Below, piece after piece: positions 1-64,000 of a stretch of DNA of 64,000 nt; the stretch's first letter is position 1; each line of letters starts with the position of its first letter. Origin of the DNA: Shewanella oneidensis MR-1. GTDB lineage: Bacteria > Pseudomonadota > Gammaproteobacteria > Enterobacterales > Shewanellaceae. The notes below the pieces were generated by a model that was not told where the DNA came from, did not search any database, and saw only the letters and a program-made list of their open reading frames with translations. Made by a program: the position numbers and the translations under genes. The stretch spans positions 3,100,001 through 3,164,000 of the forward strand of contig NC_004347.2 in assembly GCF_000146165.2 (NCBI RefSeq). Direction: 5' to 3'.

Positions 1-121
1 ATTGCGACCAAAAATCACCGTCTGTTAGCCTTAAGGTTTTACCCATAAAGCTGTCGAGTGACGCAAACGGCTGACTTGCTGCTTTAGCAATAACCAAAGC
101 AAGTGAGTTTTTTTGTTTCAC
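1..121 (-). CDS. Phage portal protein, N-terminal fragment (cut by window edge)
   Basis: About 40 codons are visible, starting at a GTG that overlaps the stop of the preceding small gene (GTGA). The sequence includes SLDSFMGKTLRLTDGDFW and then runs off the window. Immediately after terminase and one small membrane protein is where HK97-type phages place the portal, the dodecameric ring through which DNA is packaged. The call rests mainly on this position and on a resemblance of the N-terminus to portal proteins, so it is an inference from a short fragment. Confidence 0.6.
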   Translation of the reverse strand, partial: MKQKNSLALVIAKAASQPFASLDSFMGKTLRLTDGDFWSQ

Positions 122-279
122 GCTGTCATTCCTTTACGTAAAAATGAAGCGCCTGCAAACGATAGGATCGAACCAGATAACAGCGACCAACCAAGTCCAA
201 ACAGGATATAAACACCAGCGACAGCCATTAACGAACCTGTTAGTGCCAGGAAGATGAATAGAGCAAGTGGTGTATTCAT
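118..279 (-). CDS. Small hydrophobic phage protein (53 aa)
   Basis: The ATG overlaps the terminase stop (TAATG) and the stop overlaps the GTG of the portal gene (GTGA), so it is translationally coupled on both sides. The protein has two hydrophobic stretches, roughly residues 4-22 and 25-43, and ends in a short basic tail (LRKGMTA). It looks like a small two-pass membrane protein. Similar tiny proteins often sit between terminase and portal in lambdoid phages, but I do not recognise a named family. Confidence 0.7.
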   Translation of the reverse strand: MNTPLALFIFLALTGSLMAVAGVYILFGLGWSLLSGSILSFAGASFLRKGMTA

Positions 280-2024
280 TAGTAAATTGGGTCCTTAATT
301 GCTGCTAGCCAATCTTCGGTATCATCGACGCCATCAGACTCTAAAGCCGTTCCCACGGCCATGGCGGCGGCGACTACGCCGTCGATACGACCTGTGGATT
401 TTTTCTTGGTAAAAATTCGGTTGTCTTTGGCGTCGGCCTCAAGCACGGCGCTTGCGGCGTTCCACCTTAGGCATGGGTTGGTTTTTATTCTGATCTCTTT
501 ACTGGTGATCAGCTTTTCAAACAGTTCAATTGAGCGCGGCATCCAGAGGTTTGACTCTGATGCTTTGTAGTAACCTTGCCCGTGTTTAACTAGCGGGATA
601 AATACGTTTGCCTCGGCGAGCTCTGGCTCGAGGTAGTGGATCCGGTATTGGTCGAAGCCGATGCTTTTTATCTCAAACAGTGCTGATAGCTCGGCAATGC
701 GTTCGGCCACAAAGCTGTAGTCCACTGCGTGACCTGGTGGCGCATGAATAAAACCTTGCCTGAGCCATGCCGAGTACGGCACGTTATCGGTGCGCTCGCG
801 ATCCAGTAGCGTGTCTTTTGGTGTCCAAAGGTCTACTAACAGCGTTTTTACGCGCGGGAAGTAAAGCGCCAAGGCGGTTAAGTCGCGGGTACCGGATAAG
901 TCGAGCCCGCCGTAACATTCTTCGCCGTAGAGCTCGCTGATATCAAAATCATCTTCGCAATCCATCCATGTGTCGGCGGATAGCCAAGGTGAGGCAGAAT
1001 CTACCCACTGGCAGAAGTTTAAGCGCCTGACAATGCTCTCTTTGGCTGGCATGCCCTTGGCTTGGGTTACCTGTTCGCGCAGGTATTTATGCGTAAACGT
1101 GTGACCTAGTGATGGGTTGGCTTTTTGCCAGCAACTTTCGTCATTGATTGGATCGTCACCTTCATCGAGCGAACAGATAAAGGCGAAGAAGGAATCATCT
1201 TCTTTGGTACCCGCACAAATGGCTTTGCCGTATTCGTGGTACGAGTAACAAACGCTGGTGCGGTCGTGGCCTGAGTTGGTGATCATGAAGATCAGCGCTT
1301 GCTTGCGGCCCTTGGTACCCGCACGCATCATCTCTACGACGTTGTTATTTTTGTGTTCGTGTACTTCGTCAATCAGCGCCATGTGTGGACGTGGGCCTGA
1401 TTGGCCGTTGTCGGAGCTGATTGGTCTAAAAAATGAGTTTTTAGCGAGATAGGCAAGGTTCCAAACGCTTTGCCCGGTACCTGATTTTTTTAATCTTGAG
1501 CTTAGCTGCGGCGATTGGTTAACCATGGAAACCGCGTCGCGGAATAGCACCATGGCCTGATCTTTTTTGGTCGCCGCGGCATAAATTTCGGCGGAGGCCT
1601 CACCATCGGCCACTAAACCGTAAAGCCCGATACCTGCGGCTAACGGTGATTTACCAGAGCCTTTGCCGCTTTCGACATAGCACATGCGAAAACGGCGGGT
1701 ACCGTCGGCATCCTTCCAGCCGAACAGCGAACCGACGATAAACGCTTGCCAATCTAGAAGATTGAATGGCTTGCCTTCGTGGTCACCGCCACTTAAGCGC
1801 AATACTTTTGGGAAAAAGCTAATGGCGCGGTTGGCGGCGGCTAAATCCCAAGTAAGACCACGTTCATGGCCTGTTTCTAAATCTTTTAAGTGCCGCTTAC
1901 AGGCGTTGCGGATATCGGGGCCAGCGAGGAACTCCCCTGATGCGACTTGTTTTGCCCAACGAGTGACGCGATCTTCTATATCAGCCGAAGAACTCGTCGA
2001 TGTCGTCTTTTTTCTTGTCGCCAT
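279..2024 (-). CDS. Terminase large subunit (HK97/lambdoid type)
   Basis: This is the DNA-packaging motor: an ATPase that translocates phage DNA into the prohead and a nuclease that cuts it. The 581-residue length is normal for the Terminase_1 type. A Walker A-like loop (ESGKGSGKS) lies near residues 118-126 and Walker B (MALIDE) at 215-220. The C-terminal nuclease begins with an acidic LDLSG motif at about 374. The start overlaps the small subunit by 44 bp, and no later start keeps the N-terminus of the ATPase domain. It is the third gene of the late packaging block after HNH nuclease and small terminase, an order common in cos-type HK97-like phages. Confidence 0.93.
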   Translation of the reverse strand: MATRKKTTSTSSSADIEDRVTRWAKQVASGEFLAGPDIRNACKRHLKDLETGHERGLTWDLAAANRAISFFPKVLRLSGGDHEGKPFNLLDWQAFIVGSLFGWKDADGTRRFRMCYVESGKGSGKSPLAAGIGLYGLVADGEASAEIYAAATKKDQAMVLFRDAVSMVNQSPQLSSRLKKSGTGQSVWNLAYLAKNSFFRPISSDNGQSGPRPHMALIDEVHEHKNNNVVEMMRAGTKGRKQALIFMITNSGHDRTSVCYSYHEYGKAICAGTKEDDSFFAFICSLDEGDDPINDESCWQKANPSLGHTFTHKYLREQVTQAKGMPAKESIVRRLNFCQWVDSASPWLSADTWMDCEDDFDISELYGEECYGGLDLSGTRDLTALALYFPRVKTLLVDLWTPKDTLLDRERTDNVPYSAWLRQGFIHAPPGHAVDYSFVAERIAELSALFEIKSIGFDQYRIHYLEPELAEANVFIPLVKHGQGYYKASESNLWMPRSIELFEKLITSKEIRIKTNPCLRWNAASAVLEADAKDNRIFTKKKSTGRIDGVVAAAMAVGTALESDGVDDTEDWLAAIKDPIY

Positions 2025-2493
2025 CAGTTACCTGTACTTTGCTACGGGCCGATGGAGTTAGCCCAAATTCTACGAGATAGGCTTTAAATCGCCTGTCGGC
2101 ATCGGCCAGCATTTGCACGGCTGGGTTTGCCTTCATTAGCATTTGCTCGACTTGGGTAAATTCTTTGGTTTCTTCGTCGATGTTTTCGCCGATGATTTTG
2201 ATGCTTTGGTAAGTTCGGCCGTTTTGTTTTATTTCGTCCCTCAGATCGAGGATTTCGGAATAAACATCACATAAACGCTCAAGGGCCATGCCGTCGGCCA
2301 GTGTGAGTACGCCCATGTCTTTAAGCAGTTTTGTTAGCTTTTTCCATGCGGCTTTGGCTCTTGGGCTCAGATATGCCGGCATTCGCGGGATCCCCGCTTC
2401 TAGCTTTGGCTCTTTTTTATTGAGCGGCCTTTTGCCGGGGTTTCCTGTAACGAGCTTGAGCGCGGTCGGCGTGGTTTTTCGTCCTACTGCCAC
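1981..2493 (-). CDS. Terminase small subunit (P27 family)
   Basis: This is the DNA-recognition subunit of the packaging enzyme. At 170 residues it has the usual length, and it shows the P27-family N-terminus (GRKTTPTALKLVTGNPGKRP, residues 4-23) followed by a helical domain with the typical LSPRAKAAWKKL segment. The tail is strongly acidic and basic. It lies 11 bp after the HNH nuclease gene and overlaps the large subunit start, so the three are one packaging module. Confidence 0.92.
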   Translation of the reverse strand: MAVGRKTTPTALKLVTGNPGKRPLNKKEPKLEAGIPRMPAYLSPRAKAAWKKLTKLLKDMGVLTLADGMALERLCDVYSEILDLRDEIKQNGRTYQSIKIIGENIDEETKEFTQVEQMLMKANPAVQMLADADRRFKAYLVEFGLTPSARSKVQVTDGDKKKDDIDEFFG

Positions 2494-2504
2494 GTTTTAC
2501 CTCA

Positions 2505-2834
2505 CTACTTGTTCCAATGGTGATTTGGGTCTGTTGGCTTGCCGCTTTCATCGGCGCCAAGCTTTACCCCTCTGCTCTCCATTACTTTTTTGGTGCTATC
2601 GTGGCAATGCTTGCACAGCGGTTGCCAGTTGTTGGTATCCCAAAATAGGGATTGGTCGCCTTTGTGGGGGATCTTGTGGTCCACTACCGTTGCGGCGGTG
2701 ATAATATTTTTTTGCTGACAGAAGCAGCAGAGAGGATTGCGCTTTAAGAAGGTTTCACGGGCTTTTTGCCAGCGTCCACCGTAACCACGCTCAGCGGTTT
2801 TGCGTTTGTCATCGCGCCAGCTTGGTTGGCTCAT
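2505..2834 (-). CDS. HNH endonuclease next to terminase
   Basis: A 109-residue single-domain HNH nuclease. The zinc-binding pairs are CCFC (about 36-39) and CKHC (about 73-76), around the catalytic VVDHKIPHKGD block. HNH nucleases immediately upstream of P27-type terminases take part in cos cleavage in HK97-like phages, which is the likely role here. The gene overlaps the preceding gene by an ATGA. Confidence 0.92.
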   Translation of the reverse strand: MSQPSWRDDKRKTAERGYGGRWQKARETFLKRNPLCCFCQQKNIITAATVVDHKIPHKGDQSLFWDTNNWQPLCKHCHDSTKKVMESRGVKLGADESGKPTDPNHHWNK

Positions 2835-3199
2835 AGCTCACCGGAGCCGTCCAGATAGCCTGATGTTTTTTGTTCTTCGTCCTCTACAGCCATCATCTGA
2901 TCAACGATTTCCAGATTACTATTTACCAAGTGGCTGATGGCGTTGGTTTGGGCAGTAATGGCCGCGGTTAGCGCTTGCATTGACTCTATTAAATCGTCTT
3001 GCTTGCTTTGCTTAATAACTGGCGGAGTGGTTTTACCCTGAAATGTTGGGTATGCGGCATTTAATGCAGTTACTTCAACCCAATCAGCAGGTACCAGTGG
3101 CACTAATTTCTTTTCTCCATTGTCGATATAAGATTCGACAGCTGGCACGGAAACGATTTTGCCATTGAAGATAACGACGACTTTATTCATTTCCGTCAT
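2831..3199 (-). CDS. Hypothetical phage protein in lysis-packaging block (122 aa)
   Basis: Not recognised. The N-terminal half is beta-rich (MNKVVVIFNGKIVSVPAVES...), the middle is polar, and the C-terminus (residues about 70-120) is helical and acidic. Two starts are possible: 3199 or 3190, the latter giving MNKVVV and a shorter overlap with the holin gene. It is translationally coupled to the holin gene upstream and to the HNH gene downstream. Confidence 0.7.
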   Translation of the reverse strand: MTEMNKVVVIFNGKIVSVPAVESYIDNGEKKLVPLVPADWVEVTALNAAYPTFQGKTTPPVIKQSKQDDLIESMQALTAAITAQTNAISHLVNSNLEIVDQMMAVEDEEQKTSGYLDGSGEL

Positions 3200-3452
3200 C
3201 CATATTGATTACGTTTAGGTTGCCAGCTTTTATCGCAGCCATTCGAGCTTCGTGAAATTCATTGTCCTGCTTACGCTTTTCTTGAGTTCGACGATATTGA
3301 ACAAGGAAGAGTGCGATTGTTGATGCGATACCAAGCAACAAGGCAATATTGTTGAGTGACAAAAAGCCGCCTATTGCCGTAGAGATTGAAGCGACATAGC
3401 TTCCAGTTGTCGTTGCTTTATCCATAATCATCGCCGTGACTTTAGTATTCAT
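3183..3452 (-). CDS. Putative holin (89 aa)
   Basis: A small membrane protein with hydrophobic segments at about residues 18-33 and 35-51 (IALLLGIASTIALFLVQY) and then a charged cytoplasmic tail (RRTQEKRKQDNE). Size, topology and position beside the endolysin and spanin genes indicate a holin or pinholin, which triggers lysis by perforating or depolarising the inner membrane. The family is not certain from sequence alone. Confidence 0.72.
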   Translation of the reverse strand: MNTKVTAMIMDKATTTGSYVASISTAIGGFLSLNNIALLLGIASTIALFLVQYRRTQEKRKQDNEFHEARMAAIKAGNLNVINMDDGNE

Positions 3453-3465
3453 GTTTGGCCTCCGA

Positions 3466-3753
3466 TTACTCGGTAGACAGTTTCGATTTTTGCTCTGTAA
3501 TCCATTTTTCTAGCGATAGCCAATCGAGATCGCATAGAGAAATTACTTTCATCAACGAGTTGGTGTATTCAGAAAGATCTTGGTTTTTCTTGCTGGAATA
3601 CGGCGGAACGATGCAATGGCCTATCAGTTCCTTGGGCGGAAAAACATACTGAATCTTGGTTACGGTAACGGTTCGCACATCTGGCGGACTGCTCGAGCAC
3701 GCTGTTAACAGCATCAGGGATACCAGTAGCGCCCCAAGATAGCGTTTTTTCAT
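3466..3753 (-). CDS. Rz1-like outer-membrane spanin lipoprotein
   Basis: A 95-residue lipoprotein with a lipobox LLTAC near residues 15-19, followed by proline-containing sequence (SSSPPDVR). Its first half is encoded inside the 3' end of the Rz-like gene in another frame, the classic nested Rz/Rz1 arrangement. Spanin pairs disrupt the outer membrane at the last step of lysis. The C-terminal half, with two Cys (HCIVPPY, SLCDLDW), is longer than lambda Rz1. Confidence 0.85.
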   Translation of the reverse strand: MKKRYLGALLVSLMLLTACSSSPPDVRTVTVTKIQYVFPPKELIGHCIVPPYSSKKNQDLSEYTNSLMKVISLCDLDWLSLEKWITEQKSKLSTE

Positions 3754-4093
3754 CGCTGGACCTTTCGAATACCTGAGTTAACTCTTTGGTGGATTGCTCG
3801 AACTCGCGCTTAATCTCGTTTCGTGACCGTTCACGATCGCTCAAGGCCTTGGCCAGCAAATCAAGACTGCCGAGTAAGGTTTGCTTGTCTGTTTCGGCAG
3901 ATTCGAGTGATGAAGTCACCGAGGATAAATTTTTTTGCAGCTCTGAACGGGCAAGCTCAGATTTATCCAAATTTGCATTTAATAGCGCAATTTGTCCCTT
4001 ATTGATCACAAAAAAAGCCGTGAATACGCCTATCAAAACAATCAGCAAAACGATAAGTAACGCAATGATTTTACTTGATATTGTCGAGAGCAT
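3569..4093 (-). CDS. Rz-like inner-membrane spanin
   Basis: A 174-residue protein with an N-terminal transmembrane anchor (about residues 9-31, IALLIVLLIVLIGVFTAFFV) and a long periplasmic coiled coil (about 38-110) rich in Leu, Ser and charged residues. It overlaps the Rz1-like lipoprotein gene by 185 bp in a different frame. Together they should span the periplasm and fuse or break the outer membrane. The last ~40 residues are read across the Rz1 frame and look less constrained. Confidence 0.85.
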   Translation of the reverse strand: MLSTISSKIIALLIVLLIVLIGVFTAFFVINKGQIALLNANLDKSELARSELQKNLSSVTSSLESAETDKQTLLGSLDLLAKALSDRERSRNEIKREFEQSTKELTQVFERSSDEKTLSWGATGIPDAVNSVLEQSARCANRYRNQDSVCFSAQGTDRPLHRSAVFQQEKPRSF

Positions 4094-4247
4094 TTTTAAC
4101 GCCTAAATTTGCCAGAAAAAAAGGTCTCATTTCGCGGTTTTGCATAAAACTGTATGCGCACGGTCAGTTAGGTAAAAGCCCTGAAGTTTTGACCCGCCCC
4201 ACCAAACAAAGATAAAAAAACTCTAATTATCAGTAACTTGCACAAAA

Positions 4248-4760
4248 TTAATTGAGAGCATCGAGGCAGTCGCGGTGCCGCTGCTGCGCCCGAAGCCACA
4301 CGCCATAGCAGCGCTTGTTGCCAGGCGTTGAGCAGTCATAGCCAGCGACGGTGCGATACTCTGGCAACAGCAATGCATCACATGATTGTTGGTATTCACC
4401 TTGGATAAGATGGCCACGCATCGGAGAGGCTAACCAACGGCCAATACCGTATTGATACGTCCAATCGATGTATAAATCGTAAGATGCTTGATTAAGCTCT
4501 ACGTTAGGCAGGCTTGCTCGAAAGCGTTGCTCATCCTTATCGATATGAGCCTTTGCGGTTTTAAGTGCGTTAATTGGGGTAGTGGTTTCGCCTAGCTTTA
4601 CTGGCCGTCCATCTGCGTGATAAGTGGAACCAAATCCTAGTGTAGGGCGATCACCTTTAACAGGGATCTCGGCAACTGGCGAGAAGCCCTCAGATGAAAC
4701 CAAGGTGATCAGTGCAGCAGCTGATAAGCTCAGGCCTGTGACTAATACCTTATTGCGCAT
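4248..4760 (-). CDS. SAR endolysin, GH24 lysozyme family
   Basis: A 170-residue muramidase that cuts peptidoglycan at lysis. The first ~22 residues (MRNKVLVTGLSLSAAALITL) form a weakly hydrophobic signal-anchor-release segment rather than a cleavable signal. The catalytic region follows at once: E24 in SEGFSP, then the GDRPTLGFGST block (36-46). The C-terminal YDLYIDWTYQYGIG segment is typical of this lysozyme group. The gene starts 3 bp after the stop of the upstream 87-residue gene. A SAR endolysin fits the presence of a possible pinholin in the same cassette. Confidence 0.9.
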   Translation of the reverse strand: MRNKVLVTGLSLSAAALITLVSSEGFSPVAEIPVKGDRPTLGFGSTYHADGRPVKLGETTTPINALKTAKAHIDKDEQRFRASLPNVELNQASYDLYIDWTYQYGIGRWLASPMRGHLIQGEYQQSCDALLLPEYRTVAGYDCSTPGNKRCYGVWLRAQQRHRDCLDALN

Positions 4761-4763
4761 GAT

Positions 4764-5027
4764 TTACTTACCAATCCTTGGATAACCTAACGGACCTGTA
4801 TCTGGTGCTTTAGCAGCCATGAGCTTAAAGCTTTCTACCTGCAAAGCTTCAGCTTCAGATAATAGTTTGATGATTTGAAGATTATTTGACTTAACCTTCT
4901 CTGCTAATTCACTTTTATCATGTGCAACCCGCGCCGTCTTTTCAGCGACTTCTTCTTGCAGTTGTTTAAGCAGCAACTCGAGCTTGAATCCATTTGGATT
5001 AGTAACACTCATCAAAATCTTATTCAT
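4764..5027 (-). CDS. Hypothetical phage protein with coiled coil (87 aa)
   Basis: Not recognised. Residues ~15-70 are a predicted coiled coil (heptad-spaced Leu/Ile, many Glu and Lys), and the C-terminus is GPLGYPRIGK. A second possible start is Met7. It is the first gene after the tandem terminators, so it is the first product of the late or lysis transcript once those terminators are overridden. Confidence 0.65.
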   Translation of the reverse strand: MNKILMSVTNPNGFKLELLLKQLQEEVAEKTARVAHDKSELAEKVKSNNLQIIKLLSEAEALQVESFKLMAAKAPDTGPLGYPRIGK

Positions 5028-5044
5028 AGATGCCCCAAAACAAA

Positions 5045-5068
5045 AAGCCCCGGCGATGGCCGAGGCTT
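5045..5068 (-). terminator. Intrinsic terminator upstream of lysis cassette (proximal)
   Basis: On the minus strand the stem AAGCC-C-CGGC / GCCG-A-GGCTT with a 4-nt loop is followed by a T-rich run (TTTTTGTTTT). It lies between the delayed-early genes and the lysis genes, where lambda has the terminator that Q overrides. Confidence 0.8.
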
Positions 5069-5093
5069 GAATAAACTGAAAGGTCTAGATAGC

Positions 5094-5118
5094 AAAAAGC
5101 CACCTATCTGGTGGCTTT
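5094..5118 (-). terminator. Intrinsic terminator upstream of lysis cassette (distal)
   Basis: A perfect 9-bp stem AAAGCCACC / GGTGGCTTT with loop TATCT, followed on the minus strand by TTTTT. It is the first of two terminators in tandem read by minus-strand transcripts. Confidence 0.85.
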
Positions 5119-5121
5119 AGA

Positions 5122-5146
5122 TGCTATAACCCGCATTGTTATAGCA
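5122..5146. promoter_or_regulatory. Perfect inverted repeat before tandem terminators
   Basis: TGCTATAAC, seven bases, GTTATAGCA: a perfect 9-bp inverted repeat directly before the two terminators. It could be an operator or part of a late control site. No T-run follows it on the minus strand, so it is not a terminator in that direction. Confidence 0.5.
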
Positions 5147-5184
5147 GGATAGTAAAACATAAGGCTTGGGTAAATCATTTTGTT

Positions 5185-5475
5185 CTACTTTTTTTGTTTC
5201 CCGCTATCCCCATTTATGACATCACTCTCAAATACTGCCCATGAGTTTCTCATGCTTGATAGGAGATTCTCTCGATTACTTACTTCGCCAGATGCCTCTT
5301 TTGCATAAATAACAGCTTCTGTTAATTTACCTGCGGTATACCCATTTAAATCGCCAATAATATTTGCAACCATAGAATCTAGCTTTTGCGCATAAGGCGC
5401 TGCGCTCTTCTTGGTACTTGAGTTGGCCACATCATCAATAAGTTCCCTGAGCTTTCTTATTTTTTCATTATCCAT
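5185..5475 (-). CDS. Hypothetical phage protein (96 aa)
   Basis: Not recognised. A soluble helical protein (MDNEKIRKLRELIDDV...) with a Lys-rich tail (GDSGKQKK). It is the last gene before the tandem terminators. The neighbouring genes are small accessory phage genes of low G+C, and this one shares that composition. Confidence 0.6.
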   Translation of the reverse strand: MDNEKIRKLRELIDDVANSSTKKSAAPYAQKLDSMVANIIGDLNGYTAGKLTEAVIYAKEASGEVSNRENLLSSMRNSWAVFESDVINGDSGKQKK

Positions 5476-5503
5476 AATTTAACCTTGTTTAATTACTTAT
5501 CAC

Positions 5504-5839
5504 TTAACTGATTTTAATTCGGCCAAACTCATCCTTAATTCCGAAATAAACGATTGAACGACCTTCATCACAACAAAAGCTCCAGCCGATAAATCTGCCG
5601 CCGCTAGTACGGTTTAGTCTCGCAAGAAGCTTATTTGCTGCACGCCAGTACACCTTAAAAGGATCCTCTTTAGATGTAGGAAGCATTGTGTTAACAAGGG
5701 CGTCAATGCTTATAGCAAAAGAATCACCAACATCAACACCGAGGACGTCATTTATCAGTTTTTCAATCTGATTTTCAAAATGCACATCCACGGCAACGAT
5801 ATCTTCTGCGCCAATGGTGTAATTTCGTTCGTTATTCAT
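5504..5839 (-). CDS. Hypothetical phage protein (111 aa)
   Basis: Not recognised. A mixed alpha/beta protein with an acidic N-terminal half and a C-terminal segment GGRFIGWSFCCDEGRSIVYF that looks like two beta strands. It lies between the DUF4406 gene and the 96-residue gene, all on the minus strand with short gaps. Confidence 0.6.
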   Translation of the reverse strand: MNNERNYTIGAEDIVAVDVHFENQIEKLINDVLGVDVGDSFAISIDALVNTMLPTSKEDPFKVYWRAANKLLARLNRTSGGRFIGWSFCCDEGRSIVYFGIKDEFGRIKIS

Positions 5840-5864
5840 GATTCTTAGCTCTTAAATTTCACTA

Positions 5865-6188
5865 TCACGATACTAAACTCATACCGCGTTCAATGTCTAT
5901 TCCAGTTGGGACAAACACGATCTTAAGCCCTATCTTCTTGGCGTAATAATACTCGGCGGTGGCGCCTGCAGACCTGCGCCAACCGGGCAACATCACAATC
6001 TCATTGCAGGCACGGATCATGGCGTAACAGATATCCATGTACTGTGGTTCGGTTAGGCCGAACGGCAGTCCAGCAGAATGCAGCACTACTCTGCCAGTTT
6101 CAGCTAGCTGCTCGGCCGCTTTAAAGAACGCCAGCTTATTGGCCTCGACATTGCCGCTTATTGGGCCAGCGATGTAGGTGGCTATCAT
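5865..6188 (-). CDS. DUF4406 / nucleoside deoxyribosyltransferase-like protein
   Basis: A 107-residue protein of the DUF4406 type. It has the N-terminal YIAGPISG motif and the C-terminal NEIVMLPGWRRSAGATAEYYYAK segment with its acidic catalytic-like residue, both shared with nucleoside 2-deoxyribosyltransferases. These proteins are common in phage accessory regions, but their substrate is unknown. The ATG at 6188 overlaps the previous stop (TGATG); a TTG one codon earlier is less likely. Confidence 0.85.
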   Translation of the reverse strand: MIATYIAGPISGNVEANKLAFFKAAEQLAETGRVVLHSAGLPFGLTEPQYMDICYAMIRACNEIVMLPGWRRSAGATAEYYYAKKIGLKIVFVPTGIDIERGMSLVS

Positions 6189-6439
6189 CAATCATCACCA
6201 GGCGGGGATTGATTAGCAGTGGCGTTATCTAAAGTATGTTCACGCCAAGCATATTTACAGCACCGGCATGTTTTTAATAGATGCTCTTTTTTACAGATTA
6301 TTTGATAGTCAAATGTCCTTGACACATAGCGAATAAACTCACTCATCTTTCCTTGGTCTTTGCATGTACCTAAATTGGTGCCATCTTCTACAAACTGAAA
6401 TTCTATCGAACTGGATCCGCACTTCACGCATTTACCCAT
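6188..6439 (-). CDS. Small zinc-finger-like phage protein
   Basis: Two Cys pairs are visible, KCVKCG at the N-terminus and CRCCKYAW near the C-terminus, a plausible zinc ribbon of about 83 residues. I prefer the ATG at 6439, which has GGAG about 10 nt upstream, over 6454. Function unknown. Confidence 0.6.
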   Translation of the reverse strand: MGKCVKCGSSSIEFQFVEDGTNLGTCKDQGKMSEFIRYVSRTFDYQIICKKEHLLKTCRCCKYAWREHTLDNATANQSPPGDD

Positions 6440-6444
6440 TGCGG

Positions 6445-6696
6445 TTATCTCCATCTATCGGCGCGATTGCGCTTTCTATCTGATTTATTACGGCGACTGA
6501 TGTGGCGCATTTCAGCATGCTCTTTGAGGCAATCTGGCAAGGCTATTTCCATCGAACAAGAAACAACACCGTCAACATGCTTCACGCGATTTGGCTCTGA
6601 TATCACCACTTTATGACTTAGCTCTAACTGCATTAATGCTCTTCTAAGCTCCGCCAAATAAAGCCACAAACACATCAAAACGACTGTCTTACTCAT
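6445..6696 (-). CDS. Hypothetical small phage protein
   Basis: Starts at MSKTVVLMCLWLY because AGAGGAAG lies at good distance upstream; the frame is open for 18 more codons. The N-terminus is hydrophobic (residues 4-15) and the C-terminus is strongly basic (SRRNKSDRKRNRADRWR). Not recognised. Confidence 0.5.
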   Translation of the reverse strand: MSKTVVLMCLWLYLAELRRALMQLELSHKVVISEPNRVKHVDGVVSCSMEIALPDCLKEHAEMRHISRRNKSDRKRNRADRWR

Positions 6697-6803
6697 TAAA
6701 TATCTTCCTCTTTTGAAGATGCATAAATTGCCTTGTAAGCCATGACCCACAAGGCTTTAGGCTGTTTTGCTAATATTTTCTATCTTGAAACTGTCTTGAC
6801 TAC

Positions 6804-8003
6804 TCATTTGCAAATCCTCTCTGCAAATAGGTGATGTATCGATAGCAAATGCTTATGCCAAAGCTCGATAGCCTCTCGCTTTTGATCAGCCAAATAGGTG
6901 TGAATATAGGCTTGGTCTAGCTTGGTCATAGAGTGGTTTAGCATCTGCTCGGCTACCATATAATCGATACCCAAATCAGCCCAACATGAGCGAGCCAACT
7001 TGCGTAAATCATGGGCCGTCCATTCACCACCACTCACCTGTTTAACCAAACTATTGGCACCACGTTCATCTAGTCCGGTGTTACGGCATGGGTGCGGAAA
7101 TAGGTACCCGCCTCGATAACCTGCAGCGGCTTGCATTGACTTATGCCAGCGCAATATATCGGCCATCAGTCCAGAGATAGGGATAGTCAGTTGAGCTTGG
7201 GTTTTGGTGATATTTGCGGGGATCACCAACTTGGCATTGGGTTCATCGTAATAGCTCCACTTAAGCAAGCGGGTTTCGCCAATGCGGGTACCGTAGGCCA
7301 GCATAATAAACACCAACAACGCCGCGCTATCACTGGCCGTATCAAGGTCACTTAGCAACTTAGGCAAATCCGTTGCCTGTAACTGCGGTGGTTTAGTTGC
7401 GATCGGCGTAGCAATAAAATCCGTAAAGCTTAACGATGCCAACGGATCATCACTAATTAGCTTAAGCACAGTGGCTTGCTTAAAGGCTTTACGCAGCACG
7501 GCGTAATACTGGCGAACGCTGCCGATGGAATAACGTGCCTGCAGTGGCCAAATTAATAGTTCATCGACTTTATGATGATTTAGCTCACTCAGCATCACCT
7601 CACCCAGCACCGGCAATAAGTGCTTAACAATGGTGCATTTGATATTGCGGCGCCGTTTAATCGATAAGCTAGTATCCGCCTGTGACCTGGTTAAATACCA
7701 ATTAAGCAAGCCACCACAACTTAACCAGGTGTTCACCTTCACGCTTTGATCTTGCCGATGCTGAATGCTCAACGTGGGCAAGTCATCAATGATCGCCTTA
7801 GCACTCACCAACGGCCAGTTAGCCACCTTAGCCCAACTGGCCTTGCCATCTTTGTTGGTAACTAAATACCAACTGCCACGACTGCGCGAACTCCCAAGGC
7901 GCAACCTTAGCGGATAGCGCGGGTCCCTAATTTCGGTAATCGATTCATCGGCAACAGCCCGTTTAATGGCGGCATCACTTAAGGCAATACAGGCAATAGC
8001 CAT
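6804..8003 (-). CDS. Internal tyrosine recombinase (second integrase of the prophage)
   Basis: About 399 residues, full length for a phage integrase. The catalytic core shows the Arg in GTRIGETRLLKW, the HDLRKLARS box (His-x-x-Arg), the third His in LNHSMTKLDQ and the nucleophile Tyr in QAYIH, so all expected active-site residues are present. I start it at the ATG at 8003, which overlaps the upstream stop (TGATG) and has GAGGTG upstream; a GTG at 8012 is also open. It lies in the delayed-early right operon beside the Q-like gene, over 16 kb from the integrase at the prophage end. It could be a remnant of a second mobile unit or a recombinase with another job. Confidence 0.88.
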   Translation of the reverse strand: MAIACIALSDAAIKRAVADESITEIRDPRYPLRLRLGSSRSRGSWYLVTNKDGKASWAKVANWPLVSAKAIIDDLPTLSIQHRQDQSVKVNTWLSCGGLLNWYLTRSQADTSLSIKRRRNIKCTIVKHLLPVLGEVMLSELNHHKVDELLIWPLQARYSIGSVRQYYAVLRKAFKQATVLKLISDDPLASLSFTDFIATPIATKPPQLQATDLPKLLSDLDTASDSAALLVFIMLAYGTRIGETRLLKWSYYDEPNAKLVIPANITKTQAQLTIPISGLMADILRWHKSMQAAAGYRGGYLFPHPCRNTGLDERGANSLVKQVSGGEWTAHDLRKLARSCWADLGIDYMVAEQMLNHSMTKLDQAYIHTYLADQKREAIELWHKHLLSIHHLFAERICK

Positions 8004-8602
8004 CAGTCGCACCTCAGGTTAGTTCGGCAGTCTGCGTAAAAATATTCAACCGAGATCGCCTCTTTATCAGCAGCTGATAACCCCACCTTAAACAGCGCTG
8101 CAGTCAGTTTTTCAATCAGCTCAAACTCAGCCAATATCAACGCTTGCTGCAACTTAATCAGCTCGCTATTCGCCGCTAAATCAACGCCAGAACCTGCGCA
8201 TTTATCGCACGGATACAGCTCGAACATCGGCTTAACTTTGCCAACCCCACGGCAGGTATTGCACTTAGGCAACGCATTAATCTGCTGGCGGATGGCCGTT
8301 TTAGCACTCACCAAAGCCTTGTACTCAGGCGTTGAAAGCACCTGCTGTTTACAGTGCAAATCAAACCGCTCATTAATCGATGACTGGGTTGCTAACACTG
8401 CCATTAAGCGCTTATTTATCCGCTCCAATGGCTCAATTCGGTGATAATCAGCATTGCCAATGGATAGGTGTCCATCGAGTTCATTGATGATCACCCTCAC
8501 CGCCGCCTCAACACCACAGGCCAGATCAACCGAGCCCATAGACTCGAGTTGCTCTGCCTCCGCTTTAAGCCGTTTAACTAAGTCGCTTACCGTATCAATC
8601 AT
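8003..8602 (-). CDS. Phage protein with DnaJ-type zinc finger (199 aa)
   Basis: The centre contains two CxxCxGxG-like knuckles, CNTCRGVG and CDKCAGSG, about 15 residues apart, as in a DnaJ/antitermination-type zinc ribbon. The flanks are helical. Start at the ATG at 8602, overlapping the previous stop. It resembles the zinc part of the neighbouring Q-like protein, so it may be a paralogue or a second transcription-control factor. Function not established. Confidence 0.7.
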   Translation of the reverse strand: MIDTVSDLVKRLKAEAEQLESMGSVDLACGVEAAVRVIINELDGHLSIGNADYHRIEPLERINKRLMAVLATQSSINERFDLHCKQQVLSTPEYKALVSAKTAIRQQINALPKCNTCRGVGKVKPMFELYPCDKCAGSGVDLAANSELIKLQQALILAEFELIEKLTAALFKVGLSAADKEAISVEYFYADCRTNLRCD

Positions 8603-9168
8603 CAACCCGCTAGCCCCATTTCTTGGCCAACGAGGCGCAGTACTTTTTTAGCAAAGCGTGCTGCATCATGTTCGTGCTGATGCAGTGCATCTACACCATC
8701 CATATACTTGTCGTAAAAATGCTGGCTAAATTGCTCTGGCGTGATCTTGGCGCCACTCAAATCACAAAACGATTTAGTCAGCTGCTCAACAGTCTTCAAC
8801 AGCTTCCCAGTGCCGTTGCAGTGCTTACACTCACCATTGCGGTGATAGTTAAGTTTTGTTCCTTTGCACTTAGGACAAGTGCGGGTACCGCACACCTCAT
8901 TCACTGCTAGCTTTGCCAATGCAGAGGCCGCAACTGGCCGAAAATCCACTTCATATTGCTTACATAGCGCTTTAACGAGTACATCCTCGGCATCCACATC
9001 GCCGCAAATGGCCGCCTCTAACACCTTCACCCCAACGGGGTACTTTCCTTGCACCTGTGCAACAACACCCATAGCATCCTCCTTACTAAAAACCCCTTTA
9101 CCTCCAGCAGCACCGATCGACAACCCGCGTGGAGATAGCAGCTCAAACAAGCGCTCAATTGAAATCAT
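8602..9168 (-). CDS. Putative late antitermination protein Q (lambda Q-like)
   Basis: A 188-residue protein with a zinc-binding core, CPKCKGTKLNYHRNGECKHC (about residues 97-116), as in lambda-type antitermination proteins that load on RNA polymerase near the late promoter and suppress terminators. Position after the replication genes and the resolvase, and before the lysis genes with two tandem terminators, fits. The zinc-knuckle pattern is what I see; Q function is inferred. Confidence 0.65.
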   Translation of the reverse strand: MISIERLFELLSPRGLSIGAAGGKGVFSKEDAMGVVAQVQGKYPVGVKVLEAAICGDVDAEDVLVKALCKQYEVDFRPVAASALAKLAVNEVCGTRTCPKCKGTKLNYHRNGECKHCNGTGKLLKTVEQLTKSFCDLSGAKITPEQFSQHFYDKYMDGVDALHQHEHDAARFAKKVLRLVGQEMGLAG

Positions 9169-9753
9169 TTATCTGCCATCTCCTTGGTGGTTCGCTGCAA
9201 TGCGGGCAGCGGAATGAATAATGCTTAGTGCAATACTTGATACACGACTTTCGGCAGCTTCAAGCGGATCTTGGCGAGACACAGTGCTCTTTGGCTTGCG
9301 TTCTTCACGAATGCGCATCAAACCACGGGCATATAGCGCATTGCCTAAGGTTTGGTTGCCAACCTTGGCTTGGCGTGATGCGGTAAGAATCGATTCACCA
9401 GCAACATACAAGGCGATCGCTTTTTCTAAATTGGCAGCACTTTTATCCGTTGAATTGCGCAGTAAATTGCGCTCTCTTAATATTTTTAAGAGGCCGACTT
9501 GTCCAACACCAGCTTTGGTTGCTGCGTTATACGCAGATAGCTTTTCATCAACATAAAATTTGATGGCCTTTTCTAATCTTTCGCTGACTTTTTTAGGCTC
9601 ATTGCGCAATAAGCCGCGATCCTTAAGCTCTTTTGATAGCGTTTTACGGCAAACAGGCGCGGCGGCTGAGCTCTCTAAAAGCGTCATCTTTTGGTTCACG
9701 TACAACTCAACGCCAAGCGCCAAACGCTCAGCAAATTGGACTTTTAACGGCAT
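9169..9753 (-). CDS. Triple helix-turn-helix repeat protein (194 aa)
   Basis: Three successive units of about 45-50 residues each read like LEKAIxFYVxxxxSxxxAxxxAxVGxxxLxxxLRxRxLLR: residues ~8-52, 57-101 and 105-147. Each looks like a small HTH (resolvase/Psq-like) module. The C-terminus is helical without such a repeat. A DNA-binding or regulatory role is likely, but no named family is recognised. It overlaps the resolvase gene by 10 bp. Confidence 0.75.
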   Translation of the reverse strand: MPLKVQFAERLALGVELYVNQKMTLLESSAAAPVCRKTLSKELKDRGLLRNEPKKVSERLEKAIKFYVDEKLSAYNAATKAGVGQVGLLKILRERNLLRNSTDKSAANLEKAIALYVAGESILTASRQAKVGNQTLGNALYARGLMRIREERKPKSTVSRQDPLEAAESRVSSIALSIIHSAARIAANHQGDGR

Positions 9754-10259
9754 AACTCCCCCTTACCAAACAAGGCGATAAGCGCTGCATCACGAGTGTC
9801 TGCATTACTGCGGCCAGTCCAGCCAGTGATCTTGTTAAAATACACACTACTATCCTTGGCCTTTTTAACAGGGCCACGCAGCGGTTTAACTAAGGTGACG
9901 GCAATCCCTTTACCTTCGAGCACTTCTTTAATCAATCTGGCGGTGGCTTTAACCTTGCCTAAATCCTCTGCCTTGCTCATATTGATCTTAAATTCACTAC
10001 CGCCTTGGCTTGGGGCATGGCCAACGTAGGCTAGCAATGGGTTTTGGCCTTTGGCAGTCCGCTTTAACTTGCTGGCAAACACTGGCTTCTTGTTATCAAC
10101 ATCCTCAAGCAGCACAGTGCAAGGCGAACTGGCAGCACTGCTAACCACAAACTCAATCAACTCACTAAATCCCATGCTCTTAAGCAGCTGTATCTGTCCG
10201 CCTATCACCGTGGCCACACCGCTTTTAGTCAAATCAGGATCAATACCAATACGAATCAC
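9744..10259 (-). CDS. RuvC-like Holliday junction resolvase
   Basis: A 171-residue RNase H-fold nuclease. Catalytic acids are visible as D7 in GIDPDLTKSG, E52/D53 in LLEDVDN, and D154/D157 in DTRDAALIALFG. RuvC is about this size. Phage versions replace RusA/Rap and cut branched DNA before packaging. It starts with GTG, overlapping the previous stop (GTGA). Confidence 0.85.
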   Translation of the reverse strand: MIRIGIDPDLTKSGVATVIGGQIQLLKSMGFSELIEFVVSSAASSPCTVLLEDVDNKKPVFASKLKRTAKGQNPLLAYVGHAPSQGGSEFKINMSKAEDLGKVKATARLIKEVLEGKGIAVTLVKPLRGPVKKAKDSSVYFNKITGWTGRSNADTRDAALIALFGKGELCR

Positions 10260-10648
10260 ACCGCCACCCCTCTAAACCGCTTTGACTGCCTTACCAAAAA
10301 CTGATTAGCCTGTTTGCGACAAGCTGGCCCACCAAGCGCAAATAAGCGCTCATACTCCATACAAACGGAATGCTTAAACTCAGCTGGGATCACCGACATG
10401 TGCTTTACAATCTTCTCCATGTCAGACTCACCACCGCGGCAATGCCACATTTGCGGTAGTTCGCGTTCGCGCATCAAACCTTGGGCCCGTAACTCAGTGG
10501 CTGTCACCGCTTTAGGTACAAATAACTCCGCATCGTTAACCGCCTCTTGCACGACTTGACTAGCAGCAGTATCAACAGACGTAGGCGCCACAATCGCGCG
10601 ATAAAAATCCGGTGCATCAGCTGGTAAGTGTTTAATTGCCAGAGCCAT
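10256..10648 (-). CDS. Hypothetical phage protein after replication genes (130 aa)
   Basis: Not recognised. The C-terminal half (MEYERLFALGGPACRKQANQ and a basic FLVRQSKRFRG) resembles small proteins often found between replication and resolvase genes in lambdoid phages. It overlaps the P-like gene by 17 bp and the resolvase gene by 4 bp, so it is coupled in the replication operon. Confidence 0.65.
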   Translation of the reverse strand: MALAIKHLPADAPDFYRAIVAPTSVDTAASQVVQEAVNDAELFVPKAVTATELRAQGLMRERELPQMWHCRGGESDMEKIVKHMSVIPAEFKHSVCMEYERLFALGGPACRKQANQFLVRQSKRFRGVAV

Positions 10649-11192
10649 TGGCAGTCCTTAGCCCAAACTTTTGGCGCAAATCAGCGATAATCGAGCAAGC
10701 CTTTTGACTTTCAACAGGCTTGTTTACTGGGGCGGCAAGCGCTTTTGGAATACAGGCATCAAAGCTTTCACCCTTCACCGCACGGCGGCACATCACTTCA
10801 TAATTGCGTTTAAATAACGGCCATGTTTGCTGTTCAGTGCGGTTTTGCAGCTCATACCAACCCGTTTCACGGCCAGCGGCAAATACAGCGCCATGGCTCC
10901 AATTGTGCTCACTCGGCCAGCGGCCATGGGCGCAACACTCGCGGTAAGCCATCTCAGCGTTAGGTAAGCCCAGTTGTTCAGGTGTAGGCGTACACATCGC
11001 CACAAACTCGGCTGGGTTAACGCTCCATGGCGCGGTTGCTGCGCGTTGTTTAAAAGCCTCAATTCCAGTCATCACCTGAGCCACACTCAAGCCTGCCTCA
11101 CCGATTTGCTTAACAAATTCCTCTACTACACTGCCAAGCTCAGCACCAAAGCGATTGCTAAAATCACGGCTGTACAGGTTCATAGTCGGCAT
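10632..11192 (-). CDS. Lambda P-like replication protein (helicase loader)
   Basis: Likely start MPTMNLYSRDF at 11192 or 11183; the frame stays open further upstream inside the O-like gene. The domain NRFGAELGSVVEEF...APWSVNPAEFVAMC and the tail with GRWPSEH...FKRNYEVMCRRA match the phage replication protein P type, which brings host DnaB to the O-origin complex. It overlaps the end of the O-like gene by under 30 bp. Confidence 0.8.
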   Translation of the reverse strand: MPTMNLYSRDFSNRFGAELGSVVEEFVKQIGEAGLSVAQVMTGIEAFKQRAATAPWSVNPAEFVAMCTPTPEQLGLPNAEMAYRECCAHGRWPSEHNWSHGAVFAAGRETGWYELQNRTEQQTWPLFKRNYEVMCRRAVKGESFDACIPKALAAPVNKPVESQKACSIIADLRQKFGLRTANGSGN

Positions 11193-12234
11193 CAATCGTG
11201 TTGCCACCACCGAGGTGATCTGCGGAATGCTGGAGCTGCTCTGCCATTTCCCGTAGTTCGCGGAAGACTCGTGCTGTGGAGTGTTCATAGCGTGCAGTGT
11301 TTGCGGTAGCAGTTGGTGTATTGGCTTCATGTGATGATCTCGCTAGCAGTTTGGCGTTTAGTTTGTCCCATTGTTTACGCAGGGTTTTTGGGCATAACAC
11401 GTTGCTTGCCCAAAATGAGTCGCTATTGGCAAACTTAAACAGCTTGCAGATGTCGTGGTGAGAGCGGTTGTCTTGCATGCGCATCAAGCGCACTTGGTTA
11501 GCCCAGTCAGGCCAGTTAGGTTGCTTTGCAGTTGGGTTAACAATCAGCACTTTGTTGAAGATGTACTCAGCACACTTTAAATCGTCTTGAGTGCCCCAAA
11601 GCTTGCCATTGGGAGTTTGAACAGCAGCATCTGGTTTAACCTGCATGTCGGCCATTGCGTCAGCAATGTGCGACGAAGAGATCTTTTGTATTGTGTCTTT
11701 TGTAATATTGTCTTTCTTTTGTATCTCTCGGTTCTGACAATCTACGCTGTCGGTTTCGACAATTGCATTGTCAGAATTGACAATAATATTGTCAGTTTTA
11801 ACAGTGGATTTTTTACCGTTAATAGAATGCGATTTCTTGTCTTGCCACGCCGAAACAATCTGGTTAACGCCAACTTTACGACCGTCTTTTATGATGATAT
11901 CGCGTGCAGTCAGTGACTTAATCGCATGACAAATATTGCTCGTTGTAATGCCAGTCATGTCGGCTAATTGCTCTAAGCAAACCCAATCAGTGGCCTTGCC
12001 ATAGCCGTAGGTTCTACGGATAACAGCAAATACCACCCGACTCTCACGATCGCTTAATTTAGTGCGGCACAGGGCGTCCACCAGCGTATTGGAGAGTCGT
12101 AAATAACCATCTTCCAAATCTGCTTTCACCACCCCACCCCGCGTTTGCTGTTTGTGCTCAGCAACTGGCCGTAACGGCACCACATTACTGCCACCAGCGC
12201 CATGATTGACGCTATCAATTGATTCCAGTACCAT
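11164..12234 (-). CDS. Lambda O-like replication initiator
   Basis: About 356 residues from the ATG at 12234, which has GAGG nine bases upstream; a GTG at 12273 is also open. The N-terminal winged-helix domain contains LVDALCRTKLSDRESRVVFA, RRTYGYGKATDWV and LADMTGITTSNICHAIKSL, as in phage replication O proteins. The middle (about residues 130-190) is a low-complexity linker whose DNA holds the iteron origin. The C-terminal half should contact P. Confidence 0.85.
   Translation of the reverse strand: MVLESIDSVNHGAGGSNVVPLRPVAEHKQQTRGGVVKADLEDGYLRLSNTLVDALCRTKLSDRESRVVFAVIRRTYGYGKATDWVCLEQLADMTGITTSNICHAIKSLTARDIIIKDGRKVGVNQIVSAWQDKKSHSINGKKSTVKTDNIIVNSDNAIVETDSVDCQNREIQKKDNITKDTIQKISSSHIADAMADMQVKPDAAVQTPNGKLWGTQDDLKCAEYIFNKVLIVNPTAKQPNWPDWANQVRLMRMQDNRSHHDICKLFKFANSDSFWASNVLCPKTLRKQWDKLNAKLLARSSHEANTPTATANTARYEHSTARVFRELREMAEQLQHSADHLGGGNTIDADYEPVQP
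11700..11816 (-). other. Putative phage replication origin (iterons inside gene O)
   Basis: Within the linker of the O-like gene are at least six copies of GACAAT or its complement ATTGTC (at about 11707, 11735, 11758, 11767, 11778 and 11788), several as ATTGTCAGAA / TTCTGACAAT. On the minus strand the cluster is followed by an A-rich purine stretch toward 11690. Iterons plus adjacent A+T-rich DNA inside O is exactly the lambda origin layout. Confidence 0.75.
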
Positions 12235-12290
12235 TGTTTTTGCCTCACTTGGTATTAAGCCCACAGCCGCCACAGCTCTAGTGGGCTTTC

Positions 12291-12584
12291 TTATTTAAAC
12301 CGCACCGCACTACCCGAAAACTGATACCCAGCGTCTAACACCCTTTCAGCAATTGCCTCGGCACTCGTCGTAGGTGATGTGCGAATAACATTGGCTAATA
12401 ACGCAATCTCTTGATTACGCTCAATGCGAGCAAACTCAGACATTTGTTGATTACGCTCAATGCGAGCGAACTCGGCATCTTCTTCGGGGGTGTAAGGGAT
12501 ATCTGCACAAGATTTTGCGCGTGAGTTATCACTTAACTGATTTTGACCAACATTTACCGCAATCACAGGGTCATAAGCTTTCAT
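12291..12584 (-). CDS. Hypothetical phage protein (97 aa) with duplicated motif
   Basis: Start at the ATG at 12584 overlapping the previous stop (TGATG). The centre contains a direct repeat EFARIERNQ separated by four residues. The C-terminal part is helical (SAEAIAERVLDAGYQF). Not recognised. Confidence 0.6.
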   Translation of the reverse strand: MKAYDPVIAVNVGQNQLSDNSRAKSCADIPYTPEEDAEFARIERNQQMSEFARIERNQEIALLANVIRTSPTTSAEAIAERVLDAGYQFSGSAVRFK

Positions 12585-12778
12585 CACACTCTCCCATTCG
12601 CTTTTAACCGCTCATAGTCATGGCGGCAGTCGGCATCACAAAAATGCTGATTAGTTGAAACTGGTGCCTTGCAGTAATGGCACTTGCCAGTAAAAGTCAG
12701 CGTAGGTTGGCGAACAGATAACGCGGCCTTGATATGCGCTTCATGCTCGATTGCGGCATCATCAATAACATCACTCAT
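12584..12778 (-). CDS. Small zinc-ribbon phage protein (64 aa)
   Basis: The motif CHYC...FCDADCRHDYERLK is a one-finger zinc ribbon of the type found in many phage proteins of unknown function. It overlaps the CII-family gene by 8 bp and is in the cro-cII operon. Confidence 0.7.
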   Translation of the reverse strand: MSDVIDDAAIEHEAHIKAALSVRQPTLTFTGKCHYCKAPVSTNQHFCDADCRHDYERLKANGRV

Positions 12779-13280
12779 GCTGTGCGCTCTTAGCTGGAAT
12801 GGTATGAACGGTGCGCACTTGGCTACTCACTACCGCTTTAAGCGAAAGCACTTCACGCACAGTTTTGGTCAGCTCGCGGCTAATGCAATCAAACTCTTCA
12901 GGCGTAATCACCCCATCAGCGCGTGAGTCGCGGATCTCAGCCAGTGCAATGCCCATTTGCTCACTAATCAGCAACAGCTGATCGCTTAACTCTTCATCGC
13001 AGTTAACCGACTCAGGCAGCTTTACAAACACCCCGCCACGGCTATGGCACCATGCCGATAAAATGCGGTCATCATCGGCCAGCTCAGTCAAATGAATCGC
13101 ATCGCGCAAATACAAGTGATTGCTGTCGTTCTCAGGGTTTAATTTGTTGTACATCACCCCGGGCTGTTGGAATAAATCCTTAGCCAACTTATCCACCCCG
13201 TAATCGTGCCCAAGCGCATGGGCGGCATAGAGTGGGTCAGTGCATGAAAGGGCTTCGCGCTTTAATGTGTTTTTATTCAT
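12771..13280 (-). CDS. Phage regulatory protein, CII family
   Basis: A 169-residue protein with an N-terminal HTH-like domain (DPLYAAHALGHDYGVDKLAKDL, then GVMYNKLNPENDSNHLYLRDAIHLTELADDDRIL) of the phage CII/CP76 type. The C-terminal half is helical with an acidic turn. It is the second gene of the rightward early operon after cro, the place of cII, and likely acts in the lysis-lysogeny choice or in replication control. Confidence 0.8.
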   Translation of the reverse strand: MNKNTLKREALSCTDPLYAAHALGHDYGVDKLAKDLFQQPGVMYNKLNPENDSNHLYLRDAIHLTELADDDRILSAWCHSRGGVFVKLPESVNCDEELSDQLLLISEQMGIALAEIRDSRADGVITPEEFDCISRELTKTVREVLSLKAVVSSQVRTVHTIPAKSAQHE

Positions 13281-13307
13281 GGAGTTGTTATCCTGTTCGT
13301 AAGTTAA

Positions 13308-13535
13308 CTAGGCAACTTGGTTTGATTCGCTGATAGGCTCAGGGAATACGTCAGAAAAAGAACACTCAACACCGGACTGATTAAATGCCTTAACGATTTC
13401 CCAGCAGGTAGTCAGATCGATATTTCGAATACCTGCCTCATAGTTACCAACCGCACCCTGAGTTTTGCCTATCTGCTTGCCCAACTCAGTCTGAGAAAGA
13501 CCTGCTTTTTTTCGGTATATGGAAATGTTGTTCAT
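13308..13535 (-). CDS. Cro-like HTH repressor
   Basis: From MNNISIYRKKAGLSQTELG (ATG at 13535) this is about 75 residues, the size of a Cro. The XRE helix-turn-helix reads LSQTELGKQIGKTQGAVGNYE. Longer starts up to 13574 would run into the operator. It is divergent from cI across a 128-bp region with operators, the lambda switch layout. Confidence 0.85.
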   Translation of the reverse strand: MNNISIYRKKAGLSQTELGKQIGKTQGAVGNYEAGIRNIDLTTCWEIVKAFNQSGVECSFSDVFPEPISESNQVA

Positions 13536-13568
13536 GTTATCTGTTCTCGACATTGAATTAATCACATT

Positions 13569-13585
13569 AAACACGAAACGTGTTT
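13569..13585. promoter_or_regulatory. CI/Cro operator (switch region)
   Basis: AAACACGAAACGTGTTT is a perfect inverted repeat of 7-bp arms around three bases, just upstream of cro. A half copy, AAACACAAAACG, begins at 13592. The same motif recurs at the PL promoter (15373 and 15397), so it is the shared operator of this phage repressor. Confidence 0.8.
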
Positions 13586-13613
13586 ATAAGTAAACACAAA
13601 ACGAAAAAATCAA

Positions 13614-13632
13614 ATATCACATTACGTGATAT
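13614..13632. promoter_or_regulatory. Second, different palindrome in cI-cro region
   Basis: ATATCAC, five bases, GTGATAT. It differs from the AAACAC/GTGTTT operator family and lies 31 bp before the cI start. It may bind Cro, a host regulator or the CII-family protein. Confidence 0.5.
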
Positions 13633-13663
13633 TCTTATTCGAAATTATTTACTGGTACTTGCG

Positions 13664-14482
13664 ATGAACTATGACGACCCAAAAAAGAAGGTTGGCCGAA
13701 ACATCAAGCGATTGAGGTTAAAAGCTGGCATTAAAAGTCAAGCGGCCTTGGCGGAGCTTTGCGGCTGGAAGTCACAATCAAGAGTCGGTAACTATGAGGC
13801 TGGTACCAGAGCAGTAAGCGCTATTGATGCTGAGACTCTGGCGAAAGTACTCAACGTAACACCTGCTGAGATCCTCTATGGTGAAAACAATAAAGATGAT
13901 GACTTTGTTAGCATGCCAAGTGCTCAATATTCATCAGGACCATACGAAGAAGAAGATCCGTTTCAACTATTTAAACCAAAACAAGAATTACAAAATGCTG
14001 AGTGGCATGCAGGATTTGAGCTATGGGATGGCGATACACCATTAAGGGATGATGAAGTGGCACTACCGTTTTACCGTGAAGTGGAATTAGCCGCAGGCAG
14101 TGGATCAACCTTTGTGCAAGAAAACGGCGGATGCAAGCTACGCTTTGCTAAATCAACCCTCAAAAAAAGCCGAGTAGAACCAAGCAATGCGGCCTGTGTG
14201 ACCGTAAGCGGCAATAGCATGCTGCCAGTACTGCGCCACGGCACCACAGTTGGTGTCGATACCAGTAAAAAATCGATTATCGATGGTGAGATGTATGCCA
14301 TTGATCACGATGGCATGTTGCGAGTAAAAATGCTCTATCGCACCCCAGGCGGTGGCATTCGCATTAAGAGCTATAACAATGATGAATTCCCCGATGAATT
14401 TATCCCACCAGAAAAAGCATCCGATATTAAAATTATCGGTTGGGTGTTTTGGTGGTCAGTTCTAAACGTTTGGAATAATTGA
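13664..14482 (+). CDS. CI-like repressor with S24 peptidase domain
   Basis: The frame is open from 13580, but the operator lies there, so I start at MNYDDPKKKVGR (ATG at 13664; 272 aa). The N-terminal XRE HTH is AALAELCGWKSQSRVGNYEAG. The C-terminal LexA/UmuD-like S24 domain has the catalytic Ser in SGNSMLPVLRHG and the Lys region at DGMLRVKMLYR. It should maintain lysogeny by binding the AAACAC-type operators and be inactivated by RecA-stimulated self-cleavage. Confidence 0.92.
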   Translation: MNYDDPKKKVGRNIKRLRLKAGIKSQAALAELCGWKSQSRVGNYEAGTRAVSAIDAETLAKVLNVTPAEILYGENNKDDDFVSMPSAQYSSGPYEEEDPFQLFKPKQELQNAEWHAGFELWDGDTPLRDDEVALPFYREVELAAGSGSTFVQENGGCKLRFAKSTLKKSRVEPSNAACVTVSGNSMLPVLRHGTTVGVDTSKKSIIDGEMYAIDHDGMLRVKMLYRTPGGGIRIKSYNNDEFPDEFIPPEKASDIKIIGWVFWWSVLNVWNN

Positions 14483-14502
14483 AAATAATTAAAAGGATTT
14501 TT

Positions 14503-14925
14503 ATGAAACTGATTACAGCATCACTATTACTAGCGTTACTTACTGGCTGCGCTACATCGGCAGTAACAATAGACAAAGCCAAACCAGCGCCTGCAGAAAG
14601 AGTGCTCATCGGCAACACCGACAGTGCAGACGCAAAAATCACCATAATCAGAGATAGCGGCTTTATGGGTGGCGGTTGTTATGTTGATGTGTACGTAAAC
14701 GATGCGCTCGCGGCAAAGTTAGATACCGCGGAAAAAGTTACCTTCAACGTCAGATCAGGTGAGTTGATCTTAGGTTCTCAGCCATCAGGTAGCGCACTAT
14801 GCAGTGGCGCCAGCATTCGCCATTTTGAAACCAGCATTAGCCAAGGCCAGCACAAACTATATCGCGTGATGACAGACCAAAACGGCAATCAGCAAATCAT
14901 CTCTGGCGGTATTGCGCCAAATTAA
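14503..14925 (+). CDS. Prophage-encoded lipoprotein, co-transcribed with cI
   Basis: 140 residues starting at MKLITASLLLALLTGCATS, a signal peptide with lipobox LLTGC. AAAAGGA precedes the ATG. The rest is beta-rich (GGGCYVDVYVNDALAAKLD, then FNVRSGELILGSQPSG), like small DUF2846-type lipoproteins. It begins 20 bp after cI in the same direction, so it is probably expressed in the lysogen and may alter the host envelope. Confidence 0.8.
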   Translation: MKLITASLLLALLTGCATSAVTIDKAKPAPAERVLIGNTDSADAKITIIRDSGFMGGGCYVDVYVNDALAAKLDTAEKVTFNVRSGELILGSQPSGSALCSGASIRHFETSISQGQHKLYRVMTDQNGNQQIISGGIAPN

Positions 14926-14947
14926 GCTTAAATAACAAGGAGTCGTT

Positions 14948-15253
14948 ATGATCAAAATTGAGCTGACTGAAAAACAATTTGAGGCGTTATCGAAAAAGAA
15001 ACTGGCCGACGTTGTTACCCTATGCGCCACAGTTGACAGTTTAAAGCAAACTAATCCAGCGATGGCGCCATTTTTAAATAAGTTCCTCAGCAATGAAACT
15101 ACCGAGGTCATTTATAACGGTGGATCTAATGCAGGCAAACCGCGGAAGTTGATTTTGCAAAACATAAAGCCAGACGGTGCATTTACGGCTTTCTGCATAG
15201 AGTCTGACTCCAGCAAATCATTCAAGTTGGAAAAGGTCGAACTAATCGATTAA
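14948..15253 (+). CDS. Hypothetical cargo gene of the cI operon (101 aa)
   Basis: Not recognised. A soluble alpha/beta protein (IKIELTEKQFEALSKKKLADVV... then KLILQNIKPDGAFTAFCIES). It is 22 bp after the lipoprotein gene, with AAGGAG upstream, and 24 bp before a strong terminator, so cI, lipoprotein and this gene form one lysogen-expressed unit. Confidence 0.7.
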   Translation: MIKIELTEKQFEALSKKKLADVVTLCATVDSLKQTNPAMAPFLNKFLSNETTEVIYNGGSNAGKPRKLILQNIKPDGAFTAFCIESDSSKSFKLEKVELID

Positions 15254-15277
15254 CCACAGCACCTATCCCGTCTTTAT

Positions 15278-15301
15278 AGCCACCTCCTAGGTGGCTTTTT
15301 T
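15278..15301 (+). terminator. Terminator of the cI operon
   Basis: Perfect stem AGCCACCT / AGGTGGCT with a 3-nt loop followed by TTTTTT, 24 bp after the last gene of the cI operon. It separates the lysogen-expressed unit from the PL promoter. Confidence 0.9.
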
Positions 15302-15372
15302 GTATCTGCACAAACCAAAAAATCACGAAGCGAAAAGAATCGAATCGTTTTGAACACACTAAAATAAAAAAT

Positions 15373-15415
15373 AAACACATTTCGTGTTGACAAAAGAAAC
15401 ACAAAGCGTGATTAT
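15373..15415 (+). promoter_or_regulatory. Phage PL promoter with two operators
   Basis: TTGACA at 15387-15392, a 17-bp spacer and GATTAT at 15410-15415 form a near-consensus sigma70 promoter. Two operator copies overlap it: AAACACATTTCGTGTTG (15373-15389) covers the -35 and AAACACAAAGCGTGATT (15397-15413) covers the -10. Both match the perfect operator beside cro, so repressor bound here would silence the plus-strand early operon. Confidence 0.85.
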
Positions 15416-15424
15416 CCAGCCATC

Positions 15425-15455
15425 GGTTAGCGAAAACTAATCACGCTCTTTAACA
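15425..15455 (+). promoter_or_regulatory. rrn-like boxB-boxA antitermination site
   Basis: GGTTAG / CTAATC forms a 6-bp stem (one G-U) around the loop CGAAAA (15425-15442), a boxB-like hairpin. It is followed by CGCTCTTTAACA (15444-15455), matching the boxA consensus of E. coli rRNA leaders (GCTCTTTAACA) that binds NusB/S10. The order boxB then boxA is that of rrn operons, not of lambda nut sites. It starts about three nucleotides into the predicted PL transcript. Confidence 0.75.
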
Positions 15456-15884
15456 GACTGGCCCATGAACAACTAACCTTGGTCCCCTCGTATGTGAGGC
15501 TACCAAGCTAGGTTACTCCGAGGAACACGCGGCGGAGGATAGTAATCCGCGTAAACAGACCTATACACCGCTATTGGCGACCGGACTGTTTGAGTGGGAA
15601 GAGCCCATAAGAACAGGTACTAAATGGTTTCACTGCGAGCATGACCCAAATATGTGTATAGCCCCGCCCGTTCTGGCGGTGAGGTAAGAACACCATGCAC
15701 CTGTTTAATCAGGTTGCATTGGGAAAGTGGCTGAATAGTAAGACTCGACTACCGATTGAGCCAACCGTGGTGCTATAGGCTCCACCCTTTCGGTAACTGG
15801 AAATGAGCGCCAGTCAGCCACCTTCACCAATGCGACTTATAAGCCAGCCTGCGGCATCGACAGGCAAAAACTTGAGGATATGAA
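15456..15884 (+). ncRNA. Candidate long structured RNA leader of the PL operon
   Basis: About 430 nt without a convincing gene, holding a series of exact helices: 15474-79/15510-15 with inner 15480-83/15502-05 and 15486-89/15496-99; 15527-32/15547-52; 15586-90/15612-16 with 15595-98/15604-07; 15664-68/15675-79; 15695-703/15710-19 (one bulge); and a three-way junction at 15727-15821. A final hairpin GCCTG/CAGGC is at 15847-15865. No T-run follows any of them. It may extend the antitermination site, be processed into an RNA, or control translation of the 62-residue gene. Confidence 0.65.
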
Positions 15885-16073
15885 ATGAAAAAAAATATTT
15901 TAGCTATTGCTGCATCAATGATTATGGCTGGGCAAGCTCCATCATTCTATATGCAAAATGAAGTTCGCCAAACTTTGGCCTACAGAAGTACAAAACGCAA
16001 AATTAGCGGAAAGCCAGCTACAAAAGGGAAGCGTCATGCCTCGCTTAAGTCTCGTGCAAACCGTCGCAAATAG
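15885..16073 (+). CDS. Small basic protein, first gene of the PL operon (62 aa)
   Basis: The N-terminus (MKKNILAIAASMIMAGQAPS) reads like a short signal or membrane segment. The remaining 40 residues are very basic (RSTKRKISGKPATKGKRHAS, then a final NRRK). TTGAGGA lies upstream of the ATG. It occupies the position of lambda N and has an Arg/Lys-rich part, but the rich part is C-terminal and the N-terminus is hydrophobic, so N function is not supported. Unknown. Confidence 0.55.
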   Translation: MKKNILAIAASMIMAGQAPSFYMQNEVRQTLAYRSTKRKISGKPATKGKRHASLKSRANRRK

Positions 16074-16112
16074 GTTTTACAGCTGGCTCTTGCGAGAGCT
16101 AGCGATAAAACC
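16073..16112 (+). other. Strong RNA hairpin between first PL genes
   Basis: Outer helix GGTTTTA / TAAAACC (16073-79/16106-12) encloses GCTGGCTCT / AGAGCTAGC (one G-U) capped by TGCG (16082-16103). It starts over the stop codon of the basic protein and ends 22 nt before the methyltransferase start. No U-run follows, so it is not an intrinsic terminator; an RNA processing or translation-control element is possible. Confidence 0.6.
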
Positions 16113-16134
16113 AACTAATAGATAAGGATAAACA

Positions 16135-16878
16135 ATGAGAGTTGAAAACGATGTACTTGCTGTACTGAGTCGCGCAGAGGTGAGCGGTAATGCACTGGTG
16201 CTTACTGGTCAACTTGACCGAAAGATGTACGAGCGCACAAACAAAGTAATTGAAGCGGCTGGCGGAAAGTGGAACCGAAAAACTAAATCACACATATTCG
16301 ACGATGAAGCCGCTACGCGAGTGGACCAAATTATTCTGACAGGTGAAGTCGAAATCCCTAAAGACGAATTTAATTTTTTCCCGTCACCTCCTTCTGTTGT
16401 GGCGCGGTTAATGGAATTGGCAGATGTGCAGCATGGTATGAAGGTGCTAGAACCTAGCGCTGGAAAAGGCGCAATTGCCTACGCTTGCGCTAACGCTGGG
16501 GCAACTGTCGATTGCTACGAACTAATGGAATCCAACTTCTTAACCCTATACGGAGATTCTCGCCTAGGAGTGGTTCGTCACATGGATTTTCTAACGCAAA
16601 CGCCAGAGAAACTTTATGAGCGTGTTGTGATGAACCCTCCATTTCTCAAGCAAGCAGATATCCGGCATGTACTTCATGCAGTGAACTTTCTCAAGCCTGG
16701 AGGCTTGCTCGTTTCTGTGATGGCGGCGAGCGTCACATTCAGAGATAACAAATTAACACAGGACTTCCGCGATTTAATATTTCACCGAGGAGGGAATATA
16801 GAGCCACTTCATAACGGTGCATTTAAAGAGTCAGGAACGATGGTTAGGTCGGTAATTGTGACAATACAAAATAAGTAA
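16135..16878 (+). CDS. Phage N6-adenine-type DNA methyltransferase
   Basis: 247 residues. A short N-terminal module (residues 1-75) is followed by a Rossmann methyltransferase fold with motif I EPSAGKG (106-112) and catalytic motif IV NPPF (167-170), the signature of amino-methyltransferases. The order motif I then NPPF is gamma-like. It probably methylates adenine in phage DNA to escape restriction; the target site is unknown. SD-like AAGGATAA precedes the ATG. Confidence 0.82.
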   Translation: MRVENDVLAVLSRAEVSGNALVLTGQLDRKMYERTNKVIEAAGGKWNRKTKSHIFDDEAATRVDQIILTGEVEIPKDEFNFFPSPPSVVARLMELADVQHGMKVLEPSAGKGAIAYACANAGATVDCYELMESNFLTLYGDSRLGVVRHMDFLTQTPEKLYERVVMNPPFLKQADIRHVLHAVNFLKPGGLLVSVMAASVTFRDNKLTQDFRDLIFHRGGNIEPLHNGAFKESGTMVRSVIVTIQNK

Positions 16879-17167
16879 TAACACCAGCCTGCGGCACCAG
16901 CAGGCAAGTAACAGAGGACAAGCCCATGTGACTAACTAGCCGTTAGAAGCGGCCACTTACACGCGCAGGTTATGACTGCGCCCCGAGTATCCATGTCGAT
17001 AGCCAGCTTTGGATCTGGTTAGGGTTAATAAACAAGGGCCCACTGGTAAAGCAGCGCGAACGCCTGAAAGTCGCGCACCAGTTATTAGCGGCAAGATTGC
17101 TGCAGATGACGTGTTCAGGCCGCCGGATGACGTAACCGGCACCGTTTACACCGCAGGGAGCAATACT
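16879..17167 (+). ncRNA. Second candidate structured RNA in the PL operon
   Basis: 289 nt with no convincing gene. Exact helices include GCCTG/CAGGC (16887-91/16901-05), GCGCAG/CTGCGC (16963-68/16976-81), AGCCAG/CTGGTT (17001-06/17015-20), a long nested hairpin ACTGGT/ACCAGT (17042-47/17077-82) enclosing GCGCGA/TCGCGC (17054-59/17071-76), and GCCGG/CCGGC (17122-26/17136-40). The first hairpin repeats the one at 15844-15867 nearly exactly, linking the two leaders. Confidence 0.55.
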
Positions 17168-17245
17168 ATGAAAGCCCAACAACCTGATTTTATCGACCTA
17201 GTGCTAATGCTATTAGCTAAGTTAATCCCCTTCGACTTGTTCTAA
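17168..17245 (+). CDS. Candidate 25-residue hydrophobic peptide
   Basis: ATG with GGGAG eight bases upstream opens a 25-codon frame: a polar start MKAQQPDFID, then LVLMLLAKLIPFDLF, an amphipathic or membrane helix. It follows the second structured RNA directly. Small membrane peptides are common in phage early operons. Support is the ribosome binding site and composition only. Confidence 0.45.
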   Translation: MKAQQPDFIDLVLMLLAKLIPFDLF

Positions 17246-17305
17246 CCAACCCGCTTTACCCAACCAAGCAACCCTTAACCCAATACAACCCATGCGAGGT
17301 GACCT

Positions 17306-17719
17306 ATGCCCCACCCAATCGCAGCGCATAACTGCGCCCAACTGCTACCCGTAGAATCGCAACTGCTGTTACACCTCAGCATTGCCTGTCGCCTCGCCCA
17401 ATTACCCGAGCTGATGCATTGCCCAACGGTGATCCAGCGTAAAAACGAGCTTGAGGCTTATTTGCAAAGCCATGTTTGCAGCTATGCCTTCCGTGAGCGC
17501 TTCCACGTCACCAAACTGGACGAAGGCCCACTAAAAACCACCGCATTAAACGAAGTGGCCAATATCCAAGTCAGCCGCAGCGGCCGCGTAAAACTCACCC
17601 GCATCGCCGAGCCACCAGCAATCAATATCACGGTTAGCGATAGAACCATCAGCTGGCTCAACCGCAGTTTTCACCACGCAAGCCAGCTAATGATTAATAA
17701 GGCAGATAGCCATGTTTGA
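17306..17719 (+). CDS. Hypothetical phage early protein (137 aa)
   Basis: Not recognised. A helical N-terminal half (LLPVESQLLLHLSIACRLAQ) and a C-terminal half with alternating beta-like and polar sequence. GAGGTGAC precedes the ATG, and the gene overlaps the next by 8 bp. Frame and codon use resemble the neighbouring phage genes. Confidence 0.6.
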   Translation: MPHPIAAHNCAQLLPVESQLLLHLSIACRLAQLPELMHCPTVIQRKNELEAYLQSHVCSYAFRERFHVTKLDEGPLKTTALNEVANIQVSRSGRVKLTRIAEPPAINITVSDRTISWLNRSFHHASQLMINKADSHV

Positions 17720-17993
17720 TGCTCAAGCACACGCCACCAGCGACGCCCTAGTCGCCATGCTATCAAGCGAGCTTGAACAAGAACGACAAGCTAAAGGCAA
17801 CGGGATTGCAGCTTATTGTGATCGCTCAATAGCCGAATTAAACCAGCTGATCATCGACTATCCAGAGTCAAAAAGCGCATGGCTGCGCCATATCGATAGC
17901 TGGCAGCAGATAAAGCAAAAACACGGCTACAGCAGCGCACAAGATCTGCTTGACGATCAATATGCACAACTCGCCAGCAAAACCAACAGCTGA
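17712..17993 (+). CDS. Hypothetical phage early protein (93 aa)
   Basis: Not recognised. All-helical and acidic (LVAMLSSELEQERQAKGNG, then SAWLRHIDSWQQIKQKHGYS). Translationally coupled to the previous gene. Confidence 0.6.
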   Translation: MFDAQAHATSDALVAMLSSELEQERQAKGNGIAAYCDRSIAELNQLIIDYPESKSAWLRHIDSWQQIKQKHGYSSAQDLLDDQYAQLASKTNS

Positions 17994-18076
17994 AGCCGCC
18001 ACTGAATCAACCCCCACCCAAGCACAAGCAAGCGCCGCTTGATTGTTGCCGCCATTCACGAAAGAAGGAATAGAGC

Positions 18077-18241
18077 ATGCTAACCCACGACAAACCTCAA
18101 CACCGCGATATCAAAATCGGCCTAGGCCATATTGTGGCAGATAAACACGGTTGGATGTTGCCAGGTGGAAAGTTCACCGCTAACCGCGCCGTTGCCATCC
18201 GTGCCGCCAAAGGCCTGCACCGTTTCTTGGTTAAAAGATAA
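18077..18241 (+). CDS. DUF1317-like small phage protein (54 aa)
   Basis: A small protein MLTHDKPQHRDIKIGLGHIV... with the pattern I-x-x-G-(n)-V-(n)-GW-x-x-PG followed by an Ala-rich helix, which resembles the DUF1317 proteins of the lambda xis-exo region. Function unknown. The gene starts near GAAGGAATAG and ends nine bases before the next ATG. Confidence 0.6.
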   Translation: MLTHDKPQHRDIKIGLGHIVADKHGWMLPGGKFTANRAVAIRAAKGLHRFLVKR

Positions 18242-18250
18242 GGACGTCAC

Positions 18251-18838
18251 ATGAGCCAACAAATCGAAATCCCTGCATTTTTGCTTGAAATGTCACAGCA
18301 AATGCACCAGCAGAATAACCGCTGCACCGCCGAACCCATCTGGCAAGTTCGCTGCAAGCGCTATTTGCCAACAGAAGAAGGCTATGACGAACATCACTGG
18401 GAGATTGTTGATACCGATGGCGATGCCACCGCGCTGTATCGCTCTGATAAATGCGATAAGCAAGCACTGGCCGAATGGTTAGCTGAAAATGACCATCAAT
18501 GGTGTAGCAATTGGTTGTTTGATAACGACATTGATGAAGTCTGTCACGATGTTACTCATGCATTTGATGAAGTTTTTATCAACGCCTTTATCGATAAATT
18601 TAATGTTGAATCAGATCACGACCAGCTACCTGATCCGCTTAAAAAGTTCCACCTTCAAGAAACGGAAGAAGTGATCAAAACCTGTTTTACCGAAGCCGAT
18701 GCACGGGCATTTATCGCCCGTAAACAGCACGACTATCCAAAGCTTTACACCTATGTCGAATCAATGGTGTTTTGCCCCCAGATGATCCAATTACGCCATT
18801 GGATCATGTCACTCACCAAGCCAGAGGTGAAAGCATGA
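18251..18838 (+). CDS. Hypothetical phage early protein (195 aa)
   Basis: Not recognised. Acidic and aromatic-rich: a YDEHHWEIVDTDGDATALYR segment (about 46-65), a Trp-rich middle (WLAENDHQWCSNWLF) and a helical C-terminus. Overlaps the next gene by ATGA. Confidence 0.6.
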   Translation: MSQQIEIPAFLLEMSQQMHQQNNRCTAEPIWQVRCKRYLPTEEGYDEHHWEIVDTDGDATALYRSDKCDKQALAEWLAENDHQWCSNWLFDNDIDEVCHDVTHAFDEVFINAFIDKFNVESDHDQLPDPLKKFHLQETEEVIKTCFTEADARAFIARKQHDYPKLYTYVESMVFCPQMIQLRHWIMSLTKPEVKA

Positions 18839-19224
18839 ATCCAAGACACGACTTCTACGCCAAAAACTACCCTTGGCTTAACGCAGATCAACGTGAGTGC
18901 TTTGATTTTCTTTGTGACATTCACAATGGCGGTAATCACATGTTTGGCAAAATCCAAGCCTGTGGCGAGCATGGCTTAGTCATCAACAGTAAAGCATCGC
19001 ATTACATGTCAACGTTTGACTATAGCAATCTTACAAAAGCAGTAGTACTTGCCCATGACCGCATGATCCGCTTTCAAATCGAACCCTCAGGACCACGTAT
19101 GTTGAAGTTTATCGCTCATAAGCGCCACACCCGAGAAGGCGATTACTGTGAACGTCATCCGACCATTGAAGAAGCCATTATCACGGTAAGAGAGCAACAC
19201 CCATGTGAAGAGGTGAAAGCATGA
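18835..19224 (+). CDS. Hypothetical phage early protein (129 aa)
   Basis: Start at the ATGA overlap (MNPRHDFYAKNYPWL). Not recognised. The sequence has several His and Cys (DIHNGGNHMFGKIQACGEHG, EGDYCERHPT), possibly metal-binding. Coupled on both sides. Confidence 0.6.
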   Translation: MNPRHDFYAKNYPWLNADQRECFDFLCDIHNGGNHMFGKIQACGEHGLVINSKASHYMSTFDYSNLTKAVVLAHDRMIRFQIEPSGPRMLKFIAHKRHTREGDYCERHPTIEEAIITVREQHPCEEVKA

Positions 19225-19892
19225 AACAGCGCCCCATTATCTTCAACACCGAAATGGTGCGCGCCATTCTTGATGGCCGTAAAACCCAAACGCGCAGACC
19301 AATCAATCCACAACCAGAGCCTGACACTGAAACATCCAAGGGCGGTTATTGGTTTCCTTGCCATGCATTTCAATCGATGGTGCATGTAGAGGATCTTCAA
19401 GATCCATTATGGCTGGGTATGGCGAGTGATGCCTGCCAAATTTGCTCAGTCGGCGATCAGCTTTGGGTGCGCGAGACATTTCAATATGGTTTATGCACAA
19501 AATCTGGTTTTGCTTATAAAGCAACCCATAACCCTTCTGATTTAGAAGAGGGCTGGAATGAAGTTATCAAATGGAAACCATCTATCCACATGCCGCGCTC
19601 TGCTGCTCGCATCATCCTTGAAGTAACCGATATTCGTGTAGAGCGATTAAACGATATCAGCGAACAAGATGCTAAAGCCGAAGGTTTGCAATATAGCTCC
19701 ATTTACCAGCAATGGGGCGGAGTTGAAAAGCATTTAAGCCATAAGCCACATTCGCCTCATTGGCGTTGGTATAAAAATCCACAACATGCGTTTAAATCCC
19801 TGTGGAACTCAATCTATAAAAATTGGGATGCCAACCATTGGGTTTGGGTGATTGAGTTCAAAGTGATCAGCACCAAAGGCGGTGCAGCATGA
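19221..19892 (+). CDS. ASCH-superfamily-like phage protein (223 aa)
   Basis: The N-terminal PIIFNTEMVRAILDGRKTQT, the central VGDQLWVRETF and the C-terminal NWDANHWVWVIEFKV form the pattern of phage proteins with an ASCH-like RNA-binding fold, often mislabelled morphogenetic protein. The exact role is unknown; ASCH domains are thought to bind RNA or act on nucleic-acid bases. Overlaps both neighbours by 4 bp. Confidence 0.75.
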   Translation: MKQRPIIFNTEMVRAILDGRKTQTRRPINPQPEPDTETSKGGYWFPCHAFQSMVHVEDLQDPLWLGMASDACQICSVGDQLWVRETFQYGLCTKSGFAYKATHNPSDLEEGWNEVIKWKPSIHMPRSAARIILEVTDIRVERLNDISEQDAKAEGLQYSSIYQQWGGVEKHLSHKPHSPHWRWYKNPQHAFKSLWNSIYKNWDANHWVWVIEFKVISTKGGAA

Positions 19893-20236
19893 ATCTTTTA
19901 ATTGCAGGCTTTGAATCGCCAAAGCGCATAGAGCTAATGCTGTCACTGACCAAAATCAGCTCAGAAAATCTAATCAAAGCCCTGATGCTGCATTACACCG
20001 TTACCTATCTGGAAAGCGCCCCATGGCGAGCAGCGATCCGGCACGATGTGCAACTGCCTAACTTTGTACGCGGACAAGAACGCCTCGAAGAAGTGGCCGC
20101 AATTGTCGAGGCAATCAAAGAAATCGACTGGGAAAAGCATCTTGCCAAGCTGGCCGCAGCCAACGCGCGGATAGCACAGCTAGAAAAACAATTAGCCAGT
20201 TATCAGTTAACTGATTCAAAGGAGCAAGTTGCATGA
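19889..20236 (+). CDS. Hypothetical phage protein with C-terminal coiled coil (115 aa)
   Basis: Not recognised. Helical throughout; residues ~75-105 (EIDWEKHLAKLAAANARIAQ) form a short coiled coil. Overlaps the adenine methyltransferase gene by 4 bp. Confidence 0.55.
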   Translation: MNLLIAGFESPKRIELMLSLTKISSENLIKALMLHYTVTYLESAPWRAAIRHDVQLPNFVRGQERLEEVAAIVEAIKEIDWEKHLAKLAAANARIAQLEKQLASYQLTDSKEQVA

Positions 20237-21198
20237 GCGTCAACAGCCAATATGCCAGCGCCCTGCGCGAACTCAAAACCAAACAATCCCACTTGCTAAA
20301 AGAAGTCGGCGACCAATGGCGCACGCCAGACGCGCTTTACTGGGGCATATTCGCGAAGTTTGGGCCCTTTATCCTCGACCTATTCAGCGATGGCGATAAC
20401 GCCAAATGCCCACGCTATTACACGGTTGAAGATAACGCCCTAATCCAAGACTGGACCAAGGACTTAGCAGGCGGCAAAGCGTTTGCAAATCCTCCATATT
20501 CCCGCAGTAGTTACGAAGATAATCAAGCCATTACAGGTATGCGCAACATTATCGCCAAGTCCATAGATGAACGCGACAAAGGCGCTAAGTTTGTTTACTT
20601 GATTAAGTCTGCGACCTCAGAAGTCTGGTGGCCAGAAGATGCGGATCACGTTTGCTTCATCCGTGGACGTATCAGCTTTGACTTACCTGATTGGTTTGTG
20701 CCTGCAGACAAAAAGCAAGAAGCATCAAGCGCTGGGTTTGCCTGTGCGATTGCGGTATTCGATAAGACATGGCGCGGCGAGCGCATGAGCTATGTTAACC
20801 GCGACGATTTACTGCGCGACGGTCAAGTGATGCTCAATATGGTTGCTGCAGCGGCTAATAAAAAATCCGCAACCTACATCACTGAGACCATTGAAACGCG
20901 CCCAGATATTGCCGAACCAGTCGAGCCAATCATTGAGCACCAAGTAAATGATCAGCTCGATATCGAAGATCAAATCGCACGGGACAGCACGGTTGCAAAC
21001 AGCGTATGGCCTAAAGAGGTTTTGGAGTTAGTCGAGCAAGCATTCAACGACAACCCAAACACTAAAACCGATGTTCGCCAGCAAATGCTGTGCGAGCGAG
21101 TAAACCAACGCTTACTCGATAACGTCCTTAAAAAAGACATTATCGCAGAGGTAAACAATATGCTCGATCGCTGCGAACGAGTGGAGGATGCAGCATGA
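20233..21198 (+). CDS. Phage N6-adenine methyltransferase (Dam-like)
   Basis: 321 residues. The N-terminal 215 match the phage N-6-adenine-methyltransferase family: GDQWRTPDALYWGIF, then LDLFSDGDNAKCPRYYT and the catalytic NPPY at 86-89. The C-terminal ~100 residues (after about 220) are an added acidic, helical extension absent from the usual ~170-200-residue proteins. It probably protects phage DNA from restriction. Confidence 0.9.
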   Translation: MSVNSQYASALRELKTKQSHLLKEVGDQWRTPDALYWGIFAKFGPFILDLFSDGDNAKCPRYYTVEDNALIQDWTKDLAGGKAFANPPYSRSSYEDNQAITGMRNIIAKSIDERDKGAKFVYLIKSATSEVWWPEDADHVCFIRGRISFDLPDWFVPADKKQEASSAGFACAIAVFDKTWRGERMSYVNRDDLLRDGQVMLNMVAAAANKKSATYITETIETRPDIAEPVEPIIEHQVNDQLDIEDQIARDSTVANSVWPKEVLELVEQAFNDNPNTKTDVRQQMLCERVNQRLLDNVLKKDIIAEVNNMLDRCERVEDAA

Positions 21199-21692
21199 AA
21201 TCAACCACTACATTCAAGCCAAATCCTATAAATGAACTAGCACTTCAACATGCTGGTGACATGCCAGTAAAAGCCATTTGCACAAAATATGGTATTAGCG
21301 AAAAGCAACTACGAGCAGCAGCAAGATACCGCGGTATTTCACTGGCATATGGCAAGCCTGCAACGCTTAAAAAGCCTTGGACTGATGCAGACCTGCGGCA
21401 GCTTAAAGTGCTATCAGTCACGCACACATCAGCAGCCATCGCACAACAACTCGGAAGGACGGAGCTTTCCGTTAAGGGTAAAGCCTATTCACTTGGTATC
21501 CACTTTATGAAAGTTGGCGAGAATAACCCGTTGGCCAAGCACTCAAATCACGACATTGAACTATGTCGCCAACTGGGTGAAGCGGGTCTTAGACCGTATC
21601 AAATCGCTGAAAAAATGGAGATAGAACTAAGCCATGTTTGTCGCGTTTTAAAGTTTGAGGCCCGTTATAAAGAACTTGGAGCAAGGGTATGA
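21195..21692 (+). CDS. HTH-containing phage protein (165 aa)
   Basis: Three HTH-like segments: VKAICTKYGISEKQLRAAAR, TSAAIAQQLGRTELSVKGKA and PYQIAEKMEIELSHVCRVLK. The middle one resembles SANT/Myb-like modules (WTDADLRQLKVL). A DNA-binding role is likely. It lies between the two methyltransferase genes, overlapping both by 4 bp, so it may work with one of them. Confidence 0.65.
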   Translation: MKSTTTFKPNPINELALQHAGDMPVKAICTKYGISEKQLRAAARYRGISLAYGKPATLKKPWTDADLRQLKVLSVTHTSAAIAQQLGRTELSVKGKAYSLGIHFMKVGENNPLAKHSNHDIELCRQLGEAGLRPYQIAEKMEIELSHVCRVLKFEARYKELGARV

Positions 21693-23362
21693 GAGGCTTA
21701 ATCGTAGATAACTTTGCGGGCGGTGGCGGTGCTTCCACTGGTATGGCTTGGGCTCTAGGTCGCAGCGTGGATATCGCAATCAATCATGATCAAGATGCTA
21801 TCGCCATGCACTCGGCCAACCATCCCGAAACGCTGCACTATTGCGAGTCGGTATTTGATGTGGATCCAGTGCAAGCCACCGCAGGTAAGCCGGTTGCGCT
21901 GGCGTGGTTCTCGCCCGACTGCAAACATTTCAGCAAGGCCAAAGGCACTAAGCCAGTAAATAAAGAAATTCGCGGCCTCGCGTGGGTAACCATTCGCTGG
22001 GCAATGAAGGTACGCCCTCGAGTGATCATGCTTGAGAACGTCGAAGAATTTAAAACGTGGGGGCCGTTAATTCAATGCCCGGTAACGGATGCAATGCACC
22101 CATGCCCAGAGCGCAAAGGCGAAACCTTTAACGCTTTTGTTAGCATGTTAAGCACGGGCGTTGATGCCGATCACCCTGCACTAACCGAATGCGTTGAAAC
22201 CTTAGGCTTGCTGGATAGCGCCAAGTTAATCAAAGGTCTCGGCTATAAAGTGGAGTTTCGCGAACTACGAGCCTGTGACTACGGCGCCCCAACTATTCGC
22301 AAGCGCCTATTTATGATTGCCCGTTGCGATGGTCAACCCATTGTGTGGCCACAGCCAACCCACGGCGCACCAGATAGCGAAGCGGTTAAATCAGGCAAGC
22401 TATTACCATGGCGCACCGCCGCTGAGTGCATCGACTGGTCACTCCCCTGCAAATCCATCTTTGGCCGTAAAAAGCCGCTGGCTGAAAACACCCTGCGCCG
22501 CATTGCCAAAGGTATTCAGCGCTTTGTGATTGATGCTAAAGAGCCGTTTATAGTACCAAATGATGTGCAGTTAGCGCCTTTCATCACCGAACACGCTAAC
22601 GCCAGCAGCCAACGCAATATGCCCGTTAACGAGCCATTACGAACTATCTGCGCCCAAGTCAAAGGCGGTCACTTTGCCGTGGTGCAACCTGTGCTTGAGA
22701 AGGTTAACGACAACATCCCAACTTTCACAGAATGGTTTGCCAAAACAAAGAATTTTGGTGGTAGCTACGAGGAATATGTTTCGCTTTACGGAGATGATCA
22801 ATTAACAGATCCTGTGCTCACTGCCGCCAATATCTGCAAGCATTACGGTGGCAATTACACAGGACCAGGTGATGACCTAAACAACCCATTGCCAACAGTG
22901 ACAACAGTTGATCATAACGCGCTGATCACCAGCCACATGATCAAGCTGCGCGGTACTAACATCGGCTTCCCGATGGACGAACCCGCACACACCATCACCG
23001 CAGGCGGATTACACCTCGGCGAAGTTCGGGCGTTCTTCATCAAATACTACGGCAACGAGCAAGACGGCGTGGCCTGTAACGAACCACTGCACACTATCAC
23101 CACCAATGACCGCTTTGGCCTAGTGATGATCAAGGGCGAACCCTATCAAATCATCGATATCGGTATGCGCATGCTCGAACCCCATGAGCTATTCGCCTGC
23201 CAAGGCTTCAACCCTGAATACATCATCAACAACTACAACGGCAAATCGAGCAAAAAGCAGCAAGTCGCCCGTGTTGGTAACTCAGTACCGCCGCAATTTG
23301 CCGAAGCACTCACCCGAGCAAATCTCCCCGAGCTTTGCACACAAACCGCCGAAGCAGCATAG
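21689..23362 (+). CDS. DNA cytosine-5 methyltransferase
   Basis: 557 residues with C5-methylase motifs in order: motif I VDNFAGGGGASTGMAWALG (6-24), motif IV with the catalytic Cys78 in FSPDCKHFSKAKG, motif VI LENVEE (115-120), motif VIII CDYGAPTIRKRLFMIAR, and motifs IX-X ELFACQGF / RVGNSVPPQFAEA. Between VIII and IX is a long target-recognition region with repeated EPxxTI segments. It is larger than common Dcm enzymes and modifies phage DNA, probably against restriction. Confidence 0.93.
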   Translation: MRGLIVDNFAGGGGASTGMAWALGRSVDIAINHDQDAIAMHSANHPETLHYCESVFDVDPVQATAGKPVALAWFSPDCKHFSKAKGTKPVNKEIRGLAWVTIRWAMKVRPRVIMLENVEEFKTWGPLIQCPVTDAMHPCPERKGETFNAFVSMLSTGVDADHPALTECVETLGLLDSAKLIKGLGYKVEFRELRACDYGAPTIRKRLFMIARCDGQPIVWPQPTHGAPDSEAVKSGKLLPWRTAAECIDWSLPCKSIFGRKKPLAENTLRRIAKGIQRFVIDAKEPFIVPNDVQLAPFITEHANASSQRNMPVNEPLRTICAQVKGGHFAVVQPVLEKVNDNIPTFTEWFAKTKNFGGSYEEYVSLYGDDQLTDPVLTAANICKHYGGNYTGPGDDLNNPLPTVTTVDHNALITSHMIKLRGTNIGFPMDEPAHTITAGGLHLGEVRAFFIKYYGNEQDGVACNEPLHTITTNDRFGLVMIKGEPYQIIDIGMRMLEPHELFACQGFNPEYIINNYNGKSSKKQQVARVGNSVPPQFAEALTRANLPELCTQTAEAA

Positions 23363-23370
23363 GAGGCAGC

Positions 23371-23619
23371 ATGAACCTAAACGACTGGACTCCGCCATGT
23401 TGCCCACAGTGCAAAGCAGATGAAATGCGGCACATTTGTTTTTCACACGTACCAAGCTGGGCGGCGTTCAAAAAGAACGGTTGGTATTGCGATAGCTGCA
23501 AGGCTGGCCCATTTCAACTAGGTAGCGTGACAGAACAAGACGCCGCGAAGTTTTCAAAAAAACTGAATACCAAAAGGAGGAAGCATGAAGCAATCAACCG
23601 CAATCCGCGCAGCGCTTAA
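23371..23619 (+). CDS. Small zinc-ribbon phage protein (82 aa)
   Basis: Start MNLNDWTPPCCPQC after a strong AGGAGG. CPQC and CDSC pairs (about residues 11-14 and 43-46) make a zinc ribbon. The tail is basic (NTKRRKHEAINRNPRSA). Function unknown. Confidence 0.65.
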   Translation: MNLNDWTPPCCPQCKADEMRHICFSHVPSWAAFKKNGWYCDSCKAGPFQLGSVTEQDAAKFSKKLNTKRRKHEAINRNPRSA

Positions 23620-23710
23620 GCAATGGTACGCCATGCCACGCAAACAAGCATGCAGCTGCCGACAATTTATGAAACAACTCGCCGAAGAATTGGCAAAGGA
23701 AGGTAAGTGA
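23585..23710 (+). CDS. Candidate 41-residue basic protein
   Basis: ATG preceded by AAAAGGAGG, one of the best ribosome sites in the operon. It encodes MKQSTAIRAALKQWYAMPRK followed by a Cys pair (ACSC) and a charged helix. It overlaps the previous gene by 35 bp and ends in a GTGA overlap with the next, the coupling pattern of this operon. Confidence 0.55.
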   Translation: MKQSTAIRAALKQWYAMPRKQACSCRQFMKQLAEELAKEGK

Positions 23711-24120
23711 TTACAACTAAACGCAGAGTGTTATTAGACGGCAACGGCTCAGGCCAAATCAACGTCGAAGGCCTTGGGGTTTACGTCCCTGCCATTGAGC
23801 ACGACCATCTTAAGCAAAAGCTGATGGCAGAGATTCAAAATCTCAAAGACGAGAGTAATGCTTACAAAGTATATCTAGAAACTGCAGCGAGTTTGAGCGA
23901 GCAGCTTAAATCTATCACCGCCGACCGCGAAAAGTTGGCAGCCAAGTTAACAAAGTTAGATGAACTTGCAAGCAGATTTATCGAAGATTCAGAAGAAATA
24001 GCAGAGTTCTTTGATGTTATGGGTGGAAGAAACCACTTGGCTTTAGCAAAGGATATTCGAGATATTGCTGATCAAATGGCTGATTTGCTAAATGAGCAAA
24101 CAGCTAAGGGTGGTGAGTGA
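23707..24120 (+). CDS. Hypothetical coiled-coil phage protein (137 aa)
   Basis: GTG start overlapping the previous TGA. Residues ~35-85 form a coiled coil (HLKQKLMAEIQNLKDESNAY, then LKSITADREKLAAKL), with an acidic C-terminus. Not recognised. Confidence 0.6.
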   Translation: MITTKRRVLLDGNGSGQINVEGLGVYVPAIEHDHLKQKLMAEIQNLKDESNAYKVYLETAASLSEQLKSITADREKLAAKLTKLDELASRFIEDSEEIAEFFDVMGGRNHLALAKDIRDIADQMADLLNEQTAKGGE

Positions 24121-24395
24121 TGTTTGAGTTTACTGAAGATAAAAAAGGTTTAAGACCTAAGTATATTGGCACAATCAAACATAACGGCATTAGAAGAACT
24201 TTAATGGTGTTAATGACTTTGCCCACTATCTTAGCGGTGATTTGTTTGAATTTTTTTATGTTTTTAGTCTACGTAATTATGGCGTTTTGGAAACTTATTT
24301 TATTAGGAACATTTAAACTTTTGGCTGGTATGTTTCAGGCTAAAACATGGGAAGTATGGCATAAGCCAAGGCAGGTGCATGATGACTCTAAATGA
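24117..24395 (+). CDS. Small phage membrane protein (92 aa)
   Basis: Two hydrophobic segments, about residues 28-55 (LMVLMTLPTILAVICLNFFM) and 60-72, between a charged N-terminus and a basic tail. Overlaps both neighbours. Function unknown. Confidence 0.6.
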   Translation: MMFEFTEDKKGLRPKYIGTIKHNGIRRTLMVLMTLPTILAVICLNFFMFLVYVIMAFWKLILLGTFKLLAGMFQAKTWEVWHKPRQVHDDSK

Positions 24396-24582
24396 CCGCA
24401 TGAATTTGCTTATCGCAGAGAACGAGCAGCTTAAAGCCGAAGTGGCAGAACTTAAGGATCAAGTTTCCATCCTAAGCCAGCGACCTAAATACGATTTATC
24501 GACCATTCAAGGCCGTGAAAAAGCTGTGATTGAAAGACTTAAAATACAAGGGTTGGTAAGTAATAAGGCAGGTGCATCATGA
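24379..24582 (+). CDS. Small coiled-coil phage protein (67 aa)
   Basis: Residues 8-35 (LLIAENEQLKAEVAELKDQV) are a clear leucine-zipper-like coil. Not recognised. Coupled by overlap to both neighbours. Confidence 0.55.
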   Translation: MMTLNDRMNLLIAENEQLKAEVAELKDQVSILSQRPKYDLSTIQGREKAVIERLKIQGLVSNKAGAS

Positions 24583-24776
24583 ACACGTTTTTCATCTGTC
24601 TTTTTCTGCTTCCGCTAATTTGGATTTTATTCACATGGATTGGCAAAAAAATAGCGATGAAATGGCTTTTTGGGTGGCGGTTTATCGTGATTAACGCAGA
24701 AGGTGAAGCGTGGTACATCGATGTTAAACCTGATGCCAAAGTAAAACCTGTTGGTAAAAATAAGGACGGTGCATAA
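24579..24776 (+). CDS. Small phage membrane protein (65 aa)
   Basis: One or two N-terminal hydrophobic segments (FFICLFLLPLIWILFTWIG), then a soluble tail (INAEGEAWYIDVKPDAKVKP). Not recognised. Confidence 0.55.
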   Translation: MNTFFICLFLLPLIWILFTWIGKKIAMKWLFGWRFIVINAEGEAWYIDVKPDAKVKPVGKNKDGA

Positions 24777-24988
24777 TGTTTCAGCAAGAAATAGAAGCTA
24801 TGCAGGGTAAAGTGGTGCAGCAGTTTTTCTCGCCAGCTCAACTTGCAAAGGCGTTGGGGATTGGCACAACAAAGCTATACCAACTGTTTAAGTTGGAAGA
24901 CTTCCCAAAGCCAACAACTAACCCACACTTTAAAAACAAGTACAACTTTCAAGAAGTTAAAGCGTGGATTTACGAGAACGAACAATGA
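24776..24988 (+). CDS. AlpA-like excisionase
   Basis: 70 residues with a MerR-type winged HTH: FSPAQLAKALGIGTTKLYQL, then EDFPKPTTNP and FQEVKAWIYENE. It is the last gene of the PL operon and converges with the integrase gene 5 bp away. Such proteins direct excision by binding the attachment arms or activating the integrase. Confidence 0.85.
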   Translation: MFQQEIEAMQGKVVQQFFSPAQLAKALGIGTTKLYQLFKLEDFPKPTTNPHFKNKYNFQEVKAWIYENEQ

Positions 24989-24993
24989 GGCCG

Positions 24994-26253
24994 TTACTGC
25001 GCGGCTTTAAGTTCAACTACGTTGTGGTAGGCTGCGGGATCTTTGAGGCGCTGCAGCTTCTGCCACCAAATTCGATATGCCTTAGCTTGTTCTTCTAAAT
25101 AGTCGTAGTGATCATAAATCGACTGAATCCCGCTCAGCTTATGCCCCAGCATGGTTTCTGCCACTTCTGTAGTAGTAATTTTACTCATGTTAGTGCGCTG
25201 CGTTCTGCGCAAATCGTGCAAATACCACTCATTTAACGGCGTACCATTCAGCTTAGCCCACGTATTAATTGGGTTAGACATGCGTGTTGTCGCCGCCTGC
25301 GAATATATCCCGCCTTTCTCTGTCGGAAACACTAGCTCGTTAGGGCTAAGTGAAAATGCTAGCTCAAGCAATGGTACTATCTCGTCGATGATCGGCCGCA
25401 GTAGCGGCCGCTGCATCTTGTACCCTGTTTTGTGGTTTTCAACCGGCACGGTCCAGATCATCTTAGTAAAATCAAAATGCGCTTTCTGCGCCAATCGTAA
25501 TTCACCAATCCTACAGCCAAAGAATAAGGCCATGAAAACCATAATCCGGTTACCAAGGCGCTGCCGTTTTGCGTTATCAATGGCTTGCAAAATAATCTTG
25601 AGTTCATCATCGCTAAGCGTGCGTTTGCGGCTTTTGCGCGAGATATTTAAGTCCTCTTTCGACTCAATACCCATCAACTCATTTGTGCTAATAATTCGCC
25701 GACGAACAGCCCATTTAAGCGCCCTGCGACTCACTGTTAACGTTAGATTCGTAATGGTTGGCTTCTTGGCTGCGATAGACTCAAACAAATCTAGCCATTG
25801 GTGCAAGGTTACTTGGTCAACCTGCTTTTTACCAAGTACAGGGAAAACGTTAATTTCCAGTGCGCGCAAATACTCATGCGCGGTGCTGTCCTTTACACTG
25901 GCACGGCCATCACTAAACTGTGACTTATGCCATGCCCTAAAAACCTGCTCGACTGAGCCTTCGTTTGATACGGCCTTTGCCGCTTTATCGCGTTTATATT
26001 CCCGCGGATCTTGATTATCCAGTAGCAACTTGCGGTAGGCTTCACACTGTTCTCTGGCTTCTTTAAGCGAGAGCAAAGGATAAGGCCCAATATCAACCCG
26101 AGCTGCATTGCTTGCCCAGCGGTAGCGCATTTGAAAAGTAATAGCGCCCTTAGCTGAAACCCTCACGCTCAGGCCGTCACGATCTGCTTTCTCATAAGGC
26201 TTATCAGCGACTTTATTCAGGTTTGCTTTTAACCATGAGTCAGAAAGCGCCAT
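24994..26253 (-). CDS. P4-type integrase at the prophage end
   Basis: 419 residues from MALSDSWLKANLNK, with GGAGAAAGG upstream; the frame runs 20 codons further. The N-terminal arm-binding domain (DGLSVRVSAKGAITFQMRYR) is of the DUF4102/P4 type. Catalytic residues are Arg in GCRIGELRLAQK, HDLRRTQRT, His in MLGHKLSG and Tyr in IYDHYDYL. It catalyses integration and excision of the prophage. Its promoter end faces the chromosome, so the attachment site should lie between 26254 and 26434 or in the end of scpB. Confidence 0.93.
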   Translation of the reverse strand: MALSDSWLKANLNKVADKPYEKADRDGLSVRVSAKGAITFQMRYRWASNAARVDIGPYPLLSLKEAREQCEAYRKLLLDNQDPREYKRDKAAKAVSNEGSVEQVFRAWHKSQFSDGRASVKDSTAHEYLRALEINVFPVLGKKQVDQVTLHQWLDLFESIAAKKPTITNLTLTVSRRALKWAVRRRIISTNELMGIESKEDLNISRKSRKRTLSDDELKIILQAIDNAKRQRLGNRIMVFMALFFGCRIGELRLAQKAHFDFTKMIWTVPVENHKTGYKMQRPLLRPIIDEIVPLLELAFSLSPNELVFPTEKGGIYSQAATTRMSNPINTWAKLNGTPLNEWYLHDLRRTQRTNMSKITTTEVAETMLGHKLSGIQSIYDHYDYLEEQAKAYRIWWQKLQRLKDPAAYHNVVELKAAQ

Positions 26254-26269
26254 AACCTTTCTCCATCTT

Positions 26270-26290
26270 GTACATGAGTCTTTCATGTAC
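26270..26290. promoter_or_regulatory. Inverted repeat upstream of the integrase gene
   Basis: GTACATGA, five bases, TCATGTAC, with another TGTAC at 26298. It is 17 bp before the integrase ATG and could be an integrase or excisionase arm site or an operator. I could not place the attachment core, because the other prophage end is outside the window. Confidence 0.4.
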
Positions 26291-26434
26291 GCAAATATGT
26301 ACACAAATATCAAGAATAGAATCGAAGGAAAGTGAAAAACTTTTCAATGAAAAATCCATTTTTCTTAATAGTTTCAAAGAGAATTAGCGTAAAAACGTAA
26401 GACAATGAATGATACTGAAACAATAGTGTTTAAA

Positions 26435-27031
26435 TCACTCATTAGTATCTTGCTCTTCTGACTGTTCAGGCGTTACTTTCAAACCCGAAAATACCGCCTG
26501 CAATGACTCAGTATCCGTAAGCGCGGGTAAATCCGCTAGGGTATCTAAGCCAAAATAGGCTAAAAATTCTAAGGTCGTGGCGTAGAGTGCGGGTCGCCCC
26601 GGAACTTCTTTATGGCCAACGACTTTAATCCAATGTCTATCTGACAAACTTTTGATGATGTGGCTACTAATGGCCACACCACGCACCTGTTCAATATCAC
26701 CACGAGTCACAGGTTGACGATAGGCGATCACCGCCAGCGTCTCTAATGTTGCCCGCGAATACTTAGGTGCTTTTTCCTGCCACAGGGGCTGCAAAAATGG
26801 ACTCAGGACTTCCAAGGTCTGGAAGCGATAACCCCCAGCCACTTTCACAAGTTGAACACCCCGTTCCTGATAGTCCTGTTGTAGCTCTTCCAATGCGGCT
26901 TTGATTTTGTCTCTGGAAACACTGAAATCCGCCAATACGGTTTCTTTCAACATTTTCACCGACAAGGGTTTCCCCAATACAAACAGACTCGCTTCAATAA
27001 GCTGTTTTAATTGAATTGAATTTATCTGCAT
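26435..27031 (-). CDS. scpB: Segregation and condensation protein B
   Basis: 198 residues, normal length. ScpB forms a dimer of winged-helix domains that binds ScpA in the SMC-type condensin. The ELVKVAGGYRFQT-like stretch (VQLVKVAGGYRFQTLEVLSP) and KYSRATLETLAVIAYRQPVT are family hallmarks. ATG at 27031, right after the scpA stop; the frame's TTG one codon earlier is unlikely. It is the host gene next to the prophage end. Confidence 0.95.
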   Translation of the reverse strand: MQINSIQLKQLIEASLFVLGKPLSVKMLKETVLADFSVSRDKIKAALEELQQDYQERGVQLVKVAGGYRFQTLEVLSPFLQPLWQEKAPKYSRATLETLAVIAYRQPVTRGDIEQVRGVAISSHIIKSLSDRHWIKVVGHKEVPGRPALYATTLEFLAYFGLDTLADLPALTDTESLQAVFSGLKVTPEQSEEQDTNE

Positions 27032-27034
27032 CAA

Positions 27035-27823
27035 TTAATAGGCCTTTACGTAGATAGTTGAAAACGGCTCTGTTTGGTACAATTCCACTAATAATTCTTT
27101 GACCAGTTCCATCAGCGCTAAAAAGGTCACCACCACCCCGGCGCGACCTTCTTCGACACTGAATAAACGCTCAAATGGGGTAAAATCCTCGCTATTGAGC
27201 ATGGCTAAAATTTGACTCATGCGCTCACGGGTCGATAACTGTTCACGCTTAACATGATGATCTTCATAGGCATCGATACGCTTAAGCACATCACCAAAGG
27301 CACGGGCAATTTCGAATAACGATACATCTGGCGGGATCACCAAGGGTTTAATATTCGGTGATGGGGCCGCGGTTGCTTGAAACACATCGCGCTCAAGCCT
27401 TGGTAAATCATCAATTTTTTGTGATGCTTCTTTTATAACCTCATAGGCTTTCAATTGACGGATCAACTGCGCACGCGGATCTTCCTCCACTTCATCTTCC
27501 GCCACCATACGCGGCAGCAGCAGACGGGATTTAATCTCGGCAAGTGTTGCCGCCATGACTAAATAATCCGAGGCCAGTTCGATTCGCGCTTGGGTTAGCA
27601 TCGCGATATATTCTAAATATTGCGCGGTGATCTGCGAAATGGGTAAATCGACGACATCTAATTTTTGCTTACGGATCAGGTATAAAAGTAAATCTAGCGG
27701 CCCTTCAAAGGACTCTAAAAACACTTCTAGCGCCTCAGGTGGAATAAACAAATCCTGCGGCATTTCGGTCATCGCCTGACCACGAACAACGGCTAAGGGT
27801 AAACTTTGTTGCGTGCCCTGCAT
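27035..27823 (-). CDS. scpA: Segregation and condensation protein A
   Basis: 262 residues, kleisin subunit of SMC-ScpAB. The hallmark FEGPLDLLLYLIRKQKLDVVD (around residue 40) and IPPDVSLFEIARAF are present, with the C-terminal FLALMELVKE segment that contacts the SMC head. Co-transcribed with scpB, three bases apart. Confidence 0.95.
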   Translation of the reverse strand: MQGTQQSLPLAVVRGQAMTEMPQDLFIPPEALEVFLESFEGPLDLLLYLIRKQKLDVVDLPISQITAQYLEYIAMLTQARIELASDYLVMAATLAEIKSRLLLPRMVAEDEVEEDPRAQLIRQLKAYEVIKEASQKIDDLPRLERDVFQATAAPSPNIKPLVIPPDVSLFEIARAFGDVLKRIDAYEDHHVKREQLSTRERMSQILAMLNSEDFTPFERLFSVEEGRAGVVVTFLALMELVKELLVELYQTEPFSTIYVKAY

Positions 27824-28012
27824 CCGTTATCCCCATGTAAAACAATCACCCTAAAGCCGCTAGCAAGCGGTATCGGCTTCATCATGCCAAGTAGACTCGC
27901 CCCTTAGCAAACGCGCGATTATACCCGTAATTTAGCGGCGATAAAACTGCCAATAACGCTTTTATCGGGCTAACGTGCTCAACCAAACACTCACCTAGAG
28001 ACAAATCAGGCT

Positions 28013-28633
28013 TTACAGAAACGGAGTGACATCTCCTGCCCCTTCGCGCAGCACTTCGAAACCATCTTCCGACATATCAATCACTGTGGTTGGCTTTTCA
28101 CCTAAATAACCGCCGTGAATAATCACATCCACTTGATGCTCTAACAAATCGCGGATCTGTTCAGGATCAGACTCAGCAAATTCTGCATCTGGCATCACTA
28201 AACTGGTCGACATCAACGGCGCGTCTAAGGCTTCGAGCAAAGCTAAGGCGATGACGTTGTCTGGCACGCGGATACCAATGGTTTTCTTCTTGTCATTTTG
28301 CAGACGGCGGGGAACTTCTTTGCTCGCCTTAAAAATAAAAGTGTACGGCCCTGGCGTGCAACTTTTTAAGATGCGATAGGCCTGATTATCCACCTTGGCA
28401 TAGGTCGCAAGCTCAGATAAGTCACGGCACATTAAGGAGAAATTATGATCGTGTTCGATTTGACGAATGCGGGTAATACGCGTCATCGCGTCTTTCTCAC
28501 CGATCATGCAACCGAGGGCATAACCCGAATCGGTTGGATACACAATGACGCCGCCGGACTTAAGCACAGCCACGGCTTGACTAATCAAACGCGCCTGTGG
28601 ATTTACTTCGTGTACATAAAAAAACTGACTCAT
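28013..28633 (-). CDS. yciO: YciO-type Sua5 family protein
   Basis: 206 residues from MSQFFYVHEVNP. YrdC/Sua5 fold with VYPTDSGYALGC, HNFSLMCRDL, CTPGPYTFIFKA and IGIRVPDN. Related to threonylcarbamoyl-AMP synthases of tRNA t6A formation, but YciO is the divergent branch with uncertain physiological role. ATGA overlap with the upstream nuclease gene. Confidence 0.9.
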   Translation of the reverse strand: MSQFFYVHEVNPQARLISQAVAVLKSGGVIVYPTDSGYALGCMIGEKDAMTRITRIRQIEHDHNFSLMCRDLSELATYAKVDNQAYRILKSCTPGPYTFIFKASKEVPRRLQNDKKKTIGIRVPDNVIALALLEALDAPLMSTSLVMPDAEFAESDPEQIRDLLEHQVDVIIHGGYLGEKPTTVIDMSEDGFEVLREGAGDVTPFL

Positions 28634-29490
28634 GGTCGTTCCACCCAAGATCCCGACTGCCAGACCCAATCAATACCTTGAGGCTGGTAGAGATTTTTAC
28701 CTAATTCAATCCAATTACTTGGAAAGTGAAAATCACTTCCTATCGATGCAAGCAACTGATTTTGGACACTCAGCGCCACTAAATTGGCCCTATCATCCAC
28801 CGTTTGTTGGCCGAGCACCACTTCCATGGCGTCCCCGCCTGCTTCTTTAAATTCCCGCACTAAACGCTTTAACCATTTAGCCGACAACTTATAACCGCTC
28901 GGATGGGCCAATACCGCTAGCCCGCCCGCATTGTGGATCACCTTAATCGCGCTTGCCATATCGCCCCAATTATTGGGCACATAGCCAGTTTTACCGCGAG
29001 CTAAATAACGTTTGAACACACTTGGCATATCCACCGCGTGGCCATTATCGGCAAGCCAACGCGCATAGTGACCACGGCTTAAAGCGGCTCCTGCGGCAAG
29101 TTTTTTAGCGCCCTCATAGGCGCCTTCAATCCCCGCCTTAGCCAAGCGATGGCCGATTTCTTCGGCGCGCTGCTCACGCAACTCACGCTGATGTGCTAAA
29201 AAGCGTAATAACTCGGCATGGGTCTCATCAAAATTGAGCGCCACAATATGAATATCGTAACTATTCCAACGAGTTGAGATCTCAACCCCAGAAATGAGTT
29301 TTAACGGTTCGGCCTGCGCTTGATTAAAGGCGCGGGCTTCACTTAAGCCTGCCACCGTATCGTGATCGGTAATCGCAAATAACTGCACGCCCTTTTCAAG
29401 GGCTCTGGCGACCAACTCGGACGGCGTGAGATGACCGTCGGACGCGGTCGTGTGGCTGTGCAAGTCAGCCAATATGCTTTGAGTATTCAT
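28630..29490 (-). CDS. rnm: PHP-domain exonuclease (RNase AM / YciV family)
   Basis: 286 residues. PHP metal motifs DLHSHTTASDGHLTP (His-x-His), FAITDHDTVAG, and a C-terminal GSDFHFPS. The E. coli relative matures 5' ends of rRNA and degrades nucleoside 3',5'-bisphosphates. The gene lies divergent to the trp operon, as trpH/yciV-type genes often do. Confidence 0.88.
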   Translation of the reverse strand: MNTQSILADLHSHTTASDGHLTPSELVARALEKGVQLFAITDHDTVAGLSEARAFNQAQAEPLKLISGVEISTRWNSYDIHIVALNFDETHAELLRFLAHQRELREQRAEEIGHRLAKAGIEGAYEGAKKLAAGAALSRGHYARWLADNGHAVDMPSVFKRYLARGKTGYVPNNWGDMASAIKVIHNAGGLAVLAHPSGYKLSAKWLKRLVREFKEAGGDAMEVVLGQQTVDDRANLVALSVQNQLLASIGSDFHFPSNWIELGKNLYQPQGIDWVWQSGSWVERP

Positions 29491-29673
29491 GCCGTTATTG
29501 TACGTGAATTTAAGATGAAATGTGCATTTATCTCACACTTTATCGAGTAGGAATGGCATTCGGTACAGTGATTTAGCGACATTAATCCATCATTTTGAAA
29601 AATATTCAATTGACTTTCGGTTCAGGCTCATGTTTTCTATAGCTCAACTAACGAATTATTGAGACCCTTTTGA
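29491..29673 (+). promoter_or_regulatory. trp promoter region
   Basis: TTGACT at 29610 with TTCTAT at 29635 (19-bp spacing, not ideal) is the best promoter before the trp leader. I could not identify a convincing TrpR operator by eye. The rest of the region is the divergent promoter for the PHP gene. Confidence 0.4.
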
Positions 29674-29730
29674 ATGACTCAGATTAACGCTTCTTTCAAC
29701 ATCATTTGGTGGTGGCACTTCCCAACTTAG
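29674..29730 (+). CDS. trpL: trp leader peptide
   Basis: An 18-codon peptide MTQINASFNIIWWWHFPT with three consecutive Trp codons (TGG TGG TGG), the sensor of charged tRNA-Trp. Ribosome stalling at these codons controls attenuation of the downstream biosynthetic genes. Confidence 0.95.
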   Translation: MTQINASFNIIWWWHFPT

Positions 29731-29806
29731 CGGGTAGTGTGAAGCTCTGTGCTCATTTGAAAGTAACAGAATCAACAGAAAAGCCCGCAGAAATGCGGGC
29801 TTTTTT
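29716..29806 (+). promoter_or_regulatory. trp attenuator
   Basis: Pause hairpin 1:2: CACTTCCC (29716-23) with GGGTAGTG (29732-39). Antiterminator 2:3: GCGGGT (29730-35) with GCCCGC (29783-88), one G-U. Terminator 3:4: AGCCCGCA (29782-89) with TGCGGGCT (29794-801) followed by TTTTT. All three exclusive pairings expected of a Trp attenuator can be drawn. Confidence 0.93.
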
Positions 29807-29861
29807 GTTGGTGCGAAAAATGTCTGCAACGCGGTAAACGGATAAAAAGCGAGATAACAGC

Positions 29862-31586
29862 ATGACCCTAAAGACATTTAATCAGGTTACCCAAGCCGAT
29901 AGAGCGAATTTAGCCTCGTCTCAACAGACATTCGCACGTTCACATACGCTCAAAGCCACCCTGGTATACCATAGCGATCCACTGCGTCTGTACCAGCACA
30001 TCACTGAAGATGCGCCCCATACCATGTTGTTAGAATCAGCGGAAATCAACAGTAAGGAAAATCTTAAAAGCATGGTGATGACCCATGCGGCACTGATGAT
30101 CCGCTGCGACGGTTATCGTTTACGCTTTAGCGCACTGACCGACAATGGTGCCAGTTTGCTCACGCCCATTGAGCAATTTTTTATGGCGCGTTCATGCCAT
30201 ACACAATGCCAACGCAATGGCCAACACTTAGTGGTGACGCTGCAAAAAGACACTGAGCTTAAGGATGAAGATGCGCGCTTAAAATCCACCTCGCCCCTCG
30301 ATGGTTTGCGCTTGTTTGTTAAACATATCGACTGCGGCGCTCATACTGACAGCCAATCCAAGCCAGCGTTCGAAGACTTATTTTTAGGTGGCGTGCTTTC
30401 CTACGATTTGATTGATACCGTCGAGCCGCTGCCAGAAGCCCCGAATGGTGCAAATGATTGTCCTGATTATTTATTTTATCTCGCCGAAACCTTAATTCTT
30501 ATCGATCACAAACAAAAACAAGCCGAGATTATCACCCACAACTTCAGTGAAAGCGCAGAACAACATTCAGAGGTGACCCAAGCCTTAGCCGAGCGAGTTG
30601 AAAACATCCGCGCCCAATGTGAAGCCTTAGCCAAGAGTGCAACGCCTGCGCCTGCCCTCGTTGGCATAACAGCCACAGAGCAAGTGAATGTCAGTGATGA
30701 GGCCTTTAAACAAACTGTTATCGATTTAAAAGAACACATTATTGCGGGCGATATCTTCCAAGTGGTGCCTTCTCGCAGTTTTAGCCTGCCCTGCCCGAAT
30801 ACCTTAGGTGCTTACCGCGCGCTGCGTCTAACCAATCCTAGCCCCTATATGTTTTATTTCAGGGGAAATGATTTCACCCTGTTTGGCGCCTCGCCAGAAA
30901 GCGCGCTGAAATTTGATTCCAGCAACAATCAGGTCGAAGTCTATCCAATCGCAGGTACCCGTAAACGCGGCAAAACCGCCAGTGGCGAGATTGATTTCGA
31001 CCTCGATAGCCGCATCGAACTCGAACTGCGTTTAGATAAAAAAGAGTTATCTGAACATTTAATGCTGGTCGATTTGGCTCGCAACGATATCGCCCGAATC
31101 AGCCAAAGCGGCAGTCGTAAAGTGGCTGAGTTACTTAAAGTCGACCGCTACTCCCACGTCATGCACCTTGTGAGCCGCGTCACCGGCCAATTACGCCAAG
31201 ACTTAGATGCGCTCCACGCCTACCAAGCCTGTATGAACATGGGCACTTTAGTTGGCGCGCCCAAAGTTCGTGCTTCGCAATTAGTGCGTCAGGCAGAAAA
31301 GACCCGCCGAGGCAGCTATGGCGGCGCCGTGGGCTACCTCAATGCCCTTGGCGATATGGATACCTGCATTGTGATCCGCTCCGCTTTTGTTAAAGACGGT
31401 GTAGCCCATATCCAAGCCGGTGCAGGAGTGGTGTTTGACTCCGATCCACAAAGTGAAGCCGATGAAACCCGCCAAAAGGCGCAAGCGGTGATTTCGGCCA
31501 TCAAAATGGGCGCAGGTTTAGCAGGCATAAATAACTGCAACGAGCACACTTCCACAAAAGTCTCAACAGCAGCGCAGCAAGGATAA
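29862..31586 (+). CDS. trpE: Anthranilate synthase component I
   Basis: 574 residues. Converts chorismate plus glutamine-derived ammonia to anthranilate with TrpG. The core has IFQVVPSRSF, SPYMFYFRG, PIAGTRKRGKT, LVDLARNDIARIS and the C-terminal GAPKVRASQL, GSYGGAVGYL and QAGAGVVFDSDP. The N-terminal Trp-binding LLESAEINSKENLKS motif (around 54) predicts feedback inhibition. First structural gene after the attenuator. Confidence 0.97.
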   Translation: MTLKTFNQVTQADRANLASSQQTFARSHTLKATLVYHSDPLRLYQHITEDAPHTMLLESAEINSKENLKSMVMTHAALMIRCDGYRLRFSALTDNGASLLTPIEQFFMARSCHTQCQRNGQHLVVTLQKDTELKDEDARLKSTSPLDGLRLFVKHIDCGAHTDSQSKPAFEDLFLGGVLSYDLIDTVEPLPEAPNGANDCPDYLFYLAETLILIDHKQKQAEIITHNFSESAEQHSEVTQALAERVENIRAQCEALAKSATPAPALVGITATEQVNVSDEAFKQTVIDLKEHIIAGDIFQVVPSRSFSLPCPNTLGAYRALRLTNPSPYMFYFRGNDFTLFGASPESALKFDSSNNQVEVYPIAGTRKRGKTASGEIDFDLDSRIELELRLDKKELSEHLMLVDLARNDIARISQSGSRKVAELLKVDRYSHVMHLVSRVTGQLRQDLDALHAYQACMNMGTLVGAPKVRASQLVRQAEKTRRGSYGGAVGYLNALGDMDTCIVIRSAFVKDGVAHIQAGAGVVFDSDPQSEADETRQKAQAVISAIKMGAGLAGINNCNEHTSTKVSTAAQQG

Positions 31587-31596
31587 GGAGCCAAAC

Positions 31597-32205
31597 ATGA
31601 AACTCTATTTACTCGATAACTTTGACTCCTTCACCTACAACTTAGTCGATCAATTTAGAAGCCTTGGCTGTGAAGTGGTGATTTACCGTAACGATGTCGC
31701 CGCCGACTACATTGCCGACAAGCTGTTAGCGGAAACCGCGCCAACGGCCTTAGTGTTATCACCAGGTCCAGGTGCACCCCACGAGGCGGGCTCAATGATG
31801 GAGCTTATTGATAAAGTCGCTGGTAAAGTGCCGATGCTGGGGATCTGCCTAGGTCATCAAGCCATGGTGGAATATTACGGTGGCAAAGTGGAGCGCGCGC
31901 CTTTTGTCGTGCATGGTAAAGCAAGCCCCACCTTTCATAATGGCACAGGCGTGTTTGCCAACTTGCCGTCACCGCTGCCCGTAGCCCGTTACCACAGCTT
32001 GGTGGCAACAAAGGTGCCAAATTGCCTTGACGTTATCGCCACCACCGATGATATGCCTATGGCAATTTTGCATGCCAAACACAGGGCGGTAGGTTTTCAG
32101 TTTCATCCCGAATCCATCCTCACCACCTTAGGCAGCACATTGTTAACCCAAACTTTAGTCTATTTGACCCAAGCAATGACAAGTCGCCACGCAGGAGCCA
32201 AATAA
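31597..32205 (+). CDS. trpG: Anthranilate synthase component II (glutamine amidotransferase)
   Basis: 202 residues. Class I amidotransferase with catalytic Cys84 in LGICLGHQ and the C-terminal FQFHPESI His-Glu pair. It is a separate gene here, not fused to trpD as in E. coli. It overlaps trpD by one base (TAATG). Confidence 0.96.
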   Translation: MKLYLLDNFDSFTYNLVDQFRSLGCEVVIYRNDVAADYIADKLLAETAPTALVLSPGPGAPHEAGSMMELIDKVAGKVPMLGICLGHQAMVEYYGGKVERAPFVVHGKASPTFHNGTGVFANLPSPLPVARYHSLVATKVPNCLDVIATTDDMPMAILHAKHRAVGFQFHPESILTTLGSTLLTQTLVYLTQAMTSRHAGAK

Positions 32206-33248
32206 TGAGTGAGACATCAATCCAGCCCCTGCTCGATATTTTATTCCAAGGTAAAGCATTGACCCGTGAGCAAACCGCCAGCCTCTTTAGCGTGCTGATC
32301 CAAGGAGAAATGAATGAGACAGTGATGGCGGGCATGTTAATGGCGCTTAAAATTCGTGGCGAAACCATAGAAGAAATCAGCGGTGCCGCCGACGCCATGC
32401 GTGCAGCCGCTAAACCTTTCCCTTATCCCGAATCAAGCCGCTCCCAAGGGGTTATCGATATTGTCGGTACCGGTGGCGATGGGTTTAATACCATTAATAT
32501 TTCTACCACTGCCGCCTTCGTCGCCGCAGCCGCTGGCGCAAAAGTGGCGAAACACGGTAATCGCTCGGTATCGAGCAAGTCGGGCTCGTCAGATTTACTC
32601 GCCCAATTTGGCATCGATTTAACCATGTCACCTGAACTTGCGAGCCACTGCCTTGAGGCGCTCAATCTCTGTTTTCTGTTCGCACCCCACTACCATGGCG
32701 GTGTAAAGCATGCAGTTCCCGTCAGACAAACACTCAAAACCCGCACATTATTCAATGTGTTAGGACCATTGATTAACCCCGCACGCCCAGAGTTTATGTT
32801 ACTTGGCGTATACAGTGCAGAACTTGTCACTCCTATCGCCCGCGTACTGCAAGCCCTTGGCACTCAAAGAGCCATGGTGGTACATGGTAGCGGTTTAGAT
32901 GAAGTGGCGCTCCATGGCAGCACACAGGTCGCCGAACTTAAAGACGGTGAGATTATTGAATATCAATTAACGCCTGCCGATTTTGGTGTCCCTCAAGCCC
33001 ACATTAGTGAGCTTGAAGGCGGAGAGCCTGCCCACAACGCCCTGATCACCCAACAGATTTTACAAGGACACGGCTGCGATGCCCACACCCACGCGGTTGC
33101 CATCAATGCGGGTTGTGCCTTATATCTATGTGGCTTGTCGGAGTCCGTAAAAATGGGGACCGCCCTTGCGCTCAGCACCATAAAAACCGGTAAAGCCTAT
33201 GAATTACTGCATAAGCTCGCTACAGTCAGTAGCCAATCACAGGAATAA
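32205..33248 (+). CDS. trpD: Anthranilate phosphoribosyltransferase
   Basis: 347 residues, normal length. PRPP-binding VGTGGDGFNTINIST, the KHGNRSVSSKSGSSDLL loop and NPARPEFMLLGVY are family signatures. Joins anthranilate to PRPP, the second step of the pathway. Confidence 0.97.
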   Translation: MSETSIQPLLDILFQGKALTREQTASLFSVLIQGEMNETVMAGMLMALKIRGETIEEISGAADAMRAAAKPFPYPESSRSQGVIDIVGTGGDGFNTINISTTAAFVAAAAGAKVAKHGNRSVSSKSGSSDLLAQFGIDLTMSPELASHCLEALNLCFLFAPHYHGGVKHAVPVRQTLKTRTLFNVLGPLINPARPEFMLLGVYSAELVTPIARVLQALGTQRAMVVHGSGLDEVALHGSTQVAELKDGEIIEYQLTPADFGVPQAHISELEGGEPAHNALITQQILQGHGCDAHTHAVAINAGCALYLCGLSESVKMGTALALSTIKTGKAYELLHKLATVSSQSQE

Positions 33249-33253
33249 GCGCG

Positions 33254-34750
33254 ATGACACAAACTCAATCAGCCACCGCCTTAGGTAAATCACAAGACAA
33301 ACAACAAGATAACCAAGCATCTCAAGATGTGAGGGGCACGATGCAAACCAGTACCACCCAGGCGAATGTCTTAACCCGTATTGTCGACACTAAAGCCGCC
33401 CATATTGCAGCCCTTAAACTGCGTTTTCCTGAGGCAAGCTTAGTCCCCAAAGTCTCTGACCGAAGCCTATTTGCCGCCCTCAAAGCGCCGAAGGCGGGTT
33501 ATATTTTAGAATGCAAAAAAGCCAGCCCCTCCAAAGGGTTAATCCGTAAAGACTTTGATGTCGAAGCCATCGCATCGATTTATACAAAATATGCCGCGGG
33601 GATCTCGGTATTAACCGATGAGCAATTTTTCCAAGGTGATATGGACTATATCCCTAAAGTGCGAGCAAAAGTGAGCCAACCGATTCTGTGTAAAGACTTT
33701 TTTGTTGATGAGTACCAAGTCAAATTGGCTGCCCATCAAGGCGCCGATGCGATTCTGTTAATGCTCTCTGTGCTCGATGATGAGCGATACCAGCAACTTG
33801 CCAGCGAAGCGGCCAAGTATCAACTCGATGTACTGACAGAGATCAGCAATGAAGAAGAACTTAAGCGCGCCATCGCCTTGAATGCACCGATTATTGGCAT
33901 TAATAACCGTAACTTACGAGATTTAAGTACCGATCTTGCCACCACTGAGGCCTTAGCGCCCCATATTGGCAGTGATCGCGTGGTTATCAGCGAATCGGGT
34001 ATTTACACTAACGATCAAGTGCGTCGCTTAAGCCCACTGGTCGATGGCTTCTTGGTAGGTAGCTCAATTATGGCCGAAGAAGATATTGATTTAGCCTGTC
34101 GTAAATTGATCTTCGGTCACAATAAAGTCTGCGGCCTCACTCGCCTTGAGGATATTGAAGCGGCGGCCAATGCGGGCGCCGTTTATGCAGGACTCATTTT
34201 TGCTGAAAAATCACCACGCGCACTCACAAAAGATGCCGCCAAACAGTTAGTCGAGCAATACCGCGCAGCCAAATTGCCCGCCATTGAATTTGTTGGGGTA
34301 TTTGTTAACAACACGCCTAAGCTAATCGCAAGTATTGCCAAAGCATGTGATTTGGCCGCAGTGCAACTGCACGGCAGTGAAACCGAGTTAGAAATTACTG
34401 AGCTGAGCCAATTGTTACAACAAGCAGGACTTAAGACTCACATTTGGAAAGCGGTCAGTGTTGACGCCACCAGCGGCGAACTCGGTGCCATGCCAAAAGG
34501 AGTACAGCGTTATCTGTTTGATAGTAAAAATAATGCAGGGTTTGGTGGCACGGGGCAGCCCTTTAATTGGCACTTACCTCTTGCCCATAAAGCAAAAGCC
34601 TTACTGGCGGGCGGTCTTAATGCAGCTAATGCCGCCAACGCGAATGCCCAAGGATTTTACGGTTTAGATTTTAATTCCGGCCTCGAAACCGCCCCCGGCA
34701 TTAAATCTGCAGAACAGATCCAAACAGCCTTTGCCCAATTAAGGCTCTGA
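33254..34750 (+). CDS. trpCF: Bifunctional IGP synthase / PRA isomerase
   Basis: 498 residues from 33254. The TrpC half has the ILECKKASPSKGLIRKDFD and GINNRNLRDLSTDL motifs; the TrpF half starts near residue 295 with KVCGLTRLEDIEAAANAGAV and ends with GGLNAANAANA and GLDFNSGLE. Two barrels catalyse steps 3 and 4. An internal ATG at 33341 with GAGGGG upstream would give MQTSTTQANVLTRIV, closer to E. coli TrpC, so the first 29 Gln/Asp-rich residues may not be translated. Confidence 0.95.
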   Translation: MTQTQSATALGKSQDKQQDNQASQDVRGTMQTSTTQANVLTRIVDTKAAHIAALKLRFPEASLVPKVSDRSLFAALKAPKAGYILECKKASPSKGLIRKDFDVEAIASIYTKYAAGISVLTDEQFFQGDMDYIPKVRAKVSQPILCKDFFVDEYQVKLAAHQGADAILLMLSVLDDERYQQLASEAAKYQLDVLTEISNEEELKRAIALNAPIIGINNRNLRDLSTDLATTEALAPHIGSDRVVISESGIYTNDQVRRLSPLVDGFLVGSSIMAEEDIDLACRKLIFGHNKVCGLTRLEDIEAAANAGAVYAGLIFAEKSPRALTKDAAKQLVEQYRAAKLPAIEFVGVFVNNTPKLIASIAKACDLAAVQLHGSETELEITELSQLLQQAGLKTHIWKAVSVDATSGELGAMPKGVQRYLFDSKNNAGFGGTGQPFNWHLPLAHKAKALLAGGLNAANAANANAQGFYGLDFNSGLETAPGIKSAEQIQTAFAQLRL

Positions 34751-34869
34751 TCCGACTAAAAGCGCATTTAAGCGATGTTTGGCACCCATTAAGCAGAAAA
34801 GATTGATACATCGATAGCTGTTAATAACCAACGCTAATCGAAATAAATGAATAGGATAAGGAACAAGGT

Positions 34870-36060
34870 ATGTCACAGTTAAAGCTTAACCCTTATTTCG
34901 GCGAATACGGTGGTATGTATGTACCACAGATTTTAGTCCCAGCCCTCAAGCAACTCGAAAGTGCCTTTGTTGAAGCGCAAACCGATGAGTCCTTCCAAGC
35001 CGAGTTTACCGACTTACTGAAAAACTACGCGGGCCGCCCTACTGCGCTCACCTTAACCCGCAATTTAAGCCCCAATCCCATGGTAAAAATCTACCTCAAG
35101 CGGGAAGATTTACTCCACGGCGGCGCACATAAAACCAACCAAGTGCTAGGCCAAGCGTTACTGGCTAAACGTATGGGTAAAAAGGAAATTATTGCCGAAA
35201 CCGGCGCAGGCCAACACGGTGTTGCCACCGCACTTGCCTGTGCACTGCTGGGATTAAAATGCAAAGTGTATATGGGCGCGAAAGACGTTGCCCGCCAATC
35301 ACCCAACGTATTTAGAATGCGGCTGATGGGCGCCGAGGTTATCCCTGTGACCTCTGGTTCTGCCACCTTGAAAGATGCCTGTAACGAGGCGATGCGCGAC
35401 TGGTCTGGCAGTTACGAAAAAGCCCACTATCTGCTCGGCACAGCTGCTGGGCCACATCCGTTTCCGACCATAGTGCGTGAATTCCAACGTATTATTGGTG
35501 AAGAAACCAAAAAACAAATACTTGAGCGCGAAGGTCGCCTGCCCGATGCAGTCATCGCCTGTGTCGGCGGCGGTTCCAATGCTATCGGTATGTTTGCCGA
35601 CTTTATAGATGAAACCAATGTCGAGCTGATTGGGGTCGAGCCTGCGGGTAAAGGTATTGATACCCATATGCATGGCGCGCCGTTAAAGCACGGTAAAACG
35701 GGGATTTTCTTTGGCATGAAAGCCCCACTCATGCAGGACAGCGAGGGCCAAATCGAAGAATCTTACTCGATTTCAGCAGGATTAGACTTCCCCTCGGTCG
35801 GCCCACAGCATGCCCATTTGAACGCCATCGGCCGCGCCCGTTATGAATCGGCCACCGACGATGAAGCCCTCGAAGCCTTCCAATTACTGGCTCGCTGTGA
35901 AGGGATTATTCCGGCACTCGAATCGGCCCACGCCCTCGCCTATGCACTGCGTCTGGCGAAAGAGTGCACCAAAGAAACCATTTTGGTTGTCAACCTCTCA
36001 GGCCGAGGCGATAAGGATATTTTCACTGTGTCAGACATTTTAAATGGTAAAGAGGAATAA
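34870..36060 (+). CDS. trpB: Tryptophan synthase beta subunit
   Basis: 396 residues. PLP lysine K88 in GGAHKTNQ, the [10 protein letters not shown] loop, the [13 protein letters not shown] phosphate-binding loop, and [12 protein letters not shown]. Condenses indole with serine. 119 bp follow trpCF, with AAGGAACAAGG before the ATG. Confidence 0.97.
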
Positions 36061-36065
36061 CTAAG

Positions 36066-36902
36066 ATGAACAGCATTTCAAACCAAACTATCCCTCATCA
36101 AGCCAGCCGTTATCAAGCAGCGTTTAGCCGTTTAAAAGCCGAAGGCCGTGGCGCCTTTGTGCCCTTTGTCACCTTAGGCGATCCAAGCCCTGAGCTGTCA
36201 CTTAAGATTATCGACACCCTAGTGCAAAACGGTGCCGATGCGCTGGAGTTAGGCTTTCCTTTCTCTGATCCGCTCGCCGATGGCCCCGTGATCCAAGGCG
36301 CAAACCTCAGAGCCTTAGCCGCTGGCACAACGCCAACAGCCTGCTTTGAATTGCTGGCCAAGATCCGCGCTAAATACCCTGAACTTCCCATAGGTTTATT
36401 ACTGTATGCGAACCTCGTATTCGCCAATGGGATCGATGCTTTTTATGCTAAAGCGCAGCAAGCGGGCGTGGATTCAGTGTTAATTGCCGATGTGCCAGTT
36501 GAAGAAGCCGCGCCTTTTATTCAAGCTGCCAAAGCCCATGGCATTGCGCCAATTTTTATTGCGCCGCCCAATGCCGACAGCGACACCCTTGCGAAGGTCA
36601 GCCAAAGTGGTGAAGGTTATACTTATTTGCTGTCGCGCGCTGGCGTAACGGGTGCCGACACTAAAGCAGGTACGCCTGTCGAAGAGATATTAGCCAAATT
36701 ACAAGAGTTTAATGCCCCGCCGCCGCTGTTAGGCTTTGGGATTGCAGAGCCTGCCCAGGTGAGCGCCGCCATCAAAGCGGGCGCTGCAGGCGCAATCTCT
36801 GGCTCTGCGGTGGTGAAAATTATCGAAACTCATCAACAGGATGAAGTGAAACTGCTCGCAGCATTAGGCGAATTTACCCGCACAATGAAAGCGGCAACCT
36901 AA
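36066..36902 (+). CDS. trpA: Tryptophan synthase alpha subunit
   Basis: 278 residues. Catalytic E61 in [10 protein letters not shown] and D72 in [16 protein letters not shown]-terminal [13 protein letters not shown]. Cleaves indole-glycerol phosphate to indole, channelled to TrpB. Last gene of the operon, five bases after trpB. Confidence 0.97.
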
Positions 36903-36945
36903 TCGATAACAACAACTTAGTCGATAACAACAACTTGTTTACCCC

Positions 36946-36978
36946 ATGAGCACTGGCCTCTTAAGCGCCAGTGCTCAT
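36946..36978. terminator. Terminator between trpA and esterase gene
   Basis: A perfect 12-bp stem ATGAGCACTGGC / GCCAGTGCTCAT with a 9-nt loop between the convergent genes, followed by GTTTATAAAA; likely works both ways. A 17-18-bp direct repeat (TCGATAACAACAACTT twice) precedes it. Confidence 0.8.
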
Positions 36979-36992
36979 GTTTATAAAACAGC

Positions 36993-38027
36993 TTAATCCT
37001 TGGCAAAGTGTTGGCGTAACCCCTCAAGCATTTGCTTGCGCTCGGTTAGCTGTTGTCTATCGCTATATTGGATCAGTTGCTCGAGATATTGCTGAGACGG
37101 GGTGACTTTATGCCCAAAACGTTCTGACAATACTCCATATTGGTCGATAACTTGCTGTTTACTGAAGCTGTCAGAATAAATATCAATGGCAAAGTCTTTG
37201 AACAGATGACGGATCCCATCGTACAAGCCAATGTGACTCACGCTCTGATGCGTCTCCTCGGGATAATACTTGGCCATAAAACCCAGTCCTTTTGGGGCAA
37301 GCTTTGTTAGCTTATCGGCGAATGCCAAATTTAAATCCTTATGGTAAGAAGACACGCCAAATCCCGGTGACAAGGGATTATTCGCTATCGCCATAAAGAG
37401 TTGCTTCTGCTTAAAATCCCCTTTTACAACCCGCTCTTCCAATAACGTCAAATAATGGGGACTATCGAACCACAGGCTAGTATCGAGGGCGAGATAGGCT
37501 GAAAAAAGCGGCCTGTCGGTACGTAGGGCTTCCATCGCCACTAAACCACCAAAGGAGTGACCAACTAACACATTGATCCCATTCGTGCGCAGCTGACTCT
37601 CAATACTAGGCGCTAATTCCTTCTCAATAAAGTCTAAAAAACGCCCCGCGCCACCCGTATGCTGATATTGAGGATTGCCTTTGTTGCCGCTCGGTAGCAC
37701 CAGAGTATGGGTCGGCGTGTAATCCCGCATCCGATTGGTATTATGGATCCCAACGATAATCACCTTGGGAATTTGTGGCATGGTGCCTTGGCTTAAAAAC
37801 TGTAGCAAGCTAGCCATATGGTCAAATTGATCTTCACCATCAAGGAGATACACAACAGGATACGCCTCAAGCGATTGTGCATATCCCTCAGGAAGCGCAA
37901 TCACATACTCCCGAGTCTCCTTAAGCAGCCTAGACTCCAATCGCTTGCTTTGATATTCCACTGCCGTGATTGAAGTCGATGTCATACTTGCCAAAAATAA
38001 AACAAATAAGGATAAAAAGTGCTGCAC
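36993..38027 (-). CDS. Secreted esterase-D-like hydrolase
   Basis: About 344 residues from GTG at 38027, which has AGGAAG upstream; a TTG at 38051 is also open. A signal peptide (HFLSLFVLFLASMTSTSITA) precedes an alpha/beta-hydrolase of the putative esterase (PF00756-type) family: YPVVYLLDGEDQF and the nucleophile elbow GHSFGG. Relatives include siderophore esterases and S-formylglutathione hydrolases. It is near the siderophore operon but 2 kb away and opposite, so any link is conjecture. Confidence 0.8.
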   Translation of the reverse strand: MQHFLSLFVLFLASMTSTSITAVEYQSKRLESRLLKETREYVIALPEGYAQSLEAYPVVYLLDGEDQFDHMASLLQFLSQGTMPQIPKVIIVGIHNTNRMRDYTPTHTLVLPSGNKGNPQYQHTGGAGRFLDFIEKELAPSIESQLRTNGINVLVGHSFGGLVAMEALRTDRPLFSAYLALDTSLWFDSPHYLTLLEERVVKGDFKQKQLFMAIANNPLSPGFGVSSYHKDLNLAFADKLTKLAPKGLGFMAKYYPEETHQSVSHIGLYDGIRHLFKDFAIDIYSDSFSKQQVIDQYGVLSERFGHKVTPSQQYLEQLIQYSDRQQLTERKQMLEGLRQHFAKD

Positions 38028-38539
38028 TGGATATGGCTTCCTATTAGACAAATATCGAGTTCTTAATAACGGCGCATGTTGTGCACAGATAATGTTAAAT
38101 CAGTATGTTACTGTTAGGATTGCGAGTCGCATCTCTACTTCATTCTGCTCAGGGATTTTCACTATATGGCTTTTATGCGCTCTCAAATGACAACTATTGT
38201 CATTTACCAAATATCGGATTTTGATGTTTTGCCGCCCAGTGTGAACAGTCGATTTACAAAATTTACCCATGTTCTTGTGCCACAAAGAAGTACGCATTGA
38301 CGTTTGAAGATTGAATGTTGTTCACTCTGGCAAACTCGAGCACAACATTAACAATGAAGGCAACTCACCTTTCTGCTTAGCCTCACAATGCGGCATAAAA
38401 CCATTGCAGTTTGAAACCTTGACCTTAGTAAAACTGTCAAAGCGGTAGCTTATAATCATGAGCAAGTGTCATATCTAAGGCCGAAAGTGTTACTCTAACA
38501 CTGCAAATATTACGTTTTGTTATGGAAAATGGACTTTTT
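38028..38539 (+). promoter_or_regulatory. Intergenic region before the 142-aa gene
   Basis: 512 bp without a convincing gene; a 65-codon open frame on the minus strand has no family signal. A TATAAT is at 38451 with no good -35. A perfect inverted repeat AGTGTTA-CTC-TAACACT lies at 38486-38502, 37 bp before the ATG, a possible operator or RNA hairpin. Confidence 0.4.
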
Positions 38540-38965
38540 ATGCAGTATCGAATCTATATTCTCGACGTCAGCCCTTGGGGCTGCGGTTTTCAAGGTGAAG
38601 TCGCCGCACAATGTGACAATGGCGCCCCAGTTTGGTTTTACTATCAGGGCAATGATCAACAAGCTAAGCAACGTTTCCCCATTAATCAATGGGTAACGGT
38701 TGAACTATTTGGTCGTTTAGCCAAGGCGAATTTGCAAACTGATATTATTGAACATCGCCAAAGTCTGCAATTTCCCAAACATAATTGTCACTTTGAAGCA
38801 TCAGGACAAATTGTCGAAATCACCCAAACACCCGATGATACGGTTTACTTACTGCGCTCAAGTTTTACCTTGCCCTTTGATAATGAGCTCGGTACTTCAC
38901 CGATTTCTCGCGGTCATTGGGTGAACGTTACCGGGGAGTTATGGGCAACCAATTGGCAAACCTAG
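38540..38965 (+). CDS. Conserved hypothetical protein (141 aa)
   Basis: From MQYRIYILDVSPWGCGFQGE; ATG at 38522 is in frame but lacks a ribosome site. A beta-rich soluble protein with a Trp/Cys N-terminus and a C-terminal VYLLRSSFTLPFDNE. I do not recognise a family. Confidence 0.65.
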   Translation: MQYRIYILDVSPWGCGFQGEVAAQCDNGAPVWFYYQGNDQQAKQRFPINQWVTVELFGRLAKANLQTDIIEHRQSLQFPKHNCHFEASGQIVEITQTPDDTVYLLRSSFTLPFDNELGTSPISRGHWVNVTGELWATNWQT

Positions 38966-39148
38966 GTTATAACACCATTCGAACTCCTTAATTGCCCAAC
39001 GCAAAACGACCGGTATCTGCATAGCTTTTGCCGTGCTTTGCCCCTAAAATGGCGAACGGATTGCGCTTTGGGTTTACATAAATACATGTAAATCTTAAGT
39101 ACTAATCAGCAAGCTCTTTCGCCTAAGTCACACCCTGTTGAGGTTTCC

Positions 39149-39433
39149 ATGTCCAGCTCACACTCTGCATCCAATAATAACAGCCGCACAATTTTTGGTA
39201 CGCCAAAGTTACCCGCAAAATACGCCACAATTGTGATGCCATTTTTTCTTTCTATTTTAATGAGTTGTATCGTTTCTGGGATCAGTACTTTTAACGGTGT
39301 CGGTACATCAGCACAATTTGTTGAGCTCTGGTTGAGCGCATGGTTTATCTCTTGGGTGGTGGCATTCCCGACTCTGCTGATGGTATTGCCCCTAGTGCGT
39401 AAACTAACCGCGGCTTTTGTACAATTACCTTAA
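39149..39433 (+). CDS. DUF2798 membrane protein (94 aa)
   Basis: Two transmembrane segments, about residues 25-47 (YATIVMPFFLSILMSCIVSG) and 60-82 (LWLSAWFISWVVAFPTLLMV), with the LWLSAWFISWVVAFP block typical of DUF2798 proteins. Role unknown. Confidence 0.85.
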   Translation: MSSSHSASNNNSRTIFGTPKLPAKYATIVMPFFLSILMSCIVSGISTFNGVGTSAQFVELWLSAWFISWVVAFPTLLMVLPLVRKLTAAFVQLP

Positions 39434-39465
39434 ACTCAAACAATCTTCCCTTCTTTTGACTCCAC

Positions 39466-39492
39466 AAAAAGCCATTTTTAATATGGCTTTTG
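39466..39492. terminator. Terminator after DUF2798 gene
   Basis: AAAAGCCAT / ATGGCTTTT with a 7-nt loop, A-rich before and T-rich after, so it can act in both directions. Confidence 0.75.
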
Positions 39493-40009
39493 CGTTTGCT
39501 AAGCCACTCTTTTATCGCTGACTCGCAGTGTTCTTTGACTAACTAATTCGGATTTACAGTCGATTTACACTCGGCAGTTATTCACACTTTCGTTGCTCAC
39601 ATCAAAGCCAGCAAAAGCGATTAAGGCAAAAAATCACCAACCGCATAATAACTTAACAACATGTTTTAAATAGATAATATTTATATAAATACTTTTAAAC
39701 ACCTATTAAACCTTCCTTATTCCCAATTTATCAACTCACCGACAAACCGTATTTCAGCTCCTTATTTACCAGTCAAAAGTACGACTCATCCGACAACCTG
39801 CAGATGAGAACGATTTGCATTTATAATTTTTAAGATGCTAATTTATTCGTCGTTGTAGTGAACCTGTAACAGCAAATCAGACGGAAAAATTTCTATTTAG
39901 CAACACAATGGAATGACTTACACGGCAGCTGCAGAGCGATCAACTCTTCTACTCATCCATCAGTCGATGGTGGCAGCAACCGTTTTAGCAGGAATTTAAG
40001 GAGGCGTAA
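39493..40009 (+). promoter_or_regulatory. Upstream region of the siderophore operon
   Basis: About 520 bp, very A+T-rich between 39640 and 39720. Siderophore genes are normally Fur-controlled, and ATAGATAATATTTATATAA near 39670 is a weak Fur-box-like sequence, but I see no clear GATAATGATAATCATTATC match. AAGGAGG at 39998-40004 is a strong ribosome site for the GTG start at 40010. Confidence 0.35.
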
Positions 40010-41506
40010 GTGACTACCCCAAAAAAGGAAATCGATCGTACGATTTACGATCTACTCGGCATTGGCATAGGTCCATTCAATCTAGGACTGGCGGCACTGT
40101 GTGAACCTATTAATGACTTAAGCTGTTTGTTTTTAGATGCAAAAACCGAGTTTGATTGGCACCCTGGTATGCTGATCAACTCCTCTCGATTACAAACACC
40201 TTTTATGTCCGATTTGGTCACTATGGCCGATCCGACAAGTCGTTTTAGTTATCTTAACTTTGCCAAACAAACAAGCAGACTCTATTCCTTTTATATCCGT
40301 GAAAACTTTTTTCTCCCAAGGCATGAATATAACCAATATTGTCAATGGGTTAGTAAGCAGCTCAGCAATCTTAACTTTGGTGTTAAAGTCACTCAGGTGA
40401 ATTACAACGCCGGCGAAGGGATTTACGCTGTCACCGCTATTGATAGACGCAGTGGTAAACCCCTGACCTATCTATGCCGCAAATTGGTATTAGGAACAGG
40501 CACAACGCCCTATCTACCCGATAATTGCCCCATTCAAGACCCTCGGGTCATGCATAGCGCCAGCTATATGCAGCAAAAAACTTACCTGCAGAGCCAAAGT
40601 GCCATCACAGTGATCGGCAGTGGTCAAAGTGCAGCGGAAATCTTTTACGACCTTCTACAGGATATTGATATTTATGGTTATCAACTAAATTGGATGACCC
40701 GTTCGCCGCGCTTTTATCCACTGGAATACACTAAACTGACCCTAGAGATGACCTCGCCAGATTATGTGGATTATTTCCACGAATTGTCGTCGGAAAAACG
40801 CCATCGCTTAATCACGGAGCAAAAGTCCCTCTACAAGGGGATCAATGCCGAATTAATCAACGATATTTATGATCTTCTGTACCAAAAGCGCCTAATCAGT
40901 AACATCCAATGCCAACTACTGACCAATGTCGCTCTGACCGCAATCGACACCTCGGGCGACAAACTCAAGCTGCAATTTAAGCACCTTGAGCAGGACTATG
41001 CCCTAGATCAACTCACGAGTGCAGTGGTCCTAGGCACTGGTTATCAGTACCATTTACCCGATTTTATTCAAGGAATTAAGTCACAAATCGAATTCGACGA
41101 TCATGGCCAACTCGCCATTCAGCGTGACTATGGTATCGATGTCAGAGGCGATATTTTTATTCAAAATGCAGGGCTGCATACCCACGGCATTAGCTCGCCA
41201 GATCTAGGAATGGGCTGCTATCGCAACGCGACGATTCTGCAAGCGGTTTTGGGTTACGCGCCCTATCCGATTGAAACACGAATCGCCTTCCAAACCTTCG
41301 CCCCCTGCAATATCGCCGACGCGAAAAGGCAACCGCTTGAGAGCAACACTCACTCAGCGGTTACGCCTTCTAAGACTCGTCAGGGGTTAAATCCATCAGC
41401 AAAGTCCGTGCAACAACCCAGTATTGAGCCACAAACAGCACTACGGATAGCTCCCACTGGCGGCAATGTATCGGCCTTAATGGCCCCAAATAAGGAGGCT
41501 CAATAA
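40010..41506 (+). CDS. pubA: Putrescine/ornithine N-monooxygenase of siderophore synthesis
   Basis: 498 residues, GTG start with a perfect AAGGAGG. FAD motif GIGIGPFNLGLAAL (near 17), NADPH motif VIGSGQSAAEIFYD and C-terminal LGTGYQYHLPDF mark the flavin N-hydroxylase family (AlcA/IucD-like). It hydroxylates the diamine in the first step to N-hydroxy-N-succinyl-putrescine. The last ~65 residues are a low-complexity Ser/Thr/Gln/Pro tail beyond the usual end. Start of the pub operon. Confidence 0.93.
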   Translation: MTTPKKEIDRTIYDLLGIGIGPFNLGLAALCEPINDLSCLFLDAKTEFDWHPGMLINSSRLQTPFMSDLVTMADPTSRFSYLNFAKQTSRLYSFYIRENFFLPRHEYNQYCQWVSKQLSNLNFGVKVTQVNYNAGEGIYAVTAIDRRSGKPLTYLCRKLVLGTGTTPYLPDNCPIQDPRVMHSASYMQQKTYLQSQSAITVIGSGQSAAEIFYDLLQDIDIYGYQLNWMTRSPRFYPLEYTKLTLEMTSPDYVDYFHELSSEKRHRLITEQKSLYKGINAELINDIYDLLYQKRLISNIQCQLLTNVALTAIDTSGDKLKLQFKHLEQDYALDQLTSAVVLGTGYQYHLPDFIQGIKSQIEFDDHGQLAIQRDYGIDVRGDIFIQNAGLHTHGISSPDLGMGCYRNATILQAVLGYAPYPIETRIAFQTFAPCNIADAKRQPLESNTHSAVTPSKTRQGLNPSAKSVQQPSIEPQTALRIAPTGGNVSALMAPNKEAQ

Positions 41507-42126
41507 TGGCTAGCCAATGGAGCAGACGTTGTGCAGATTCACTCTCAAAACACATTGTAATCAATGAGTTTGTATTTAAACCCCTAAACCTTGAGCAAGA
41601 CATTCCTATGCTGCAGTCATGGTTAAACCAAAACTATGCCAAGTTTTGGGGCATGCAGGGGATGACGCAAGCAACCATCACAGCCGCTATGGCGCCCTCT
41701 GAACACAAACTGGCGCTGATTGGGGAATGGCAGGCAAAACCATTGTTTATGGTGGAACTCTACGATCCAGCCCATGACGAAATTGGCCAGCATTATCAGG
41801 TTAAGCCGCTCGATTGCGGTATGCATTTAATCCTTGCGCCGATTGAAGGCAAACCCGTTCATGGCTTATCCCGCAAAGTGATGGCGGCTATAGCCCAACT
41901 TATCCTTGAAACCCTCGCGTTTACGCGACTGGTGGTCGAACCGGATCAGCAAAATCACAAAATTCACCGCTTAAATTGCCAGATTGGGATCCGTTATCAA
42001 AAAGCCATCCAACTCAGTACCAAAGCTGCGTTTTTAGGTTTTTGCAGTGCCCAAAACCGCCAGACGGCAACTCAAGCGGCCCCCAATTGCCGAGTAAAAA
42101 TCGCCCTGTTACCCAGTCACTTTTAA
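41506..42126 (+). CDS. pubB: Siderophore acyltransferase (GNAT/IucB type)
   Basis: 206 residues. The IucB/AlcB-type N-acyltransferase domain has LQSWLNQNYAKFWGMQG near the start and RLVVEPDQQNHKIHRLN, QIGIRYQKAIQL near the end. It adds the succinyl group to the hydroxylated diamine. One-base overlap with pubA (TAATG). Confidence 0.92.
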   Translation: MASQWSRRCADSLSKHIVINEFVFKPLNLEQDIPMLQSWLNQNYAKFWGMQGMTQATITAAMAPSEHKLALIGEWQAKPLFMVELYDPAHDEIGQHYQVKPLDCGMHLILAPIEGKPVHGLSRKVMAAIAQLILETLAFTRLVVEPDQQNHKIHRLNCQIGIRYQKAIQLSTKAAFLGFCSAQNRQTATQAAPNCRVKIALLPSHF

Positions 42127-42150
42127 CCTAATCACTTTGTAGGTGAGCCG

Positions 42151-44043
42151 ATGAACTTAGCCACTAACGCCTTATTACTCAAACGATTCGCCCAAACCGA
42201 GTTGCCGAATATCGAGGCCTTACCCTCTTACGCCCATGTGCCCGCTCATTTAACGCCCCAGCATTGGCAGGCTGCCAATCGCCATTTGGTGAAAAAAATC
42301 CTCTGTGAGTTTACCCATGAGAAGCTCATCACACCACAGATTTACGCCCAAGGCGCAAAGGTAAATCACTATGAGCTCAGGTTAAATGACTGCACGTATT
42401 ACTTTAGCGCGTGCCATTATCAGCTCGACCACCTTGATATCGCGACAGATTCTATCCGAGTCACCAGTGCGGGCACTGAAAGACCCCTCGATGCCATGAG
42501 GCTGATAATCAGCTTAAAAAATGTGCTTGGCATAAGTGAAACCCTCTTGCCCACTTATCTTGAGGAAATCACCAGCACTCTCTACAGCAAGTCCTACAAG
42601 TTGGCCCATCAGGCTATTCCTGCCGCCAAACTTGCGAATGCGGATTATCAAACGATAGAGGCTGGCATGACTGAAGGGCATCCGGTGTTTATTGCCAACA
42701 ATGGCCGCATTGGTTTTGATATGCAGGACTATTATCAATTTGCCCCCGAGAGTGCCACTGCGCTAAAACTCGTGTGGATTGCAGTGCGTAAGGACAAAAC
42801 TACCTTCTCTGCCCTCGAAGGGGTAGACCATGATACCTTGCTAAAACAAGAGCTTGGTGAACAGTTCACCGAGTTTCAGCAACAACTAATCGCACAGGGG
42901 CAAACAAGCGATGCCTTTTATTTTATGCCCGTTCATCCGTGGCAGTGGCGCGAAAAAATTGCCCGCACTTTTGCTGGCGAAATCGCCCGTGGCGACATTA
43001 TTTACCTTGGCGAGAGCCAAGATTGCTACCAAGTTCAGCAATCGATCCGCACCTTCTTTAATTTAAGCGCGCCGCAAAAGTGCTACGTAAAAACCGCGCT
43101 TTCTATCTTAAACATGGGTTTTATGCGCGGGCTTTCCCCGCTGTATATGAGCTGCACTCCGCAGATCAACGCTTGGGTAGCCAACCTTATCGAAAGTGAT
43201 GATTACTTTGCCGAGCAAGGTTTTGTGATCCTCAAAGAAATCGCCGCGATTGGTTATCACCACAGGTATTACGAAGAGGCTCTCACCCAAGATAGCGCCT
43301 ATAAAAAAATGCTGTCAGCGCTGTGGCGCGAAAGCCCACTGCCGCATATTGAGCCGCAGCAAACCCTTATGACTATGGCCGCGCTATTACACATAGATCA
43401 TCAAGAACAGGCACTTATTGCTGAGCTAATTGAGCACTCAGGCTTAAACGCCAAGGAGTGGGTTACGCGTTATCTCAAGCTCTACTTATCGCCGCTACTG
43501 CACGCCTTTTTCGCCTATGATCTGGTGTTTATGCCCCATGGCGAGAACCTGATTTTAGTGCTTGATGCCAATATCCCAGTCAAAATATTGATGAAGGATA
43601 TCGGCGAAGAAGTCGCGGTATTGAACGGTAGCGAGCCACTACCCAAAGAGGTGCAACGTCTTGCGGTCGAACTTGAGGAGGAGATGAAGCTCAACTATAT
43701 CCTTCTCGATATTTTCGACTGTATTTTCCGTTATTTAGCCCCCATTTTAGATAAGCAAACCGAGGTGAGCGAAACGCAATTTTGGGAGTTGGTGGCAGAC
43801 AATGTGCGCGACTATCAAACGCAGCATCCGCACTTGGCGGACAAATTTGCACAATACGATCTCTTTAAAGACAGCTTCGTGCGCACTTGCCTGAATCGCA
43901 TTCAGCTCAATAACAACCAGCAGATGATTGACCTTGCCGACCGAGAAAAAAATCTGCGGTTTGCGGGCGGACTTGATAATCCGCTAGCCGCCTTTAGGCA
44001 AAGCCATGCCTTTGGCTCAGCAAATATGAAGCTAAAACCCTAA
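42151..44043 (+). CDS. pubC: NIS siderophore synthetase (IucA/IucC family)
   Basis: 630 residues, typical length. ATP-dependent synthetase motifs [49 protein letters not shown], and the [21 protein letters not shown] block. It dimerises and cyclises the hydroxamic acid to putrebactin or a related macrocycle. Confidence 0.94.
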
Positions 44044-44058
44044 AGCATTTTTAACCTT

Positions 44059-44100
44059 AAGTGGGCCTGCGCCCACTTTGGGCACTCATCTGTGCCCAAA
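44059..44100 (+). promoter_or_regulatory. Twin hairpins between pubC and the receptor gene
   Basis: AAGTGGGC / GCCCACTT (44059-66/44071-78), directly followed by and sharing TT with TTTGGGCAC / GTGCCCAAA (44077-85/44092-100). There is no T-run. They may separate expression of the synthesis genes from the receptor by mRNA processing or stability. Confidence 0.65.
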
Positions 44101-44148
44101 AACAACCTAGTCAATCAAACAGCCAAAATGGAATTTAAGATCATTATT

Positions 44149-46341
44149 ATGAAAACCTTTCCCCTCAACCGACTCGCTGCTCACTACCCACTTGCCATCA
44201 CACGCCCTGAGTTTATCCTCTGCTCAGCCATACTCAGCATGCCCTATGCTTATGCAGATACTAGCGATAACCAGAAAAAATCCACCAAAGACATTGAAAT
44301 CATTAATGTCGTTGGTGCTAAGGATCTCCACGATAAGCGCTACAAAACCCCAGCGATGAACACGGCTACGGGCCTAGATTTGTCTTATTTAGAGACGCCG
44401 CAATCCGTCACCTCGGTCACTCGCCAAATGATGCAAGATCAGCAGTTAAACAGTGTGATTGAAGCCATGACCAGCGTTGCCGGCATCAATGCCCGGCCAA
44501 TGGACAACGACAGATACAGCATCAGCTCGCGGGGGATTGCGGTCACTAGTATTCTTTACGATGGCGTGCCCACCACCTATGACACCCGTTTTAACTACGG
44601 CGATAACCTTATTGATACCGCCATCTACGAGCGGGTGGAAATTGTCCGTGGCGCCACAGGATTAATGACTGGCGCAGGTAACCCTTCGGCTGCGATTAAC
44701 CTTGTGCGTAAACGCCCAACGCAAGAATTTATGGGCAGCACCTCAGTGAGTGTCGGCTCATGGAACAATCTGCGCGGCATGGTCGACTTATCAAGCGGCT
44801 TAACTGACAGTGGTAACATTCGCGGCCGCGTGGTTGCGGCCTACCAGGATAAAGAATCCTTCCAAGACAGATACCAGCAGCAACGCACCACTCTGTATGG
44901 AATTGTCGAAACCGATATTAGCGACAGCACACTGCTGACCTTAGGGGCGGATTATCAAGACACCACGCCCGAAGCCACTATGTCGGGCGGTTTGCCGCTG
45001 TTCCACAGTGACGGCAGCCGTACAAATTACGATCGCGCCACTTCTACCGCCCCCGATTGGGCCTCGGCGCATACCCAAGGGCTCAATAGCTTCGCCAGCC
45101 TTGAGCATCGTTTTGATAATGGTTGGGAGCTAAAAGGCACCTACAGTTATGGCGATAACTCACTGGAATATAATGTGCTGTGGGCTACGGGTTATCCAGA
45201 TCCTGTGACCAATCTTGGCGCAACCGCAGGTTCCATCGCCTATATTGACGGTAGCCGAACCCAACATAACCTCGACCTACGGGCGCAGGGAATGTTTGCC
45301 CTATTTGGCCAAGAACATCAGCTCACTTTTGGCTGGACGGGTCAGCGCCAAGAGTTTGCCAACCCGTACTATTATCCCACGGCCGCCGTACCGCCCTTGG
45401 GGGATTTTCGCGATCCCAACTTCCAGTATCCAAAACCGCAGTGGAAGGAGACTCACACCACGGGCTCCTTCGGTGAAACCGAGCAAAGCGCCGCCTATGT
45501 GGCAACGCAACTTAATCTGACCGATGCCTTGGCATTGCTCGCGGGGCTACGCCTTAATCAGTGGCAAACCGACCAAAATAACTTTGGCAGTTTGTATGAT
45601 TTCAACGTCGACAATGAACTTACCACCTATCTTGGCCTGACCTACGCGCTGACCGAGCAATACTCCCTTTACGCCAGCTATACCGATATTTTTGCGCCGC
45701 AAACCTTGCAGCGCATCGATGCCAGTTACATCGATCCCGTCAAAGGCAAAAACTACGAGGCGGGCATTAAGGCAAGCTTGATGGATGAAAGCTTAGATAT
45801 GTCATTGTCGGTATTTGAAATTCGCCAAGACAATGTTGGCGAACGCACTGGCGATGTGTTGCCAGGCACCACTATCCCAGTGTATCGAGAGGTTAACGGC
45901 ACCCAAACCCAAGGTTTTGAGTTTGAATCCACAGGCAAAATCACCGATGACTGGAATATCTACTTCGGCTACACCCAATTCAGCACCGATGATCCTAAGG
46001 GTAATCGCATCAACACAACCTCTCCCCGCCAGCAGCTAAAACTCTTTACCACTTACACCTTTAGCGGCGATTGGAATAAGTTGCAGCTTGGCGCTGGGGT
46101 AAATTGGCAAAGCCGAGTCTATCAAACCGTTAACTCGCCCTTAGGTAGAGTCGAAGTTGAGCAAGACTCCTACGCGTTAGCCAGCCTAATGACAAGTTAT
46201 GCCTTTACCGAGCAGCTAAAACTGAGCGCCAATGTCCACAACGCCTTGGATAAAACCTACTACAGCCAAGTGGGACAATATAGTCAGTTTCAATATGGTA
46301 CGCCACGAAGCGTGAGTGTGAATTTGGACTACCGTTTTTAA
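44149..46341 (+). CDS. putA: TonB-dependent ferric siderophore receptor
   Basis: About 730 residues from MKTFPLNRLAAHYPLAITRP; a GTG at 44092 is open but lies inside the twin hairpin, so the later ATG is favoured. Signal peptide ends near AYADTS; then a TonB-box-like IEIINVVGA, a plug domain (SRGIAVTSILYDG, ERVEIVRGATGLMTGAGNPS) and a 22-strand barrel ending in LDYRF, with the C-terminal Phe required for barrel assembly. It imports the ferric form of the siderophore made by pubABC. Confidence 0.93.
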   Translation: MKTFPLNRLAAHYPLAITRPEFILCSAILSMPYAYADTSDNQKKSTKDIEIINVVGAKDLHDKRYKTPAMNTATGLDLSYLETPQSVTSVTRQMMQDQQLNSVIEAMTSVAGINARPMDNDRYSISSRGIAVTSILYDGVPTTYDTRFNYGDNLIDTAIYERVEIVRGATGLMTGAGNPSAAINLVRKRPTQEFMGSTSVSVGSWNNLRGMVDLSSGLTDSGNIRGRVVAAYQDKESFQDRYQQQRTTLYGIVETDISDSTLLTLGADYQDTTPEATMSGGLPLFHSDGSRTNYDRATSTAPDWASAHTQGLNSFASLEHRFDNGWELKGTYSYGDNSLEYNVLWATGYPDPVTNLGATAGSIAYIDGSRTQHNLDLRAQGMFALFGQEHQLTFGWTGQRQEFANPYYYPTAAVPPLGDFRDPNFQYPKPQWKETHTTGSFGETEQSAAYVATQLNLTDALALLAGLRLNQWQTDQNNFGSLYDFNVDNELTTYLGLTYALTEQYSLYASYTDIFAPQTLQRIDASYIDPVKGKNYEAGIKASLMDESLDMSLSVFEIRQDNVGERTGDVLPGTTIPVYREVNGTQTQGFEFESTGKITDDWNIYFGYTQFSTDDPKGNRINTTSPRQQLKLFTTYTFSGDWNKLQLGAGVNWQSRVYQTVNSPLGRVEVEQDSYALASLMTSYAFTEQLKLSANVHNALDKTYYSQVGQYSQFQYGTPRSVSVNLDYRF

Positions 46342-46465
46342 CTCAGTGCTTTTAACCAACCTTTTTGAACAAACCATTGCTCATAAAGAATAAGTCAGCC
46401 AAATAGTTCGGTGAGCCCCCTAAGCTCACCGCAATTTATCATCCCTCAGCCAACAAGGAGTCATC

Positions 46466-47551
46466 ATGGCGCGCCAAGGAGAAGCGATTCCAACCCTCAT
46501 CCAATCCGCTGAAATCATCCACTCGGCGAATATTGCCTCGGTAAAATCAGCACCAATCCATTTAACGACACCGCATTTAACGACAACGCATTTGACTCAA
46601 TCAGCTTTGAACCAAATGGATTTAAACCACGTCGCACAGCAATTTAATCAGCGACTATCGCAGCGGGCTCCCTTTTATGCCCAGCATTTTGTAGCCACGA
46701 CCAAACCCCAAGGACTCAGTTTTGACTCTTGGAGTCAGCCAGCCGTGTATCAGCAGCTATTACTGAATTTTGCCAAGGCTTATCCACCATTGACCGCGGC
46801 GAAAACATCCGCCACGCAGCAAACAGCAAATGCTAAAACCTTGCTTTGCCATAGTCGCAGCTCCAAAGCCCTGCACTCACTTTGGGGACAATGGTATTTT
46901 GGACGGTTAGTGCCGCCGATGCTTGAATGGATTTTTCAGGTGACAACCTCAATGCAGATGGCTAAATCTATTGAAGAAATGGATTTATTCCCCCGGCAAT
47001 TTTTTATTCATCCCCACGATTCAGGTCGAGTTGCAAACGTTGAGTTTTTCCTTAATCGGACGAATCGACCAATCCCAACACCCAATAAATCTGAGTACAA
47101 GTTACTGCAGCCTAATCAAACTCGCGGCTTATTATTAACCTGCAATAACCAATCACCATTACAGGATGAACGGCTGGTAGAGCGGCGAATTATCCAATTT
47201 ATTCAAACTAATCTAGCGCCAAGTGTTGAGCGATTAACCTGTTTAAGCCCTGCGCCGCCAAAGCTTTATTGGAGCCATTTAGGTTATCTTATTCACTGGT
47301 ATTTGGGTGAAATGGCACTGCCTATGCAGCAGTTTAATCAGTTAACGCAACGACTGTTTCAAACAAGTACCTTTGCCGATGGCACTGTAAATCCACTTTA
47401 TAACAGCATTAATCTTACTCCCGCTTGCGAGCCAAGCTCAGGGTGTATTCGCCGGGTTTGCTGCTTGCGAAATCAACTAGCCAACAGCCATCAATGCGGT
47501 GATTGCCCATTAGTTGCTCGCGCCCAAGCACGTCGGGCCGCACAAGGTTAA
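46466..47551 (+). CDS. putB: Siderophore ferric-iron reductase (FhuF-like, 2Fe-2S)
   Basis: 361 residues with AAGGAG before the ATG. The C-terminal CCLRNQLANSHQCGDCPL is the CC-x10-C-x2-C iron-sulfur motif of FhuF-like reductases that release iron from hydroxamate siderophores. The rest is an all-helical domain. It lies 124 bp after the receptor gene, in the same direction. Confidence 0.9.
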   Translation: MARQGEAIPTLIQSAEIIHSANIASVKSAPIHLTTPHLTTTHLTQSALNQMDLNHVAQQFNQRLSQRAPFYAQHFVATTKPQGLSFDSWSQPAVYQQLLLNFAKAYPPLTAAKTSATQQTANAKTLLCHSRSSKALHSLWGQWYFGRLVPPMLEWIFQVTTSMQMAKSIEEMDLFPRQFFIHPHDSGRVANVEFFLNRTNRPIPTPNKSEYKLLQPNQTRGLLLTCNNQSPLQDERLVERRIIQFIQTNLAPSVERLTCLSPAPPKLYWSHLGYLIHWYLGEMALPMQQFNQLTQRLFQTSTFADGTVNPLYNSINLTPACEPSSGCIRRVCCLRNQLANSHQCGDCPLVARAQARRAAQG

Positions 47552-47706
47552 GCGATATCGACACAGCAGATGCGCAACAAACGTGCGAGTTCACATAAGA
47601 TTGCGCGGGTTTCATGCCACAGATCGCAATCGGAGCCCTCTCACGGCTTTTTCCCTCTCGCCCCCCATGCTACACTCAGGCTCAAGTCTTCTAAACCCGA
47701 TTATTT

Positions 47707-48252
47707 ATGAAACAACTGCTTGATTTTCTACCCCTCGTTATCTTTTTTGCCGTCTATAAGTTTTTCGATATTTATATCGCCAGTGGTGCTTTAATCGCTG
47801 CTACGGCACTGCAATTGGTCGTGACCTACGCGCTATACAAAAAACTCGAGAAAATGCACCTGATTACCTTCGCTATGGTGACAGTGTTTGGCACGCTCAC
47901 CTTAGTGTTCCATGACGATGCCTTTATTAAGTGGAAAGTCACCATTATTTATGCGTTATTTGCGTTAGCGCTCGGCGTGAGTCAGTTACTCAACAAGTCA
48001 ATTTTAAAGTCGATGTTGGGTAAAGAGATGAAGGTTGCCGATAATATTTGGGCGCATGTAACTTGGTATTGGGTGAGCTTTTTTGCCATCTGTGGCCTAG
48101 TCAATATCTATGTCGCCTTTAGTCTGCCGTTAGAAACCTGGGTGAACTTTAAAGTATTTGGCCTCACCGCCTTAACCCTGATTAATACCGTTATCACCGT
48201 CTTTTACCTTTATAAACATCTTCCCGAAGATCAACGCAAGGAACTCAAATAA
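47707..48252 (+). CDS. yciB: Inner membrane septation protein YciB (IspZ)
   Basis: 181 residues with five hydrophobic segments. [20 protein letters not shown] and the [20 protein letters not shown] segment are standard for this family. Involved in envelope integrity and cell division by unknown mechanism. TAATG overlap with yciI. Confidence 0.95.
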
Positions 48253-48551
48253 TGTGGTATATGATTTCAGCTCAAGATGTTGAAAACAGCTTAGAAAAAC
48301 GTTTAGCAGCGCGTCCTGCGCATTTAGCACGCTTACAGGAACTGGCCGATGAAGGTCGCTTGCTGGTTGCAGGTCCACACCCCGCTATCGATAGTGAAAA
48401 CCCAGGTGATGCGGGTTTTAGCGGCTCATTAGTCGTCGCGGATTTCGATTCGTTAGCCACAGCTCAAGCCTGGGCGGATGCTGACCCTTACTTCGCCGCA
48501 GGTGTATATCAAAGCGTTGTGGTAAAACCCTTTAAACGAGTTCTACCCTAA
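48252..48551 (+). CDS. yciI: YciI family protein
   Basis: 99 residues. [40 protein letters not shown] and [20 protein letters not shown] match the YciI fold (ferredoxin-like, with a conserved His and Asp). It may be an enzyme acting on small molecules; its role is not known. One-base overlaps on both sides. Confidence 0.95.
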
Positions 48552-49363
48552 TGAAAATCGTTTCTTTCAATATCAATGGATTGCGTTCTCGCCTGCATCA
48601 ATTGCAGGCGTTAATCGACAGCCATCAGCCCGATATTATCGGTCTGCAAGAAACCAAAGTGCACGATGAAGCCTTCCCGCTCGCCGAAGTCGAGGCCATG
48701 GGCTATCACGTACATTACCACGGTGGCAAGGCGCACTATGGCGTAGCCATGCTCTCCAAAGTCGCCCCACTTAAGGTGCAAAAGGGTTTTGCAACCGATG
48801 AAGAAGATGCGCAGCGCCGCATGATTATCGGCACCTTTGCTCAGGCCAACGGCCGTCCGTTAACTGTGTTGAATGGTTATTTCCCTCAGGGCGAAAGTAT
48901 TGACCATCCCACTAAGTACCCTGCTAAGCGTAAGTTTTATCAGGACTTAATGGCGCATTTGCACGCTAATCATAGCAATGACGAAGACATCGCCATCATT
49001 GGGGACATCAATATTTCGCCCATCGATTTGGATATCGGCATCGGTGAAGTCAACCGCAAACGTTGGCTAAAAACCGGTAAATGCAGCTTCCAACCCGAAG
49101 AACGTGAATGGCTCAAAACCTTGCAGGATTGGGGATTGGTGGATACCTTCCGTCAACTGCACCCCGACCGTAGCGAGCGTTATTCATGGTTTGATTACCG
49201 CAGCAAAGGCTTCGATGATAACCGCGGCCTACGCATCGATGTGATCTTAGCCACGCCGTCACTGGCCGCACGTTTAGTCGAATCCGACGTCGATTACGAG
49301 CTGCGCGGTATCGATAAACCCTCAGATCACGCGCCAATTTGGAGCACCTTTAAAGAAGCCTAA
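48551..49363 (+). CDS. xthA: Exonuclease III (AP endonuclease)
   Basis: 270 residues, normal for Xth[21 protein letters not shown], catalytic E34 in [23 protein letters not shown], and SDHAPIW at the C-terminus. Cleaves abasic sites and removes 3' blocking groups in base excision repair. Confidence 0.96.
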
Positions 49364-49392
49364 CTCGCTCGAGCAACTTCTTTAATCGATAG

Positions 49393-49420
49393 AAAAACAT
49401 CGGCCTAGGCCGATGTTTTT
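49393..49420 (+). terminator. Terminator after xthA
   Basis: A perfect stem AAAAACATCGGCC / GGCCGATGTTTTT with almost no loop (TA), then GC. It ends the yciB-yciI-xthA unit and marks the left side of the mobile-element zone. Confidence 0.88.
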
Positions 49421-49461
49421 GCTTGGGAGTGAGTACGTTAAGTACAAGCTCCATAGGCAAG

Positions 49462-49713
49462 CTATGGTATTCGCTCGACGACACGATGAATATTACCTGA
49501 CACAGAATTATGAACAGCCTCCGTTTTAGTGGTTTTACCGTTTTTACGATTGGCGCCTTCAGTGCCAGCTAAGTGGTTATCCAGCTCTGCCGCCAACGTC
49601 GATTCAGTGAGTGGCTTAATCAAAGGGGTTAAGATGCCATCTTTGCCGGTGAGATATTTACCTTCACGTAGTACTTGAATTGCAGCATTGATATCAAAAG
49701 TAGGTATGGTCAT
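49462..49713 (-). pseudogene. Truncated IS256-family transposase (N-terminus only)
   Basis: The first ~65 residues (FDINAAIQVLREGKYLTGKD, then LAAELDNHLAG...NRKNGKTTKT) parallel the full-length transposase at 55008. After KTTKTEA the frame enters an inverted-repeat sequence and ends. The DDE catalytic domain is missing, so this is dead. Confidence 0.9.
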
Positions 49714-49769
49714 AAATCATCTCTTTTGGGTATAGCTTAAAGAAATGACACAGAAATTTGAACACTACC
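49498..49769 (-). mobile_element. Remnant of an IS256-family element with a second end inserted
   Basis: TGACACAGAAATTTGAACACTACC at 49746-49769 is the left inverted repeat of a minus-strand copy like the one at 54.9-56.2 kb. Behind it are about 77 codons of transposase. At 49498-49515 the sequence TGACACAGAATTATGAAC is a right end in the opposite sense, so a second IS256 copy appears to have inserted in the gene and later been deleted almost entirely. Confidence 0.75.
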
Positions 49770-49847
49770 GTGCTAGTTGCATGCATATGCGGGAACTAAA
49801 CAGTGAAAAGCACTTTAACAATAGTGCTTTTCACTAGCAGCGATACA

Positions 49848-50285
49848 TTAGGAGGTAAAATTTTTAAGTGCTTGATATAGTTCGAGTGGCTTATTAGTTC
49901 CAACTACGATTGAAACACCTGAGCGGAAGTCAATTTTAACACCTTCGAAACCTGATATATTATATATAGTTCCTTCAGATGAAATTCGCACTCCCCAACC
50001 ACAGTACCACTTATTTCTTACTATAGACACATTGTTAACATCTGAAAGATCAAATCTCTTTTTAAATAAACCAATTCCGTAACTTAGAGTAAGTTGTTTA
50101 TCTTCGATACTCACTCTTAACCTAAAGGTCATTAAAAGTGCAACACTTAATATTAATATTATAAAATCGTTTTCACCTTTGAACTCTTGCAAGCCGAATT
50201 TATTAACTGCAAAAACAAATATCAAAGTAAAGAAACAAATTATAAAAAAAGGATACCCTATTTGACTATTTGAGTAACGCATCAT
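49848..50285 (-). CDS. Small membrane protein, possible PH-like domain (145 aa)
   Basis: Two N-terminal transmembrane segments (about residues 10-28 and 42-55) followed by a beta-rich domain: RVSIEDKQLTLSYGIGLFKK, RFDLSDVNNVSIVRNKW, then FRSGVSIVVGTN. This looks like a bacterial PH-type domain. Low G+C and isolation among insertion sequences suggest horizontal origin. Exact family unsure. Confidence 0.55.
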   Translation of the reverse strand: MMRYSNSQIGYPFFIICFFTLIFVFAVNKFGLQEFKGENDFIILILSVALLMTFRLRVSIEDKQLTLSYGIGLFKKRFDLSDVNNVSIVRNKWYCGWGVRISSEGTIYNISGFEGVKIDFRSGVSIVVGTNKPLELYQALKNFTS

Positions 50286-50781
50286 CTAATCTCCTTCATA
50301 ACACAATAAATCCAGCCACCCATTTTAAATCAACAACATAATGCACTTTCGATTTGCATACAACCTGCTCTGGCTAATATGGCTTAAATGAGAGTCATCA
50401 AACATAATAAATCCGGCCACCCAATTTAAATCAACAACATAATGTACTTTCAGTTTGCATAAAACTGCTCGGGCTCAAATGGTTTGAATGAAAGTAATCA
50501 ACAATCGCTAGGACAGCATCTAGCAACAATAAATCCGGCCATCCATTTTAAATCAACAACATAATGCACTTTCAGTTTGCCTACAACCTGCTCTGGCTAA
50601 TACGGCTTAAATGAGAGTCATCAAAAGCTGTAGGGGCAGCTTCTGAGGCAAAAAATAGCACTAATTCATTAAAAAATGGTGTATTTCAGATGAGGTAAGT
50701 TATCCCATATAACAATAAATCCAGCCACCAATTTTAAATCAACAACATAATGCACTTTCGGTTTGCCTGCAACCAGCTCTA

Positions 50782-51933
50782 AATAGCTGATCCGAATACT
50801 GCTACATTTTCGCGGTGCCGTGTCCGGAGCCAGGAAATGGGGAAACGGTTCCCATAAAATGCCATACCATGCCAAGCAGTTCCCGCATGTTCCTGCAAGC
50901 GTGATTGCGGGTTACCGTTTCATGCAGTGCGAGCCACAAGCGCTCTATCTTGTTGACCCACGGCGAGTATACCGGTTGAAACAATAATCTGAATTTGGGG
51001 TTGTGCTTGAGCCAAGCAACGGTCTTACGGCTCTTATGAATAATGTAATTGTCTAGGATGAGCGTGATGGTTTTGGCTTTGCGGTAATGACGCTTAAGCT
51101 TCTCCAACATGGCAATAAACAGCTCTGACGCTTTGCTATCGCTGCTCACATAAAGCACTTTTCCGGTGCTGGCATGCAGGGCTCCTGCTATGTAATGCTT
51201 ACGGTTGTTGCCTGGGGTGACAACGCGTTTTTGCTGACCTTTTGGCATCCAATCTGCCCCGATTTTTGGGTTCAAGTCGATGTCCACTTCATCTTCATAG
51301 AAAACCGGATGTTCGACGCAACACTGCTCAAGAGCCTGATTTATCTCGGCCATTTTCTCATCTTGGTGTGGGTCTTTGATACGCAATGTCGGAGCTGAGC
51401 GGCGCCAGACAATTCCCGCCTTGGGTAGTAATCGACGGACGGTTGATGCAGCGATGCTGAGTTTAAGCTGTGCATTAATCACCATGGCAAGCAGTTCGCT
51501 GCTCCAGCGGCTACGTTGATAGCCAAAGTCCTGTGGGCATAGCTGAATAAGCAAAGATAGACAGAGCAATATGGGGTCTATGGGTAAGATTGCTGGCCGT
51601 CCCAGCGTCAGGGATTTAAGCCCATCAACGCCGCTTTCGGTGTACCAAGCTAACCAACGACCAATACTGGAGCGTGCAGCACCAGTAGCATGATGAACGT
51701 CGGTAATCGACTGCCCTTGATGCAGCATCAGCATAGCGATAAGACGTCGGGCGAAATGCTTATCCTTGGTTTTATGGAGCAATTTCTGTAGTTGTTTGCG
51801 CTCTGCGCGACAAAGTGGTGGTAAGATGGCCATTCTCAGTCCTCGGCGAGTGGTGGGTTTGTTTGGCGATAGATCAGATCGCTCAAACAGGACTGAGTTC
51901 CCTTCCTTTGATCTACTATTTGGAACAGCTATT
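50782..51933 (-). mobile_element. IS630-family insertion sequence, complete
   Basis: 1152 bp between TA duplications at 50780-50781 and 51934-51935. The ends are inverted repeats reading AATAGCTGATCCGAATA and AATAGCTGTTCCAAATA. TA target duplication is characteristic of IS630/Tc1-mariner. It interrupts the fourth copy of the local repeat, whose two halves rejoin exactly if the element and one TA are removed. Confidence 0.93.
50802..51833 (-). CDS. IS630-family transposase
   Basis: 343 residues, full length. N-terminal HTH domains (TDVHHATGAARSSIGRWLAW, then a second near residue 110), and a DDE domain with Asp in FYEDEVDIDLN, Asp in TLILDNYIIHKS and Glu in SPWVNKIERLW. No frameshift seen, so it may be active. 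Confidence 0.93.
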   Translation of the reverse strand: MAILPPLCRAERKQLQKLLHKTKDKHFARRLIAMLMLHQGQSITDVHHATGAARSSIGRWLAWYTESGVDGLKSLTLGRPAILPIDPILLCLSLLIQLCPQDFGYQRSRWSSELLAMVINAQLKLSIAASTVRRLLPKAGIVWRRSAPTLRIKDPHQDEKMAEINQALEQCCVEHPVFYEDEVDIDLNPKIGADWMPKGQQKRVVTPGNNRKHYIAGALHASTGKVLYVSSDSKASELFIAMLEKLKRHYRKAKTITLILDNYIIHKSRKTVAWLKHNPKFRLLFQPVYSPWVNKIERLWLALHETVTRNHACRNMRELLGMVWHFMGTVSPFPGSGHGTAKM

Positions 51934-52101
51934 TAGCTCAAATGATTTGAATGAGAGTCATCAAAAGTCGTTGAGACTGCATCTGAGGTAATAGATTGAG
52001 CTAATTCCTTCAAAAATAGTGTATTTCAGGCAAGGTAAGTCATCCCATAGTGCTTGGGAGGTGCTCGGCAAGGATTGCTTTCGAAGTGATATAAGTCGCT
52101 G

Positions 52102-53079
52102 TCAGTTACTGTTAAAGTGCTGGCAGCTTGACGCAAAGTGCCGTCGTCGCTTTTCAAGATGTTCGCAGTAATCGCTCAGTTCTTGTAATGTGCCTACTGG
52201 ACCGTGAAATAGTTTGCCAAACTCGGTGGTTAGCTTGAGCCAATTGTCATGGGGGATATTTAATCTTGTCAGTATCTTGGCGCTATTTTCACTGATGTAT
52301 CCACGTTTATCGTTGCGAATAATTCGGCCAGTATCATCTACCAATTGAAGGTAATCCGTTAAGGAAAACCCAATGCCATTGGGTTGGTTGTCGCACTCGT
52401 TCCCAATAAAAGGCAGTAGATTGCTCGGCTGCTCACCTTTTAATGCGGCCCGAATACGCAGTTGAATACTGGTATGGTCGGATTGTTCTGGTGTATCAGC
52501 CAGTTGCGCTCTAATGGGATTCAAATCGACGTAAGTCATACAAGCTAATACAGCGGCGTCATCGAGTAGGGCTTGTGACTTAAAGCGACCTTCCCAAAAA
52601 CGCCCAGTGCAGTTATCCTCTTGATTTGCTTGTCTTGCGATAGGTTCATTGAGGCAACGCATAAACCATGAAATATCACACAAACGACTGCGATAAAGGG
52701 CAATTGAATGCTTTAATCTGTTGACCTCATGGGCTTCAACTAACTCACCTCTTACGAATTTTTGCGTTAATTCATCGCCCTTAAACAACTTATGCCACTG
52801 CTCAAGGACTTCGCGGTCAGTCCAACAATTGACAGTCTCGATATCCACCCGCAACACCACATGCAGATGATTCGACATCACCGCAAATGCTGCGATATCG
52901 ATGGCAAAAACTGCTTCAAGTTCAAACAATAATGACTCCACCCAAGCGCGGCGATGGTCATAGTTTTTACCCGAGTAACTATCATCGCCACATAAAAAAG
53001 CCCGCCGAACCACGCGGCTACAGCAATGGTAAAAGGGAGTGTCTTCAAGACTTATCTGGGTTCTGCGAGGGCGCGGCAT
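52102..53079 (-). CDS. REP-associated tyrosine transposase (RAYT)
   Basis: 325 residues from MPRPRRTQISLEDTPFYHCC, with AAGGAGG before the ATG. The Y1/HUH-type domain has NHLHVVLRVD (HUH pair) and the GRFWEGRFKSQALLDDAAVL block typical of RAYTs; the catalytic Tyr may be in the IALYRSRL helix. RAYTs are single-copy relatives of IS200 transposases that mobilise short REP palindromes. A palindrome-bearing repeat lies just upstream. Confidence 0.88.
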   Translation of the reverse strand: MPRPRRTQISLEDTPFYHCCSRVVRRAFLCGDDSYSGKNYDHRRAWVESLLFELEAVFAIDIAAFAVMSNHLHVVLRVDIETVNCWTDREVLEQWHKLFKGDELTQKFVRGELVEAHEVNRLKHSIALYRSRLCDISWFMRCLNEPIARQANQEDNCTGRFWEGRFKSQALLDDAAVLACMTYVDLNPIRAQLADTPEQSDHTSIQLRIRAALKGEQPSNLLPFIGNECDNQPNGIGFSLTDYLQLVDDTGRIIRNDKRGYISENSAKILTRLNIPHDNWLKLTTEFGKLFHGPVGTLQELSDYCEHLEKRRRHFASSCQHFNSN

Positions 53080-53096
53080 ACAAACCTCCTTGTTCA

Positions 53097-53154
53097 ATGC
53101 TTAACCTAAGCATAGTAGGAGGCTAACGGCAGCGCCATTAAGGCTGGGTGTCCA
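53097..53154. repeat. REP-like 5' flank, copy A
   Basis: Hairpin ATGCTT-AACCT(A)-AAGCAT, then AGTAGGAGG, and the boundary CTGGGTGTCCA. It is nearly the same as copy B at 53720-53777 and lies in the same place relative to its RAYT gene. Confidence 0.75.
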
Positions 53155-53702
53155 ATTTTCGCGCAGGCTAACTCGGCGGCTTCATCCAGCAAGGCCTGGG
53201 ATTTAAACCGTCCTTCCCAGAAGCGACCTGTACAGTTATCTTCTTGATTTGCTTGCCTTGCGATAGGTTCATTTAAGCAGCGCATAAACCATGAAATATC
53301 ACACAAACGACTGCGATAAATGGCAATTGAATGCTTTAATCTGCTGACCTCATAGGCTTCAACTAACTCACCTTTGGCGAATTTTTGCGTTAATTCATCG
53401 CCTTTAAACAACTTATGCCATTGCTCAAGTACTTCGCGGTCAGTCCAACGATTGGCACTGTCTATATCGACCCTAAGCACCAGATGCAGATGATTCGACA
53501 TAACCGCAAACGCTGCCACATCAATAGCAAAAATGGCTTCAAGTTCAAATAATAATGACTCAACCCAAGTGCGGCGATGGTCATAGTTTTTACCCGAATA
53601 GGTATCATCGCCACATAAAAATGCACGCCGCACCACGCGACTATAGCAATGGTAATAAGGCGTGTCTTCAAGACTTATTTGAGTTCGGCGAGGACGGGGC
53701 AT
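53106..53702 (-). pseudogene. Truncated second RAYT gene
   Basis: The first ~182 codons are nearly the same as the intact RAYT next to it, through GRFKSQALLDEAAELAC. The frame then passes into the REP-like flank of the other copy and stops; about 140 C-terminal residues are missing. A head-to-tail duplication followed by deletion, or insertion of one unit into the other, would explain it. The HUH domain is complete, so activity is not excluded. Confidence 0.85.
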
Positions 53703-53719
53703 AAAAACCTCCATGTTTA

Positions 53720-53777
53720 ATGCTTAACCAAAGCATAGTTGGAGGTTAACTACCGCGCCATTAAGGATGGGTGTCCA
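53720..53777. repeat. REP-like 5' flank, copy B
   Basis: ATGCTT-AACCA-AAGCAT hairpin followed by AGTTGGAGG and ATGGGTGTCCA. The IS3 remnant starts right after TGTCCA, so this marks the element boundary. Confidence 0.75.
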
Positions 53778-54021
53778 TGTTTTACGAGCTAGCATGGGTG
53801 ATGTGGGTGCGTGTTGGGATAATGCCGTTGTTGAGCGTTTCTTTGGTAGCTTGAAACACAATTGGATTTTTAAAGTTGCTCAACCAACAAGGGAGTTTAT
53901 GAAGCAAGATGTGACGGCTTACATGAAATATTACAACTTGGAGCGGCTTCATTCTGCTAATGACGATCTGTCACCTGTAGAGTTTGAGAATTCTCAAGTA
54001 AAAGTGTCCAGTTTGGGTTGA
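53767..54021 (+). pseudogene. IS3-family transposase remnant (OrfB C-terminus)
   Basis: The 84-codon frame holds the end of an IS3-type integrase domain: MGDVGACWDNAVVERFFGSL, then YYNLERLHSANDDLSPVEFE. The first catalytic Asp and the N-terminal half are absent; the 5' side is cut at the RAYT unit. Followed by CCAGTTTGGGTTGACCAGTA, probably close to the right end of the element. Confidence 0.88.
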
Positions 54022-54106
54022 CCAGTACACCTTCTAGGGGTTCACTCTAATCGGTCGGTTCTTGCTGGGGCTCACGTGGCCATTAAATGTCGATAACGTG
54101 TGCTTT

Positions 54107-54730
54107 TTACACAACACTTTCTCGTTCTTTGCTGGTCACTAGACTGCCTAACTTGCTGATGAGTTGAGTGCGAATTTTATCCGATGAGGTTTGTTTTGCG
54201 ACTTGTAATTCAGCAGGCGTGATGCCGACCACTTGCAATAAATCGACGCGGCCCGATTTGAGGCTAAAACAGTGCGGAAATGAAACTGGCTGGGTAAACA
54301 TCATAGTGCGAATGGCGTCAGACAAGGCGAGCGGTACTCGATCGCCATCACCCAGCAAGGGGAAATCTCCCATCTGTCCTGCTGCGAGTAATAAGTTATA
54401 GGCCATGAGCATTTGTAGAACTTCAACTGCCCACGTTTCCTCTTTCTCTGTTTCTATAATGAATTCGACACCAAGACCAGAGTGCTCCTCGGGTTCGTTG
54501 GTTTCCCAAGGATTAGACATCCCCGAGGTGATATATGCCCATGTACTTCTGTTGCCATTGGGGGGAGATTTAAAAACACCATGGGTTAGCCAGCGAGGAT
54601 TGATACCGCTTGCACTCATGCGCTTAAATAGCTCATGGGATAGCGGAAAAATCCCCAGCCCAGTGTCACCCAATATTGCTTTATATGCTGTGACTTCTCT
54701 TTCTTCCCAAGACGCTTCAAGAAAGTTCAT
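54107..54730 (-). CDS. SUFU-domain protein (putative immunity protein)
   Basis: 207 residues from MNFLEASWEEREVTAYKAIL; AAAGGA lies seven bases upstream, better than the TTG at 54799. The motifs WAYITSGMSNPWE, SGLGVEFIIETEKE and LQMLMAYNLLLAAGQ are those of the bacterial Suppressor-of-Fused domain, described as an immunity protein fold of polymorphic toxin systems. No toxin gene is visible beside it, so it may be an orphan left among insertion sequences. Confidence 0.85.
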   Translation of the reverse strand: MNFLEASWEEREVTAYKAILGDTGLGIFPLSHELFKRMSASGINPRWLTHGVFKSPPNGNRSTWAYITSGMSNPWETNEPEEHSGLGVEFIIETEKEETWAVEVLQMLMAYNLLLAAGQMGDFPLLGDGDRVPLALSDAIRTMMFTQPVSFPHCFSLKSGRVDLLQVVGITPAELQVAKQTSSDKIRTQLISKLGSLVTSKERESVV

Positions 54731-54950
54731 GTTTATTCCTTTAAACTGCACTGTATCATCCGAACCCGTTCCCATAACGTAGGTACGGGGTAGGTTCAAT
54801 GCAGTCGATTAATCATTAAAATAACTAAGTAAACTACCATTTTTACTTAATGAGATTCAAAGCTTTTGTATTAAAAACGAGATTTTACCGATAAAGACTG
54901 ATATCTGGGTTGAGGGAGATAATAAAAAGTACATATCGTGGGCGAGCTGA

Positions 54951-56243
54951 GGTAGTGTTCATAATTCTGTGTCATTTCAGTAAAATATTCAAAAACAGGA
55001 ATGACATATGACCCAACCTTTTAACTTCGAACAAGCCCTTAAAGATCTGCAATCAGGTAAAAGCCTCACAGGTAAAGACAGCATTCTTGGCCCACTGATC
55101 AAGCAACTCACTGAAGCGGCTCTCCAAGCTGAGCTTGAGCAGCATTTAGCGCATGATCCTCAGCCTAATCGTAAAAATGGCAAAACCCCTAAGACCATTA
55201 AGCATCCGTCCGGTAACTTTGAGTTAGACGCGCCTAGAGACCGCAATGGCACCTTTGAGCCTCAGTTGATTAAGAAAAATCAAACTACACTAACCGATGA
55301 AATCGAACGTAAAGTGTTATCGATGTTCAGTATAGGTATGAGCTATCGCGATATTAATCAACATGTTGAAGATATGTATGGGCTCAATGTGTCTAACGCA
55401 ACAGTCAGTGCTATCACTGATAAACTCATCCCCGAACTTAAAGCGTGGCAGCAGCGCCCATTAGATAGCCATTATCCTATCGTTTGGCTTGATGCGATAC
55501 ATTATAAAGTCAAAGAGGATGGGCGTTACGTCAGTAAAGCCGTTTACACATTGTTAGCGCTTAATATGAAAGGAAAAAAGGAAATTTTGGGGCTTCACTT
55601 GTCCGAAAATGAAGGCGCTAATTACTGGCTATCCGTACTGACCGATCTTAATAATCGTGGTGTAAAAGATATTCTTATCGCCTGTGTTGACGGCTTGACC
55701 GGTTTCCCTGAGGCCATAGCCAGTATCTTCCCTCATACGGAAACACAGCTATGCGTTATCCACCAGATCCGCAACTCAATGAAGTATGTCGCCTCAAAAA
55801 ATCAGAAAGCGTTTATGGCTGATTTAAAGCCTGTGTATCGAGCCGTGAGTAAAGAAGCCGCAGAGATGGCATTGGACGAACTGGAGGCCAAATGGGGTGA
55901 TGCTTATCCGTTGGTAATCAACTCTTGGCGTCGCAAATGGCATAATTTGTCCCATTATTTTAAGTACCCAGAACATATCAGGAAAGTGATTTACACGACC
56001 AATGCGGTTGAGGCTGTACATCGCCAATTTAGAAAGCTCACCAAAACCAAAGGTGCATTTCCTAATGAAAATAGCTTGTTGAAGCTACTTTACGCAGGCA
56101 TATTAAACGCCTCAGATAAATGGACTATGCCAATCCACAATTGGAGCCTTTGTTTATCTCAGTTAGCGATTTATTTTGAAGGACGTTTAGATAGCGTGCT
56201 AGAAATTTAAAAATTAGCCTGACACAGAATTTTGAACGCCCTC
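54951..56243 (+). mobile_element. IS256-family insertion sequence, complete
   Basis: Inverted ends GTTCATAATTCTGTGTCA (54957-54974) and TGACACAGAATTTTGAAC (56220-56237) flank one transposase gene; total near 1.29 kb. I could not fix the outer bases or an 8-bp duplication by eye, so the limits are approximate. Confidence 0.85.
55008..56210 (+). CDS. IS256-family transposase
   Basis: 400 residues, full length. Catalytic Asp in IVWLDAIHYKVKED, Asp in ILIACVDGLTGFPEA, and Glu in YTTNAVEAVHRQFRKLTKTKG, the IS256 (mutator) DDE pattern. No interruption, so probably functional. Confidence 0.95.
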   Translation: MTQPFNFEQALKDLQSGKSLTGKDSILGPLIKQLTEAALQAELEQHLAHDPQPNRKNGKTPKTIKHPSGNFELDAPRDRNGTFEPQLIKKNQTTLTDEIERKVLSMFSIGMSYRDINQHVEDMYGLNVSNATVSAITDKLIPELKAWQQRPLDSHYPIVWLDAIHYKVKEDGRYVSKAVYTLLALNMKGKKEILGLHLSENEGANYWLSVLTDLNNRGVKDILIACVDGLTGFPEAIASIFPHTETQLCVIHQIRNSMKYVASKNQKAFMADLKPVYRAVSKEAAEMALDELEAKWGDAYPLVINSWRRKWHNLSHYFKYPEHIRKVIYTTNAVEAVHRQFRKLTKTKGAFPNENSLLKLLYAGILNASDKWTMPIHNWSLCLSQLAIYFEGRLDSVLEI

Positions 56244-56315
56244 CCCTCTAATTAGAGATATAAATTTTTTCATATTATCACCACATAAACCATTCATTGT
56301 CCAACTCGTTAAGAT

Positions 56316-56343
56316 TGTTCATAATTCTATGTCAGACTAATTT
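56316..56343. repeat. Isolated IS256-type end
   Basis: GTTCATAATTCTATGTCAG followed by ACTAATTT matches the right end of the nearby IS256 element read inwards, but no transposase follows. It looks like a solo end of another, deleted copy. The bases to 56524 hold nothing else I can identify. Confidence 0.65.
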
Positions 56344-56524
56344 CGCAGATCGATATTGTTATCTATACGCTCCGAAAAAATAGATTGAAAGCCCAGAGTT
56401 CAGATAATAACAGACAAATTAAGTGGAATCTTTCTTTACGATTAAACAAAGAAAGACATTCAATTAGTTGCATGGTTACACTCCAGAAATTACTAATATT
56501 TCACTGTTCACTATGAACGTTTCA

Positions 56525-56947
56525 TTAGCTCAATGCTTGATAATCAAGACTGCCATTGTGATATAGTCTGAGTTCAATAAAATCTATTTGCTGTTTCAGT
56601 AATGACAATTGCTCTATTAACCACAGATAGCCGATTTTATAGGTCGTCTGTAAGAGTGCGATTAATTCATCCTCTGCCGTATACTCTTCATAAATATTTA
56701 ACATACTGGACCAATTGAACTCTTGAAAAGGCTCAATAGAGTCAGACTTTAGATCTGCCGTTAATAGCCAAACACCATTCATCATCGAAGTAACATCAAC
56801 AAAAAAATCACAATAAGCGTCACCTTGGGTATAGGAGAAATGAGCATAATCCCTGACAAGGCGAACAAAATCTTCTCGGTAGCTATCGAGCGTTTCTTTA
56901 ACTAAGCTCGCAGATATATCAATTCTTCCCATATTTACTTTTAGCAT
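56525..56947 (-). CDS. Hypothetical protein (140 aa)
   Basis: Not recognised. Helical, acidic and aromatic (KETLDSYREDFVRLVRDYAH, then FFVDVTSMMNGVWLL, DELIALLQTTYKIGYLWLIE). It lies at the edge of the insertion zone with lower G+C, so it may be part of acquired DNA. Start uncertain (56947 or 56932). Size and position would suit an immunity protein, but there is no sequence proof. Confidence 0.5.
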   Translation of the reverse strand: MLKVNMGRIDISASLVKETLDSYREDFVRLVRDYAHFSYTQGDAYCDFFVDVTSMMNGVWLLTADLKSDSIEPFQEFNWSSMLNIYEEYTAEDELIALLQTTYKIGYLWLIEQLSLLKQQIDFIELRLYHNGSLDYQALS

Positions 56948-56956
56948 CTTGCTCAA

Positions 56957-57381
56957 AATTGTCTCCCCAGTGATAGGGCTTTATTTTATGGCTGATAACC
57001 TACCTTAGCTTCAGCTATTCTCCAACCGAATTTTTTGTTAATACCAAAGTCATACTTTGCTCCATTGTAGAGGTTAACATTAAATTACAATACGTTAACT
57101 CAAGATTAAACCTTAGTAAGCAGAAGGTTTTCGATTAATACCTGCAAAAATGTGATTCAGTAATAGTTAACGCAACCTAGTATAGAGATAAAGAATGGCT
57201 GGTTTAGCCATATCAAGCAATGCTAAAAACCAAGTGAAGTTAACGATTGTGGATGTAAAAATGGCGGTACATCAGATGTAACCGCCATTTTTGTTTGGCT
57301 ATTAAGCTTTGCCAAGGGAGCGAGCGTTGAGATTCAAAACTAATTAGGATTCACAGAGCTAATCCACATAAAAGCAACCAC
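56957..57381. other. Intergenic stretch with terminator
   Basis: 425 bp without a gene. It contains the hairpin AAAAATGGCGGT / ACCGCCATTTTT (57257-57292) with inner ACAT/ATGT, an intrinsic terminator usable from both sides and probably that of the chemoreceptor gene. The rest shows nothing I can support. Confidence 0.6.
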
Positions 57382-58836
57382 TTAGCTGGTGCGATACTGC
57401 TTTAAAATGCCTTCAAGCTGAACCGAAGCATGTTGTAAATCATGTGCTAGGGTGACACTGCGCTGCGCCGTTTGTTTAATGGTATTGGATTGATGGCGTA
57501 TCTCATTAAGTTGAGCGGCGATATCACGGGCGGCAACACTTTGTTCTTCCGCCGATGCGGCAATTTGGCTACTCATATCAAATACAGCATTCACTGATTG
57601 CGCCATGCCTTCCACATCGCTGCCCACGGCAACAATGGCGCTACGGCTTTCATCGGCGCGATCCACAATCTCAGTGGTGATATTGGATAACTGACGAGTA
57701 CCAGACTGTAAGCCTTCGATCATCGCTTGGATCTCTACTGTTGCCTGCTGGGTTCGCCCTGCCAAAGTACGAACCTCGTCGGCAACCACCGCAAAGCCTC
57801 GGCCTTGCTCACCTGCGCGCGCCGCTTCAATAGCCGCATTCAGTGCCAGTAAGTTAGTCTGCCCTGAAATACTATTAATGGTGGTAACCACAGCATCGAT
57901 AGCCGCTGCATCCTTAGATAACTGTTCCACCGATGAAAACGCCGCACCAATTTTTGTGGAAAGCAAACCAATACTCTCCACTGTATGGCTAATACGTCCT
58001 TGGCTGGCGTTCATTTGAGTGGCGTTGTCCTTAGTCTGTTGCGAAGTGTTACTGGCATTGACCGATACTTCTTCAATGGCCGAAGTCATTTGTGCCATGG
58101 CCACTGCCACTGAATCTAAAAATTGATGCTGGGCACTAATTAACTCGCCACTAATTTTAGCCTGCTGATTAAACTCATCGGCGGCAAGGGAAAGTGTTTG
58201 GGCATTATTGCGGATCGCGCTGACCATTTCGCTCATATTGTCGGCGCAGCGGTCAATCTCGCGGGCAATTAAGCTAAAGTCATCACTGCCGAAAAAGTTT
58301 AATCTAAAACTCAAATCACCATCAGCTAAGCGTTTGATTACCATGTACATATCCCATAAACCACCGCCGAGGGAGGTTTAAATCCAATAGCTTAACTGGA
58401 ATAAGGGCAATAAACCGATGAGCGCCACCCAAAACATCAGGTTGGCATCGCTGCGACCATCGCTTTCCCATTGAGACACATTTTGCGACAGCTCGAGCGC
58501 ACTGCCAGATGCTACACTGGCGCTGGCGGTCACATTATCCCTTTGGCGCTGCGCCTCAGTTTGGCGAGGGACAATGCTCAGCCCATTCTCTCGGGCAAAT
58601 TGCGACAGGCTATCACCCGCTAATTGTTGTGCAGTCGCAACTTGCGCAAAGGCATCAACCGTCGCCTGCACCCGAGCAAGAGAAGCGGCCTCAAGGTTGC
58701 GATGGGCATGCTGGTAATTGACGAGTGCAATGGTCGCGGTGATCAACGCCACCATAGAGCAGACAATCCAAAATTTTCCGTTGAGACTGAACTTGATCAA
58801 TATGGCATCAATGGTGCGAAACTGGATTTGTTTCAT
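57382..58836 (-). pseudogene. Methyl-accepting chemotaxis protein split by an in-frame stop
   Basis: The 5' part (58378-58836) has TM1 (FWIVCSMVALITATIALVNY), a short periplasmic domain and TM2 (LMFWVALIGLLPLFQLSYWI), then TAA at 58378-58380. The same frame continues without shift: [20 protein letters not shown], a HAMP-like segment, and the full signalling domain with [20 protein letters not shown] at its tip (57382-58350). Removing the one stop gives about 484 residues, normal for this type. Either a nonsense mutation or a readthrough gene; the 3' part could be translated alone from ATG 58350. Confidence 0.88.
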
Positions 58837-58950
58837 CTTGATATTTCCTAGAACCTAAAGGCTATCGGGTACTAAATCAGCATTATAGCTCATCTATTCG
58901 ATCACTCTTTTAGCGCACAACTATCATGCGAGCACAAAAGTGATAGAAGA

Positions 58951-59442
58951 TTAATCTGCGCTGGCGATTTCAGAACGAGTTGCAGCAGACCATTTTTGGC
59001 GAAGGCTGATTAACTGCGCCGTCAATAAGCTCATGCAAAAACCTAACAATGCGCCCAACACTAAAGGCGGCACAATATTGACCACATCCCCTGCCATGGC
59101 AAAGGTAATACAGCAGCCAATAAACGCGCCAGGAATAAAGCTGAGTTTTTGATAACTGGCTTGCAGGCACATTGCCGAGGTGGCAATACCGGTAAACAGA
59201 TAGCCCATCACAGGGGAAACGAAGAAACTACTGCCGCTGATAATGAGCCAAGCCCAAAACACACCGGAAAGATTGGTGCACCAAGCCATCATCACGCCCT
59301 GAAAGCCCGCCTTGGGCTGAGCAAAAAACGTGCTGCAGCCTAAAAAGCCAATCCAAGTAACCAGATGAAAGGTGTCTGCGATACCACACCATATTGCGGC
59401 TAATAGCCCAGCCGAAATAGCGACTTGCCAACGATTTTCCAT
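58951..59442 (-). CDS. DUF1097 membrane protein
   Basis: 163 residues with about five hydrophobic segments and the family pattern FHLVTWIGFLGCSTFFAQ, VMGYLFTGIATSAMCL and PPLVLGALLGFC. Inner-membrane protein of unknown role, related to YcdZ-like proteins. AAAGGGG precedes the ATG. Confidence 0.88.
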   Translation of the reverse strand: MENRWQVAISAGLLAAIWCGIADTFHLVTWIGFLGCSTFFAQPKAGFQGVMMAWCTNLSGVFWAWLIISGSSFFVSPVMGYLFTGIATSAMCLQASYQKLSFIPGAFIGCCITFAMAGDVVNIVPPLVLGALLGFCMSLLTAQLISLRQKWSAATRSEIASAD

Positions 59443-59802
59443 GATGACCCCTTTGTATTGTTTTCACGGAAGTTAACTACTCAAATGCTCTCAAGGTGCA
59501 GCTGTATTATGGTGTTATAGCGCCCTTCACTTCCGTGTCATTCAATTTTTAGTAGGGATCTGCAATCGATAATTGACTCACAGGCCGACTAGGAACTGAT
59601 TCAAATGAATGAGTACGCGAGTCCGCATACCTTTAAATCACTTGAGTAAACATATTGGTTAAATTACCTCTTTTTTGGTAACAAAAACCTGATCTATTAC
59701 TAATTTTCGGCATTAATGCCCGTAAATTTACAAACAAGCAATGTATTTGTGGTAAAAAAACGAAAAAGGCGCTTTTTTGCTCATTAAAGCTCAGTAAACG
59801 GA
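59443..59802. other. Intergenic stretch before the molybdoenzyme operon end
   Basis: 360 bp, A+T-rich, no gene seen. Just after the molybdoenzyme stop the minus strand has a weak AAAAAG-CGC-CTTTTT hairpin (about 59760-59775) that may terminate the operon. Confidence 0.4.
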
Positions 59803-62049
59803 TTACACCTTTAACTGTTTATTTACCGGCAGATCTCGGATCCGCACTCCCGTGGCGGCAAATATGGCATTGGTTAGGCTAGGTGCCACAGGCGGCACGC
59901 CTGGCTCTCCTACGCCTGCGGGCGGTGCGTCCGAGTCGATGATAATAATCTCTATCTCAGGCACTTGGGGTAAACGCAGCAACGGATAATCATGGAAGTT
60001 AGACTGTACCACTTTACCCTCTTGGTAACTGATTTCCCCCATCAAGGCTAAGCTTAGACCAAACACAATCGCACCTTCGGTTTGCGCTTTCACCCTGTCA
60101 GGGTTAACCACAGTGCCGGCATCAATCGCAGCAATGGCATTGAGCACTTTAAGCTGTTTGTCCTCGCTTACCTCAACCCGCATCGCCACCGCAACCACAC
60201 TCACAAAACTGCGGTGCACCGCAAAGCCCCAACCTTGATTTTTACCCGCTTTAGGTGCCTTGGCCTGTGCTTGTTCAACCGCCTCAATCACCTTGAGGTA
60301 GCGGCCTATATCGACGGGATGGCGAGTTAACTCTTCACCATAGTTGCCATATTTAAAGCCTTGATTATCAAAGGTCTCTCGCCTTGGTTGCCCCAGTAAG
60401 CTGCGCCACATATCGGGGCAGGACAACTGCGCTTTATGGGCCATTTCATCAACAAAACTGCCCACGCCAAACCCATGCTGAATATTACATACCGATCGCA
60501 TCCAACCGATACGGCTGTGGGCGGTGGCCTTAACGGCCTCGTAGCGCAAATGCGGTAAAGCAAAGGGCACGTCCACAAAACCTAAATCCAACTCCCCATC
60601 GGACGGATATTCCACCCCTTCAGCAAAAGTGGAGCTGATCGACGGGAATCCCGTACGCGCCAGTAGCGCCGTAGGCTGGTTATTGGTATCGAACAAGGCC
60701 TGATAACATTGGGCACTAATGGCATGGTAATAACCGTTTTGGATTTCATCCTCACGGCTCCAACTGACCTTCACCGGCCGCTTGAGCTGCTTGGAGAGTA
60801 ATGCTGCCTCGACACTGAAATCCGGTTTGGACTTACGCCCAAAGCCGCCGCCCAGCAGGGTCACATTCACTTTGACCGCATCTTCGGCGATACCTAAGGC
60901 CGCGGCCACATTTTGCTGGGTGCTTTGTGGAGTCTGGGTTGACGCCCAAATTTCGCAGCCCTTCTCGGTCACATTGGCCGTCGCCACAGGCGGCTCAATG
61001 GAGGAATGGATAAGGTAAGGTACGGTATAAATTGCTTTAAGGGTATTTGCCTCTGGCCACGCTTTGACCTCATCGCCAACTTGACGAACTACTTTTCCAG
61101 GGGCTTGTACCTTGTCCACCAGCTCTTGCAGATAGGTTTTAGAATCGTGGCTGCTGTTGGCAGACTGAGTCCAAGTGACTTTTAGCGCTTTTCGCCCCTG
61201 TAGCGCACTCCAAGTGTTAGTGGCTACCACAGCAACGCCACCTAAGGCCTGAAAGGCGGGAGCGCCCTTGGGCGTAGGCAAACGGTACACATCAACCACA
61301 CCTTGCACCTTACGCGCCGCGGTATCATCAAGACTTGCCACATCACTCCCCAACACGGGTGGGCGAACAATGCTGGCATAAAGCATGTTATCCACTTGAA
61401 TATCATAGCCATAGACAGCTTTCCCCGTGAGCATGGCCTGCATATCGACGATTTGACGCGACGCTCCGATTTGCTTGAAATCCTTAACGGCTTTTAATCG
61501 CAGCGAATCGGCTGCAGGCAATGGTAACGCAGCCGCATCGAGGGCCAACTCGCCAAAACGGGCAGAGCGGCCAGATTTGGCATGCATGACTTTATGATCT
61601 TTGGCCTGCACTTCAGTCACGGGGACTTTCCAACGGGCAGCTGCGGCTTGCTCAAGCATAGTACGGGCCATCGCCCCCATCTCACGCATGCGGTCATAGT
61701 TTTCGCGGATACTACGGCTGCCATCGGTATTTTGACTGGCGTAGCGTTTGTCAGCGAGTCCTTGTATCGGCACGATTTTATCCCAATCGGCCTCAAGCTC
61801 CTCGGCCAAGATTTGCAAAATGCCGGTGCGGATCCCCTGCCCCATCTCAGAGCGGTGGCAGGTCAAATAGACCTTGTCATCCTCACCGATGGCAATAAAT
61901 AGATTGAGCCGCGCCTGTTGGTCCTGTGCCAATGCCATTGGGCTCCAACTTAAGCCACTCGCCCCAAGTGCGAGGCCGCCTCCAACTGCGCCGAAGAGTT
62001 TTAGCACATCGCGGCGACTGATATTTTCAACTGCGGTGAATGTACTCAT
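59803..62049 (-). CDS. Molybdopterin-binding subunit, isoquinoline-oxidoreductase-like
   Basis: 748 residues from MSTFTAVENISRRDVLKLFG; GGAGGG lies at good distance upstream and an earlier in-frame ATG would overlap the ferredoxin gene. The Tat signal SRRDVLKLFGAVGGGLALGA shows export of the folded enzyme. Xanthine-oxidase-family features: RSEMGQGIRTGILQILAEEL, LLGGGFGRKSKPDF and the catalytic Glu in GVGEPGVPPVAP. IorB-like proteins hydroxylate heterocycles or aldehydes; the substrate here is unknown. Confidence 0.9.
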   Translation of the reverse strand: MSTFTAVENISRRDVLKLFGAVGGGLALGASGLSWSPMALAQDQQARLNLFIAIGEDDKVYLTCHRSEMGQGIRTGILQILAEELEADWDKIVPIQGLADKRYASQNTDGSRSIRENYDRMREMGAMARTMLEQAAAARWKVPVTEVQAKDHKVMHAKSGRSARFGELALDAAALPLPAADSLRLKAVKDFKQIGASRQIVDMQAMLTGKAVYGYDIQVDNMLYASIVRPPVLGSDVASLDDTAARKVQGVVDVYRLPTPKGAPAFQALGGVAVVATNTWSALQGRKALKVTWTQSANSSHDSKTYLQELVDKVQAPGKVVRQVGDEVKAWPEANTLKAIYTVPYLIHSSIEPPVATANVTEKGCEIWASTQTPQSTQQNVAAALGIAEDAVKVNVTLLGGGFGRKSKPDFSVEAALLSKQLKRPVKVSWSREDEIQNGYYHAISAQCYQALFDTNNQPTALLARTGFPSISSTFAEGVEYPSDGELDLGFVDVPFALPHLRYEAVKATAHSRIGWMRSVCNIQHGFGVGSFVDEMAHKAQLSCPDMWRSLLGQPRRETFDNQGFKYGNYGEELTRHPVDIGRYLKVIEAVEQAQAKAPKAGKNQGWGFAVHRSFVSVVAVAMRVEVSEDKQLKVLNAIAAIDAGTVVNPDRVKAQTEGAIVFGLSLALMGEISYQEGKVVQSNFHDYPLLRLPQVPEIEIIIIDSDAPPAGVGEPGVPPVAPSLTNAIFAATGVRIRDLPVNKQLKV

Positions 62050-62050
62050 C

Positions 62051-62545
62051 TTAGCCCTCCTGCTTGGCATAGCTTTGCAGCGCTGCTTTGATGCGAGGAT
62101 AGGTACCGCAGCGACACAAATTGCCCGACATAGCAGCATCTATTTGTTCAGCCGACGGTTTTGGATGCTGAGTGACTAAGGCCGCTGCCGACATTAGTTG
62201 CCCCGCCTGACAATAACCACACTGGGGCACATTGTGCTCAGCCCAAGCATTTTTAAGCTTTTGATTATCCAGCCCTTCAATCGTGGTTAACTGCTTACCT
62301 TGCGCCTGCGACACGCTGGTTAAACAAGCCCGCACTGGCTGGCCATCTACATGCACAGTACAAGCACCACAGAGCCCAGCGCCGCAGCCATACTTAGTGC
62401 CAGTTAAGCCTAAAATATCCCGTAACGCCCAGAGGATGGGCATATTGGGATCCGCATTTAAGGTAAACGATCTGCCGTTAATGGTCAGGTTTAGGGATGG
62501 CGTTGTCAGACTTTTGTCCTTCGCCGCCGAGGATGGTATTGCCAT
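62051..62545 (-). CDS. 2Fe-2S subunit of the molybdoenzyme (IorA-like)
   Basis: 164 residues with the eight-Cys pattern of two clusters: C54, C59, C62 and C74 (plant-ferredoxin type), and C109, C112, C144 and C146 ([17 protein letters not shown]). No signal peptide is visible, so it probably travels with the Tat-targeted partner. It ends one base before the large-subunit ATG. Confidence 0.93.
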
Positions 62546-62548
62546 AAC

Positions 62549-63238
62549 TCACTCCTTAAGTGCCAACCACAACGCAAGATCGGCTTTAGTATCAATATCA
62601 ATCGCAGCATTAGGTAGCGCAACGGCCTCTAGCTCACCCACATATGCCAGTTGTTTTAAGATGGATTTAGCACCGCGATCACCAGTCAAATCCGTTAATG
62701 AATCGAGTATTGAGGCATTAAAAATAGCAGGCGCGCCTAATTCATCCAACTCTCCGATTTGACTCGAATAGTGGGCGGCAACAGACTTGCGGCAGTTTTG
62801 CCAAGTCTCAATCAATTGCCGATAGTCATTCAATGTCAGCGCCACTTGATCTGCTAAGGTGAGTAACATGCCATCAAACTGATGTACTTTTGCATAAGCC
62901 GCCGCGACCCCGAGTGACGACGCCAAACCCGTTCGCCAGTGAGGATTATCAAGCAACGTCAGCTTTACCGCCCCGAGGGCTTCAAGTTGTGGGCGTAATA
63001 ATGTTTGATGGGCACCGATCACCACCAGCAGTTCGGCATCTAATGCACCTAAGGATTCTCGTCTGTCGTTTGGTGATACGATGAAATTAGCCAAACACGC
63101 AATATGGCGCTGCAATAGGCTTTGCCCGCGATCTTCACTGGTGGACGTAGCTAAACTTTGCGCCAGCTTTGCCCCCTGAAAACGCCGACTTTCGCCCGCC
63201 GCGAGCACGGAAATGAGCAATCTTTGCCTGCTTTGCAT
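62549..63238 (-). CDS. MobA/MocA-like molybdenum cofactor nucleotidyltransferase
   Basis: 229 residues from MQSRQRLLISVLAAGESRRF; this ATG overlaps the upstream stop by one base (TAATG). Nucleotidyltransferase motif LAAGESRRFQGAKL and LLTLADQVAL. In such operons it adds CMP (MocA) or GMP to molybdopterin for the xanthine-oxidase-type enzyme. The middle is less conserved. Confidence 0.9.
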   Translation of the reverse strand: MQSRQRLLISVLAAGESRRFQGAKLAQSLATSTSEDRGQSLLQRHIACLANFIVSPNDRRESLGALDAELLVVIGAHQTLLRPQLEALGAVKLTLLDNPHWRTGLASSLGVAAAYAKVHQFDGMLLTLADQVALTLNDYRQLIETWQNCRKSVAAHYSSQIGELDELGAPAIFNASILDSLTDLTGDRGAKSILKQLAYVGELEAVALPNAAIDIDTKADLALWLALKE

Positions 63239-64000
63239 TAAGGCATCATGCCATCGAGCGTGGAAAACGCCGCGCCATGAAGTACCCCATGGCATTGCGC
63301 TAATATACTTAAGGCAATCGCGCTCGGTAATTCACCACCAAGGGCAAGACCCGCGGGCGCAGAGAAAAATCCGCTAAATGAATCAACATTAAGTGCAGCG
63401 ATGCTGAGCACTTTATCCCGCCGATGGGCTGGCCCTAAAAGTGCAACATACTTTAGAGCAAAAGGTTGAATCACCTTTAATGCCGCCGCATCTAAGGTCA
63501 GGTTATGATGCATCACCACAGCGCAATCTAAGTTTGCGATAAGGGCTGCGGCATCATCTGGGCTTTGTTTGACGATATGGGCATGGGGGAAATCCGCCGT
63601 TCTCGCGTAAGCGGTACGACTATCAAACACACTCACCTGCCACCCTAAACTGTGGGCAATCGCGGCTACAGGTTTAGCATCTATTCCACCACCAAAAATC
63701 CCTAAATGAAACCGCGGTCTTATGGGGATGATCAATGTATCTCCTGATGGCTGACTTAATACGCCAGCTTTAGCAAAATCTGCCGTAGCAAATGGCACAT
63801 TTTCAGAAGAATAAAACTGCGCGGAGTAACTGCGAGCATCACTTCCCGCGGGCACTAAGGGCAATTGGTAAAACCCTGATTGCCCCTTGCGAAACGCCTG
63901 CACTATATCGACTAGGCCAAGATCGTGATTCTCTTTAAGTAGTGGTATCAACATGATATCGACTTTACCACCACAGCCTAAGCGGTAGCTGGCATCAGAT
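63238..64000 (-). CDS. XdhC-family molybdoenzyme maturation factor (runs off the window)
   Basis: About 254 codons are visible and the frame is open through the right edge. SDASYRLGCGGKVDIMLIPL (the XdhC CGG motif) and the C-terminal Rossmann-like LGIFGGGIDAKPVAAIAHSL, LGPAHRRDKVL, SAPAGLALGGELPSAIALSI are typical. XdhC proteins insert the sulfurated cofactor into the enzyme and protect it. A Met at 63954 is internal, so it is not the start. Confidence 0.9.
   Translation of the reverse strand, partial: SDASYRLGCGGKVDIMLIPLLKENHDLGLVDIVQAFRKGQSGFYQLPLVPAGSDARSYSAQFYSSENVPFATADFAKAGVLSQPSGDTLIIPIRPRFHLGIFGGGIDAKPVAAIAHSLGWQVSVFDSRTAYARTADFPHAHIVKQSPDDAAALIANLDCAVVMHHNLTLDAAALKVIQPFALKYVALLGPAHRRDKVLSIAALNVDSFSGFFSAPAGLALGGELPSAIALSILAQCHGVLHGAAFSTLDGMMP

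Follow-up and report, generated by a model that had tools for sequence, protein, structure and literature searches.

Processive antitermination directed by RNA at the head of an operon has been described for a small number of phages and other mobile elements. The put RNA of phage HK022 acts on both the PL and the PR transcript and needs no phage protein (PMC9378689). In rRNA operons the NusB-S10 complex binds boxA and prevents Rho-dependent termination, as stated in PMC10931766, and the mEp phages of immunity group I are summarised as carrying an N-like protein together with nut sites (PMC11893012). At the head of conjugation operons, conAn of pLS20 combines an RNA and a protein (PMC8955417), and canT of Tn916 forms a precedent for RNA-based antitermination at such places (PMC11658703). 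The eps-associated RNA (EAR) of Bacillales is named there as a case of processive antitermination by RNA only, in other hosts. The structure of EAR differs from that of the RNA described here, and the window copy of the latter has no Rfam match to it.

The RNA described here lies in a prophage of Shewanella oneidensis MR-1 which we take to be LambdaSo. The window, i.e. the whole stretch of DNA analysed, comprises 64,000 nucleotides (NC_004347.2, positions 3,100,001 to 3,164,000); window coordinates are given below, and the promoter, the RNA and the first ORF after it are on the plus strand. A PL-type sigma-70 promoter, TTGACA-17-GATTAT, is located at 15387-15415 and matches the consensus at 10 of 12 positions, in agreement with the near-consensus PL promoter reported in the initial annotation. 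A 5' stem-loop (GGTTAG-CGAAAA-CTAATC, 15425-15442) precedes boxA (CGCTCTTTAACA, 15444-15455), so the rRNA-like order of hairpin and boxA noted earlier was confirmed. The last 11 bases of this boxA are identical to the boxA of the host rRNA leaders. The 11-mer, GCTCTTTAACA, occurs 13 times in the window's genome: in nine rRNA leaders, once here and at three other places. Eight of the nine leader copies precede a 16S gene found with Rfam and the ninth was assigned by the same leader sequence; by eye, a CTCAG...CTGAG stem is seen just 5' of boxA in six of the nine. Since the 11-mer is present in nine host rRNA leaders and a stem-loop lies ahead of boxA, the label 'rrn-type' is apt.

The locus shares features with each of the known systems and differs from each. 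As in the rRNA leader, a hairpin precedes a boxA with the host 11-mer in the window; unlike in the rRNA leader, pseudoknot modules and protein-coding operons come next, not rRNA. The place after PL and the boxA are as in the lambda nut site, but the hairpin, where present, precedes boxA, whereas in lambda it follows boxA. Like HK022 put, it is an untranslated RNA at the PL head of a lambda-like phage with no dedicated protein in sight. However, put is given in PMC9378689 as an RNA of ~70 nt with two stem-loops and copies on both PL and PR, whereas here a boxA-led core of ~250 nt contains one or two pseudoknots. The search of the PR side yielded no copy, and the RNA occurs on plasmids too. A position at the head of conjugation operons is shared with conAn (pLS20-type) and canT (Tn916); processive antitermination is described for these two and would be their counterpart here. 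Their hosts are Gram-positive, conAn needs the protein ConAn1, and a boxA-led pseudoknot RNA is mentioned for neither in the portions of the two accounts available.

The promoter region of the E. coli phage mEp213 is 82% identical to window 15380-15424 (45 bp). Behind this similar PL promoter, mEp213 carries a nutL-like boxA-boxB stretch (recognised by eye) and an annotated N gene, which argues that the boxA-led RNA holds the place of nutL and N. Two genes in the one PL operon of mEp213 (L145, 4375-4707 and 5860-6132) are annotated as antitermination protein N. Neither mEp213 nor ECP1 was kept as a member of the RNA family, as their short matches in the first search cover the promoter/operator only.

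Comparison of related sequences established that window 15444-15691 is a structured RNA with a conserved core of ~250 nt, led by boxA. The core consists of two modules, A (P1 and PK1) and B (P4, with PK2 in part of the members). In module A, a strand of the ATGAACGACT type after boxA is highly conserved in the alignment. The conserved strand CCCATGAACAACTAA is located at 15462-15476, and its AAC (GAC elsewhere) pairs with a GTT (GTC) after P1 in 97.6% of the cells of alignment A1. P1 is a variable hairpin, CTTGG...CCAAG (15478-15507), with double changes at 5 of 5 pairs and 75.1% of cells paired; its outermost pair is broken in 24 of the 41 module-A sequences, and it is looser than PK1. PK1 (15516-15552) is an H-type pseudoknot in which CTCCG/CGGAG is interleaved with ACGCGG/CCGCGT. 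Both of its stems are paired in 100% of the letter-letter cells (n = 41), with double changes at 5 of 9 counted pairs, and reading by eye gave the stem variants GCCCG/CGGGC, CACCG/CGGTG and CCCCA/TGGGG in distant members. The evidence for PK1 is the 41-sequence alignment together with this reading by eye, as the automatic parse misassigned many rows because of its distance limits. Structure-wide covariation of module A was 0.443 versus 0.162 in shuffles, a value reached by 0 of 500 shuffles, and controls with the structure slid along the alignment gave at most 0.138 (n = 41). The number of further pair types did not separate from shuffles (264 of 500 reached the observed count).

Module B starts with AACAGACC, the 5' strand of P4 (CTATACAC, 15561-15568) and GGCGACCGG (15576-15584), together spanning 15554-15584 in alignments A1 and A3. 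A variable internal domain (15585-15636, A3) is followed at 15637-15661 by the conserved GAGCATGACCC and the 3' strand of P4 (GTGTATAG, 15654-15661). Both GGCGACCGG and a GAATGACCC-like strand are highly conserved in the module B alignment. In P4, double changes were found at 7 of 8 pairs and 87.4% of cells are paired (n = 55, fixed register). PK2 (15664-15691), present in part of the family only, is an H-type pseudoknot of CCGCC/GGCGG interleaved with GTTCT/AGAAC; the second stem also occurs as CCATC/GATGG, GGTTATC/GATAACC, TGTCTC/GAGACA, GTTTC/GAAAC, GGTCTT/AAGACC and others. All five PK2 pairs show double changes and 70.9% of cells are paired (n = 55, fixed register), and register shifts account for part of the 26 of 55 rows in which the first pair is broken. 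Covariation of module B was 0.435 versus 0.177 in shuffles, with 0 of 500 shuffles reaching this value and the best slid control at 0.180 (n = 55). Further pair types (reached by 70 of 500 shuffles) and doubly changed pairs (146 of 500) gave no separation.

Alignment A3 was made from 295 loci by removing 8 second copies, 23 loci without GGCGACC, 100 without CCGC..GGCGG and 109 redundant sequences, leaving 55. It is therefore selected for the PK2 motif (P5), since loci without CCGC..GGCGG after GACC were dropped. By this motif rule, the CCGC..GGCGG of PK2 is absent from the expected place in 100 of 264 loci with GGCGACC, among them L005, L014, L018 and the Pseudomonas members L078, L137 and L142. 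Hence the core is firm for PK1 and P4, and PK2 characterises only part of the family. Strands were also swapped between members, with 67 members yielding 61 P4 and 52 PK2 parses (41 and 38 distinct strand pairs, respectively). Swapping lowered the mean stem score from 17.8 to ~10.4 for P4 and from 13.05 to ~9.2 for PK2, and 0 of 10000 permutations reached the observed value in either case. In 28 of 41 (P4) and 19 of 38 (PK2) strand pairs, no other partner scored better than the own one.

An accessory domain, present in a Shewanella-type subset, lies within the last ~190 nt before the first gene. Its long helix, GCATTGGGAAAGTG...CACCTTCACCAATGC (15716-15833), is outside the conserved core and was detected in 17 of 287 loci, a count that includes redundant copies; 3 of these 17 have a compensatory GCAG/CTGC version. 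Folding of the single sequence exceeded chance only slightly (z -1.97; 2 of 100 shuffles folded equally well), so the main support for the structure is comparative. There is no sense ORF of at least 40 aa between boxA and the ATG at 15885, and a protein-coding explanation of the region was rejected on this ground. The initial annotation had described ~430 nt of exact helices without a gene. The absence of a gene and the folding hold, and the compensatory changes that it proposed to look for are present in PK1, P4 and PK2; the conserved part, however, is the core of ~250 nt, and 15716-15833 is accessory only.

These results bear on the simplest explanation of the locus, an ordinary boxA leader in which boxA alone works against Rho, as in the rRNA leaders, and the remainder is spacer or a mosaic scar. 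It would fit with boxA being the sole part kept nearly everywhere (see below), but PK1, P4 and PK2 are maintained by compensatory change across Shewanella, Vibrio and Pseudomonas, which is not expected of a spacer, and we regard this explanation as very improbable.

The RNA has relatives in phages and prophages of Shewanella, Vibrio and Pseudomonas, and ten plasmid records carry relatives as well. When 129 genomes from the window's genus were searched at the DNA level, the kind of comparison suggested earlier, six (the window's own included) gave matches, ranging from relatives with 72-90% identity to short pieces, and a search of a plasmid collection gave a match in p48 of Vibrio tubiashii. 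A pattern derived from the alignment matched 23 viral contigs. With a second pattern 43 genome contigs were matched, of which 12 (Vibrio, Pseudomonas and Shewanella) were true members as judged by an upstream boxA and a ATGAACGACT-like strand; the other 31 were chance matches. Covariance model R1, which covers the 5' part, matched 9 of the 129 genomes of the window's genus (the own genome, with a single copy, included) and 13 of 227 genomes in the genus of G396, a genome whose contigs match V. tasmaniensis plasmids. Across 369 genomes spread over the class, under the strict filters of the wide scans, R1 matched only the window's own genome. Three queries matched 27, 26 and 26 of 50,697 phage records; these were largely the same records and nearly all from Pseudomonas, including phages of P. 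aeruginosa, P. syringae and P. fluorescens. The Vibrio query had no match among the phage records and the module-B query matched 0 of 20,395 E. coli records. Scans of viral contigs, one per module, each gave at least 120 matches. Three matches of the module-A viral scan (L154, L202 and L215) were rejected as chance, and L372 was rejected as a false positive of R2: it has no boxA within 2 mismatches and gives the impression of coding sequence.

No Rfam 15 family matched window 15300-16000 at E ≤ 1. For six loci with other members, five Rfam matches were listed (E ≤ 0.5) and none overlaps the RNA; the nearest, P9, is below its gathering score, ends ~80 nt from the RNA and is on the other strand. 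No description of a boxA-led RNA of this kind was found in the literature searched, mainly open-access journals. This is thus a real and large RNA family without an Rfam match. The earlier suggestion of a new phage ncRNA stands as far as the Rfam search of the window copy goes, but it was too narrow, because conjugative plasmids carry the RNA as well. Other Rfam matches in these sequences were a Trp_leader at window 29701-29808 (+), outside the phage early region (42.1 bits, gathering score 41), a Proteo-phage-1 RNA in the PL operon of phage PS-1 (L138, 8971-9050, +) and an RT-15 RNA in the P. fuscovaginae locus (L078, 258-441, -).

The make-up of the family is modular. By loose motif rules, which make the numbers approximate, 117 of 287 loci contain modules A and B, 119 only B, 47 only A and 4 neither. 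BoxA followed by module B only is found in several Pseudomonas phages and boxA followed by module A only in L117 and L125; in VW-6S module B is truncated. Either module thus occurs alone, and boxA is nearly always retained. It was found in 48 of the first 48 family members (up to 3 mismatches allowed) and, allowing up to 2 mismatches, within 130 nt upstream of 113 of the 118 module-B matches listed, versus 39 of 2111 random 130-nt stretches from the same loci; the module-B scan pattern itself contains no boxA. The remaining five listed matches have CTCTTTACACA or CTCTTTATACA at the place of boxA. BoxA is the only part that is kept nearly everywhere, whether module A, module B or both come next. 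A stem-loop before boxA is common but not universal, and its sequence is free: counting hairpins that end within 5 nt of boxA, a score of at least 12 was reached in 62 of 148 non-redundant upstream stretches versus 15% of shuffles. The hairpin labelled boxB in the initial annotation is therefore present in the window, but its sequence is not conserved in the family.

In the phages, a same-strand repressor gene precedes the RNA in the window, in five prophage loci of the genus Vibrio and in 9 of 11 inspected phage records, including LESphi3, phi2, TC7, phiPSA1 and PS-1. Gene names were uninformative in SC_8, which is unannotated, and zjk6. In 8 of the 11 records the RNA and the next annotated gene share a strand; the exceptions are PseuP_222, UFJF_PfDIW6 and SC_8. 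Three records count against an antitermination function: PseuP_222 has its next annotated gene on the opposite strand, the RNA of UFJF_PfDIW6 is overlapped by a gene annotated on the other strand, and in VW-6S a single integrase gene follows the RNA before the strand changes. On the opposite (cro/PR) side, 7 boxA matches (up to 1 mismatch) were found in 789 kb from 164 loci, which is about the number expected by chance according to simple arithmetic, in line with the earlier failure to see a similar site on the cro transcript. The lack of a PR-transcript site also counts against antitermination, as lambda and HK022 have one site per early transcript.

The first ORF after the RNA in the window (15885-16073) encodes 62 aa, has no PHROG match and is missing from the corresponding place in L002 and L007. 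A (GC)CAGCCTGCGGC...CAGGC-like element occurs in two copies (15843-15865 and 16883-16905), one on either side of the two ORFs at 15885-16878. As the sequences on the outer flanks are contiguous in L002 and L007, these two ORFs look like an insert. A hairpin, AGGTTTTACAGCTGGCTCT...AGAGCTAGCGATAAAACC (16072-16112, +), is located ~20 nt before the ORF at 16135, and the same hairpin type is found directly after the RNA core in L004, L005, L014, L018, L023 and others. A second long inverted-repeat stretch (CTAACTAGCCGTTA...), also present in L002 and L007, covers window 16900-17180 (+) and may be another structured RNA on the same transcript.

In the plasmids, all 9 records inspected (of the 10) have same-strand conjugation genes downstream of the RNA, of the F-type tra, P-type trb or VirB-type kind. 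It is found between traY and traA, together with a small ORF, in V. tasmaniensis p1 and p2 (twice) and in Vibrio sp. J383, before trbB in two S. baltica plasmids and those of S. xiamenensis, S. khirikhana and LC6, and between traY and virB2 in p48. V. tasmaniensis p2 (NZ_AP025513.1; L373 and L388) contains two F-type tra sets, each headed by a gene with a TraY domain and a copy of the RNA, and long tra gene sets follow both copies. In the Vibrio plasmids the RNA comes after traY and not directly behind a promoter, which counts against antitermination. In six trb-type and two F-type plasmid loci (L040, 2432-3370, -; L037, 3224-4063, -; and relatives), a divergent gene upstream of the operon that the RNA heads encodes a protein of ~280-310 aa without a Pfam match. 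A gene of the ProQ/FinO family lies upstream of the RNA-headed trb operon in pSTH1 of S. khirikhana (L041, 4776-5297, -).

The plasmid loci bear on the question whether the RNA works in trans, as an early ncRNA directed for instance at a host defence system or a host RNA-binding protein, with boxA merely shielding the transcript from Rho. Any long untranslated RNA would gain from a boxA, and the high conservation of the ATGAACGACT, GGCGACCGG and GAATGACCC motifs, as well as the modular make-up, would suit such an RNA. On the other hand, a trans-acting RNA would not have to precede conjugation genes on the same strand in every inspected plasmid, to head the mating-pair-formation genes there or to be present in two copies on p2, one for each tra set. 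Furthermore, no conserved terminator was noticed by eye after the core, p48 being the one with a terminator-like hairpin and T run, between the RNA and virB2. We consider a function in trans unlikely.

Somewhat less likely still, in our opinion, is a leader that acts on translation or on the stability of the mRNA, or that senses the state of Nus factors or of the host, with no part in antitermination (a riboswitch-like or RNase III-type leader). The RNA is indeed a 5' leader, and the window operon has more hairpins just before start codons. However, the gap between the RNA and the first gene ranges from none or a few nt in phi2 and TC7, as annotated (the first protein of TC7 matches its PHROG only from residue 30, which qualifies that distance), to 193 nt in the window. 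Different families are represented among the first genes tested, a shared expression platform was not noticed, and such a leader would leave boxA without a clear role.

A protein that might act together with the RNA was sought near 48 loci (ORFs of at least 40 aa, BLAST E ≤ 1e-6), and none is common to all six carrier classes. The broadest cluster, helix-turn-helix repressors, covers 33 loci and five classes, with one member in each of the two plasmid classes. Other clusters shared by phages and plasmids were ORFs over the RNA itself or genes that only some carriers share, such as those for single-strand binding protein and DNA adenine methylase. Unlike in the lambda nut/N system, none of 10 first genes downstream of the RNA gave a match to a family described as N. 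Three of the ten matched no family, so an unrecognised antiterminator protein may exist.

Intrinsic terminators downstream of the RNA are sparse. In a first count on 36 loci, 26 sense and 17 antisense sites were found, and none downstream in the window (9 kb) and in the F-type operons L036 (7.0 kb) and L037 (5.0 kb). In a second count on 58 phage loci (261 kb per side), 33 terminator-like sites were present on the sense strand after the RNA versus 14 on the antisense strand and 14 on the PR side, a difference in the expected direction. In the upstream flank, the same strand holds 108 sites, which greatly exceeds the 33 downstream; the upstream sites are probably the ends of repressor operons. 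Both the sparseness downstream and the excess upstream count against antitermination. As the first count was weak and the second is suggestive only, the case for antitermination was not rested on terminators.

Taken together, the position at the head of unrelated long operons, a boxA of the rrn type, the conservation of the fold, the absence of a protein common to the carriers and the replacement of nutL and N lead us to think it probable, with considerable room for doubt, that this RNA family, located at or near the head of long phage and plasmid operons, is a cis-acting processive antitermination element that uses host factors only. That modules A and B are each absent in some members, that PK2 is not universal and that a single sequence folds just slightly better than shuffles also count against such a function. 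A put-like but larger antitermination element had been proposed earlier for the window; on the grounds of boxA, the covarying fold and the position it is the best-supported reading, with the differences that plasmids carry the element too and that its core is ~250 nt.

If the RNA is a cis-acting antitermination element, its action could proceed as follows. RNA polymerase leaving PL, from a predicted start site, would transcribe boxA almost at once. By its identity to the rRNA boxA, and in view of established rrn and lambda biology, boxA would be bound by NusB/S10 as on rRNA, giving a Nus-modified, Rho-resistant complex. The RNA would then fold into module A (P1 and PK1) and/or module B (P4 and in part PK2), folds that are supported by covariation. 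The folded RNA may be retained on the elongation complex, as put RNA is, and would replace the phage N protein; terminator readthrough by put depends on the beta' zinc-binding domain of RNA polymerase. The modified polymerase could then pass terminators and untranslated stretches in the PL genes of the phages and the tra or trb genes of the plasmids.

A further step is to see the family as an RNA 'antiterminator kit', consisting of the host rrn boxA and two exchangeable modules, that has moved between lambda-like phages and unrelated conjugative plasmids and renders polymerase resistant to terminators with the help of host factors only; we would give this proposal about even chances. If true, Gram-negative mobile elements would possess an RNA-only, boxA-dependent counterpart of lambda N, with a folded RNA in the role of N within the Nus complex. 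RNA-based processive antitermination is known from few systems. The family joins boxA/Nus biology, put-like RNAs and the control of plasmid transfer, and it is present in a model prophage. Its natural set of module combinations (A only, B only, A and B) offers material for studying how an RNA can stand in for N. The family could also account for the full transcription of long tra operons and of phages without a recognisable N gene.
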